Assembly (NCBI GenBank): GCA_944372415.1
Contig: CALVZA010000004.1
Coordinates: 1 to 38,867, forward strand
Length of the DNA: 38,867 nucleotides
Reading direction: 5' to 3'
Origin: an uncultured Bacilli bacterium
Lineage (GTDB): Bacteria; Bacillota_I; Bacilli_A; RF39; UBA660
Positions 1-38,867 of this stretch are shown piece by piece. The notes under the pieces were generated by a model. That model was not told the origin of the DNA, did not search any database, and saw only the letters and a list, made by a program, of their open reading frames with translations. The position numbers and the translations under genes are program-made. The number at the start of each line of letters is the position of its first letter. Positions within the stretch are counted from its first letter, which is position 1.

Positions 1-123
1 AATCAAGCAAACGAAATTATTGATAACAATTTAAAATATTATAAACAATACAAAATAGATAATAATAATTTTAGTGATAAAGATAATTATAGATTAGACT
101 ATTTTTTATCTAAAAGATTATAA
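1..123 (+). CDS. C-terminal end of an unidentified protein (partial)
   Basis: An open frame enters from the left edge and ends at TAA (121-123), giving the last 40 residues of a protein that starts outside the window. The piece is rich in Asn, Lys, Asp and Tyr, has no membrane segment, and ends in FLSKRL. A hairpin terminator follows directly, which supports a real gene end. I do not recognise the family. The gene converges with the minus-strand acetyltransferase at 450-932. Confidence 0.55.
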   Translation, partial: NQANEIIDNNLKYYKQYKIDNNNFSDKDNYRLDYFLSKRL

Positions 124-155
124 AAAATACAAATTAATTGTATAACTTGTATTTT
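124..155 (+). terminator. Rho-independent terminator of the left-edge gene
   Basis: AATACAA and TTGTATT arms flank an AT-rich loop and are followed by TTTTCT, immediately after the stop codon at 121-123. Confidence 0.6.
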
Positions 156-449
156 CTCTAAAATTTTCCAACATCTACTTTACTTCACCCTTAGTAACTA
201 TTACTTCAAGAGTTAAATGCAACTTTTTTTATTATATTTTTTAAACTTGCATTTAGATTTTTAAAATTTTAAGCAATTTATTTTTGGCCTGGAAATAATT
301 AACTATAATTGTTTCTTTTTTATTAAATTGACCAAAAAACTAATTAAAAATATTGCATTTAACCTTGTAATTACAATGGTTAAACATAAGTTGCATTTAC
401 CTATTTAACTAACCTTGACCTTAGTAACAAGCATTTTTATTATTCATTC
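156..449. repeat. Gene-free stretch with scattered TGCATTTA repeats
   Basis: No credible gene lies here. The octamer TTGCATTT(A) occurs at 247-255, 353-361 and 391-399, and in inverted orientation as GTTAAATGCAA at 212-222. The 212-222 and 391-400 copies are mutually complementary. A second short repeat, CCTTAGTAAC, occurs near 189-198 and 419-428. Function unknown; it could be a decayed element or a structured intergenic RNA. Confidence 0.35.
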
Positions 450-932
450 TTAAAGTTTTTTTATATTTGTATACATTCTTGAATGATATCCATTCTTTTC
501 ATAAAAATTAATAGCATTATCATTGTAAGCAAATACATCAACTAAAATGTACTCACAACCAACTGATTTAAAATATTCTTCAATTTTTAGCATCAGCATA
601 TTACCTATACCTTTACTTCTTACATTTTTAGAAACTACTAATTCAGTTATTTCACCTCTTTTAGGGCATTTATAATCTAAGTAATCATATTTATCATACG
701 GAAATATACATCCCATAATTAATCCTACAGCTTTATTATTATCAATTGCTATATAACATTTACCATTATTATTTTTAACTTCTTCTAAATCTAAAATTGC
801 CATTTTTCCTCTATATTCTGGATGTAGTTGATCTAAATTATCTTTATCAATTGATAGAATATATTCTTCAAGTTCAACTAATAAATCTTTTACATCTTCT
901 AAATATTTATCTTCATATTCTATTATTTGCAT
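450..932 (-). CDS. GNAT-family N-acetyltransferase
   Basis: A 160-residue GNAT acetyltransferase, expected to move an acetyl group from acetyl-CoA to an amine. The acetyl-CoA binding motif VRSKGIGNMLM (R-x-x-G-x-G/A) lies near residues 103-113, preceded by the strand ITELVV and followed by the C-terminal NAINFYEKNGY motif typical of the fold. The start overlaps the end of the upstream acetyltransferase by 20 bases. An AAGGAG site lies about 13 bases before the ATG, a little far, so coupling to the upstream gene is likely. It is the last gene of the attenuator-controlled cassette. The substrate cannot be read from sequence; antibiotic, polyamine and protein are all possible. The family is certain, the role is not. 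Confidence 0.85.
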   Translation of the reverse strand: MQIIEYEDKYLEDVKDLLVELEEYILSIDKDNLDQLHPEYRGKMAILDLEEVKNNNGKCYIAIDNNKAVGLIMGCIFPYDKYDYLDYKCPKRGEITELVVSKNVRSKGIGNMLMLKIEEYFKSVGCEYILVDVFAYNDNAINFYEKNGYHSRMYTNIKKL

Positions 933-1530
933 TATTAAAATAATACTCCTTAGTTAATCCATATTTAGAAAAAATTAATATTCCATCATAAAAAGTATAA
1001 GGTGACTCTTCTACTACTTCACCGATCTTATTAAATCCTAATTTTTCAAATATTCTACAAGATCCCATATTATCTTTTACAGCACCAGAAGAAATACCAT
1101 TTATTTCTACTTCTTTAAACATATAATCTATCATTGTTTTGGCAGCCTCTGTTGCATAACCATTTCCTTGATAAGCAGGGTCAATATACCAACCCACATC
1201 ACGAATAGTTATATCTTCTCCATTTTCTTGAGCAGATACCTGACCAATTACTTCTTCATAACCGCTATTCGTATATTCAGGTTTCAAAAATACACTCCAT
1301 ATAAACACATCATTATTATCTGCTTTTTCTACTTTAGATTTATAAAATTTTTCTTGATTCTCCCAAGTCCAGTGACTAGGATTATTAGCATGTTTTTTGG
1401 CACCTACCAAATACCATTTATTTACTTCTGGTATCATTAATATCTCCCATAATCTTTTTTGTTCTTCCATCTTAGAACTTCTTAATATCAATCTTTCAGT
1501 TTCTATTGTTTTACTTCCAATTAGCTTCAT
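913..1530 (-). CDS. RimJ/RimL-type GNAT N-acetyltransferase
   Basis: A 205-residue acetyltransferase of the RimJ/RimL type (Acetyltransf_3). It opens with the classical IETERLILR strand, carries the acetyl-CoA loop AYQGNGYATEAA near residues 118-129, and ends the core with GSCRIFEKLGF. The roughly 20 residues after the core (rich in Asn and Tyr) contain the overlap with the next gene. The ATG follows an AAAGGAATATG ribosome site. It lies 21 bases downstream of the deaminase gene and is presumably co-transcribed from the leader promoter near 2480. RimJ/RimL relatives acetylate ribosomal protein N-termini, but many family members inactivate antibiotics; the cassette setting favours a protective role (inference). 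Confidence 0.85.
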   Translation of the reverse strand: MKLIGSKTIETERLILRSSKMEEQKRLWEILMIPEVNKWYLVGAKKHANNPSHWTWENQEKFYKSKVEKADNNDVFIWSVFLKPEYTNSGYEEVIGQVSAQENGEDITIRDVGWYIDPAYQGNGYATEAAKTMIDYMFKEVEINGISSGAVKDNMGSCRIFEKLGFNKIGEVVEESPYTFYDGILIFSKYGLTKEYYFNNANNRI

Positions 1531-1551
1531 TTAACATATTCCTTTCTATTT

Positions 1552-2307
1552 TTATACACGAGTTTTACCCCACCAATCAGGAATTAAGTCTTCTAATCTT
1601 ACTATTTCTTTAGTATCAATATTTTTTAGTATTTCAATATCCTTACTATTTTTAGAAAGTTGCATCATATATTCTCTACATGCTCCACAAGGTGAACCAA
1701 CATTACCTTTAGAGTCAACACATACTAGTTTCATAATTTCATTTTCACCATTTGTAATCATATTAGCAATAGCATTTCGTTCACCACACATACCAAGTGT
1801 TGATGCTGTATCAATGCATACTCCTGCATAAATATTATGATTTTTAGTAAGTATTGCTGCACCAACTTGTCCTGCACTAATCATACCTGACACATCTCTT
1901 GGATTTCTTACATTCTTAGCTTTTTCATATAATTCTTCCCAAATAGTGTTTTCACTATATAAATATTCTATATGAATAGCATATACACCATTTTTCTTAA
2001 TGGTATCTTCATATCCATCAAGTTTACTTACATTTCTAATAGCTTCTTCTTTATCATTGGTAGATGAAGTTGTGTATCTAGTTCCTTCTAAAGTAAAAAG
2101 TTCTTCTAATGAATCATAATGATTTACTTCTTTAACTTTAACATAAAATACACCTAAATCGTTACTAGTAAATTCTATAATATCATTTTGTTTTAATTTA
2201 CTATAATCATGCTCACTATTTTCTTTATTTGCTCTAATTTCTACTCTTTTAGTATTATTTTTGATAGCTAATGCAGCTCTATCATTAATATTTAATTTCA
2301 TTATCAT
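1552..2307 (-). CDS. ASCH domain-cytidine deaminase fusion, blasticidin-S-deaminase-like
   Basis: A 251-residue protein with two parts. Residues about 3-115 look like an ASCH/PUA-like domain (the AIKNNTKRVEIRA segment is the usual signature near the start). Residues about 120-245 are a zinc-dependent cytidine deaminase fold, with zinc ligands C174 (in the CGE motif, E176 the catalytic proton carrier) and C207/C210 in PCGACR. The first ligand is Cys, as in tetrameric cytidine deaminases and blasticidin-S deaminases, but CGE replaces the common CAE. AGGAGG lies 7 bases before the ATG at 2307. A terminator hairpin lies directly upstream of that ribosome site, so expression depends on transcriptional read-through. 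The likely substrate is a free nucleoside or a nucleoside antibiotic; which one is not visible. ASCH domains are linked to RNA contacts, so a nucleotide-level RNA role remains possible. Confidence 0.82.
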   Translation of the reverse strand: MIMKLNINDRAALAIKNNTKRVEIRANKENSEHDYSKLKQNDIIEFTSNDLGVFYVKVKEVNHYDSLEELFTLEGTRYTTSSTNDKEEAIRNVSKLDGYEDTIKKNGVYAIHIEYLYSENTIWEELYEKAKNVRNPRDVSGMISAGQVGAAILTKNHNIYAGVCIDTASTLGMCGERNAIANMITNGENEIMKLVCVDSKGNVGSPCGACREYMMQLSKNSKDIEILKNIDTKEIVRLEDLIPDWWGKTRV

Positions 2308-2324
2308 TTTAATATCCTCCTAAC

Positions 2325-2350
2325 AAAAAAATTCTGCATAATGCAGAATT
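2325..2350 (-). terminator. Attenuator terminator upstream of the deaminase gene
   Basis: On the minus strand, a 9-bp perfect stem AATTCTGCA/TGCAGAATT with a TTA loop is followed by a T run. It lies between the leader peptide and the AGGAGG site of the deaminase gene, so it would stop transcription before the operon. Confidence 0.85.
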
Positions 2351-2375
2351 AATTTTATAATCTAAAAGAATATTC

Positions 2376-2441
2376 CTAAAAGTTTAATATATTAGGAGTA
2401 GTGATTAATTCTGCATTATTAATAATCTGTAAATTTTTCAT
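2376..2441 (-). CDS. 21-residue attenuator leader peptide
   Basis: A short ORF reading MKNLQIINNAELITTPNILNF with an AAAGGAG site 10 bases before its ATG, about 30 bases after the predicted transcription start. Its codons 7-14 overlap the antiterminator strand, so translating ribosomes must affect the downstream fold. It has no run of one amino acid, so control by charged tRNA for one biosynthetic pathway is unlikely; drug-induced or general ribosome stalling fits better. Confidence 0.7.
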   Translation of the reverse strand: MKNLQIINNAELITTPNILNF

Positions 2442-2479
2442 CTTAATCACGCTCCTTTCTTTGAATAATTTACACCTAT

Positions 2480-2508
2480 AATATATCATATTTTAATCAT
2501 TTTGTAAA
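2480..2508 (-). promoter_or_regulatory. Promoter of the leader/deaminase operon
   Basis: Minus strand TTTACA (2503-2508), 17-base spacer, TATATT (2480-2485). Expected start near 2473, giving a leader RNA of about 150 nucleotides up to the attenuator. Confidence 0.7.
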
Positions 2509-2718
2509 TTACGTTTTTATTTCTTAGGAAAAATTAAATATTATTCCTAAAAAAATAAAATTTATTATATTTATGTTACTTTTCTAATTATTAGTTTGAT
2601 ATTTTAATTTAGATAGTAACATTTTATATTTCTATAAAACAATTATAATTAAATTCAACATCATACTTTTTCGTATATTTACTAGTCATTCCTCTAGTTA
2701 TAGTAATGGTATCATTTA
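2509..2718. other. Remnant DNA next to the broken penicillin-binding protein gene
   Basis: No intact gene. From the break in the penicillin-binding protein gene, a different minus-strand frame stays open to a TAA at 2624-2626, adding about 33 codons that end in YNCFIEI. This tail does not resemble any penicillin-binding protein and looks like the end of another gene. A TTAGGAA/TTCCTAA hairpin lies at 2524-2550. Confidence 0.35.
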
Positions 2719-3975
2719 TTAGACTACAAGGTGTATCGGTGTTACGCTTATTCCTTGGCCAAAAGACATAGTTGCTTGTTCCACTGGACCAATGTTATCA
2801 TATTTAAATAATATTCCAGAACTTTCACCATTTAAATCTATTCCAGTTTTAGAACCAAATCCAAAGTTTGTTATATAATTATATAATCTCTCAGTACCAA
2901 GTTTTTGCCCCATAACTACAAACCCTGGGTTACAAGAATTTTCCACAACTTGTAAAAAAGTTTGATCGCCGTGTCCTCCTTTTTTCCAACACTTTATTCT
3001 GGCATTTTCAACGTGAATAGAACCGCTATCATGAAAATGGTCATCAAAAATATTTATAGTTTTTTCCTCCAACGACGCAGCCAAAGTAATTATCTTAAAA
3101 GTGGAACCTGGTTCATAAGTTGCCCAAATAGGTAAATTTCGATTAATAGCATTTATATCATATTTCTGATAATTATTAGAATCAAAATTTGGACGAGATG
3201 ACATACCAAGTATTTCGCCTGTATTAGGATCTGCAACAACAATTAAAGCCTGTTCAGGAGAATATTTTGTCATTACATTATTAAGTTCCCTTTCAATAGC
3301 AAGTTGGATATCTAAATCAATTGTTAATGTAACATTTATTCCATTTTGAGGTTCAACATAGACCTCAGACCTATTTAATCTATTTCCTTTCCCATCACTA
3401 TAATATTTTATAGCGCCGCTTTTTCCAGTTAAATAATTATCATATTCATGTTCTATACCAGATAAACCTTGATTATCAATGCCAACATAGCCTAAAACAT
3501 GACTTAAAACATTTTTATATGGGTAATATCTCTTGCTTTCTTTAACTAAATAAACGCCGTCATAATTTAAATTATTAATTTTTTCTGCAATATCATAAGA
3601 TAATTGTCTTCCTTCTGGGTGTACTCTTTCTATACTTGTTTTTTTATTTACGTGTTCATACATTTCTTCATATTTAACATCTAATATATCTGCTAAATCT
3701 TTTGCTACTTTTTCTTTATCATTAATTTGATTTGGTATTAAAACCAAACTAACAGTAGTAATATTATTGGCTAAAACTTTCCCATTCCTATCTAAAATTA
3801 AGCCTCTATCTGCTGTAATTGGTAAATTTCTACTCCATAAATTATCTGCTAAATCATTTAGTTTATTATAATCAATAACTTGAATATAAAAAACTCTTAT
3901 AATTATTGCACTAAATATTACTAAAACTACTGCAAAAATAAATTTAATTCTACCGTGAATATCATCGACAAACAA
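2719..3975 (-). pseudogene. Class B penicillin-binding protein (SpoVD/Pbp2B type), C-terminally truncated
   Basis: Class B transpeptidases cross-link peptidoglycan from the outer face of the membrane. This one has a short cytoplasmic tail, one membrane anchor near residues 13-33, a dimerisation domain opened by the RGLILDRNG motif, and a transpeptidase domain with the active-site SxxK (STFK, S294 numbered from the upstream GTG) and SxN (SCN, S350). It stops after GQGISVTPIHLVV, exactly where relatives continue for another 100 or more residues holding the KTG motif. At about 420 residues it lacks a complete active site and should be inactive. An AGGTGAT site fits a TTG start at 3975 better than the GTG at 3984. 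The sequence after the break is not homologous continuation, so a deletion, recombination or insertion is more likely than a point mutation. Confidence 0.8.
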
Positions 3976-4032
3976 TTTTATCACCTAATTAATAATATTA
4001 ATTTTTAAAAAAAATATCAAAAATTTCTGATA

Positions 4033-4479
4033 TTAATTTAATATATATATACCTATAGTTAAATATGTTGCAAATAAACACCAAATAAAATAAGGAATAT
4101 TAAGAATTGAAGATAATTTATTAAATTTATAAAATTTCAATATCATAAAATAAACTAATAAATCCAATATGATAATCCAAAATACTGCAATTAATCTTAA
4201 TTTAAATACAAAGAATATTATTGACCATAATAGATTAAAACCTAATTGTATATAATAAATATATAATGTTTTATTATTGCTTTTTTTAAACAAATAATAT
4301 GATATTCCCATTAAAATATATATAATAAACCAAGCAATAGGGAAAAATATTTTATTAGGACAAAATGGAGGTTTATTTAGTGAAGAATAATCAATATATT
4401 TAGAAATTATAAATCCCACTATACTACCTAATATTATTGGTAAAAATAAATAAAATAATTTAATTAGTTTATCTTTCAT
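4033..4479 (-). CDS. tspO: TspO/MBR family membrane protein
   Basis: A five-helix membrane protein of the TspO/peripheral benzodiazepine receptor family, about 148 residues. Family hallmarks visible are the first loop NKPPFCPNKIFFPIAW and the helix QLGFNLLWSIIFF. Bacterial TspO proteins bind or degrade tetrapyrroles and are linked to stress responses. A GTGATATT ribosome site fits the ATG at 4479; the ATG at 4491 lacks one. It diverges from the NlpC/P60 gene at 4586. The C-terminus is normal. Confidence 0.85.
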   Translation of the reverse strand: MKDKLIKLFYLFLPIILGSIVGFIISKYIDYSSLNKPPFCPNKIFFPIAWFIIYILMGISYYLFKKSNNKTLYIYYIQLGFNLLWSIIFFVFKLRLIAVFWIIILDLLVYFMILKFYKFNKLSSILNIPYFIWCLFATYLTIGIYILN

Positions 4480-4585
4480 AATATCACTCATTTTAATTAT
4501 ATGTAAATGTATATTATGTATACAAAAAATATAAAATTATTATAAATTTATGTTAAAATATATAATATATAAGGAAGTAAACTAA

Positions 4586-5662
4586 ATGAAAAAAAATATA
4601 AAAAGTATTATAAAATTAACTATATTTTTAAATATAATGTTAATAATTATCATTATATTAATATTATTTTATAAATATATCAAATATATCGAAGACAATA
4701 AAGAATATGATATAAAATTTAGTAAATATGAAATATATCTTGCAATTGATGAAGAAGTGTATATAAATAGTAATTATAAAGATTTAATATGGGATTCAAA
4801 AGATAATGACGTAGCAACTGTAAATAATGGAATAATTAAAGGAATTAATGCTGGCAGTACTAAAGTTTTTGCCACTAAAAATAAAAGTATTAAAGAAATA
4901 GAAGTAAATGTAAGTGATTTATATACTATACCTATATTAAATAACGATAAAGAATATTTAAAATGCAATCAATATAGTGAAGAAGAAAATAGATACTTAG
5001 ACAATATATTAAAAATGAAAATTGATGAAGTAGGATATAAAACTAGAGCAGGAGCAGTAGAAGCAGCAAGATTTTTAACACTTGAATTTCCATACCGTAT
5101 ACCATATTTTTATGAAAATGGAAGATTATTAACTAATAATACTAGAAGTTATGTTGATGGAGAAGGAAGATATTATCATACTGGACTATATTTAAGTAAT
5201 TATAAAAAAAGAGAAATTATATCATCACTGTATGGACCATCTGTATGGGGTTGTAATTTATATACTAAAATTTTAAAATTAACAACCCCTAATGGATTAG
5301 ATTGTAGTGGATTTGTATCGTGGGCTTTATTAAATGGAGGATTTGATGTTGGAGATGCTGGAGCGGGAATAGATAAAAATAAAATAAATGATTTAGATGA
5401 TCTAGGAGAAAAAATCATTATAAACAAAGAAAATTTAGAACTAAAAAACTTTAAAGTTGGGGATTTATTTAGCAGAGATGGACATATTGGAATATTAATA
5501 GGTATGGAAGAAAACCAATATTATGTGGCAGAAGCATTAGATTATGATTTACATGTTAATACGTATGATACAAATACTTTAATAGAAAGTGATTGGAAAT
5601 ATATTATTGATTTAAATAAATTATATAAAAATGATGGGAAGTTAAATGAAATGTGGAAATAA
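4586..5662 (+). CDS. Membrane-anchored NlpC/P60 peptidoglycan hydrolase with a BIG2-like domain
   Basis: A 358-residue surface protein. Residues about 7-30 are a membrane anchor or uncleaved signal. Residues about 45-112 look like a bacterial Ig-like (BIG2) domain: DNDVATVNNGIIKGINAG is the typical motif, reading as value, then 'I-x-G-x-x-x-G'. Residues about 225-345 are an NlpC/P60 cysteine peptidase with nucleophile C240 in LDCSGFVSWAL and the catalytic His H300 in DGHIGIL, expected to cut peptide cross-links in the cell wall. An AAGGAAG site lies 8 bases before the ATG. The gene stands alone and its own 3' end forms part of its terminator. The long linker between the two domains (residues 113-224) is unidentified. 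Confidence 0.85.
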   Translation: MKKNIKSIIKLTIFLNIMLIIIIILILFYKYIKYIEDNKEYDIKFSKYEIYLAIDEEVYINSNYKDLIWDSKDNDVATVNNGIIKGINAGSTKVFATKNKSIKEIEVNVSDLYTIPILNNDKEYLKCNQYSEEENRYLDNILKMKIDEVGYKTRAGAVEAARFLTLEFPYRIPYFYENGRLLTNNTRSYVDGEGRYYHTGLYLSNYKKREIISSLYGPSVWGCNLYTKILKLTTPNGLDCSGFVSWALLNGGFDVGDAGAGIDKNKINDLDDLGEKIIINKENLELKNFKVGDLFSRDGHIGILIGMEENQYYVAEALDYDLHVNTYDTNTLIESDWKYIIDLNKLYKNDGKLNEMWK

Positions 5663-5675
5663 TTTAACTTCTTTT
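5638..5675 (+). terminator. Terminator overlapping the end of the NlpC/P60 gene
   Basis: A 10-bp perfect stem GAAGTTAAAT (5638-5647) / ATTTAACTTC (5662-5671) is followed by TTTT; the first arm is coding. Confidence 0.8.
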
Positions 5676-5939
5676 ATTATATTAACCTACTTAAATAAAA
5701 CAATATAGACTAATATTCATTAAAAATTATATTGAATATTAATCTATTTATATTATCTAATTTATGATTTTATAAACTTTTTTTACAATTTACACTTATA
5801 GAAATTAAACTTAAATTTTTTTCTTTATTTACACCACATATAAATCAATATTTTATGTTATAAAATGTTTATTACTACTATACTCTTTATCATTTTTAAA
5901 ATAATTCTATATATTTTTATGACACTTTAATAAAAAAAG
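5676..5939. repeat. Gene-free region with a long inverted repeat (5705-5747)
   Basis: No gene is supported. ATAGACTAATATTCA (5705-5719) and TGAATATTAATCTAT (5733-5747) are complementary at 14 of 15 positions around a 13-base loop. No T run follows, so it is not a standard terminator; it may be an operator or RNA hairpin. The rest is AT-rich with no visible signal. Confidence 0.4.
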
Positions 5940-5968
5940 TTGTATCTAACTCTATTATATGCTACAAT
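5940..5968 (+). promoter_or_regulatory. Promoter of tRNA-Trp
   Basis: TTGTAT (5940-5945), 17-base spacer, TACAAT (5963-5968), 12 bases before the tRNA 5' end. Confidence 0.8.
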
Positions 5969-5980
5969 ATATTATGTCAC

Positions 5981-6054
5981 AGGGGTGTGGTATAATGGTA
6001 GCATAGGAGTCTCCAAAACTTTTGATGGGAGTTCGATTCTCTCCACCCCTGCCA
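5981..6054 (+). tRNA. tRNA-Trp (anticodon CCA)
   Basis: Full cloverleaf. Acceptor AGGGGTG pairs with CACCCCT, the anticodon stem GGAGT/ACTTT encloses loop CTCCAAA with anticodon CCA, the T arm carries TTCGATT, and G plus an encoded CCA follow. The D stem has one A-C mismatch. It reads UGG, consistent with UGA being a stop in this genome. Confidence 0.96.
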
Positions 6055-6094
6055 TTTGTTAATACTTCCAATACTTTTTGGGAAAAATATATAT

Positions 6095-6119
6095 GCTATA
6101 GAAATTTCTATAGCTTTTT
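6095..6119 (+). terminator. Terminator of tRNA-Trp
   Basis: Perfect palindrome GCTATAGAAATTTCTATAGC (6095-6114) followed by TTTTTA, 40 bases after the tRNA. Confidence 0.85.
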
Positions 6120-6174
6120 ATTTTATGTGTATTTTTATAATTACTACCAATAATAGTAATGGTGATTAAATATA

Positions 6175-7581
6175 ATGAAAAGTATATGGGACTTAGATGG
6201 AACAAAATATCCTAAATTAACTGAAAATAAGAACTTTGATATTTTAATTGTTGGTGGAGGTCTAACTGGTATAAGTTTGTGCTATTATTTTAAAGATACT
6301 AAGTATAAAGTTGGATTAATTGAACAAAATAGCCTTTTAAAATCTACTACTTTAAAAACTACTGGAAAATTAACATATTTACAAAAAGATTTATTAACTA
6401 AAATAAAAACTATATATAATAAAGATATTGCTAAAAAATATTTATCTTCTCAAATTAATGCTATAAATTATATTATAGAAATTATAAATAAAGAAAATAT
6501 AAAATGTGATTTAGAAGAAAATGAATCATATTTATTTACTACTAATAAAAATAATACAAATAAAATAATTAAAGAATTTAATTTATATAAAGAATTTGGT
6601 ATAGATGCTAAATTATTAAATAAATTACCTATAGATATAAAAATCAATTCATGTTTTAAAGTTCCAAATACTTATGTGTTTCATCCTTTAAAATATGGTT
6701 ATGGGTTATTAAATTCTATAAATAAAAACAATAATATTGAAATATATAAAAATACTAGAATGATAGATTTTAAAAAATATAATGAATATTATGAAGTTAA
6801 TTTAAATAGTAATTATAAAATTAAATGTAAGTTTTTAATTATAGCGAATAGTTACCCTTCTTTTATATTTCCTTATTTATTTCCAATTAAAACTAAAATT
6901 GAAAAAGAATGTGTTATTGTAGAAAAAACTAATAATAATTTAAAATTTAATGCTATTAATATTGATAAAAATATAATATCTATTAGATTTTATAAAGATT
7001 ATATGATTAGAGTATATGATTCTAATAAACTTAGTTTAAAAGAAATTAACAAAAGTATTACTTATAAAGATGGTAATAGTTATAAATTTAGTAATTATGA
7101 TGTTATAACTTTAGATTCTCTTCCTATAATTGGTAAGATAGATAATAATATGTTTTTGGCAACCGGGTATAATACTTGGGGTATGACTAATTCAAATATT
7201 GCCGCAAAAACTATAAGTGATTTAATTTTATATAATAAAAGTGAGTATGAAAATTTATTCCGTAGTAATAGAGAATTTTCATTAAATAAAAGTTTAAATT
7301 TTTTTAAATTTAATTTATCTACTATATATAATTTATTATTATCTAAAATTAGTTTAAGAGATAAATCTACTATTAAGTATATTAATGGAGAAAAATATGG
7401 TGTATATATAGATAAATTTAAGAAAGAACATATTGTTAAATTAACTTGTCCCCATATGAAATGCGGTTTGTTTTTTAATACAAAAGAAAAAACATGGGAT
7501 TGCCCATGTCATGGTTCTAGATTTTCTATTGATGGTGATATTGTTAGAGGTCCTAGTACAAGTTGTATTAAAAAATTATAA
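6175..7581 (+). CDS. FAD-dependent oxidoreductase with C-terminal Rieske [2Fe-2S] domain
   Basis: A 468-residue DAO/GlpO-type flavoprotein fused to a Rieske domain, the architecture of Bacillus YhfW. The FAD-binding loop GGGLTG lies at residues 27-32. A second FAD contact segment, GYNTWGMTNSNIAAKTI, lies near residue 330. The Rieske cluster ligands are C425 and H427 (CPH) and C443 and H446 (CPCH), with the supporting cysteines C430 and C445 also present, so the cluster site looks complete. It should be a soluble redox enzyme; the substrate is not known for this family. The start is an ATG after GGTGAT. It sits between tRNA-Trp and a wall hydrolase with no evident functional partner. Confidence 0.88.
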   Translation: MKSIWDLDGTKYPKLTENKNFDILIVGGGLTGISLCYYFKDTKYKVGLIEQNSLLKSTTLKTTGKLTYLQKDLLTKIKTIYNKDIAKKYLSSQINAINYIIEIINKENIKCDLEENESYLFTTNKNNTNKIIKEFNLYKEFGIDAKLLNKLPIDIKINSCFKVPNTYVFHPLKYGYGLLNSINKNNNIEIYKNTRMIDFKKYNEYYEVNLNSNYKIKCKFLIIANSYPSFIFPYLFPIKTKIEKECVIVEKTNNNLKFNAINIDKNIISIRFYKDYMIRVYDSNKLSLKEINKSITYKDGNSYKFSNYDVITLDSLPIIGKIDNNMFLATGYNTWGMTNSNIAAKTISDLILYNKSEYENLFRSNREFSLNKSLNFFKFNLSTIYNLLLSKISLRDKSTIKYINGEKYGVYIDKFKKEHIVKLTCPHMKCGLFFNTKEKTWDCPCHGSRFSIDGDIVRGPSTSCIKKL

Positions 7582-7664
7582 TTAAGTTTTTTTTATTAAT
7601 GTTAATTTATATGTTTTTCATTCTATATATTTTTTATTATCATATTATTTTATAGGTGATTTTA

Positions 7665-8090
7665 GTGTTAGTAAGTTATACTTCAAAAGAATTAGATTTA
7701 GTTGCAAGACTTATGAGAGCAGAAGCAGTTGGTGAAGGTAATTTAGGAATGCTCATGGTTGGTAATGTAATTGTTAATCGTGCTATAGCTAATTGTGATA
7801 TTTTTAAAAATATTAGAACTTTATATGATGTTGTATATCAAAACCCAGGAGGTTTTAGTGGAGTTAATTCTTCTTTATTCTATTCATCTAGTACAACTTT
7901 AGAAAAAAATTTGGCTAAAAGAGTGATTACTGGTGAATATTATCATCCTGCTACTCATTGTTTATGGTTTTATGCTCCGGGAACAGGAAACAATTGTAAA
8001 ACTGATTTTTATGGACAACCTTTTTCTGGGCGTTATAAAAATCATTGTTTTTATAAACCTCCTGCTGGTACTTGTAAAGAATTATATTAA
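7665..8090 (+). CDS. SleB-type cell wall hydrolase (Hydrolase_2)
   Basis: A protein of about 141 residues matching the SleB/CwlJ hydrolase core: LMRAEAVGEGNLGMLMVGNV contains the catalytic Glu and is followed by NRA, and the family's later DFYGQPFSGRYKNHCFY segment is present. Relatives cleave spore cortex or vegetative peptidoglycan. No signal peptide or membrane segment is visible, so export, if any, is unexplained. The AGGTGAT ribosome site favours a GTG start at 7665 over the GTG at 7656, which would overlap that site. Three Cys residues lie in the last third. There are no sporulation genes in the window, so a spore role is not implied. Confidence 0.82.
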   Translation: MLVSYTSKELDLVARLMRAEAVGEGNLGMLMVGNVIVNRAIANCDIFKNIRTLYDVVYQNPGGFSGVNSSLFYSSSTTLEKNLAKRVITGEYYHPATHCLWFYAPGTGNNCKTDFYGQPFSGRYKNHCFYKPPAGTCKELY

Positions 8091-8094
8091 AAAG

Positions 8095-8128
8095 GTTCTA
8101 TGGAATAGTTCTATAGAACATTTTTATT
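8095..8128. terminator. Terminator between convergent genes
   Basis: GTTCTAT (8095-8101) pairs with ATAGAAC (8113-8119). A T-rich tract follows on the plus strand, and the minus strand reads TTTTT after the hairpin, so it can serve both converging genes. Confidence 0.75.
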
Positions 8129-8141
8129 TTTTATTATATTA

Positions 8142-8684
8142 TTAATTTAAAAATTCTTCATCTTTGAAATTTTGAGTTATTGTTTTAAAGTTTTTATCAT
8201 ATTCTATAAATTTCTTTTTAACTATTTCTGGGTTATCAAAATCTAAACATTTATTGTATAAATCTTCTAATTCTAATAATTCTTTTTTATTTTCTGCTAT
8301 AGTATTTAATTTTTCATATTCTAAATAATCATATTCTAAATATTTTTTTATACATGACATATCTGGAGTATAACCTGTTACAAAATATTTTTTATATACT
8401 CCTAAGCCATATATTTTTTCATATGTTGTTGGATATTCTTCATATCCATTTGATTCCATTCTTTCAATATAATATTTAGTTATTAATTCGTAGTTTTTTA
8501 AATCTACTTCTTTTGATAATATTTCTTTATTTGGGTAATTAATTTTTATAACAATATCATCTTCTAATTTATAGTAATTTATTATTAATTTTCCATTTAA
8601 TTCGTTTGTTTTATAGTACATCTTTTTATTGTGATATTCATCATCACTTACAAATACGTAAAAAGCTTTATCATCATATAGCAT
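8142..8684 (-). CDS. Unidentified 180-residue protein
   Basis: I do not recognise this family. It is a soluble, strongly charged protein rich in Tyr, Lys, Glu and Asn, with no signal peptide or membrane segment. The first third (to residue 65) looks like beta strands, and residues about 120-170 look helical, with ELLELEDLYNKCLDF as a likely amphipathic helix. The AAGGAGTGATTAT site makes the ATG at 8684 certain. It lies 50 bases downstream of the phosphoketolase gene on the same strand; a -10-like TATAAT just upstream suggests it also has its own promoter. Confidence 0.7.
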   Translation of the reverse strand: MLYDDKAFYVFVSDDEYHNKKMYYKTNELNGKLIINYYKLEDDIVIKINYPNKEILSKEVDLKNYELITKYYIERMESNGYEEYPTTYEKIYGLGVYKKYFVTGYTPDMSCIKKYLEYDYLEYEKLNTIAENKKELLELEDLYNKCLDFDNPEIVKKKFIEYDKNFKTITQNFKDEEFLN

Positions 8685-8735
8685 ATAATCACTCCTTATT
8701 ATAATTGTAACATATTATAGACAAAAAGAAATAGA

Positions 8736-11078
8736 TTAATTGTTCCAAGTCCAATTTTCTACTTCTTCTAAATCTGTACCATATTTTCTTATATGATCAT
8801 TATGTTTTATTAATTCTTTAATACAATAACTAGTTAAGTCAAATTTATTATATTTATCTGGTATAAATTTAAGTGTTTCTAAACATATATTAAATCTATC
8901 TATTTTATTTTTTACTCTCATATCAAATGGTGTAGTAATAGCACCTTCTTCTTGATAACCTAATACAGTAAGATTTTTATTGTTTCTATCCAATGTTAGT
9001 TCTTTTATTAAATTAGGGTACCCATGGAATACGAATATTATTGGTTTATCAGTTGTGAATAAGTAATCGTATTCTATATCTGTTAAACTTTCTTTAGAAG
9101 TTTTATCTAATTTTAATAAATTCATTACGTTAACTACTCTAACTTTTAGATTAGGTATATATTTTTTTAATATAGTAACAGAAGCAAGAACTTCTAATGT
9201 TGGCGTATCTCCTGCACAAGCAAGTACTATATCTGGGTTTTCGTCACTTGCCCACGACCAAATACTAACTCCATTATTAAAGTGTTTTATGGCAGATTCC
9301 ATATTTAACCATTGAGGTCTTTCGTGTTTACTTGCTACTATTGCATTTATTTTATTTTCTGTTTTTATACAATGATTAATTGTACAAATTAATGTATTAG
9401 CATCTGGTGGTAAATATAAACCTACTTCATCTTTTTTCTTAGTTGCTAAGTGATTTAAAAAACCTGGTTCTTGATGTGTATAACCGTTATGGTCTTGTTG
9501 CCAAATATGACTAGTCAATATTATGTTTAATGACGGTATCGGCTTTCTCCAACTTATTTCTTTTGAAGCTTTTATCCATTTAAAGTGTTGACTTATCATA
9601 GAGTCTATTATTCTTGAAAATGCTTCATAAGTATGGAAAATACCATATCTTCCTGTAAGAGTATAACCTTCAAGCATTCCATTACATACATTTTCTGATA
9701 AGAAACTATCTATAATTCTTCCACTTTTATTTAAATAATCATCAGTTGGAATTATGTTCATATTCCATTGTCTATTTGTTTCTTCAAAAATATAATTTAA
9801 TCTATTTGAAAGAGCTTCATCTGGACCAAATATTCTAAAATTATCTGGATTATATTTTATTATATCTCTTATATATTTTCCTAATTCTTTCATATCCATT
9901 GAATTTACAGTACCTGGTTTTTTTAATGATACACCATAGTTTAATATATTAGGAATGTTTAATTTTTTTCTTAGTAGTCCACCATTTGCGTTTTTATTCA
10001 TACCCATTCTAAATTTAACATCTGGTACAAACATCATATATTTATCTCTAAGTTTTCCTGTTTCGTCAAATAGTTCTTCTGGTTTGTAACTTTTTAACCA
10101 GTTTTCTAGTACACTTAATAATTCAGGATTTTTTTTATCAACTACTACTGGAACTTGATGTGCTCTAAAGGAACCTTCTATTTGTTTTCCATCTACAATT
10201 TTAGGACCAGTCCAACCTTTTGGGCTTCTTAATATTATTAGAGGAAATTTTTCTTTCATATTAGATTCTGCTAAAATTTTGATATTTTTTATTTTTGTTA
10301 TTGCATAGTCTAAAACTTCTGCCATTCTTTGGTGCATATATCTTGTATCTTCTCCACATACAAATAATGGTTCATACCCTAGGCCTTCAAACATTTTTTC
10401 TAAATCATCATCGCTCATTCTTCCTAATATTGTTGGATTTGCTATTTTATATCCATTTAAGTGTAATATTGGTAAAACTGCACCATCAGTTATTGGATTA
10501 ATAAATTTATTCAAATGCCAACTTGTAGCAAGAGTTCCTGTTTCAGCCTCTCCGTCACCTATTACACAAGCTGCAATTAAATTAGGGTTATCTAAAACTG
10601 CACCATATGCGTGCGCTAAACTATATCCTAATTCTCCTCCTTCATTTATTGAACCTGGCGTTTCAGGCGCAACGTGACTAGAGACTCCTCCAGGAAATGA
10701 AAATCTTTTACATAGTTTTTCTATTCCTTTTTCATCTAAAGTTATTTCTGGATAGAATAATGTATATGTTCCTTCTAAATAGTTGTTGCTAATCATTGCT
10801 TGTCCACCGTGACCAGGTCCTGATATATAAATCATATCAAGAGAATTATTTTTAATTACTCTATTTAAATGTGCATATATAAAATTTTGACCTGGTGCTG
10901 TTCCCCAATGCCCTACTAATCTAGGTTTAATATTTTCTATTGTCAAAGGTTTTCTTAGTAATGGATTTTCTAATAAATAAAGTTGAGCACAAGACAAGTA
11001 GTTTGCCGCTCTAAAAAAGCCATCTATACTTGTTAATTCTTCTTCTGTTAATACATTATTAATATTTTTTATCTCCAT
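8736..11078 (-). CDS. xfp: Xylulose-5-phosphate/fructose-6-phosphate phosphoketolase
   Basis: A 780-residue thiamine-diphosphate enzyme that splits xylulose-5-P or fructose-6-P with phosphate into acetyl-P and glyceraldehyde-3-P or erythrose-4-P. It is cytosolic. Visible hallmarks are LVGHWGTAPGQNFIYAHLNR near residue 54, SGPGHGGQA near 86, the ThDP/Mg motif GDGEAETG at 174-181, and the C-terminal domain with GYQEEGAITTPFDMRV. Length matches the family (about 790). It implies a heterofermentative or bifid-type route giving acetyl-P for ATP. AGGAAGGG lies before the ATG, and an extended -10 promoter lies just upstream, so it is probably monocistronic or transcribed with the unknown gene at 8142. 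Confidence 0.96.
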   Translation of the reverse strand: MEIKNINNVLTEEELTSIDGFFRAANYLSCAQLYLLENPLLRKPLTIENIKPRLVGHWGTAPGQNFIYAHLNRVIKNNSLDMIYISGPGHGGQAMISNNYLEGTYTLFYPEITLDEKGIEKLCKRFSFPGGVSSHVAPETPGSINEGGELGYSLAHAYGAVLDNPNLIAACVIGDGEAETGTLATSWHLNKFINPITDGAVLPILHLNGYKIANPTILGRMSDDDLEKMFEGLGYEPLFVCGEDTRYMHQRMAEVLDYAITKIKNIKILAESNMKEKFPLIILRSPKGWTGPKIVDGKQIEGSFRAHQVPVVVDKKNPELLSVLENWLKSYKPEELFDETGKLRDKYMMFVPDVKFRMGMNKNANGGLLRKKLNIPNILNYGVSLKKPGTVNSMDMKELGKYIRDIIKYNPDNFRIFGPDEALSNRLNYIFEETNRQWNMNIIPTDDYLNKSGRIIDSFLSENVCNGMLEGYTLTGRYGIFHTYEAFSRIIDSMISQHFKWIKASKEISWRKPIPSLNIILTSHIWQQDHNGYTHQEPGFLNHLATKKKDEVGLYLPPDANTLICTINHCIKTENKINAIVASKHERPQWLNMESAIKHFNNGVSIWSWASDENPDIVLACAGDTPTLEVLASVTILKKYIPNLKVRVVNVMNLLKLDKTSKESLTDIEYDYLFTTDKPIIFVFHGYPNLIKELTLDRNNKNLTVLGYQEEGAITTPFDMRVKNKIDRFNICLETLKFIPDKYNKFDLTSYCIKELIKHNDHIRKYGTDLEEVENWTWNN

Positions 11079-11103
11079 ATTATACCCTTCCTATTCTAGG
11101 ATT

Positions 11104-11112
11104 AGTATATCA
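11104..11112 (-). promoter_or_regulatory. Extended -10 promoter of the phosphoketolase gene
   Basis: Minus strand TGATATACT (TGn plus TATACT), about 25 bases before the ATG at 11078. No good -35 box, as is usual for extended -10 promoters. Confidence 0.5.
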
Positions 11113-11135
11113 TTTTTATTAAAAAAAAAAAAGAG

Positions 11136-11678
11136 TTAAACATTTTTTCTTCTTTCAATCTCTTTTTTTAATATCTTTATATCTCTATCCGAATAATCGT
11201 CTAATGTATTTATATTTATTGGTATTTGATATATTTTTTCAAATTCTATAATATCTAATATATTACTATTTTCTTCTTTTTCTAAATCTTCTTTTATTAT
11301 TAAGTAATTATGATATTTATTTAATTCTTTATATTTTATTAAATTATCAATAGACATTTTTGCTTTAATTAAGAGTAATATAAATAATATACAATATAAA
11401 AACATTAAGTTATCTTCGGAAGTTATTGCTAAACCGAGTAATATTAAAGACAATTCTAATGTATCTTTCTTTAGTTTATCTTTATAAGTTTTATATAATT
11501 CTTTATCTCTTTTTATACTTTGTTCTAACATTATTTTTTTTAATTCTTCTTCATGATTATCTTCAAAGCTACTATATTCTGCACGGGATCCGTCTAAATA
11601 ATATTTTTTATAGTTTGTTCCATTAACTTTATATCTTCCTAATATTTTATCTTGTTCTTGATTATCATAAAATCTCAT
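11136..11678 (-). CDS. Unidentified membrane protein, 180 residues
   Basis: I do not recognise this family. A charged cytoplasmic N-terminal half (residues 1-72, with a Lys/Glu-rich likely coiled segment near 42-72) leads into two closely spaced hydrophobic helices near 74-85 and 91-105. A second charged stretch follows to the C-terminus, ending in a basic ILKKEIERRKNV. Both ends would be cytoplasmic in a hairpin topology. AAGGGGG precedes the ATG at 11678. It lies 23 bases downstream of tsaD on the same strand, so it may be transcribed with the t6A operon without belonging to it functionally. Confidence 0.7.
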   Translation of the reverse strand: MRFYDNQEQDKILGRYKVNGTNYKKYYLDGSRAEYSSFEDNHEEELKKIMLEQSIKRDKELYKTYKDKLKKDTLELSLILLGLAITSEDNLMFLYCILFILLLIKAKMSIDNLIKYKELNKYHNYLIIKEDLEKEENSNILDIIEFEKIYQIPININTLDDYSDRDIKILKKEIERRKNV

Positions 11679-11701
11679 AATTTTCCCCCTTTAAATTATT
11701 T

Positions 11702-12709
11702 TTATTTTAAGAAATATTCTTGGCTTTTACCATTTAGTTCTAAGTTTGTAAATTCACCTTTTAAATATAATGGATAAGCAGCACACGCTATCATCGTTGC
11801 GTTATCAGTACAATATTTTAATGGTGGAATAGATAAATCAACGTTAAGTTCTTTAGATAGTTCTTCTAATTTATCTCTTAAATAACTATTTGCACTTACT
11901 CCGCCAGCAACGATAAGTCTTTTTATACCAGTTTGTTTTATAGCAAGGTGTGTTTTCCTTATAAGTTCATCGATAGCAATAGTTTGAAAAGAACATGCTA
12001 AGTCTTCTTTATTAATTTTATTACCTCTTTGTAATTCATTATGAACTAAGTTTATTACTGAACTTTTTAATCCACTAAATGAAAAATTTAATTCGTTATT
12101 ATTCATAGGTATAGGTAATCTATAATTATTTTTTCCTAATTTTGCTAATCTTTCTATATTTGGTCCACCAGGGTATTTTAAATCTAATACTCTTGCTACT
12201 TTATCAAAACACTCTCCAATTGCATCATCAAGAGTAGTGCCTAATACCTCAAAATCATAATCACTAGTCATTTTTACTAATTCTGTATGCCCTCCACTGA
12301 CTATTAGTGCAATAGTTGGGTATTCAATTTTTTTTACTAAGTTATTGGCAAAAATATGTCCGCTAATGTGATGTACTGCAATTAATGGTTTATTGTAAAC
12401 TAAAGATAATGTTTTTGCAAATTCTATTCCTACTAATAAACTTCCTAGTAACCCTGGTGCATATGTTACTGCTATAGCATCTACTTGCGATATATTCATA
12501 TTTGTTTTATTTAATAAATCTTCTAAAACTAATGTTATGTTTTCTGTATGCATACGACTTGCTATTTCTGGAACTACTCCTCCATATAATGCATGAGTAT
12601 CCATTTGAGTAGAAATTGTAGTTGCTATTTCAATATAACCATTTTTTACTATCGATATGCTTGTTTCATCGCAACTACTTTCTATACCTAATATATATAC
12701 ATCTTTCAT
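11702..12709 (-). CDS. tsaD: tRNA N6-adenosine threonylcarbamoyltransferase TsaD
   Basis: The transferase that moves threonylcarbamoyl from TC-AMP to A37 of ANN-decoding tRNAs (t6A), acting with TsaB and TsaE in the cytoplasm. Visible marks are the IESSCDETS start, the metal-binding HxxxH at residues 113-117 (HHISGH), SGGHTELV, the GGPNIERLAK segment and the GGVSANSYLR nucleotide loop. The 335-residue length is normal for the family. The start overlaps the rimI stop (AAATGA), and GGAGTTGAG is its ribosome site. Together with tsaB and rimI it forms the usual Firmicutes operon. Confidence 0.97.
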   Translation of the reverse strand: MKDVYILGIESSCDETSISIVKNGYIEIATTISTQMDTHALYGGVVPEIASRMHTENITLVLEDLLNKTNMNISQVDAIAVTYAPGLLGSLLVGIEFAKTLSLVYNKPLIAVHHISGHIFANNLVKKIEYPTIALIVSGGHTELVKMTSDYDFEVLGTTLDDAIGECFDKVARVLDLKYPGGPNIERLAKLGKNNYRLPIPMNNNELNFSFSGLKSSVINLVHNELQRGNKINKEDLACSFQTIAIDELIRKTHLAIKQTGIKRLIVAGGVSANSYLRDKLEELSKELNVDLSIPPLKYCTDNATMIACAAYPLYLKGEFTNLELNGKSQEYFLK

Positions 12710-13125
12710 TTTCTCAACTCCATTACATAAGCATCTATATTATCATAATAATTTTTTCTTATGTTAATTATTTTAAAATTAAATTTATTATATAACTTTA
12801 TTGCTAATTTATTATCACATCTTACTTCTAATAATATATTTTTATAATCATTTTTATTTATTAATTCATTCATTAACTTGGTTGCAATATTTTTTCTTCT
12901 ATAAATTTTATCGACAACTATATATAAAATATCTATCGTACCGTATAGGTTTTTGTATATTATAAATCCAATTAGTTTATTTTCTTCATAATAACCTATT
13001 ATTTCTTTATTTTTTATAATTTCTTCTAAGTTATTTGTTTTTTTAAAATTTTTAGATATTATGGAACCTAATTTAATTATTTTATCTATATCATTTAGGT
13101 TACAATTATTTATCATTAAGTGCAT
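12706..13125 (-). CDS. rimI: Ribosomal protein S18 alanine N-acetyltransferase-like GNAT (RimI)
   Basis: A GNAT acetyltransferase of about 139 residues, called RimI by its place between tsaB and tsaD. It has the acetyl-CoA loop YRRKNIATKLMNELI near residues 87-101 and ends the core with NKLAIKLYNKFNFK. The loop reads R-R-K-N-I-A, replacing the usual first Gly with Asn, a minor departure. The ATG at 13125 follows AAAGGA closely; ATG 13116 is the alternative. It overlaps tsaB by about 20 bases and tsaD by 4. The target in Gram-positives is less certain than in E. coli. Confidence 0.85.
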   Translation of the reverse strand: MHLMINNCNLNDIDKIIKLGSIISKNFKKTNNLEEIIKNKEIIGYYEENKLIGFIIYKNLYGTIDILYIVVDKIYRRKNIATKLMNELINKNDYKNILLEVRCDNKLAIKLYNKFNFKIINIRKNYYDNIDAYVMELRK

Positions 13126-13687
13126 CAATTCCTTTTATGTATATAGGATTAACTATATGAGGGTTTATACTTTCTGTATTTTTTAAATATTTGTATATTT
13201 TATTTAAATCTAATGTAGTAGAATCTATTATAAATTTTTCTTTATCTTTTATATATTCTTCATATTTATTATTTTTTAAATAAGTATAATCTTCTAATAG
13301 TTTATTATCTTTATCAAAATAACCTATATATTTACCTTTTAAATCTGATATTGTAACTAACTTATTTTGATTTCTTTCAATACTTACTGCTAAAGCACAC
13401 AGACTTGTAATTGTTTTTATTGGAATATTTAGTGTATATGCTAAAGTTTTAGCAATAGTTACACCTATTCTAACTCCAGTAAATGAACCTGGTCCATTTA
13501 CTACAATTATTTCATTTAAATAATTTGTTGTTAAATTATTTTGTTTAAGTATATTATCTATCATCGTCATTGTATATACACTATGATTTTTCATAGATTC
13601 TTTTTGTTTTTGATCTATCAAATTACCGTTTTTTAATAATCCTATTGTAATAACTTTATCATATGTACTTATAAATAATGTATACAT
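13106..13687 (-). CDS. tsaB: t6A biosynthesis protein TsaB
   Basis: The non-catalytic ASKHA-fold partner that dimerises with TsaD for t6A synthesis. Visible are the N-terminal strand FISTYDKVITIGLLKNG and the signature VVNGPGSFTGVRIGVTIAKTLAY near residues 64-86. At 193 residues it is slightly short but within the family, and the C-terminal half is divergent. It is the first gene of the operon, with GGAAGTGAT as ribosome site. The tsaE and tsaC genes are not in the window. Confidence 0.93.
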   Translation of the reverse strand: MYTLFISTYDKVITIGLLKNGNLIDQKQKESMKNHSVYTMTMIDNILKQNNLTTNYLNEIIVVNGPGSFTGVRIGVTIAKTLAYTLNIPIKTITSLCALAVSIERNQNKLVTISDLKGKYIGYFDKDNKLLEDYTYLKNNKYEEYIKDKEKFIIDSTTLDLNKIYKYLKNTESINPHIVNPIYIKGIDALNDK

Positions 13688-13707
13688 AAAATCACTTCCG
13701 ATACGGT

Positions 13708-13716
13708 ATTATACCA
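13708..13716 (-). promoter_or_regulatory. Extended -10 promoter of tsaB-rimI-tsaD
   Basis: Minus strand TGGTATAAT, about 20 bases before the tsaB ATG. TTTATA lies 17 bases upstream of the -10, inside the terminator hairpin of the preceding gene. Confidence 0.65.
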
Positions 13717-13717
13717 T

Positions 13718-13769
13718 AAAAAAAACTAAATATAAAGTTTTAGAAATTCAATTTTATATTTAGTTTTTT
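13718..13769. terminator. Bidirectional terminator after the prepilin-like gene
   Basis: A 14-bp perfect stem AAACTAAATATAAA (13723-13736) / TTTATATTTAGTTT (13753-13766), with T runs after it on either strand. It ends the gene at 13768-15267 on the minus strand. Confidence 0.85.
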
Positions 13770-15267
13770 AACAATTATTGCAAGTTAATCTATATGGGCA
13801 TTCTTTTGAACCTTTTATTTGTCCGTTTGTACAATTTGGTTCTTCAAGTTCTACTTTACTATTTAATGTAATTAAAGGATAATAATCTCCTGTATACATA
13901 CGCCAATGGCTTGAACTATCTTTATCTTTGTTGCAACTATTACTTGTACAACGATTTGCCATTCTTAATCTATTCAATTTCTGTAATGTACCTGCATTAT
14001 TATAAATATAGAAATAATAATCATCAAAACTTTTAGATACATTAGAGTATCCTAAAAGCATTTTATAATTATATAACCAAGACTCAGAAATATTTATTGA
14101 ACTATTAATTTGATTATAATTAACTTGTCCCATTTTCATTTGTATACTTTTTGATGAATTGAAACTTATTTCTGCACTTGTACTATTTACTGTATAATTC
14201 GGAAAATATTTTTTTGACACAATCCAATCCTTATTTTTTATACTATTATAAAGATAAGATTTTTTAGAACCACTTACTGTCACGTCCTCTATTATTTCTT
14301 CAGCAAGCCACTTAGTATTATTATCATATTTATAATATTTAGAAGTCGATAAACCATTTGGTGTATGAGCAAGTTGATAAAAAGTACAGTCTGTTAATCT
14401 TTCTTCTTCAGTTAACCATGGATCACACCATTGAGAACTTTTACTTGTATAATTAGAAAAATTATTACTTAATACTGGTTCAGTATAAACTAATTCAATT
14501 TCATTTTCAGTATTAATAGATATAATTCTCCACAAACCTTTATTTGCTGTATTTGGAAAATATGCAAATTCATTTGGCTTTGATGTTACTTCAAAATATA
14601 CATAATTATTTGGATTAACTCCTTTTGCAGTATAAGTTAAATCGTTAAATAATGTATCAATTTTTAATTTATCTTTTGGACTATCACTATTAGTTATAGA
14701 GTTATTATTATTTGATTTAATATTTTCTAATTCACTTGATAGTTCATCTACTTTATCTTGTAATGCTTTTATTTCTTCAGTATAATCTTTTCTAGGACAA
14801 ACATATATAACATCTTCATTTTTTAAGTTTTTTAAATCCCATGTATTTATTATATTTATTCCAATTTGATTGTAATCACAGCTTGTATTATTTGCATCAC
14901 TTTTAATTTCTGTATCACTAACAACTTTTCCTTCTAATAAAGTAAAATAATTATCGGTATAATCTAATTTTTCTTTTGTTATTGGATTATATAAATCATC
15001 ACTAATCAGTCCCTCTTTTTTTAAGGTTTCTAAAGTTATAACTGCTGCTTTAGAATTTAGCATTAAATTTTCTTCTACTTCTTCATGTGTAGATAAATAT
15101 ACTTCTAATGCAGCCAATAAATTTTTATTTAATTTAGAATATTCTTTTGTTTCTTTATTAGCAACAGCTCGAGTGATACCAACAATACTTATAGTTCCTA
15201 TTATTGCAATTAAGACTATACATATTATAATTTCTGCTAAAGTAAAACCTCTTTTCCCATTCTTCAT
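13768..15267 (-). CDS. Long prepilin-like (type IV pilin N-terminus) surface protein
   Basis: A 499-residue protein starting with a class III prepilin signal. KRG is followed by FTLAEI, giving prepilin peptidase cleavage after the Gly with Phe+1 and Glu+5, then a hydrophobic helix to about residue 32. A helical stretch with a coiled-coil look (ALQDKVDELSSELENIKS) lies near residues 168-186, followed by an Asn/Ser linker and a large C-terminal domain rich in Trp, Tyr, Ser and Asn. The last 90 residues hold several Cys, including a terminal CNNC. Typical pilins are 130-180 residues, so this is an oversized pseudopilin or minor pilin, perhaps with an adhesive or sensing tip. No pilus assembly genes are nearby. 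AGGTGAT precedes the ATG. Confidence 0.75.
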   Translation of the reverse strand: MKNGKRGFTLAEIIICIVLIAIIGTISIVGITRAVANKETKEYSKLNKNLLAALEVYLSTHEEVEENLMLNSKAAVITLETLKKEGLISDDLYNPITKEKLDYTDNYFTLLEGKVVSDTEIKSDANNTSCDYNQIGINIINTWDLKNLKNEDVIYVCPRKDYTEEIKALQDKVDELSSELENIKSNNNNSITNSDSPKDKLKIDTLFNDLTYTAKGVNPNNYVYFEVTSKPNEFAYFPNTANKGLWRIISINTENEIELVYTEPVLSNNFSNYTSKSSQWCDPWLTEEERLTDCTFYQLAHTPNGLSTSKYYKYDNNTKWLAEEIIEDVTVSGSKKSYLYNSIKNKDWIVSKKYFPNYTVNSTSAEISFNSSKSIQMKMGQVNYNQINSSINISESWLYNYKMLLGYSNVSKSFDDYYFYIYNNAGTLQKLNRLRMANRCTSNSCNKDKDSSSHWRMYTGDYYPLITLNSKVELEEPNCTNGQIKGSKECPYRLTCNNC

Positions 15268-15289
15268 TTAGATCACCTATTCTATATAA

Positions 15290-15318
15290 ATGATAACAAA
15301 AAGAAATATCTTTGTAAA
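15290..15318 (-). promoter_or_regulatory. Promoter of the prepilin-like gene
   Basis: Minus strand TTTACA (15313-15318), 17-base spacer, TATCAT (15290-15295), about 23 bases before the ATG at 15267. It lies just beyond the 3' end of mscL. Confidence 0.65.
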
Positions 15319-15325
15319 TATTCTT

Positions 15326-15718
15326 CTATTTGCTTTTTAATAAATCTCTAATTTCTTCTAAAAGTTTTTCTTCACTAGATTTAACAATTTCTTGTTTTTG
15401 TTCTTCTTTTTTTAATTCTAAATTTTTCTTTAATATATTTACTACTTTAATAATTACAAATATACAAAAAGCCATTAAAATAAAATCTAAAATATTTTGT
15501 ATAAAAGTTCCATAATTTATAGTAGCGTCTTTTACTTTTAATGTTAATTTTGTAAAATCATGTCCCCCTGTTACTATACCTAATATAGGCATTATAATAT
15601 CATTAACTAAACTTGTTACTATTTTTTGAAAAGCCCCTCCTATTATTACTCCTACTGCTAAATCTAATACATTCCCTTTACTTATAAATTCTTTAAATTC
15701 CTTTATTACTTTTTTCAT
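15326..15718 (-). CDS. mscL: Large-conductance mechanosensitive channel MscL
   Basis: A membrane channel that opens under osmotic downshock to release solutes. At 130 residues it has the full family layout: the amphipathic N-terminal [20 protein letters not shown], pore helix TM1, a periplasm-side loop, TM2 near residues 76-97 ([17 protein letters not shown]), and a charged C-terminal bundle with LLEEIRDLL. The ATG overlaps the preceding plsC stop (TAATG), with AAGGAG as ribosome site, so its translation is coupled to the lipid operon. Confidence 0.96.
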
Positions 15719-16317
15719 TACTTCTCCTTCAAGTTTTGTTTCATTAAATTTTCTATTTTTTTATATAATATTTTATTGGCTTCTTCTAAATTCATATTAT
15801 TTACTTTAAAAGGTTCTCCATATCTTATAGTTAAATTTTTACTTCTAAATTTATAATCTCCAGTAATTCCAAAAGGTACTAAGTATGAATTAGTTTTTTT
15901 TGCCATAGAAACTGCACCATATTTAAAAGGTAACAAAAATTTTTTTGTCTTATTTCTTGTTCCTTCTGGAAATATTCCTATTGCTCCTCCATCATTTAAT
16001 ACATTTATTGCTTTTTCAACAGATTCTTTATTTTTATTATTTCTATCTACACTTATGCATCCTACATTTTTAAAAAACCAAGCAGTTTTTTTGTTATCAA
16101 AATATTCTTTTTTTGCCATATAGTGTATTCCTCTTTTTGTTGATACAATAGTTAAACATTGATCATATAAATGTTTATGGTTACCAACAATTATTATTGG
16201 ACCATCATTTGGTATATTTTCTTTATTTATTATTTTTGGCTTATAGTAGAATAAAAATATTGGTTTTAATAAAAATTTACTCAGTTTATAAAGAAATGAT
16301 AAATTCTTATTCATCAT
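15718..16317 (-). CDS. plsC: 1-acyl-sn-glycerol-3-phosphate acyltransferase (PlsC family), first copy
   Basis: A 199-residue acyltransferase expected to add the second acyl chain to lysophosphatidate at the membrane. The catalytic HX4D motif is NHKHLYD near residues 47-53, and the substrate-binding FPEGTRNK motif lies near 117-124. An N-terminal hydrophobic segment of about 20 residues should anchor it. It overlaps the upstream ligase gene by 11 bases and the downstream mscL by 1. Two paralogues flank the ligase, so which one makes bulk phosphatidate is not decided by sequence; this one keeps the canonical GTR in its second motif. Confidence 0.9.
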
Positions 16318-18037
16318 CGTCTACTCCGTCGTCTTCCATTAATCTTTTAAAGTCTACTTTACCTAATTTTGTTTTGGGTAAACCTTTTCTATAAACGAAT
16401 TTATATGGTACCATATGATGTTCTAAGTTCTTTTTACAATAGTCTTTTATTTCTTGTTTTATAAACAATCCGTGAAATCCTGGTTTTAATACTATAAATG
16501 CTTTTGGGACTTCTTTTTTATATGGATGTGGCATTCCAACAACACTACATTGTAATACTGCTGGATGTGCTTCAATTACACTTTCTACGTGAGAAGGGAA
16601 TACATTATAACCACTACAAATTATCATTCTTTTTAATCTACCTTTATAAAATATAAAACCATCTTCGTCCATACTTCCTAAATCTCCAGTATGTAACCAA
16701 ACATAACCATCTTCGTGTAATTGCAATGCATCATTAGTTTCACTTTCTTCATTTAAATAACCTAACATAAGCGCCTTTGTATGAATACATATTTCTCCTA
16801 CTTCATTGTATGGAACAATTTCTCTTGTTGATGAATTTATTATTTTTATATAATTTCCTGGTAATGGAATTCCAATTGAACCTGATTTATTAATTTCATC
16901 GTGAGCCAAGCATACTGCTGCTAACGCTTCTGATAAACCATAACCTTGTGTTATTTTAGCCTCAGAGTTATGTTCTTTTAAATATTCGTTTACTCTACTC
17001 TCTAAATTTTGTGATAGTAAGTCTCCTCCACTTATAACATATTTTACAAATGATAAATCCAAATTTTCTTCATTTTTTGAACTAAGTAATGCTTCAAAAA
17101 GAGTTGGCACTCCTAGTATGCAATTAGGTTTTGTCTTTTTAAATAATGTATCAAATTTTTTTGAATCAAATTGTGGTATTAATATTGTATAGCATCCTAT
17201 TGTAAATGGTGTATGCATTAATACACTTAAGCCAAAGCCGTGAAAGTTAGGCATAATTCCAAGACAACTGTCTCCTACATTTAATTTTTTTAAAACTGAT
17301 TTTTCCTGAATTGCTTCTAGTATAAATGCTCTGTTTTGAATTACAACATTTTTAGGTTTTCCACTTGTTCCTCCACTATGTAAAATTACAGCAGGAGTAT
17401 TTTTTCCATATTGTTTAAATTTATATTTATTTTTAGTAAGCGATTTAAACATAAATTGATTCCAACTCATATTTTTTTTATTTTTCTTATATTTTTCATA
17501 TTTGTTAATTTGTGATATTTTGTACGCCCATCTCATATAAAAATGCATTGAATTTCCTGCTGATACAAATATAACTTTATCTACTGTTGTTGAATCTATT
17601 ATATTTTTTATTTTATTATAGAACATATCTATAATTATTAAGTGCTTACTTTTAGTAGAATTAAGACTTTCTTTAATCTCTTCTTCTGCTGATAAAGGAT
17701 GTAACATATTAGCAATAGCACCTAATCTATTTAGTGCATATAATGCTATTAATGCTTCTGGAACGTTAGGTAAACATATTGTTATAATATCTCCCTTTTT
17801 TACACCTAATCTTTTAAAAGATATTGATGATTTATTTATAAATTTTATAAACTTTTTATATTTTATAGTCTTACCATAATATTTTATTGCTATATTATTA
17901 GGGTATTTTAAAGCACTACGTTTTATTTGTTCATACATTGAAATATTAGGTATTTTAATATTTAGTTCTTCATCAGTATAATATTTTTCCCAAGGTGCTG
18001 GTATCTTTTTTCTTTTATTAAATATATCAAAAAACAT
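16307..18037 (-). CDS. AMP-forming acyl-CoA/acyl-ACP synthetase
   Basis: A ligase of about 576 residues of the ANL superfamily that adenylates a carboxylate, most likely a fatty acid, and passes it to CoA or ACP. The visible core motifs run in order: the P-loop ILHSGGTSGKPKNVV, GYGLSEA, HTGDLG, the hinge GRLKRMIICSGYNVFPSHVES, and the C-terminal catalytic Lys region LPKTKLGKVDF. Length is normal. The ATG at 18037 follows a GAAAGAGTGAT site; an upstream GTG at 18046 is less likely. It is sandwiched between two PlsC paralogues, echoing the E. coli Aas acyltransferase-ligase fusion, so recycling of exogenous or released fatty acids into phospholipid is a reasonable inference. Confidence 0.9.
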   Translation of the reverse strand: MFFDIFNKRKKIPAPWEKYYTDEELNIKIPNISMYEQIKRSALKYPNNIAIKYYGKTIKYKKFIKFINKSSISFKRLGVKKGDIITICLPNVPEALIALYALNRLGAIANMLHPLSAEEEIKESLNSTKSKHLIIIDMFYNKIKNIIDSTTVDKVIFVSAGNSMHFYMRWAYKISQINKYEKYKKNKKNMSWNQFMFKSLTKNKYKFKQYGKNTPAVILHSGGTSGKPKNVVIQNRAFILEAIQEKSVLKKLNVGDSCLGIMPNFHGFGLSVLMHTPFTIGCYTILIPQFDSKKFDTLFKKTKPNCILGVPTLFEALLSSKNEENLDLSFVKYVISGGDLLSQNLESRVNEYLKEHNSEAKITQGYGLSEALAAVCLAHDEINKSGSIGIPLPGNYIKIINSSTREIVPYNEVGEICIHTKALMLGYLNEESETNDALQLHEDGYVWLHTGDLGSMDEDGFIFYKGRLKRMIICSGYNVFPSHVESVIEAHPAVLQCSVVGMPHPYKKEVPKAFIVLKPGFHGLFIKQEIKDYCKKNLEHHMVPYKFVYRKGLPKTKLGKVDFKRLMEDDGVDDDE

Positions 18038-18042
18038 AATTA

Positions 18043-18618
18043 TCACTCTTTCATATTATTAATTATATCATATAATAAATCATTTGATTTTTTTAAATCT
18101 TTACTTGCCAGAAAAGTATTACCAAAAATAATTTTTATATTTTTTTTAAATGGTGTATATTTACCAATTATCTTAAATGGTATTATTTCTGTATTTGTTT
18201 CATAAGAAAGTGTTACTGCTCCTTTTTTAAAGGGCAATAATTTGTTAGTATTCTTTTCTGTTGTTCCCTCTGGAAATATTCCTATTAATAAATCATTTTT
18301 TAAATATTCTTTTGACAAAGGTATAACACTATTATCTTTTATTTTTCTGTTAACTGGAATTAAGCCTAAATTATTAAATATTATCTTTTTTAGTCCTTGA
18401 AACAATTCTTTTTTTGCTAAAAAATGTATATGTCTTTTAGTTGAAGACATTAAGAGTAAACAGTCAAGATTATTAGTATGATTACCTGCTAATATTATTT
18501 TTTTGTTTTTAGGTATAAAGTGTTCGTTAATAATTATAGGCTTATAAATAATTTTAAATAACATAGTTATTATAGGTCTTATAATTGTATATAGTAATGT
18601 ATCTTTATATTTTTTCAT
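18043..18618 (-). CDS. 1-acyl-sn-glycerol-3-phosphate acyltransferase-like protein, second copy
   Basis: A 191-residue PlsC paralogue, first gene of the lipid operon. The HX4D motif is NHTNNLD near residues 46-52, and the second motif is FPEGTTEKN, where the usual Arg after GT is replaced by Thr. That Arg contacts the phosphate of the acceptor, so the acceptor may differ from that of the other copy. A hydrophobic N-terminal segment is present. Its TGA stop lies 5 bases before the ligase ATG. The family call is firm; acceptor specificity is open. Confidence 0.88.
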   Translation of the reverse strand: MKKYKDTLLYTIIRPIITMLFKIIYKPIIINEHFIPKNKKIILAGNHTNNLDCLLLMSSTKRHIHFLAKKELFQGLKKIIFNNLGLIPVNRKIKDNSVIPLSKEYLKNDLLIGIFPEGTTEKNTNKLLPFKKGAVTLSYETNTEIIPFKIIGKYTPFKKNIKIIFGNTFLASKDLKKSNDLLYDIINNMKE

Positions 18619-18632
18619 AATATCACAACAAA

Positions 18633-18641
18633 ATTATATCA
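18633..18641 (-). promoter_or_regulatory. Extended -10 promoter of the lipid operon
   Basis: Minus strand TGATATAAT, about 15 bases before the acyltransferase ATG at 18618; no clear -35. Confidence 0.55.
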
Positions 18642-18856
18642 AACAAATATAATTTTAAATACTATTATTATTTAATTATTTAAAAAATATATTTTAAAAT
18701 TTTATTTTTTATTTTTTCTATTTTAATAATTTTTTTTTGAAAAGTTTTTATAATACAAACAAGTACTTTATTCTAAGTGAGTATCGGTATCTATTGTTTT
18801 TAGTGTTTTTAAAATACTAATTTATTTATATTATGTTAAGTTTTGTTTTATAAGTT

Positions 18857-19279
18857 ATGATACTAAGTGTATTAATTTACTTTGTAAGTTTTATTATAAT
18901 GTTATTAGAAATTGTTATAAATATAAGAAAAGATATTATGATAAGTTTAGTGAATTTAAAGATTTTTATTATAATATATAGTAATAAATTAAATTTGTTA
19001 GATTATATTATTATAAAAGAAAAGCATGATATATTAAAATTAGATTTTAATAGCCAAAGAATTATTATTTTATATTATTTTTATAATTATAATTTTAGAA
19101 AAATAAGTTATATATTAAATTTAAGTTATTGTCATACTTTAAAGTGTAAAAAAAATGCCTTAATTTTATTAAAAGACATTTTAAATAATTTTAATTATAA
19201 TTTTTTAATTAAGTTTTTTATTCTACATTTTTTAATGATTCTATCATATCTATTTTTTTTAAGTTATGATGATTTATAA
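18857..19279 (+). CDS. Doubtful ORF with a sigma-70 region-4-like segment
   Basis: A 140-residue frame in an otherwise empty, very AT-rich stretch. Residues about 67-114 line up by eye with region 4 of ECF sigma factors: spaced Arg, IILYYF, an HTH-like KISYILNLS, then LK and AL..LKDIL. Regions on both sides are hydrophobic (about 1-22 and 117-136) and no region 2 is seen, so it is not a normal sigma factor. No ribosome site precedes the ATG, and the last 62 bases overlap the end of the permease gene on the other strand. It could be a decayed sigma factor, an odd membrane-bound regulator, or chance. The region 18642-18856 upstream holds nothing else I can support. Confidence 0.35.
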   Translation: MILSVLIYFVSFIIMLLEIVINIRKDIMISLVNLKIFIIIYSNKLNLLDYIIIKEKHDILKLDFNSQRIIILYYFYNYNFRKISYILNLSYCHTLKCKKNALILLKDILNNFNYNFLIKFFILHFLMILSYLFFLSYDDL

Positions 19280-21668
19280 TATTTATTATTATTGTAAATA
19301 TTATAGTTATTAAACTTGAGATTATATAACTTAATAATTTAATTCCTTTTGTATACATTAGAGTATCTTGTTCACAGGTTGATATCATAAATTGTGTTAA
19401 ATAATAACCTAATATTAAACCAATAGGAATTCCTAGTGCAGTTAGTATAATGTTTTCTTTAGTTATATAGTCGTCTACTTCTTTATCATAAAAACCTAAA
19501 ACTTTTAGTGTTGCAATTTCTCTTTGCCTTTCACAAATGTTAATATTTGATAAGTTATATAATACTACAAATGCAAGTATAGCGGCTGCAATTATTAAAA
19601 TTATTACAACAGAATTTAAAGAGTCCATCATATCTAGTACTGAGTTTATTATATCGTCTGTAATAATTATATTAGTTATTTCTTTATTACTTAATATTTC
19701 TTTATTAAATTTATCTATTTTTTTGTTATCTTTTTTATCAAATGTTAAGAATAATACATTAGTATTATAGTTTTTAAATATGTTATTATATGTTTCTTTA
19801 TTTATGTAAACATATAAGTCTATATAATTTTCAACTATATTTGAGACTTTAATTTTTTGTTGTACATCATTACTATTTGAAATAATTATTTCGTCATCTT
19901 TTTCTATTTCTAGTAATTTGGCAAGTTTTTCTGAAATAACTATTTCATTATTTTTTAGTTGTATTTCTTCTTTTGTTTTTGTATCTATTAATGATATAAC
20001 ATTTTTTAATTTATTTTGATTTTCTGGAACTATCATTGTTGCTTCTTTTTTTATAGAGTTATTTTTTAAAGTTATAGTTGATATGTTTCCTTCTACTAAA
20101 TGGTTTACGTTATCAATTGATTTTATTTTGCTAATTAATTCTTGGTTATCTTCTTTTATGTTTATCATTTCATTATATTTAAATATTTTATTAAATTGAT
20201 ACTCAGCTATATCTTGCATAGAATCTTTTAACCCAAAACCAGATAGTATTAATGCTGTACACCCTGCTATACCAATTATTGTTGCTAATACTCTACTTTT
20301 ATATCTAAATATATTTCTAATTACTATTTTATTTGAAAATTTAATTTTTCTCCATATAAATGGAATGTGTTCTAATAGTAATCTTTTTGCTTTTTTTGGA
20401 GCCTTTGGTCTCATTAGAATTGCAGGAGCATCTTTTAAGTTTTTATATGCTACGAATATAGCAGTTCCGCAAATACAAATTATACTTGCTATTAGACCTA
20501 GAAGTCCTGATAGTAAATCAAATGATATTATAAATTCAGGAATATTAAATAATGTTTTATATATACTCCAAATGATATTTGGAAAGAAGAATACGCAGAA
20601 TATGAAACCTAGTACTCCTCCTATTACAGTTGCTAATATAGAATATAAGAAGTAATTCATACAAATACTATTATTAGAAAATCCTAATGCTTTTAATGTT
20701 CCATTTTCGCTTCTATCTTCTTCAACCATTCTCAACATTGAAATTAAACTAACTAATATTGCTATTATAAAGAAAACTAATGGAAATATATTACTAATTT
20801 TATTCATATTAGTACTTGCGTCTATTATTTCGTTATAAGCAGATATATTAGTTCTATCAAATATATACCATTTTGGTCTAGTTAATGTACTTTCGTCTAT
20901 TGATAAGTTATAAAGTTTTGCATAATCAAAATAGTCTTTATAAAGTTCTTGGTATCTTTCTTCTTCTCTTATATTTTGTATTTTTTTAATTTCGTCTTTT
21001 GCATCTTCTACTAAGTCTTTATATTCTTTAGACGAAGTTTTTAAATCGTTATCATTAATTGTAACATATATAGAATTATAATAGTCTTGTGCTAATGTGT
21101 CTTTGTAAACGTATATATAGTAACTGATTTTTCCATCTCCTAGTGTTGTACTTTCGCGTGTTAATGAAAAATATAAAGGACTTACAACAGTTCCAACAAT
21201 TTTATAAGATTTTTCTTTGATTTTAATAAAGTCTCCTATTTTTAAATAGTTTTCTGTTAGTAATTTTTCTTCAACAACTATTTCGTTTTTAGATTTTGGT
21301 AAATTTCCGTCTAACAGTGTTGGCGTATTTATCTTATCATTATATTCTATTATTTTTGCTACTAAAGATTCTTTATTTAAATCTATAAATTCATCAGTAT
21401 ATTTAACACCATATACTCCATTTATTAAATCAGATTTTTTTATTCCTTTAATATCATTATCAGTAAGTCCTAAATTTGAAACTATTTCTATATCGTATGT
21501 ATTAGATTTATCATAGAAATTATCTACTGTATTTAGTATTGCAGGACCTGCAGCACCTATTCCTGCATAAAAGCCTACTCCTAGGAACGATAAGAATAGC
21601 AACGAAATAAATCTTTTATAATTTTTTTTAGTTTTTCTAATTATATTTAATAATAATTTATTTTTCAT
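19218..21668 (-). CDS. FtsX-like ABC transporter permease (MacB/SalY type)
   Basis: A permease of about 816 residues with the duplicated FtsX layout: TM1 near residue 25, an extracellular domain of about 240 residues rich in Lys, Asp and Asn, and a three-helix FtsX block near 285-405. A fourth helix near 455-475 follows, then a second extracellular domain and a final FtsX block (three helices) in the last 130 residues. Such proteins couple ATP hydrolysis to extracellular work, such as peptide antibiotic export or sensing, or lipoprotein transfer. The ATG at 21668 directly follows the stop of the ATPase gene. No two-component system of the BceRS type is nearby, so the substrate is open. Confidence 0.88.
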   Translation of the reverse strand: MKNKLLLNIIRKTKKNYKRFISLLFLSFLGVGFYAGIGAAGPAILNTVDNFYDKSNTYDIEIVSNLGLTDNDIKGIKKSDLINGVYGVKYTDEFIDLNKESLVAKIIEYNDKINTPTLLDGNLPKSKNEIVVEEKLLTENYLKIGDFIKIKEKSYKIVGTVVSPLYFSLTRESTTLGDGKISYYIYVYKDTLAQDYYNSIYVTINDNDLKTSSKEYKDLVEDAKDEIKKIQNIREEERYQELYKDYFDYAKLYNLSIDESTLTRPKWYIFDRTNISAYNEIIDASTNMNKISNIFPLVFFIIAILVSLISMLRMVEEDRSENGTLKALGFSNNSICMNYFLYSILATVIGGVLGFIFCVFFFPNIIWSIYKTLFNIPEFIISFDLLSGLLGLIASIICICGTAIFVAYKNLKDAPAILMRPKAPKKAKRLLLEHIPFIWRKIKFSNKIVIRNIFRYKSRVLATIIGIAGCTALILSGFGLKDSMQDIAEYQFNKIFKYNEMINIKEDNQELISKIKSIDNVNHLVEGNISTITLKNNSIKKEATMIVPENQNKLKNVISLIDTKTKEEIQLKNNEIVISEKLAKLLEIEKDDEIIISNSNDVQQKIKVSNIVENYIDLYVYINKETYNNIFKNYNTNVLFLTFDKKDNKKIDKFNKEILSNKEITNIIITDDIINSVLDMMDSLNSVVIILIIAAAILAFVVLYNLSNINICERQREIATLKVLGFYDKEVDDYITKENIILTALGIPIGLILGYYLTQFMISTCEQDTLMYTKGIKLLSYIISSLITIIFTIIINIINHHNLKKIDMIESLKNVE

Positions 21669-21670
21669 TT

Positions 21671-22372
21671 TTACCACTCGATTTCATCAATAGACATAGG
21701 TTTTTTATTAATAATTATATCTTCTACGCTTCCATTTTTAAATTTTATTACTTTGTCTGCCATTTGTGCTATCGCTTGATTATGTGTAATTATAACTACA
21801 GTCATTTTATCTTTTCTGGCTGTATTTTCTAGTAATTTTAGTATTTGTTTACCTGTTTTATAGTCTAGTGCTCCAGTCGGTTCATCACATAGAAGAAGTT
21901 TAGGGTTTTTAGCAATGGCTCTAGCGATAGCGACACGTTGTTGTTCTCCTCCAGAAAGCTGTGCAGGAAAATTATCTTGTCTGTTTTTTAATCCAACGTG
22001 TTCTAGAGTTTCAGAAGGATTTAGGTGATTTGGACATAATTGTACTGCAAGTTCTACATTTTCTAAAGCTGTTAAGTTTCCTATTAGATTATAAAATTGA
22101 AACACAAATCCTATATCATTTCTTCTATATTTTATCAATTCTGTTTTATTCAATTTTTCTATTTCTTTACCGTCTACAATAACACTGCCACTTGTTAGGC
22201 TATCTATTCCTCCAAGTATATTTAATGTAGTTGTTTTTCCTGCTCCACTAGGACCTAGTATAACAACAAGTTCTTCTTTTTCTATTTGGAAACTAGTATT
22301 AGTTAATGCTTTAATTTTAGTTTCTCCCATATCATAAATTTTATTAACATTTTTAAATTCTAAATAAGCCAT
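21671..22372 (-). CDS. ABC transporter ATPase, MacB/LolD type
   Basis: A 233-residue nucleotide-binding subunit. Walker [10 protein letters not shown] lies near residue 40, the Q-loop VFQFYNLI near 90, the signature [15 protein letters not shown] near 139, and Walker [13 protein letters not shown] near 159, with the switch His in VIITHNQ. The LDEPTGALD wording and close pairing with an FtsX-type permease place it in the MacB/LolD/BceA group. GGAGG precedes the ATG. The pair forms a two-gene operon with coupled translation. Confidence 0.93.
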
Positions 22373-22438
22373 TTAAAAACCTCCGTTTGTATTGTTTTTA
22401 AATTAATTTTAGTTTATGAAATATTATTTTTATTTGTT

Positions 22439-25078
22439 TTACTTTTTTAATTTAATTTTTTTATATATTTCCATTATTAAAATTATTATTGTTGATATTA
22501 AGAATAATTTTATTATATCTATAAATGGAACTGTATGTGTTTTTAAAAATTCAGATAAAATTGGTACTTCCATTACTATCATTTGTAATAATATTGCTCC
22601 TATTATTGTCATTATAATTAATGGATTATTTAATTTCATTTTGAATATTGATTGTTCTTCGCTTCTACAATTTAGTACGTGCATATTTTGTAGGAATACC
22701 ATAAGTATCATTATATAACCTCTTGCAAGATGAATTTCAATATGTGCTATATTAATTAAGTAATACCATACTATGAAAACTATACCACCGATAGATAACC
22801 CTGCAATTAAAACTTCTTTTAATAGGTTTTTATCGAATATTGATTCTTTTGTACTTCGTGGTTTTTCTTTCATAAATCTTGGTTCTGTTTTTTCAAATGA
22901 TAGCGCAAAATCTTGGAGTCCGTCTGTAACTATATTTAACCATAGAAGTTGTATTGCAACTAAAGGCATTGGTAAATTTAGAACTATTGACATTATAAAG
23001 AAAAATACTTCTGCAAGACCGCAAGATAATAATAGTTCACTTACTTTTCTTATGTTTGCATAAGCAGTTCTACCTTCTTCTATGCCACTTACAATTGATG
23101 AGAAGTTATCATCTAAAACTATCATATCTGCTGTTTCTTTGGCAACATCAGTACCACTTCCCATAGCAATACCAATATTTGCACTTTTAATGGCCGGTGC
23201 ATCATTTACTCCGTCACCAGTAACTGCTACAAATTCACCTTGTCTTTTTAATGATTCAATAATTGCTAATTTATCCATAGGAGTTACTCTTGCAAATACT
23301 CTTTTTGTACTAATAAATTTATCAAATTCTTTTAAAGAGCGATTCAAATATTCATTTATCTCTTTACCAGTAGTAACTTCAAAATCACTTTTTACTAATT
23401 TTAAATCTCTTGCAATTTTATTTGCAGTCAGAGGATGATCTCCTGTTATCATATAAACTTTTATTCCTGCATTTTGACATTTTTTTATAGCATTTGATGC
23501 CTCATTACGTATAGGATCTATAAATGCTACTAAACCTTTTATCGTTAAACCATATAAATCTTCTGGATTATATGTTTCTTTTTTTGTGTATTTTTCTTGG
23601 ATTCCATCAGCAATTGCTATTACTCTATAACCGTCTTTTGCTAATAATTCGTTTTGTTCTATTAATTTTTCTTTATCTAATTTAATTTTTTTATTATCTA
23701 TTTCCATATATTTTGAAAATTCTAGTACTTTTTCTAGTGAGCCTTTAACTGTACAATGAGTAAAGTTTTCGTATTCATAAAAAACTGCTGAATATTTATT
23801 TTGTGATTCGTAAGGAATTATATCTAATATTTTTATATTATTTTTATTTACTTTTGCTTTATATGCAAGTGCTAAGAAAGCAATATCAATTGAATCTCCG
23901 TAACTAACCCAATTTCCATTTGTATATTCTAATCCAGCTTCATTATTGATTAATCCTAATAATGCAATTTCTTTTGCTTTACTAATATCTTTTGTAGATG
24001 TAATATCTCCTTTATCGTCATAACCAATTCCGCTAATATTAAATTCGGTTCCGTCTGCTAATAGTATTTTTTTTGCTGTTTGTTTATTTATAGTAAGTGT
24101 ACCTGTTTTATCACTTGCTATTACTGTACAACTACCTAGACTTTCAACAGAATTAAGTTTTTTAACAATTACGTTTTTCTTTGCCATTTTATTAGAAGCA
24201 ATTGTAAGTGCCATAGTTAATGCTAATGGCAAACCTTCAGGCATAGCAGAAACTGATATTGCAATAACTGATAAAAATATTTCTGTTCCAGGTACATTTT
24301 TTAAATATAATATTATTGAAATTATTATACCAATAATAATTATTAATACGCTTATTTGATTTGAAAATTTATTCATACGTATTGCAAGTGGAGATGCTTC
24401 ATCTTTACTATTTGTAACTTTATCAGCAATTTTTCCAATTTCTGTATCTATTCCTGTTGATACTACTATACCTACTCCTCTTCCAGTTGTAACGTTACTA
24501 CCTGCAAAAGCCATATTTTTTCTTTCGGATAATTCTAAATTTTCGTTTAATACTTCCGAAGTCTTAGTAATACTTATACTTTCTCCAGTTAAAACAGATT
24601 CATCTATTTGTAAATTATGATGTTCTATTAATCTTAAATCTGCACTAACTTGATCTCCTGATTCTAATAAAACTATATCTCCTATAACTAAATTACTAGA
24701 ATCTATTTCTATTTCTTTATTATCTCTTATTGCTCTAACTTTATCTTTTATTAATTTTTCTAAACTTTCTGCTGTTTTTTCTGCTTTCCATTCTTGAATA
24801 GTTCCTAATACTAAATCGACTAATATAATAAAAATTATTGCTATGGCATCTATTATTTCATTTATTAAAAAGGAAAAAATAACGGTTACTATTAGAAGTA
24901 ATATAATAGGATCTTTAAGTTCATTAAATATTAGTTTAAAAATACTATCTTTCTTTTTTTTAGGAATTACATTAAGTCCATATTTTTTTAATCTATCACC
25001 GGCCTCTTTTGTTGTTAAACCGGAAATAGATGTTTTAAATTTTTTTAGTAATTCTTTTTCTGTTAAAGTCCAATTCAT
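22439..25078 (-). CDS. P-type Ca2+-transporting ATPase (type II)
   Basis: An 879-residue cation pump that uses ATP to expel Ca2+ across the membrane. It has the N-terminal cation-ATPase domain, TGES at residues 164-167, the membrane PEGL motif at 280-283 in helix M4, the phosphorylated Asp D323 in DKTGTLT, KGSLEKVL in the nucleotide domain, the hinge TGDGVNDAPAIKSANIG, and six C-terminal helices. Length and motif spacing match SERCA/PMCA-like bacterial pumps (YloB/PacL). AAGGAATAAAC precedes the ATG. It appears to be a single-gene unit, followed by 66 bases before the ABC ATPase gene on the same strand. Confidence 0.93.
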   Translation of the reverse strand: MNWTLTEKELLKKFKTSISGLTTKEAGDRLKKYGLNVIPKKKKDSIFKLIFNELKDPIILLLIVTVIFSFLINEIIDAIAIIFIILVDLVLGTIQEWKAEKTAESLEKLIKDKVRAIRDNKEIEIDSSNLVIGDIVLLESGDQVSADLRLIEHHNLQIDESVLTGESISITKTSEVLNENLELSERKNMAFAGSNVTTGRGVGIVVSTGIDTEIGKIADKVTNSKDEASPLAIRMNKFSNQISVLIIIIGIIISIILYLKNVPGTEIFLSVIAISVSAMPEGLPLALTMALTIASNKMAKKNVIVKKLNSVESLGSCTVIASDKTGTLTINKQTAKKILLADGTEFNISGIGYDDKGDITSTKDISKAKEIALLGLINNEAGLEYTNGNWVSYGDSIDIAFLALAYKAKVNKNNIKILDIIPYESQNKYSAVFYEYENFTHCTVKGSLEKVLEFSKYMEIDNKKIKLDKEKLIEQNELLAKDGYRVIAIADGIQEKYTKKETYNPEDLYGLTIKGLVAFIDPIRNEASNAIKKCQNAGIKVYMITGDHPLTANKIARDLKLVKSDFEVTTGKEINEYLNRSLKEFDKFISTKRVFARVTPMDKLAIIESLKRQGEFVAVTGDGVNDAPAIKSANIGIAMGSGTDVAKETADMIVLDDNFSSIVSGIEEGRTAYANIRKVSELLLSCGLAEVFFFIMSIVLNLPMPLVAIQLLWLNIVTDGLQDFALSFEKTEPRFMKEKPRSTKESIFDKNLLKEVLIAGLSIGGIVFIVWYYLINIAHIEIHLARGYIMILMVFLQNMHVLNCRSEEQSIFKMKLNNPLIIMTIIGAILLQMIVMEVPILSEFLKTHTVPFIDIIKLFLISTIIILIMEIYKKIKLKK

Positions 25079-25411
25079 AGTAAAAGTTTATTCCTTTCTC
25101 TAAATTTTAGATATTTAAATAATATAGTTATTATTTAAGATATCATTCTTTTTATTTATATATTTATATTATATCAAATATTTAGATTAATAAAAGAAAA
25201 CTTTTTTATATTTATATAAAAGGAGGTGTTAAACATAGCCTAATAAATAAAAATTGGAATTAAATTGATTATAAATTAAATTATTTACATATTGTTGCTA
25301 AAGTAAGGCGTTATAATACAATGAATAATGTTTCATTTAAGATTAACCTAAAATTAGTTATAAAGTATAATGTAACTTTATAAAAAAAGAAATCAAATTA
25401 ATTTTTTAAAT
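25079..25411. other. Gene-free stretch with an orphan Shine-Dalgarno site
   Basis: No gene is supported. The plus strand carries a full AGGAGGTG at 25221-25228 but no ATG, GTG or TTG at a usable distance, and the frame after ATA closes at once. A 20-codon ATG frame at 25321 has TATAAT just upstream but no ribosome site. TTATAAAGT/ACTTTATAA near 25356-25383 makes a hairpin without a T run. Probably remnants of a lost gene. Confidence 0.4.
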
Positions 25412-26296
25412 CTAAATAATTTCTATTAATTCGTAATCTCTTGAACCAAAGTCAAGTAGACTTGCCGCTTCTATAGTATGTATTCCATTTTGACGTTCAA
25501 TTCTTTTAATAAGATGATTTTTCCCTGGATCTGTAGAATTGTAAACTAAATCTATACATGCTTGATCTATTGCAATAGGGTCTGTACTTATTAAAATACC
25601 AACATCTTTCATACAAGGATCTTCTGCTTTACTGCAACAGTCACAATCAACTGATAGGTTTGCCATAATATTTATATATACTATTTTATTTTTAAAATAA
25701 TTATGAACACTTTCTGCTGCGTCTGCCATTGCTTCTAGAAATTTATCTTGCTCTGGCAAGTTATCCCATAGTGTAAATTGATCTAGTGTTAATCCAGCAG
25801 AATGTATCCAAGCCTTTCCTCTTGATGAGGCACAACCAATTGATAATTGTTTTAAGGCACCTCCATAACCTCCCATTGGGTGTCCTTTAAAATGTGATAT
25901 TACTAACATAGAGTCATAGTTAACTATATTTTTTCCTAAATAATTTTCTTTTAAAATTTTGCCATTAGGTATATCTAAAACTAAATCTGGTTCTTCTGCA
26001 TCTAATAAATCTACTTTAAAATATTTTGTCCATTCGTGATCATTTAATAGTTGTTTATGTTTTTCAGTAGTGTTTCTTGCACCAGCGTACGCTGTATTAC
26101 ATTCAACAACAGTTCCATTAACATATTCGATAATTTCTTTTAAGAACTCGGGGTGTAGGTAATTTTGATTTCCTTTTTCTCCAGAATGAACTTTTACTGC
26201 TACATTTCCACTTAGTTTTACTCCTAGTAAATCATATAATTTAATTAAATTGTTTGAAGTTATATTTTTAGTAAAGTATACTTTAGATTTGTTCAT
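25412..26296 (-). CDS. DUF362 domain protein
   Basis: A 294-residue member of the DUF362 family, whose members often carry iron-sulfur clusters and whose function is unknown. Hallmarks visible are VISHFKGHPMGGYGGALKQLSIGCASSRGK cut near residues 135-164 (the conserved HFKGH...GGALKN-like block) and the cysteine cluster DCDCC...C near 219-228. After that cluster comes VGILISTDPIAIDQACIDLV, the usual C-terminal signature. No ferredoxin-type CxxCxxCxxxC domain is fused. It is soluble. GAAAGGATGAT precedes the ATG. It lies in the same direction as, but separated from, the tRNA-Arg terminator and stands alone. Confidence 0.85.
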   Translation of the reverse strand: MNKSKVYFTKNITSNNLIKLYDLLGVKLSGNVAVKVHSGEKGNQNYLHPEFLKEIIEYVNGTVVECNTAYAGARNTTEKHKQLLNDHEWTKYFKVDLLDAEEPDLVLDIPNGKILKENYLGKNIVNYDSMLVISHFKGHPMGGYGGALKQLSIGCASSRGKAWIHSAGLTLDQFTLWDNLPEQDKFLEAMADAAESVHNYFKNKIVYINIMANLSVDCDCCSKAEDPCMKDVGILISTDPIAIDQACIDLVYNSTDPGKNHLIKRIERQNGIHTIEAASLLDFGSRDYELIEII

Positions 26297-26374
26297 ATAA
26301 TCATCCTTTCGTATTTATTATATCACTTATACACATTTATATAAAAGTGAATTAATTAATATGACAAATAAATT

Positions 26375-26395
26375 AAAAAGCCCGTATTTTCGGAC
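26375..26395 (-). terminator. Terminator of tRNA-Arg
   Basis: Minus strand stem GTCCG/CGGGC with loop AAAATA followed by TTTTT, about 14 bases past the tRNA 3' end. Confidence 0.75.
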
Positions 26396-26408
26396 TAAAT
26401 TAACAATA

Positions 26409-26485
26409 TGGTGTCCCCGATCGGATTCAAACCGATGACTTATCCCTTAGGAGGGGATTACTCTATTCAACTGAGTTACGGAGAC
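26409..26485 (-). tRNA. tRNA-Arg (anticodon CCT)
   Basis: Complete cloverleaf. Acceptor GTCTCCG pairs with CGGGGAC, the anticodon stem ATCCC/GGGAT encloses CTCCTAA with anticodon CCT, the T loop is TTTGAAT-like, and A plus an encoded CCA follow. It decodes the AGG codon, rare in this AT-rich genome. Confidence 0.95.
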
Positions 26486-26503
26486 ATAATTATATTTTAA
26501 CAT

Positions 26504-26540
26504 AAAAAAAATTGTTTGAACACTATTTTTGTCCAAACAA
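26504..26540 (-). terminator. Terminator of the HD-domain gene
   Basis: Minus strand TTGTTTG (26534-26540) pairs with CAAACAA (26512-26518) and is followed by a run of eight T. The first arm overlaps the last codons of the HD-domain gene. Confidence 0.8.
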
Positions 26541-27026
26541 AATCATATTTATTATAAATATAAAATATAGAGCAAAAGCATTTTTCCAATTATATTTATA
26601 CTGTTCATAGGTAGAAACTGTTTTATCTACTAATGTTAGTACCCAACTTTCTTTATATTTTGGTATTGTTTTTCCTAATGGGAACATGTGTGAAGTAATT
26701 GCATTTTTTTCTTTTTTATTAATAGTAAATTCTTTTATTGCATTTTCATACGCAATATTAGGGTGTTCATTCCATTTTTTAATTCCATTTATTCCCAAAA
26801 CATCGTCTGTTGTAAAATAATCATGTAAAAGTGCTGCACGTGTAGCGGAAATATAATCCATGTGTAATTTTTTTGTTATTTGATACGTATATTTTGAAAC
26901 TCTTAACACATGATCATATCTAGTTATACCGTGATGAATTTCTTTTTTTAAATCATTAAATTTCTCTGTTTCTATTATTTTTTTTGATATATTATAAAAA
27001 TTTATTTCATCAGAATTATTCTGCAT
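26523..27026 (-). CDS. HD-domain phosphohydrolase with a C-terminal membrane segment
   Basis: A 167-residue HD-family metal-dependent phosphohydrolase. The metal ligands visible are the early His in RYDHVLRVS near residue 39, the HD pair in ALLHDYF near 68, the downstream His of TSHMFP, and the Asp of LVDKTVS near 133. The last 18 residues (ALYFIFIINMILFG) are a hydrophobic helix, so the enzyme may be tethered to the membrane by its C-terminus. That is unusual for the small soluble HD proteins it otherwise resembles. GAGGTGAAATT precedes the ATG. The substrate is unknown; nucleotides are the usual choice. Confidence 0.82.
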   Translation of the reverse strand: MQNNSDEINFYNISKKIIETEKFNDLKKEIHHGITRYDHVLRVSKYTYQITKKLHMDYISATRAALLHDYFTTDDVLGINGIKKWNEHPNIAYENAIKEFTINKKEKNAITSHMFPLGKTIPKYKESWVLTLVDKTVSTYEQYKYNWKNAFALYFIFIINMILFGQK

Positions 27027-27181
27027 AATTTCACCTCAGTAAGAGAATTATAACACAAAAATTTTACTCTGTCTAAAAAACTCTCAATTTATTATATTAA
27101 TTTACACTAAATAGTAAAACTATTATTTGTCTATAAATTTTATTTTTTATAAATGTTTAAACTTATTTTATAGTATATTAA

Positions 27182-28798
27182 TTAAAGTCTATTAAATAAT
27201 GGTTCTATAGTAATCAACTCTAAATTAGGTTCTATTTCTATATATTTCCAGCAAGGTTCATCAATTTTTAAATAATTTCTAATTTTCTTGCTACATTCTG
27301 GCATTATTGGTTCAATATAATTAGCAATATTTGCTATAGCAGTTGAACAAGTATATATAGTATCATTAAATTTATCAATATTTTCTTTAAATGAAATCCA
27401 AGGAGTTTCTTCATCATAGTACTTATTTACTCTATCTAATAAGTTTATAATTATATTTGTTACTTCTCTAAATTCCATTTTTTCCATATTTAGAGAAATA
27501 TCTTTATATGTTTTTATTAATATATTTTTAATTTCTTCATTCATATTTCCTGATGGAATATTTGTTAAACCTTTAAATTTTAAAGTTCTATTAATAAAGT
27601 TCCCTAATTTATTATTTACTTCATTATGAGTTGCAATATATTCATCAACTCCAAAGTTAGAATCTCTTTTTTCTGGGCCATTTCTTAATAAATGAAATCT
27701 TAGAGTATCTGTATTAAATTCTTCTGCAGCTTCTAATATAGTTAAACCTATTCCTTTACTTTTTGAAAATTTTTGTTCATTAAAATTTAAATATTCACTA
27801 GATACTAACATATCTGGTAGTTTATAATTATCTTCTAGTGCTAATAGTAAGCCTGGGAATATAATACTATGGAAAGTTATGTTATCTTTTCCATGAACCA
27901 TATACATAATATCATTTTTATCTTTTTTCCACCAATTTTGATAATCTAAGTTATTTCTTTTACAGAAATCCATAGTTGTTGTTAAGTAACCTAAAACTGC
28001 TTCTATCCAAACATACATTTTTTTATCTTCGTAATTAGGTATAGGTATATTAATTCCCCAAGTTAAATCTCTTGTTACTGCTCTATCAGGTAAGCCTTCT
28101 TTTAAATATTTATTAGTTTCATTTTGTGCATTTTTTCTCCATCTGTTTTCATTTTTATTTACATATTTTTCTATATTACTTTGTAGTTTTGAAAGAGCAA
28201 TGTATAAATTTTTATTATCTTTTGTAGTTGTTTTATTTTTACAATCTATACATGTTGCACCCACTAGTTCACTTTTTGTAAATACGTGTCCACAGTCACA
28301 TTGATCACCTTTTGTTTCTGCTCCACAGTCAGGGCAAATAAGAATTAATTCTCTATCTGCAACAAATTTTTTACAAGTTTCACAATAGTTATCTGGTTCT
28401 ATTTTTTCAAATATATAACCATTATCATACATTTTTTTAAATAGTTTTTCTACATTTTCTTTATGAAATTCTCCCATTGTTTTAGAATATAAGTTATAAG
28501 AAAAATTCATTTTGTTAAATGCAGTTACAAATTCTTTGTGATAACGACTTGCAATACTTTCTGCAGTAACATTTTCTCTTTTTGCTCTTTCTGTTATAGG
28601 AGTTCCGTGACAGTCACTTCCTGATACGTATATAACATTATCACCCATTAGTCTATGATATCTGGCTAGTAAGTCTCCTGGTAAAAGTGCTGCTAAATGT
28701 CCTAAATGCAAACTACTATTTGCATAAGGCCAAGCCCCACCAATAAGTATATTTCTTCCATTTTCATTTATTTTTATTTCATTATATATTTCATCCAT
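27182..28798 (-). CDS. metG: Methionyl-tRNA synthetase
   Basis: Class I synthetase charging tRNA-Met, cytosolic. The HLGH signature lies at residues 31-34. The CP domain has four zinc knuckle halves (CETC, CPDC, CDC, CIDC), so it is the two-zinc type. The KMSKS loop reads KFSKS (Phe for Met, a common variant). At 538 residues it stops after the anticodon-binding helical domain and lacks the C-terminal tRNA-binding EMAP-like domain found in the longer Bacillus enzyme. GGTGAAACT precedes the ATG. No T-box leader is visible in the 150 bases upstream, so tRNA-sensing control is not supported. Confidence 0.96.
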   Translation of the reverse strand: MDEIYNEIKINENGRNILIGGAWPYANSSLHLGHLAALLPGDLLARYHRLMGDNVIYVSGSDCHGTPITERAKRENVTAESIASRYHKEFVTAFNKMNFSYNLYSKTMGEFHKENVEKLFKKMYDNGYIFEKIEPDNYCETCKKFVADRELILICPDCGAETKGDQCDCGHVFTKSELVGATCIDCKNKTTTKDNKNLYIALSKLQSNIEKYVNKNENRWRKNAQNETNKYLKEGLPDRAVTRDLTWGINIPIPNYEDKKMYVWIEAVLGYLTTTMDFCKRNNLDYQNWWKKDKNDIMYMVHGKDNITFHSIIFPGLLLALEDNYKLPDMLVSSEYLNFNEQKFSKSKGIGLTILEAAEEFNTDTLRFHLLRNGPEKRDSNFGVDEYIATHNEVNNKLGNFINRTLKFKGLTNIPSGNMNEEIKNILIKTYKDISLNMEKMEFREVTNIIINLLDRVNKYYDEETPWISFKENIDKFNDTIYTCSTAIANIANYIEPIMPECSKKIRNYLKIDEPCWKYIEIEPNLELITIEPLFNRL

Positions 28799-28955
28799 AG
28801 TTTCACCAAACTTTCATTTATACAATTTATGTTAATATAATATCATAAATACAACATTTTGGGTATATTTATTATCATCTTATACTACCAATTTGTTATA
28901 TATAGATTGCTTTTAAAATATATTTTTTAATCCATAACTTTTAATTTATTATTTT

Positions 28956-29747
28956 TTAATCTAAATTAACACCTTTATTTAATAATTTTTCACCTATTAA
29001 ATAATAAATTACATTATATACAATATATAATATAATAAATAATATTATAATCTTTTTTATTATATTAAAATTAATTACTTCTACTGTTTTAAATAAATTC
29101 ATTATATCTTTATTAAATATAGCAGTTATAAATATAATTATTAGAGTTATAGTTTGTGTTAACATATATAATACAAAACTTACTATAATAGATTTAGTTA
29201 ATTTATTTTGATTATATTTATGTCCTATAATTATACCTACATAACCTATTAAAATAACAAATATTATTTCTAAAAAAAATATAAAGAATATTGTTAATAG
29301 TAAATTTATCACATTAACATTTAATGTATTAGATGCTAATTCTAATAAAGTTTTTATTGTTTCAATAGTTGATTTTGAATAATAACAAATTATTAGGCAT
29401 ATTATGCTTATTAAAACAGTTGTAAATGCACATATAATAGATGATATTACTTTAGATGCATATATTATTCTTTTTGAAACTGGTAATGTATGCGTTAAAT
29501 AGGCTTCATCTTTATAAATATTTTTTATAAATCTTTGCCACGAACGAATTATTGCATTTATTAAACTACTAATAATCATTCCTACTGCTAAACCGCCGCA
29601 AAAAGAACCTAGTATATTAAATATTGTTGAGTTGTCAATGCTAATAAATATTCTTGAAATAATAGAAAATATCAATGCTAATATGTAGAATATTCCAACG
29701 TATTTATATATATATAATAAATCATAGTGTAGTAATTTTTTTAACAT
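28956..29747 (-). CDS. ABC transporter permease, six-helix type
   Basis: A 263-residue integral membrane protein with six predicted helices (about 14-32, 42-66, 104-128, 150-180, 186-212 and 232-255). It carries the loop YLTHTLPVSKRIIYASKVI between helices 2 and 3 that is typical of ABC-2-like permeases next to GntR-controlled ATPases. It partners the ATPase at 29741-30436, overlapping it by 7 bases with GGAGG as ribosome site. Likely an exporter of unknown substrate, perhaps a peptide. Confidence 0.82.
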   Translation of the reverse strand: MLKKLLHYDLLYIYKYVGIFYILALIFSIISRIFISIDNSTIFNILGSFCGGLAVGMIISSLINAIIRSWQRFIKNIYKDEAYLTHTLPVSKRIIYASKVISSIICAFTTVLISIICLIICYYSKSTIETIKTLLELASNTLNVNVINLLLTIFFIFFLEIIFVILIGYVGIIIGHKYNQNKLTKSIIVSFVLYMLTQTITLIIIFITAIFNKDIMNLFKTVEVINFNIIKKIIILFIILYIVYNVIYYLIGEKLLNKGVNLD

Positions 29748-30436
29748 TTGAATAACCTCCTAAATATTTCATCTATAGAAGCTCGTTCTTTTTCCCTTAG
29801 TTCATCTGTTGGTGATATTAATTTTATTTTTCCTTCGTCTATAAATATTACTTCGTCAAGTATTTTTTCTACATCACTTATTAAGTGAGTTGATATTAGT
29901 ACTGTTGCAGTTTTATTTACGTTAGATAATATAGTATCTAGTATGTAATCTCTTGTAGCAGGGTCTACGCCACCTAAAGGTTCATCTAGTATGTAAAGTT
30001 CTGCGTTTCTCGACATAACTAATATTAATTGTATTTTTTCTTGCATTCCTTTTGACATTTTATTTAATTTTTGATTTACATCCAAATTTAGTTTTTTTAT
30101 TAAATTTAAGGCTTTTTGTTCATCAAAATTTTTATAAAACTTTTTAAAATATTTTATTATGTTAATTACTTTCATATTTTTATCTAAATATGTTCTTTCA
30201 GGTAAGTAAGATACTATTTCTTTACTTAGAATTCCAGGTTTTTTACCTTTTATTAGTATTTCCCCTGTAGTCGGAGTTAATAAATCATTTATTAATTTTA
30301 TTAGCGTTGTTTTGCCTGTTCCATTTTTACCAAGTAACCCTATTATTTTACCTTGTGATATTTTTAAATTTACGTTATCTAAAATTATTTTATTATCAAA
30401 TTTTTTTGTTAATTTTTTACATTCAATTAAATTCAT
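29741..30436 (-). CDS. ABC transporter ATPase (YtrB/BcrA type)
   Basis: A 231-residue ATP-binding subunit. Walker A GKNGTGKTT lies near residues 37-45, the signature MSKGMQEKIQLILVM near 128, and Walker B LYILDEPLGGVDP near 147-159, with the switch His in STHLI. The Q-loop region reads YLPERTYLD, as in the short YtrB/NatA group. In relatives a GntR-type (YtrA) repressor often precedes this gene; none is seen here, although AAGTATGTACTT near 30525 is a small palindrome in the upstream region. Confidence 0.92.
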   Translation of the reverse strand: MNLIECKKLTKKFDNKIILDNVNLKISQGKIIGLLGKNGTGKTTLIKLINDLLTPTTGEILIKGKKPGILSKEIVSYLPERTYLDKNMKVINIIKYFKKFYKNFDEQKALNLIKKLNLDVNQKLNKMSKGMQEKIQLILVMSRNAELYILDEPLGGVDPATRDYILDTILSNVNKTATVLISTHLISDVEKILDEVIFIDEGKIKLISPTDELREKERASIDEIFRRLFKC

Positions 30437-30577
30437 TTAGTTTCCTCTCTTATATATTTTTTTGTTTTAGTTCATTTTTTATAGTTTGAGTTTTTTAATA
30501 TTATATTCTTTAGTAAATGTTATAAGTATGTACTTAACTAACATAATAATATTGCTTTTTTTAATTAAATGTCAATA

Positions 30578-30626
30578 AAAAACTAACTTTATGAAGTAAT
30601 CAATATTAATTTTCTTCACAAAGTTA
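30578..30626 (-). terminator. Terminator of the cation diffusion facilitator gene
   Basis: Minus strand AACTTTGTGAAG pairs with CTTCATAAAGTT around a long AT loop, with AG then TTTTTT following. Confidence 0.8.
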
Positions 30627-30628
30627 AT

Positions 30629-31483
30629 CTATTTAGGGTTTATATGTACCATACAGTGTTTTATATCTATTATTTTATTTTCTAATTCATCGTGTACTAG
30701 ATGTGCAATATTATGCGATTCTTCAAATGTCATATTTTTATCTGCTGTTATTTCTAAATCAACATAAATTTTATTTCCAAATACTCTAGTTTTTAATAAA
30801 TCTATTCCTGTTACACCTTTAATTTTTAAAACTATTGTTTCTATTTCTTCAATTGTTTTATCGTTACAAGATGTATCTGTCATTTTATTTATTGATTCAA
30901 TAAAAATATCTATAGCAGTTTTTATTATAATTATTGCTATTAAAATAGAGGTTAATAAGTCCATAAATTTTAGACCCTTAATAGTTAAAAATATACCAAT
31001 TAGACTTCCAACTGATGAGATAGCATCACTTCTATGATGCCAAGCATCTGCTTTTAAAGCATCTGAATTATATTTTTTTGCTGTTTTTATAGTATACCAA
31101 TACATCCATTCTTTAGTAATAATTGATGTTATTGCTGCAATTAATGCTAAAAGCGTTGGAACAACGTAATTGTTATTATATAAGTTTTCTATTCCTTTTA
31201 ATCCAATAAATACTCCTGTTACAAATAATAAAAATGATAAAATAATTGAAGCAACATTTTCAAATCTTTCGTGGCCATATTGATGTTTTTTATCAGAGTC
31301 TTTATTCGATATTTTTAAACCTATAATAACTATGATAGTACTAACTACATCAGAAAAACTATGTACTCCGTCAGAAATCATAGCACTACTATTTCCGATT
31401 AGTCCTGATAATATTTTTAATATTGATAATATAACATTAATTATTAATGTTACTATAGATACTTTTATACAATTTTTTTCCAT
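30629..31483 (-). CDS. Cation diffusion facilitator (CDF) transporter
   Basis: A 284-residue CDF exporter for divalent metals, probably Zn, Mn or Fe, driven by proton exchange. Six helices are followed by a C-terminal cytoplasmic metal-binding domain. TM2 has SDGVHSFSDVVS near residues 37-48 and TM5 has DAWHHRSDAISS near 146-157, the D-x-x-x-D and H-x-x-x-D pairs that bind the ion. The TM2 pair being D and D fits a manganese/iron-type or broad-specificity CDF rather than strict zinc. The C-terminal domain ends with HCMVHINP. AGAGGATT precedes the ATG. It is a single-gene unit with its own promoter and terminator. Confidence 0.93.
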   Translation of the reverse strand: MEKNCIKVSIVTLIINVILSILKILSGLIGNSSAMISDGVHSFSDVVSTIIVIIGLKISNKDSDKKHQYGHERFENVASIILSFLLFVTGVFIGLKGIENLYNNNYVVPTLLALIAAITSIITKEWMYWYTIKTAKKYNSDALKADAWHHRSDAISSVGSLIGIFLTIKGLKFMDLLTSILIAIIIIKTAIDIFIESINKMTDTSCNDKTIEEIETIVLKIKGVTGIDLLKTRVFGNKIYVDLEITADKNMTFEESHNIAHLVHDELENKIIDIKHCMVHINPK

Positions 31484-31520
31484 TTAAATAATCCTCTTTC
31501 TTTTTTTATAAGGTTATTAC

Positions 31521-31549
31521 ATTATATGTTATTTTAGTAATATTGTCTA
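31521..31549 (-). promoter_or_regulatory. Promoter of the CDF gene
   Basis: Minus strand TAGACA (31544-31549), 17-base spacer, TATAAT (31521-31526), about 38 bases before the ATG. Confidence 0.7.
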
Positions 31550-31762
31550 GTATAGATTTAGCGTGTATAGAGTTTGTTGTTTTTAATAATTTTTAATTAT
31601 CATAGCAAATGCACATTTTATATATGAACATTTTGGTTATATAATATTTTTTAACACTTATATAAGTTATGTTTACTTTAAAAATTTACAGATATATTTT
31701 TTCGTTTGTAATAGTTTTTTTAGTTAAATTAATAATTATTATAAAAATTTGTTTTAAATTTA
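31550..31762. other. Gene-free spacer
   Basis: AT-rich DNA between the CDF promoter and the lysozyme terminator. I see no gene, repeat or clear signal in it. Confidence 0.5.
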
Positions 31763-31793
31763 ATAAAACCAGAAAATTTATTTTTATTTTCTG
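31763..31793 (-). terminator. Terminator of the GH25 gene
   Basis: CAGAAAAT (31770-31777) pairs with ATTTTCTG (31786-31793). On the minus strand GTTTTATT follows; on the plus strand a T run also follows. Confidence 0.7.
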
Positions 31794-31799
31794 ATTTTT

Positions 31800-32624
31800 T
31801 TATATGCATTTTTTATATAAATCTTCTTCTTTTACAAAGCCTTCACTTATTTTATATATTGCTTCTCCTGTTTTTTCTATTTCTTTTATTTCATATTCTG
31901 TATCGCAAACATTTTTTATTATTTCTTGTGCATTACTTTCTTTATAAATATTACCACTTAAATATACTTTTTCTCCTACTTTATATTTTGATGATATTTC
32001 AGTTAAATGATTTAGTCCTGCATTTTTAATTATTGTTGGATAATCATAAAATGCTATATCACCATCTACTCTTCCATTTATACCTGGTAATTCTTCATAA
32101 GAAGTATTTTGCCACATTCCAGCTTCACCTTCATATGTAAATTTATCATTCCATTCTGCTACCCATTTATCAAATTTATCTAGTTCTTTAGAATTTAAAT
32201 TGCTTTTAAATCTATTTAGACTAGAATAAATACCTACATAATACCCTGCTTTTTCCATTTCTTCACAATAATATTTTACAATTTCTATTAGCTTTTCCTT
32301 TGGTAATGCCATTTGTCTTTTATCTTCAACATCTAAAAATACTGGATATTCTAATTTTTTCTCTTTAATTAATCGTAATGTGTGTAAAACTTCACTTCGT
32401 GCTTCATCAAGAGTTGTTGCATAACTATATAGGTATACACCAAAAGGAATATTATTTTCTACACATGATGATACGTTTTTTTCATAATAAATATCGTCTT
32501 GACTAATGATATTATTTCCAAAACCACATCTTATAATTGCAAAATCAATATATGGTTTTACTTTTGTCCAATCTATTTTACCTTGATAAGAAGAAACATC
32601 TATACCTTTTTTTATAAAAATCAT
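31800..32624 (-). CDS. Glycoside hydrolase family 25 lysozyme
   Basis: A 274-residue muramidase of the GH25 family cutting the MurNAc-GlcNAc bond. The fold starts at once with KKGIDVSSYQGKIDW; D9 in that motif and D-E in VFLDVED near residues 97-100 are the catalytic acids, and GEAGMWQN near 168 is the family's late strand. Residues about 215-272 form a small SH3-like C-terminal module (YKVGEKVYLSGNIY). There is no signal peptide, so release must be by lysis, a holin or an unusual route. AGGAG directly abuts the ATG at 32624, leaving no spacing, so a non-standard start a few codons later (ATT or ATA) is possible. Confidence 0.88.
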   Translation of the reverse strand: MIFIKKGIDVSSYQGKIDWTKVKPYIDFAIIRCGFGNNIISQDDIYYEKNVSSCVENNIPFGVYLYSYATTLDEARSEVLHTLRLIKEKKLEYPVFLDVEDKRQMALPKEKLIEIVKYYCEEMEKAGYYVGIYSSLNRFKSNLNSKELDKFDKWVAEWNDKFTYEGEAGMWQNTSYEELPGINGRVDGDIAFYDYPTIIKNAGLNHLTEISSKYKVGEKVYLSGNIYKESNAQEIIKNVCDTEYEIKEIEKTGEAIYKISEGFVKEEDLYKKCI

Positions 32625-32694
32625 CTCCTAATATATAATATTTTAAGTATAAATAAAAGAATAGGATTTTGATTTATTAAGTATTAAAATTTTA

Positions 32695-32722
32695 AAACTC
32701 TAACTAAAAAAAGTTAGAGTTT
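32695..32722. terminator. Terminator after tRNA-Leu
   Basis: An 11-bp perfect stem AAACTCTAACT/AGTTAGAGTTT. The minus strand continues TTTTAAAATTTT; the hairpin could also act in the other direction. Confidence 0.7.
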
Positions 32723-32732
32723 ATTATTAATC

Positions 32733-32819
32733 TGGTGCCCCTGGTCGGACTCGAACCGACACGTTACGAGTAACACTGGATTTTGAGTCCAGCGCTTCTA
32801 CCAATTCCGCCACAAGGGC
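32733..32819 (-). tRNA. tRNA-Leu (anticodon CAA)
   Basis: Class II cloverleaf of 87 bases. Acceptor GCCCTTG pairs with CAGGGGC, the anticodon stem CTGGA/TCCAG encloses CTCAAAA with anticodon CAA, a long variable arm (GTTACTCGTAAC) is present, TTCGAGT is the T loop, and A plus an encoded CCA follow. It decodes UUG. Confidence 0.96.
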
Positions 32820-32832
32820 AATCAACAATTAA

Positions 32833-32862
32833 ATTATAACATACATTTAATGTATGTGTAAA
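32833..32862 (-). promoter_or_regulatory. tRNA-Leu promoter whose spacer is a 19-bp palindrome
   Basis: Minus strand TTTACA (32857-32862), an 18-base spacer, TATAAT (32833-32838) about 14 bases before the tRNA. The spacer is almost exactly a perfect palindrome (32839-32857; 9-bp arms ACATACATT/AATGTATGT around one base). The same DNA lies 5 bases past the stop of the pentapeptide gene, so it could be an operator, or the hairpin of a weak terminator for the scp operon. Confidence 0.6.
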
Positions 32863-33474
32863 TTATTTTATTTTCACTTCTAAAATATTTATTAAATCAT
32901 AAATTTGACTTGTATCTATTATAGCCCCTTTAATATCTTTTATATTTACTTTAATATTATTTATGTTATTAGTAGATAAATCTACATTATTAAAACTAGT
33001 ATCAATTATTTCTAAATCATCTAATTTATTATTATTTATTATTACTTTATTTAATTTATTACTAAATAATCTAGTACTAGTCATTATATTATTTATAAAA
33101 TGAGTATTATCTATTTTTAAATTGCTAATATTAGTTAAGTTTGCTAAATTTGAGTCTAGTATACTATTTTTTATAACTCCTTCTATAAATTCTATACCTG
33201 TTAATTTAGAATTCATTATTGTTATATAATGTAAACCACATTTATTAAATTCTATATTACTCATATCACATTCTATAAATTTACAGTTAGTAAATGTTGA
33301 ATTATAAATTTTTATATTTAATTTGCATTTTTCAAATATACAGTCTGAAAATGATATAGAATTTATGTTAGTAGTAAATAATTCATTTTTATAATGTTTA
33401 TTATATATTGTATCGTTTGGTATAAATTTAGTTTCTTCTAAATTAATAACTTCTTTGTAACCTATATTATTCAT
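32863..33474 (-). CDS. Qnr-like pentapeptide repeat protein
   Basis: About 203 residues of five-residue repeats with F, L or I at the centre and C, N or D before it (for example FSDCIFEKC, FTNCKFIEC, FNNVDLSTN), predicting a right-handed square beta-helix. The C-terminus (GAIIDTSQIYDLINILEVKI) matches the dimer-forming end of Qnr/MfpA-type proteins (G-x-x-V-x-x-x-Q-A-x-x-L-x-x-x-L-G-I-x-I) in layout. Such proteins mimic DNA and shield gyrase or topoisomerase IV from quinolones or toxins. The ATG at 33474 has AAGGA and overlaps the scpB stop by 8 bases; the longer frame from 33522 is unlikely. The link to scpAB is unusual and suggests a chromosome-related role (inference). Confidence 0.78.
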   Translation of the reverse strand: MNNIGYKEVINLEETKFIPNDTIYNKHYKNELFTTNINSISFSDCIFEKCKLNIKIYNSTFTNCKFIECDMSNIEFNKCGLHYITIMNSKLTGIEFIEGVIKNSILDSNLANLTNISNLKIDNTHFINNIMTSTRLFSNKLNKVIINNNKLDDLEIIDTSFNNVDLSTNNINNIKVNIKDIKGAIIDTSQIYDLINILEVKIK

Positions 33475-34033
33475 TTTCTTCCTTATAAATTGATGTAAAT
33501 AATTCTTTATTATCCAAGTCATTATCTTTTCTTGTTATTTCTGGTAAATCATTTATTGTTGCTAGTCCAAAATAATCTAAAAATTCACTTGTTGTTTTAT
33601 AAAGATTAGGTCTACCTGGCATATCACTTTTACCAGCTTCTTTTAATAATCCTTTTGCTAGCAATTTTCTTATAATATGAGAACAAGATACTCCTCTTAA
33701 CTCATCTATTTCTATTCTAGTAATTGGTTGATTATATGCTATTATTGCTAGTACTTCTAATGCGGCTTGACTTAAGGTATTTGTTTCTGGATTTACTACC
33801 ATTTTTTCATAATATTCTTTATGTTCTTGTTTTGTAGTTAATTTAAATGCATCTCCTAAGTATGATATACGTAGACCTCTGTTTTTTTCTTCATAACTTT
33901 TTTTTAGTTTTAACAATAAGTCTTTTGCTTCAGTTTCATTTATACTCATAATTTCACAAAGGGTACTCAAATTTATTCCTTCATCTCCTACTACAAATAA
34001 TATTCCTTCTATTACACCTAATTTTTCTTCCAT
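33467..34033 (-). CDS. scpB: Segregation and condensation protein ScpB
   Basis: A winged-helix kleisin-interacting subunit of the SMC-ScpAB condensin, which organises and separates the chromosome. The 188-residue length fits. Marks are the start EEKLGVIEGILFVVGDEGI, the segment LRISYLGDAFKLTT, and the family block LSQAALEVLAIIAYNQPITRIEIDELRGV cut near residues 88-116, followed by GRPNLYKTT. It follows scpA by 4 bases and overlaps the pentapeptide gene. No SMC gene in the window. Confidence 0.96.
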   Translation of the reverse strand: MEEKLGVIEGILFVVGDEGINLSTLCEIMSINETEAKDLLLKLKKSYEEKNRGLRISYLGDAFKLTTKQEHKEYYEKMVVNPETNTLSQAALEVLAIIAYNQPITRIEIDELRGVSCSHIIRKLLAKGLLKEAGKSDMPGRPNLYKTTSEFLDYFGLATINDLPEITRKDNDLDNKELFTSIYKEENE

Positions 34034-34037
34034 TTTT

Positions 34038-34748
34038 TCACTTCTTTTCTAGTAATATTTCACCAAAGTTATCTTTTTGTGTTACTTTTATTTCATTATT
34101 TTTTGACATTTCTAATATAGATAAAAAAGTAACAATTATATAATTTTTATTAAAGTTATCAAATAGTTCTGTAAAATTTATTTTTCTTTTTGTATTTAAT
34201 ACAGTTCTAATACTTTTTATTCTATCACTAATACTTAATTCTTTTTTTGTTATTCTAGTATTTATTGGTTTTTTTAATTTTTCTCTATCTAAAAATTTTT
34301 CAAAAGCATTTATTAAATCATCTAAAGATATATTAGTATCTAATGGTGTATCTTTTTTATATTCGTTTAAGTTAGATGGTATCTTTGTATATACTAGACT
34401 ACGAGTATTTTCTAAATCTTTAAATGTATTTGTTATATTTTTTATATGTTCATATTCTAATAATTTTTGTTTTAGATCTTCTTCACTATTTATTTCAAAT
34501 TCATCTGTTGTTTCTTCTTTTTGATTTATTAACATTTTACTTTTTATATGTACTAGTTCACTAGCCATAACTAAGTATTCACTTGCTATATCTATACTTT
34601 CATCTTTCATTTTATTAATAAAATCTAAGTATTGGTTAGTAATACTTTCAATATTAATATTTTCTATTTCCATTTTATTTATTTTTATAAGATGTAATAA
34701 AAGGTCCAATGGACCTTCAAAATCATTTATAGTAAAATTATAAATCAT
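34038..34748 (-). CDS. scpA: Segregation and condensation protein ScpA
   Basis: The kleisin subunit bridging the SMC heads. About 236 residues with the N-terminal NDFEGPLDLLLHLIKINKMEIENI motif (cut near residues 7-30) that binds the SMC neck, the helix YLVMASELVHIKSKMLI near 60, and a C-terminal winged helix ending VTFLSILEMSKNNEIKVTQKDNFGEI. The ATG at 34748 shares ATGA with the stop of the upstream gene, which fixes the start over the TTG six bases earlier. It is in an operon with the upstream membrane protein, scpB and the pentapeptide gene. Confidence 0.95.
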   Translation of the reverse strand: MIYNFTINDFEGPLDLLLHLIKINKMEIENINIESITNQYLDFINKMKDESIDIASEYLVMASELVHIKSKMLINQKEETTDEFEINSEEDLKQKLLEYEHIKNITNTFKDLENTRSLVYTKIPSNLNEYKKDTPLDTNISLDDLINAFEKFLDREKLKKPINTRITKKELSISDRIKSIRTVLNTKRKINFTELFDNFNKNYIIVTFLSILEMSKNNEIKVTQKDNFGEILLEKK

Positions 34749-35653
34749 TTGCAATCAAATCCTTTTGCTTCCATATCAAAATTTATTTTATTTGAGCTAG
34801 TATTTAATGAATAATAATTACTATTTATTTTTTCACTATATGTTTTTAAATCTATATCTGTTGTAAAGATAAATCCGTTATAGTTTTCAGTAATTGTTGC
34901 TGAACCATTATTAGTATTAATTTTATTTGTTAGTGTTGTATATTTTTCAAATTCTTTTAAATAATCTTCATTATTTCCATTATCATTATAATTTAATGTT
35001 TGTTTTATTTTTATTAATTTATTATTTTCTAATATATATTCATAAGTATCAGTATCTAAATTACAATTTAATGAAGCAAGACCAGTTTCATCACTTGATA
35101 ATGTAAATTCTGGGTAGTCATTATCATTATATTTTTTTATAGAACCCTCTATTTCTAATAAAGATTTTAATTTATTTTTAAATTTATATTCAATTATATT
35201 TTCTTTAGATATACTATTAGAAATTCTTATATATGCTAAATATTCATTATCTTTTTTTAATATTAAGTAATAGTACTGTTCATCTAAATTACTTGATTTT
35301 TCTTGATTAACTTTAAAAGATATTTTATCTTCAGTTAATATAAAATTTGAAAGAGTAAAATCACTTTCTTTTATTACTGTTTTAGAATTAATATATATTT
35401 TTTCTTCTTTATTAGTTTCAGGAGTAGATACATTATTATTTTTATTAATATATGAATCGTGGTTAGCAATAAAATCTATTATTTGTCCATTTTTTACTAA
35501 ATCAATAATGTTATATTCTCCAAAGTAATTAATTATAGTTGGTAAAAAAAGTATTATTGCTCCAATAAATAAAAATATTATAACTACTATTATTGGTTTA
35601 CCTGATGCACCTTTTTTTACTTTACCTAATGTTATTGGTTCATTATTATTCAT
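34745..35653 (-). CDS. Membrane-anchored protein of unknown function upstream of scpA
   Basis: I do not recognise this family. 302 residues: a short basic cytoplasmic tail (LGKVKKGASGKP), one membrane helix at about 21-42 (IIVVIIFLFIGAIILFLP), then an extracellular domain of about 250 residues dominated by Asn, Asp, Lys, Ser and Thr in beta-strand-like patterns, with two Cys (C192-like in LNCNLD and the last-but-one residue) that could pair. The ATG follows GAGAGGGTATT, and the gene has its own extended -10 promoter. Its TGA is part of the ATGA overlap with scpA, so it is translated with the condensin genes. Whether it works with them is unknown. Confidence 0.78.
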   Translation of the reverse strand: MNNNEPITLGKVKKGASGKPIIVVIIFLFIGAIILFLPTIINYFGEYNIIDLVKNGQIIDFIANHDSYINKNNNVSTPETNKEEKIYINSKTVIKESDFTLSNFILTEDKISFKVNQEKSSNLDEQYYYLILKKDNEYLAYIRISNSISKENIIEYKFKNKLKSLLEIEGSIKKYNDNDYPEFTLSSDETGLASLNCNLDTDTYEYILENNKLIKIKQTLNYNDNGNNEDYLKEFEKYTTLTNKINTNNGSATITENYNGFIFTTDIDLKTYSEKINSNYYSLNTSSNKINFDMEAKGFDCK

Positions 35654-35676
35654 AATACCCTCTCATTCTTGGTTTT

Positions 35677-35705
35677 ATTATAGCAAAAAAGAAATAATTA
35701 TTCAA
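35677..35705 (-). promoter_or_regulatory. Promoter of the membrane protein-scpA-scpB-pentapeptide operon
   Basis: Minus strand TTGAAT (35700-35705), 17-base spacer ending in TGC, TATAAT (35677-35682), about 25 bases before the ATG. It begins inside the last codons of miaB. Confidence 0.7.
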
Positions 35706-37101
35706 TTATTCCTTCTAAACTAAATGATTTTGCATCAGTTATTTTTACTAATTGTATTGTACCTAATAATTTTTTATCACAAGTTACATTTACTAATTTC
35801 ATAGTTTCTGTATAACCACATAATTTGTTTTCGTCTTTAGTACTAATTTCTGTTAGTAGAACTTTTTGTCGAGTATTAAGTAACTTTTTATTATTTTCTA
35901 AAGAATATTTATTTACAAGTTCATTTAATTTTTGTAATCTTTGTTCTTTTACTTTTAAATCTGTTTTATCTTCCATTTGAGCTGCGGGTGTTCCTATTCT
36001 TGGAGAGAATATAAATGTAAATGCACTATCATATTTGCAATAATTTACAACTTCTAATGTATCGTTAAAATCTTCTTCTGTTTCATTAGGAAAACCTACT
36101 ATAATATCTGTAGTTACGGCTACGTTTTTTATTTGTTTTTTTATTTTATCAAATAAGTTCATATAGTCTTCTTTTGTGTAACGTCTTCCCATTAATTTTA
36201 ATATTTTATTACTTCCACTTTGCAGAGGTAAATGTATATAAGGCATTATATTATCATATTTAGCAATAATTTCTATCATTTCATCTGTAAAATCCCAAGG
36301 GTGGCTTGTTACAAATCTAATTCGTTCAATATTAGTTTTTGCAACACTTTCTAACAACTCACTAAAAGTAATTTCGTTTTCTAAATCTTTTCCGTATGCA
36401 TTTACATTTTGTCCTAATAAAGTTATTTCTTTGTAACCTTTATTTTTTAATTCTTCTATTTCTTTTAAAATATCTTTGCTTTTTCTACTTCTTTGTTTTC
36501 CTCTAGTATATGGAACTATACAATAAGTACAAAATTTATCACATCCATACATTATATTTACCCACGCTGAATATTTGCTATCTCTTTTATATAGATTTCC
36601 TACTTCTATAACTTCTCCTTCTTTACTGTATACATTTATATTAGTTTTATTTATTTTTTCTAAAAGCATATTTGGTAGTTCATTTATATTGTGTGTACCA
36701 AATACTATATCTATATATTTATGTTTGTTTAAAATTTCGTCTATTACGTGTTCTTCTTGTGCCATACAACCACATAGAGCAATTATTAAATCTTTTTTTT
36801 CTTTTTTTAGATGTTTACATCTTCCTAAAAATCCAAATACTTTATCGTGAGCATTTTCTCTTATTGCGCAAGTATTTAAAATTATTAAGTCTGAAGTTTC
36901 CATATCTAGTGTTTCTTGATAACCAACACTTTCTAAAAGGGCTTTAATTTCTTCACTATCGTGAACATTCATTTGACAACCATAAGTTCTAATAAAGTAT
37001 TTTTTACCTTTAAAATTATCATTTTTATCTATATTATAATAATTATATTTAACAGGAATTTTTGTTCTTTTTTTTGCTTCTATCATATTTGGTAAATTCA
37101 T
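35698..37101 (-). CDS. miaB: tRNA-2-methylthio-N6-dimethylallyladenosine synthase MiaB
   Basis: Radical SAM methylthiotransferase that adds the methylthio group to i6A37 of tRNA. 467 residues: UPF0004 domain with cluster Cys C42, C78 and C112, a radical SAM domain with C187, C191 and C194 (GCDKFCTYC), and a C-terminal TRAM domain (about 400-465). The opening KYFIRTYGCQMNVHDSE is the MiaB form rather than MtaB or RimO. GGAAGTGATATT precedes the ATG. With tsaBD, it is the second tRNA position-37 modification locus in the window. Confidence 0.96.
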   Translation of the reverse strand: MNLPNMIEAKKRTKIPVKYNYYNIDKNDNFKGKKYFIRTYGCQMNVHDSEEIKALLESVGYQETLDMETSDLIILNTCAIRENAHDKVFGFLGRCKHLKKEKKDLIIALCGCMAQEEHVIDEILNKHKYIDIVFGTHNINELPNMLLEKINKTNINVYSKEGEVIEVGNLYKRDSKYSAWVNIMYGCDKFCTYCIVPYTRGKQRSRKSKDILKEIEELKNKGYKEITLLGQNVNAYGKDLENEITFSELLESVAKTNIERIRFVTSHPWDFTDEMIEIIAKYDNIMPYIHLPLQSGSNKILKLMGRRYTKEDYMNLFDKIKKQIKNVAVTTDIIVGFPNETEEDFNDTLEVVNYCKYDSAFTFIFSPRIGTPAAQMEDKTDLKVKEQRLQKLNELVNKYSLENNKKLLNTRQKVLLTEISTKDENKLCGYTETMKLVNVTCDKKLLGTIQLVKITDAKSFSLEGIIE

Positions 37102-37122
37102 AATATCACTTCCAATTTGTTT

Positions 37123-37151
37123 ATTATAACAAAGTTATTTTAACTTTTCCA
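37123..37151 (-). promoter_or_regulatory. Promoter of miaB
   Basis: Minus strand TGGAAA (37146-37151), 17-base spacer ending in TGT, TATAAT (37123-37128). It overlaps the last codons of the glycosyltransferase gene. Confidence 0.55.
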
Positions 37152-38262
37152 CTATATTAAATAATTTTTCCATTGATGTTTTTTTATCTATTTTATTTAT
37201 TTTTTTTATCATTTTTTCTAATTCTTTATCGTTATATAATAATTCTTTTAAATGTTTGTTAAAAGATGTTTTACTTTTAGCATTTTTTGCATAACCATGT
37301 CTTACTAAATATATTCTATTTTCTATTTCTTGTCCACCATTATTTTTTATTAATAACATCGGCTTATTAAATAATAAGCATTCTGTTACTTGTGCTCCAC
37401 CTGGTTTTGTTATTACAAAATCACATAAACTATAATATTCGTTTATATTGTTTACAAAACCACATATTTTAATATTTTTACTATTATATTTTTTTACATA
37501 TTCTTTTGCTTTTTTTTCTGCTAATTTATTTTTTCCAGCTATAAATATTATATTACATTTATAATTTTTCTTTAGAATTTCTTTAAAATATACTAAATTT
37601 AATAATGCTCCATTTCCTCCACCCACAAAAAATAATATAGTTTTATTTTTAGGGTTAAATTTATATTTTTTTTGTAAATCTTTTTTATTTATGTTAATTA
37701 ATAAATGGGGCGCTATTGGTATACCTGATGTATAGATTTGTTTGTTTTTTAATCCTTTTTTTAATAGAGATATTTTTTCTTCTAAACTACTTATTATAAT
37801 AGCATCTAATCCTTTTAATGAATTAAGCCAAAATTCGTGAGATTTGAAATCAGTTACTACTGTAATTAGTTTTGAATTAGTTATTCCTTTTTTATTATAT
37901 TCATTTATTAAATCTGCTCCTAAAAAATGTGTTGCAATAGTAATATCAGGGTTAAAGTTTTGTATTTTTTTTCTTAATTTTTTATTATCAAATAATTTTA
38001 TATTTATTTTACCAGATATGTATGCAGTTAATTTATTATCAAAACCAAAATATATTAGTGACCATATGCTAGGTAACTTAGTCATTAAAAATTCAGCACT
38101 TTTTTTACTAACAGTTCCTATTATGGGTACAGAATATGATATTAAATCTATTGTTAAACAAACATATTCTCCGTTTTCTTCAAAGTATTTTTTTATATAT
38201 TCGGCAATTGATTTATGACCGCTACCGTATGTAGCATATGGTATTAGAATTCTTTTTTTCAT
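37135..38262 (-). CDS. MGDG synthase/UgtP-like diacylglycerol glycosyltransferase
   Basis: A 375-residue GT28 (GT-B) enzyme. The N-terminal domain opens with RILIPYATYGSGHKSIAEYI, the diacylglycerol-side glycine loop of the MGDG_synth family, and the C-terminal domain has FFVGGGNGALL near residues 211-221 and the nucleotide-sugar motif TKPGGAQVTECLLFNKPML near 285-303. It should add glucose or galactose from a UDP-sugar to diacylglycerol at the inner membrane face, for glycolipid or lipoteichoic acid anchors. It lies 45 bases downstream of the LexA-box-controlled small ORF, with no terminator between them, so SOS read-through is possible. UgtP of B. subtilis also delays division, which makes the linkage notable. 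Confidence 0.9.
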   Translation of the reverse strand: MKKRILIPYATYGSGHKSIAEYIKKYFEENGEYVCLTIDLISYSVPIIGTVSKKSAEFLMTKLPSIWSLIYFGFDNKLTAYISGKINIKLFDNKKLRKKIQNFNPDITIATHFLGADLINEYNKKGITNSKLITVVTDFKSHEFWLNSLKGLDAIIISSLEEKISLLKKGLKNKQIYTSGIPIAPHLLININKKDLQKKYKFNPKNKTILFFVGGGNGALLNLVYFKEILKKNYKCNIIFIAGKNKLAEKKAKEYVKKYNSKNIKICGFVNNINEYYSLCDFVITKPGGAQVTECLLFNKPMLLIKNNGGQEIENRIYLVRHGYAKNAKSKTSFNKHLKELLYNDKELEKMIKKINKIDKKTSMEKLFNIVEKLK

Positions 38263-38307
38263 TTTTCATCACTAATATAGTTTAGCATATTTTATCTATT
38301 TTATAAA

Positions 38308-38412
38308 CTATGCATTTAAATACTTTAGCCTAAAATATAGACCTATAAAACATAATATTATTGTTAAATAAAATATTATAACCTCCTTATATTCATTTAA
38401 ATACTTTTTCAT
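38308..38412 (-). CDS. 34-residue single-pass membrane protein under a LexA-box promoter
   Basis: A short ORF with an ideal ribosome site (GAAGGAGGAG, 5 bases before the ATG at 38412) and a clear promoter. The product starts MKKYLNEYKE, has one hydrophobic helix at about residues 11-27 (VIIFYLTIILCFIGLYF), then a short basic tail RLKYLNA. I do not recognise a family, which is normal at this size. A LexA-type operator in the promoter suggests induction by DNA damage. Known SOS-induced mini membrane proteins include SidA (division inhibitor), YneA and SosA (division inhibitors) and TisB (membrane-depolarising toxin); any of these roles would fit, by analogy only. Confidence 0.65.
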   Translation of the reverse strand: MKKYLNEYKEVIIFYLTIILCFIGLYFRLKYLNA

Positions 38413-38438
38413 TTTAACTCCTCCTTCTTTATGATTTA

Positions 38439-38467
38439 ATCTTAATACGAATTTTTGTTCGTGTCAA
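38439..38467 (-). promoter_or_regulatory. Promoter of the small membrane protein gene
   Basis: Minus strand TTGACA, a perfect -35 (38462-38467), 17-base spacer, TAAGAT (38439-38444), about 20 bases of leader before the ribosome site and ATG. The spacer is occupied by the LexA box. Confidence 0.75.
38448..38461. promoter_or_regulatory. LexA (SOS) box between -35 and -10
   Basis: Minus strand CGAACAAAAATTCG matches the Gram-positive LexA/DinR consensus CGAAC-N4-GTTCG at 9 of 10 defined positions. Its place in the promoter spacer would let the repressor block RNA polymerase directly. Confidence 0.65.
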
Positions 38468-38516
38468 CAAAAATAAAAACAATTTTGAGTTTCGGTGAAA
38501 AAAATAGTTGATAAGA

Positions 38517-38554
38517 AAAAATCAGAAAATGTTGATAACTTTTTTCTGATTTTT
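38517..38554. terminator. Bidirectional hairpin terminator upstream of the transposase gene
   Basis: A 13-bp stem AAAAATCAGAAAA/TTTTCTGATTTTT with a 12-base loop, reading out into T-rich sequence in both directions. It would isolate the transposase from read-through and shield the leftward promoter. Confidence 0.65.
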
Positions 38555-38646
38555 GATTGAAAAATAAGGTAAAACACTCCAAAGTTTAGTATAATAAAGT
38601 TATATACTAAATTATCATAGTAAACAAAAATATGGAGGTGTCTTAC

Positions 38647-38867
38647 ATGAATAATTTTACTACAAATACCTATGAGTTGAAAAGAGAAATTTGCAATTTT
38701 TCTGAAAAAATTGCAAATGGGACTAGTAAACCAGCCAAAAAGTTTGTTATGGAAACACAATATGGTCTTGCTAAAGGTGGAAGTTGTTTAGTCTCTAACA
38801 TGGCTAGAGCACTAGATGAAGATATAAAATTAAATTATACGATAGATAGATTATGTGATAATTTTGC
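38647..38867 (+). CDS. Transposase, N-terminal part (runs off the window)
   Basis: An open frame with GGAGGTG 6 bases before the ATG continues to the edge (73 codons so far). The N-terminus (NNFTTNTYELKREICNFSEKI, then a small-residue-rich AKGGSCLVSNMARAL and the TIDRLCDN motif) resembles the opening of Firmicutes DDE/IS4-like transposases, recalled rather than searched. The DDE catalytic core would lie beyond the window. Its base composition is visibly richer in G and C than its neighbours, as expected for recently arrived DNA. TATAAT at 38590-38595 is the best -10. The left inverted repeat of the element cannot be identified without the right end. Confidence 0.6.
   Translation, partial: MNNFTTNTYELKREICNFSEKIANGTSKPAKKFVMETQYGLAKGGSCLVSNMARALDEDIKLNYTIDRLCDNF

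Follow-up and report, generated by a model that had tools for sequence, protein, structure and literature searches.

A probable ribosome-dependent transcription attenuator with an anti-Shine-Dalgarno mimic in its leader reading frame, ahead of an ASCH-cytidine deaminase cassette of uncultured gut Bacilli

In the vmlR leader of Bacillus subtilis, a short uORF of three codons is combined with an anti-antiterminator, an antiterminator and an intrinsic terminator; a start-codon stall serves as the signal, and sequestration of the main Shine-Dalgarno (SD) sequence in SL-4 adds a second layer of control (PMC9226507). In the bmrB-bmrCD system of the same species, a translated leader peptide of 53 codons governs terminator read-through before resistance genes, here an ABC transporter, and the system is induced by ribosome drugs (PMC4191407). 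The rli80-hflXr leader of Listeria places a 14-codon uORF over an anti-antiterminator with alternative helices, and is induced by lincomycin and erythromycin (PMC6310831). In the toiL-topAI system of E. coli, a uORF senses several drug classes, including drugs that cause start-codon stalls (PMC12121999).

The window, i.e. the whole stretch of 38,867 nucleotides analysed here (contig CALVZA010000004.1 of an uncultured Bacilli bacterium, GCA_944372415.1), carries a leader that resembles these systems at positions 2325-2508 of its minus strand. It is like vmlR in its short ORF, its set of alternative elements, the start-codon stall proposed as its signal and the predicted masking of the main SD. 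With bmrB-bmrCD it would share a translated leader peptide governing read-through, and with rli80-hflXr a uORF over the anti-antiterminator. From the sequence analysis we consider it very probable that the leader is a ribosome-dependent transcription attenuator, switched ON by a stall at the first leader codons, before a cassette that probably inactivates antibiotics. Its parts and the genes that follow are listed below.

2480..2508, minus strand: promoter, TTTACA and TATATT at a spacing of 17 bp, extended -10 (consensus scan 10/12 with TG)
around 2473, minus strand: presumed transcription start
2452..2460, minus strand: leader SD AGAAAGGAG, complementary to the 16S 3' end GGATCACCTCCTTTCTA
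2443..2450, minus strand: arm 1 GTGATTAA, 5' strand of the anti-antiterminator P1, between SD and ATG, nearly invariant
2376..2441, minus strand: leader ORF MKNLQIINNAELITTPNILNF, 21 codons and a stop
2404..2419, minus strand: arm 2 ATAATGCAGAATTAAT, 5' strand of the antiterminator, inside the leader ORF from +23, supported by covariation
2395..2408, minus strand: 3' strand of P1, TTAATCAC (2401-2408) plus CTCC (2395-2398), the 16S anti-SD mimic
2338..2353, minus strand: arm 3 ATTAATTCTGCATTAT, 3' strand of the antiterminator and 5' strand of the terminator, supported by covariation
2325..2350, minus strand: intrinsic terminator predicted from sequence, 9-bp stem (2330-2350), loop of 3, T run
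2316..2321, minus strand: gene 1 SD AGGAGG, predicted to be masked by pairing when the terminator forms and largely accessible when the antiterminator does
1552..2307, minus strand: gene 1, ASCH-like domain (residues ~1-118) and cytidine-deaminase domain (~119-251; PF00383 and NCBIfam PRK05578 above cut-off)
913..1530, minus strand: gene 2, GNAT acetyltransferase (Acetyltransf_3 domain match)
450..932, minus strand: gene 3, GNAT acetyltransferase (Acetyltransf_1 domain match)

A preliminary description of this region had claimed three mutually exclusive pairings, of 8 bp, 16 bp and 9 bp with a T run, between a 21-codon leader ORF and the first gene. All three are present on the minus strand, and the ORF is found at 2441-2376. 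In P1, GTGATTAA (2450-2443) pairs with TTAATCAC (2408-2401) over 8 bp; this first helix had been described correctly except that its extension was missed, in which GGAG of the leader SD pairs with CTCC (2398-2395) for four extra pairs. The antiterminator is formed by ATAATGCAGAATTAAT (2419-2404) and ATTAATTCTGCATTAT (2353-2338) over 16 bp, and its 5' strand lies within the leader ORF, as had been claimed. The terminator is formed by arm 3 pairing with ATGCAGAATT (arm 4) over 9 bp; behind this stem comes T5, with a total of seven T. Among 1000 dinucleotide shuffles, none gave a Watson-Crick duplex longer than 14 bp, versus the 16 bp observed, and the fold has a z-score of -2.8, with 1/200 shuffles at least as stable. 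Most relatives carry the same promoter elements upstream of the leader. A possible promoter operator, the inverted arms TAATTTACA/TGTAAATTA at -35 and +1, was rejected, the arms being lost in relatives with TTGACA.

The first helix involves the leader's own SD region. AGAAAGGAG, one base and then GTGAT make up the extended SD of the leader, AGAAAGGAG-N-GTGAT, which comprises the SD and arm 1 and is an almost complete complement of the 16S 3' end GGATCACCTCCTTTCTA. It should be mentioned that the 16S 3' end was read from a genome of the same family, because a search of the genome that contains the window yielded no 16S gene. Since SD and arm 1 complement the 16S end, the other strand of P1, AATCAC..CTCC, mimics the 16S anti-SD. 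This strand lies within the leader ORF and overlaps arm 2. Binding of the 30S subunit and formation of P1 would be mutually exclusive.

We propose the following mechanism. In the resting state, the extended SD of the leader would pair with the anti-SD mimic inside the leader ORF. The resulting P1 would mask the 3' part of arm 2, so that newly made arm 3 pairs with arm 4 to give the terminator; a ribosome travelling through arm 2 would likewise not stand in the way of the terminator. If a ribosome stalls with its P site at codons 1-3, however, it would cover arm 1 and leave arm 2, past its leading edge, exposed. The exposed arm 2 could then capture arm 3, such that no terminator forms and the gene 1 SD is freed as well. 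The parts, their conservation, their covariation and their geometry are documented at the level of sequence; the leader ORF is presumably translated and termination presumably occurs at the predicted stem.

A scan for gene 1 in about 85,000 genomes gave 32 loci with the two-domain architecture, whole or cut by a contig end, all in metagenome-assembled genomes and most labelled Bacilli. The leader lies directly 5' of gene 1 in 26 of these 32 homologous loci (designated by L numbers), some of them near-identical to one another; locus counts are thus not counts of independent events, some relatives being near-copies of each other. L026, which is cut by a contig end, is not among the 26. At L019 the leader precedes other genes of the gene 1 cassette, and L014, L032 and L033 are fusion loci without the leader. 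L011 (2090-2200) has a natural deletion, bounded by two GCAGAATT repeats, in which the leader has lost its middle and its terminator. The leader ORF lacks its end as a result, and its start is left in frame with gene 1. L011 is probably a constitutive or fusion variant.

A covariance model detected the leader in 25/386 genomes of the family and 29/385 of the order. With a second model of broader scope, the design was also recognized at L149 to L153, which belong to two other families of the class. The scores of L149 to L153 are weak (E 0.0004 to 0.008), with leader ORF, P1, antiterminator and terminator seen on inspection; in four other weak matches, L135, L147, L154 and L155, the design was absent on inspection. 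The arrangement is present in dozens of gut Bacilli genomes, and a leader search of viral contigs and plasmids gave no match. Loss of the ORF and of the complementary arms in relatives had been named as evidence against an attenuator; tested here, both turned out to be conserved, with an intact, SD-preceded ORF of 18-24 codons in each of the 43 leaders examined.

The peptide itself bears on amino-acid attenuation, in which the leader would sense a shortage of charged tRNA in the style of trp or ilv leaders. A starvation stall at codons 2-3 (Lys, Asn) would likewise switch the leader ON in the folding model described below, and MKNLQ is nearly invariant among the 28 closest leaders. However, the leader sequences have no run of codons for a single amino acid, as the preliminary description had pointed out, the divergent leaders share only Met plus frequent Lys or Asn, and the cargo is not biosynthetic. 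We regard amino-acid attenuation as very unlikely.

Covariation, one of the checks that had been proposed, was found in all three helices. The 26 close leaders changed little; an alignment of 24 diverse leaders was used. In this set the antiterminator shows two-sided compensatory changes at 12/16 pairs, in 24 cells; shuffles gave means of 4.0 pairs and 4.6 cells, and 0/500 were as high as observed. The antiterminator strands pair in 88% of cases, and when the partner strand is displaced by one, two or three columns, pairing falls to 27-50%. The terminator has two-sided changes at 6 of the 7 pairs counted. It follows that arms 2, 3 and 4 vary in concert, as in GCAGAATTA/TAATTCTGC of the window and its counterpart GCAAGATTA/TAATCTTGC of L145. 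In P1, 96.5% of cells are paired and the changes are mostly G-U wobbles, as expected if the 16S rRNA fixes arm 1. With the leader conserved and covariation present in all three helices, we judge the observation to be real.

Mutually exclusive helices with a terminator are also typical of riboswitches, and the leader might in principle bind a metabolite or a drug directly. However, a search of Rfam gave no match for the feature at the gathering threshold or at E up to 1, no conserved unpaired core is present outside the ORF, the SD and the arms, and the placement of the arms is set by the ribosome footprint. A ligand-binding riboswitch is so improbable that we give it almost no weight.

Arm 2 begins at +19 to +41 of the leader ORF in 42/43 leaders and never closer, the start being at 19-26 in 37 leaders and at 32-41 in five with longer ORF starts; at L134 the automatic search picked P1 and found no antiterminator. 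On vmlR of B. subtilis, the leading edge of the initiating ribosome gives a toeprint at +16 (PMC9226507). In the folding of ten leaders, the ribosome was represented by a block of about 30 bases around the P-site codon. For the window, the antiterminator probability is 0.97 with the P site at codons 1-3, and the terminator probability is at least 0.97 with the P site at codons 5-15. Most of the nine relatives modelled show the same dependence on ribosome position. The ON zone is narrower in L151 (codon 1 only) and in L120 and L148 (codons 1-2). Switching is half complete in L030, L133 attains 0.53-0.60, and no switch is seen in the model of L145; L145 and L134 are divergent members, and both fit poorly. 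With a ribosome near the stop (codons 17-21 in the window), antitermination is also predicted, as it is in most leaders. The earlier idea that ribosome position decides read-through is therefore supported by the covariation, the distance of the arms from the start codon and the folding model, with the refinement that it is the start-codon region that is read in the model, codons 1-3 being the clear ON positions.

Ribosome-free equilibrium folding favours the terminator in all nine relatives, at 0.75-1.00 (at least 0.94 in seven), and gives the leader of the window an antiterminator probability of 0.96 at the decision point. As the window favours the antiterminator when ribosome-free, its OFF state must rely on early P1 formation or on translation. 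P1 may form first and mask those bases of arm 2 with which the start of arm 3 would have to pair, and so hold the window OFF kinetically. The pairing probability of the gene 1 SD in the window is 0.99 in the terminator state versus 0.15 in the antiterminator state, and it is lower in the antiterminator state in 12/12 leaders folded.

The genes behind the leader had been described as a deaminase-acetyltransferase cassette. The cytidine-deaminase domain and the two GNATs are confirmed, and gene 1 is further recognized as an ASCH-deaminase fusion. By sequence, the ASCH match (PF04266) is weak, with a Pfam E of 0.002 that is below the cut-off. In the AlphaFold model of gene 1 (pLDDT 90), the N-terminal part adopts an ASCH fold; the TM score by target length is 0.91 against PH0355 and 0.83 against cytidine deaminases, and PH0355 and PF0455 are the solved structures nearest to the ASCH part. 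The deaminase zinc ligands C174, C207 and C210, the catalytic Glu176 and P206 are invariant in 24 proteins. In the ASCH part, Lys20 and Arg25 are invariant. YqfB, an N4-acylcytidine amidohydrolase, is likewise an ASCH-domain protein and its Lys and Arg positions are kept; unlike YqfB, gene 1 is fused to a cytidine deaminase and has Glu in place of the catalytic Thr (PMC6972931), the Thr24 position being Glu23 in nearly all members. The Lys-Thr-Glu triad of a YqfB-type enzyme is thus not present, and without the Thr nucleophile N4-acylcytidine amidohydrolase activity is unsupported for this domain.

Several relatives of the two domains were observed apart from the intact fusion. The fusion gene is broken between ASCH and deaminase by an in-frame stop or frameshift at L008 (4001-4756) and L084 (122 and 110 aa). 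Within the same family, L103, L104 and L107-L110 carry relatives of either domain, ASCH or deaminase, on its own, and a gene 3-like GNAT is near those of L103, L104 and L109. The stand-alone deaminases of L035-L083, mostly from Clostridia, are about 60-70% identical to the deaminase domain. Their gene neighbourhoods are not conserved, which gives them the look of mobile accessory genes rather than a housekeeping cdd.

A more specific proposal is that cytosine-nucleoside antibiotics such as amicetin and blasticidin S are both inducer and substrate, with either the ASCH domain or the deaminase stripping or deaminating N4 and the GNATs acetylating. The deaminase domain is complete and has the cytidine/blasticidin S deaminase fold; enzymes of the tetrameric cytidine deaminase group attack N4-acyl cytidines and confer blasticidin S resistance (PMC9897663), and inhibitors of the PTC and nucleoside inhibitors stall ribosomes after initiation with little dependence on context (PMC10201436). 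In addition, a Lactobacillus amylovorus plasmid (L163; NC_017472.1 42870-55258) encodes an unannotated deaminase of 43% identity near MFS, NUDIX and ABC-F ribosome-protection-like genes. Against this stand the absence of the YqfB nucleophile from the ASCH part, the aminoglycoside-type enzymes in other cassettes, and the sequence scores, in which cytidine deaminase chains outscore blasticidin S deaminase by far; the two folds are alike and specificity is unreadable from sequence. We regard cytosine nucleosides in this double role as plausible but on balance unlikely.

The cargo varies considerably among relatives. The genes after the fusion encode GNAT, transglutaminase-like, second ASCH, NUDIX or AAA proteins. 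The leader family also precedes fusion-free cassettes, namely a GNAT at L130, a P-loop kinase, methyltransferase and kinase-like set at L133, an APH kinase with a transglutaminase-like tail at L134, and P-loop kinases with weak similarity to the Gar/GrdA gentamicin resistance proteins at L145 and L148; none of the enzymes of these five cassettes scored above a curated resistance cut-off. In other families, GNAT-type genes stand behind the same design at L149 and L153. The leaders of L130, L134, L145, L148, L149 and L153 have other peptides, arms and terminators. As a separate observation, L150-L152, from another Bacilli family, carry the design ahead of a protein with an ABC-ATPase-like P-loop domain. 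Judged by resemblance, the common theme of the cargo is the modification of small molecules, mostly of antibiotic-resistance kinds. PADLOC gave no match for an anti-phage role, and the full-length fusion was absent from the plasmids and phages searched.

Translation inhibitors are the presumed natural inducers because of this cargo and of the known systems vmlR (PMC9226507), bmrCD (PMC4191407), hflXr (PMC6310831) and cplR (PMC10201436); the enzymes would inactivate such drugs. The lack of an arrest motif together with the varied cargo favours a general early-stall sensor. The switch could even be a generic sensor of translation stress, opened whenever early elongation slows or the ribosome is defective, and with an inducer unlinked to the cargo. 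The absence of a conserved arrest motif and the design common to very different cargoes are consistent with this, toiL answers several drug classes (PMC12121999), and vmlR answers ribosome assembly defects (PMC9226507). Nothing speaks directly against such a sensor, which overlaps with the drug-responsive attenuator favoured here and differs from it in specificity only; we hold it to be a real, if tentative, possibility.

The cassette of the window is 90-94% identical to those of several relatives, while identity in the 1.5 kb of upstream flank is 66-83%, or no match is obtained at all. For L007 the cassette is 92% identical and the flank has no match; for L015 the values are 90% and mostly 66%. 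Horizontal exchange of the cassette would be the simplest reading of these alignments. L004 and L005 have the cassette in common and diverge abruptly about 15 bases before the promoter, and the left edge of the moving unit is probably at about 2515-2525 in the window and 60-75 in L005. Just upstream of the cassette, at 2719-3984 of the window, is a penicillin-binding-protein-like gene that seems truncated past the transpeptidase motif; in L006 and L015, ORFs of equal length (421-422 aa) are likewise located upstream of the cassette.

In its widest form, the proposal is that the leader belongs to a class of start-codon-stall sensors of uncultured gut Bacilli that is portable and independent of the cargo, with the anti-SD copy in the ORF as the anti-antiterminator, and that it controls a new inducible ASCH-cytidine deaminase resistance enzyme against peptidyl-nucleoside or other ribosome-targeting antibiotics of the animal gut. 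Taken as a whole this is a conjecture that we consider somewhat doubtful. If right, the leader would flag drug-inducible genes in uncultured bacteria without the enzyme being known beforehand, and the ASCH-deaminase fusion, the GNATs and the APH-like and Gar-like kinases would be candidate gut resistance genes. It would also give a simple recipe for an early-stall sensor, consisting of an anti-SD mimic and an antiterminator strand placed just past the footprint of the initiating ribosome.

The attenuation principle is already known, and the leader of the window is a variation on the vmlR/bmrCD/hflXr design; enzymes of the kinds found here are not known to be under such control. In the open-access papers searched we found no description of this leader family, of an anti-SD mimic in the ORF as anti-antiterminator, of its spread over unrelated modifying enzymes, or of the ASCH-deaminase fusion. 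The toiL-topAI system acts on translation and Rho without an intrinsic terminator, unlike the window (PMC12121999), and the rli80-hflXr peptide has an RLR arrest motif, whereas the window leader has none (PMC6310831). Compared by description, bmrB-bmrCD differs in the length of its leader and in its transporter cargo (PMC4191407). The three-codon uORF of vmlR contrasts with the 21-codon ORF here, and its cargo is an ABC-F protein in place of modifying enzymes; the vmlR SD is single-stranded before SL-1, whereas the leader SD in the window forms one side of the anti-antiterminator. In a further departure from vmlR, the window has its antiterminator strand inside the leader ORF (PMC9226507).

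Follow-up and report, generated by a model that had tools for sequence, protein, structure and literature searches.

A conserved mini membrane-protein gene paired with lexA in RF39-type bacteria, a probable SOS inhibitor of septation

A number of bacteria carry, linked to lexA, a small single-transmembrane (TM) protein that inhibits division during the SOS response. SosA, YneA, ChiZ and DivS are of this kind, and they share little mutual homology (PMC6851548). SosA of Staphylococcus aureus (77 aa) is encoded divergently from lexA, is controlled by LexA, and has one TM helix and no LysM domain (PMC6851548). According to the literature it is inactive without most of its C-terminal part, a membrane-near outer segment being required. 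YneA of Bacillus subtilis and ChiZ of Mycobacterium tuberculosis are SOS-induced bitopic proteins that target septal wall synthesis; the TM helix of YneA contacts FtsW, and the B. subtilis YneA TM segment without LysM is inactive (PMC13396833). SidA of Caulobacter is an SOS-controlled membrane protein of 29 residues and acts on FtsW (PMC4211646). Short hydrophobic peptides under SOS regulation are also found among toxins, namely TisB and DinQ of E. coli, of which DinQ is reported to be a single-TM toxic peptide (PMC3567139).

We describe here a mini gene of similar layout in an uncultured RF39-type bacterium and its family. A literature search returned no paper on a lexA-linked mini gene in RF39-type bacteria or in the Mollicutes. 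The window, that is, the whole stretch of 38,867 nt that was analysed, contains the following features at and next to this gene.

37135..38262, minus strand: MGDG-synthase/GT28-like glycosyltransferase, the next gene after the mini gene, across a 45-nt gap and possibly co-transcribed.
38308..38412, minus strand: single-helix ORF of 34 aa, MKKYLNEYKEVIIFYLTIILCFIGLYFRLKYLNA, with its ATG at 38412 and its stop ending at 38308 (orthologues, dN/dS, predicted helix).
38418..38426, minus strand: Shine-Dalgarno sequence AAGGAGGAG, its GGAGG kept in all congeners (sequence).
38439..38444, minus strand: -10 hexamer TAAGAT, 17 bp from the -35 hexamer (sequence, promoter scan; layout conserved).
38448..38461, minus strand: LexA-type box CGAACAAAAATTCG, which fills the promoter spacer (sequence, congeners, family-wide).
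38462..38467, minus strand: -35 hexamer TTGACA, abutting the box (promoter scan, family layout).
38473..38484, no strand: 12-bp target-site duplication ATAAAAACAATT, with a second copy beside lexA on contig C19 (L016).
38485..38867, plus strand: IS4-like element, cut off by the contig end, with its left end and the beginning of its transposase (repeat matches at contig ends, element ends, IS4-family transposase in the C48 copy).

The promoter TTGACA-N17-TAAGAT, the ribosome site and the 34-codon ORF that a preliminary description of this DNA had proposed are all present on the minus strand, and their layout is kept in all five genomes of the genus. The LexA palindrome that it had placed inside the promoter spacer does lie within the 17 bp, but it is not an exact consensus site: CGAAC-AAAA-ATTCG has one mismatch to the Gram-positive LexA consensus CGAAC-N4-GTTCG, with ATTCG for GTTCG. 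No exact CGAACNNNNGTTYG site occurs anywhere in the 987-kb genome. The mRNA of the mini gene would start with a leader of ca 25 nt that has an open, strong ribosome site. The GC content of the window is 23.6%, and DNA of this composition often contains hydrophobic ORFs and promoter-like hexamers. Promoter-like sites number 8 against 11.3 expected by shuffling, and a promoter-like site on the plus strand (38406-38435) is likewise within chance expectation. Since the promoter match alone is thus unremarkable in AT-rich DNA, the case for a gene rests on conservation.

Within the genus this conservation is clear. Orthologues of the 34-aa protein are present in all five genomes with 71-88% identity, and the pairwise dN/dS of the ORF is 0.06-0.28, which means that purifying selection acts on the protein sequence and that the gene is real. 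Codons 9-10 (38380-38387, minus strand) contain a ribosome-site-like AAGGAGG that does not differ among the five congeners even at synonymous positions, AAG making up 6% of the Lys codons and GAG 5% of the Glu codons in the window. No start codon follows this internal AAGGAGG, and its conservation was not found outside the genus; it may be a translation pause ahead of the helix or a regulatory site.

We now turn to lexA, which went unnoticed in the preliminary description because an insertion has split the pair across contigs. The mini gene is the divergent neighbour of lexA in each of the four other congeners. In the genome of the window, lexA (NCBIfam lexA equivalog, 218.7 bits) is at the end of the separate contig C19 (L016). 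Both contig ends enter a repeat that encodes an IS4-family transposase, the lexA-side part being L016 1755-1932, and reading across the two ATAAAAACAATT junctions restores the layout of the relatives. An IS4-like element has inserted between the two LexA boxes and separated lexA from the mini gene, leaving the promoters and boxes of both genes intact.

The same arrangement extends over the family. We found lexA in 136 of its 145 genomes, nearly all of different genera, and read 107 of these loci upstream, one genome per genus and in draft assemblies, for ORFs divergent from lexA that have 24-60 residues with one hydrophobic segment and are preceded by a ribosome site. Such an ORF is present at 85 of the 107 loci, counts that share ancestry and are not independent of one another, compared to a mean of 2.6 and a maximum of 7 loci in dinucleotide-shuffled controls and a single locus on the antisense strand. 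At the remaining 22, about a fifth, the position is taken by other genes or a mini ORF is absent. One clear separate event is a rearrangement in G079, where the mini gene is ca 1.1 kb from lexA and has retained its own promoter TTGACA-CGAACGAGTGTTCG. When a profile was searched for with no positional information, the lexA-linked ORF was recovered in 14 of 20 held-out genomes. The same profile gave no convincing copy in the nine genomes that lack lexA, some of which may be incomplete. The gene is thus conserved and paired both with lexA and with a LexA-type box, which is the layout of SidA-, SosA- or YneA-type mini membrane proteins that had been suggested from the window.

The pairing with the box can be followed separately. 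Most loci of the family have two boxes, CAAAC-N4-GTT serving lexA and CGAAC-N4-GTTYG serving the mini gene, the latter mostly 28-40 bp beyond the former and directly after the TTGACA of the mini gene. With at least 8 of the 10 consensus bases demanded, this second box accompanies the ORF at 74 of 83 loci, and among 20 loci that lack the ORF it occurs at 1 (Fisher p = 5e-13). TTGACA abuts the box at 70 of the 85 loci, 65 of which have a 17-bp spacer, and in the window genus TTGACA-CGAAC-N4-ATTCG is kept at the mini-gene promoter of every congener (5/5), so that ORF and box are conserved together at both levels, as the preliminary description had anticipated. The boxes that it expected at lexA and recA exist as well. 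They are degenerate in the genome of the window (CAAACAATTGTTTT at lexA and the weaker AATACATTTGTTCG at recA), with good copies in the relatives, and in nearly all of the family members inspected the recA box has a fixed place just before the -35. From the sequences we infer that the box of the mini gene is a LexA box.

Another intergenic LexA-type box, TAAACATATGTTCG (G000 C41, L209 1186-1199), is located 43 bp upstream of a radical SAM gene of the TIGR03916 type (putative DNA modification/repair radical SAM), which is likely a further SOS gene. Near-matches in C50 (in a deaminase-like gene), C14, C20 and C22 are inside coding sequence and were discarded as chance. The LexA of the window genome is full-length and, judging from its sequence, has the autocleavage serine and lysine. 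Its self-cleavage site is Cys-Gly (LLGKISCGNP) in all five genomes of the genus (L016 1072-1704 on the minus strand, and L020-L023) and Ala-Gly in 22 other genera of the family; UmuD likewise cleaves at Cys-Gly.

What kind of protein does the gene encode? AlphaFold predicts a single helix spanning residues 2-32 with a mean pLDDT of 89. In the window genus, in all five species, the protein ends ca 7 residues past the helix, without the presumably extracytoplasmic tail that its relatives have. Typical family members have 45-50 residues, with a basic start (MKEILKSK...), the helix and a tail of 20-28 residues; they often have an R-x-E-x-LE motif, and the tail often finishes near V-x-N-x. Three more genera (L061, L066 and L131) encode mini proteins of 24-28 residues without a tail in the same place, and the tail seems to have been lost more than once in the family. 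The charge bias of the family, +1.8 before the helix and -0.4 after it, fits an N-in/C-out orientation, while the window protein itself has positive residues on both sides. Searches of Pfam, NCBIfam, PHROGs and the PDB with the mini protein gave no consistent match, in line with the earlier statement that it has no recognisable family.

Two sister families of the class were also compared. One of them (f8) has one box at lexA and lacks a mini ORF. In another (f11), three of six genomes (L192, L194 and L195) have an unrelated-looking, unannotated single-helix ORF of 57 aa between lexA and a YnzC/DUF896-like gene, together with three LexA-type boxes, and this looks like a parallel case.

Compared to the described systems, the mini gene shares with SosA the divergent position next to lexA, the single TM helix, the absence of LysM and, as predicted from its box, the control by LexA; most family relatives also have a C-terminal tail as SosA does. 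However, no homology to SosA is detectable: the NCBIfam model NF041581 does not match the window protein, and the best of 40 relatives gives one weak match (E 0.44). The window protein, with 34 aa, also lacks the C-terminal segment that is essential in SosA. YneA and ChiZ resemble it in being lexA-linked, but the YneA models show no sequence match to the mini proteins, and 24-60 aa leave no room for a LysM domain, of which Pfam finds none in the window protein. In size, TM helix and near absence of a tail, and probably in SOS control, the window protein resembles SidA. The latter is from a different phylum, the available text on it describes no lexA linkage, and homology is hardly decidable at 29-34 aa. 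The window protein has thus a SidA-like build at a YneA/SosA-like position.

We consider it probable that the mini gene, as the divergent partner of lexA, belongs to the SOS genes and that its product delays septation at the level of FtsW. In the mechanism that we propose, LexA would occupy the box between the -35 and -10 hexamers and block the promoter. Upon DNA damage, activated RecA would trigger the self-cleavage of LexA and the mini gene would be induced, its short mRNA with the short leader and strong ribosome site allowing fast translation. The product, presumably a bitopic membrane peptide of 34 residues, would then most likely lodge in the late divisome and slow septal wall synthesis, which would delay septation until repair is finished, by analogy with SidA, SosA and YneA. 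FtsW is the best guess for the target because of the precedents SosA, YneA, ChiZ, DivS and SidA, and FtsW/RodA-family proteins are encoded in the window genus. It should be noted that the tail requirement of SosA and YneA counts against an inhibitor in the case of the almost tail-less window protein. Further points against this reading are the degenerate boxes at lexA and recA of the window genome, the missing match to the SosA and YneA models, and the fifth of lexA loci in the family that have no such ORF. In the window genus, either the helix alone suffices or the activity differs.

A rival reading is a toxin like TisB or DinQ, which the preliminary description had left as an option next to division inhibition. 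The peptide would insert into the membrane and lower the proton-motive force, making damaged cells dormant. The LexA-type promoter and the small hydrophobic single-helix product would suit this role, and DinQ is a precedent for SOS-regulated single-TM toxic peptides (PMC3567139). However, type I toxins are controlled by an antisense RNA together with a structured leader, neither of which was found here: the leader has only the ca 25 nt given above, and an Rfam search of 38200-38867 returned no known RNA family, just a single spurious microRNA match inside the IS. The helix is plainly hydrophobic and has no amphipathic character (hydrophobic moment 0.18 at a mean hydrophobicity of 0.85), and a fixed linkage to lexA, seen in ca 80% of the genera, is typical of division inhibitors and not of toxins. 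We therefore regard a toxin as unlikely; judged on sequence, it is the weaker supported of the two functions.

We have also considered that the peptide could be a feedback or accessory component of the SOS response acting on another membrane target, such as a protease, a transporter or lipid synthesis, e.g. through the adjacent glycosyltransferase. A lipid glycosyltransferase is indeed the next gene in G000 and G001, 36-45 nt away and with no terminator found in between. In the other congeners it does not adjoin the mini gene, which is followed by miaB or others, and those lexA-linked single-TM proteins that have been studied in other bacteria inhibit division, which makes this scenario improbable as well. 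The link to UgtP, which had been drawn from the neighbouring gene as a hint at a division role, is not supported. As a UgtP-like diglucosyl-diacylglycerol synthase the gene scores 182.7 bits against a cut-off of 500. The operon idea was dropped because just two of the five genomes have the two genes side by side, and with such a non-conserved adjacency and a distant model match the neighbour is no evidence for a role in division.

Finally, a chance ORF in this AT-rich DNA that encodes no protein, with the box belonging solely to lexA, is contradicted by the conservation, the dN/dS values and the shuffled controls, as well as by the mini gene's own second box and by G079, where the gene and lexA lie apart, and can practically be dismissed.

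A wider proposal, which we make tentatively and would put at somewhat less than an even chance, is that the mini genes form a so far unnamed family of SOS division inhibitors that evolves fast, is present in most genera and is reduced in the window genus to a bare division-stopping TM helix. If this is true, a TM helix alone would be able to hold the septal wall synthase, unlike in YneA and SosA, where the outer part is needed. The family would provide ca 90 natural versions of such a minimal inhibitor of division, ranging from 24 to 60 residues, both tailed and tail-less, and this set makes the sufficiency of the TM helix towards FtsW testable, a point on which YneA and SosA appear to differ from SidA. 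The septation inhibitor proposed here would supply an uncultured family with reduced genomes with a DNA-damage checkpoint, encoded by a gene that annotation has missed because it is too short.
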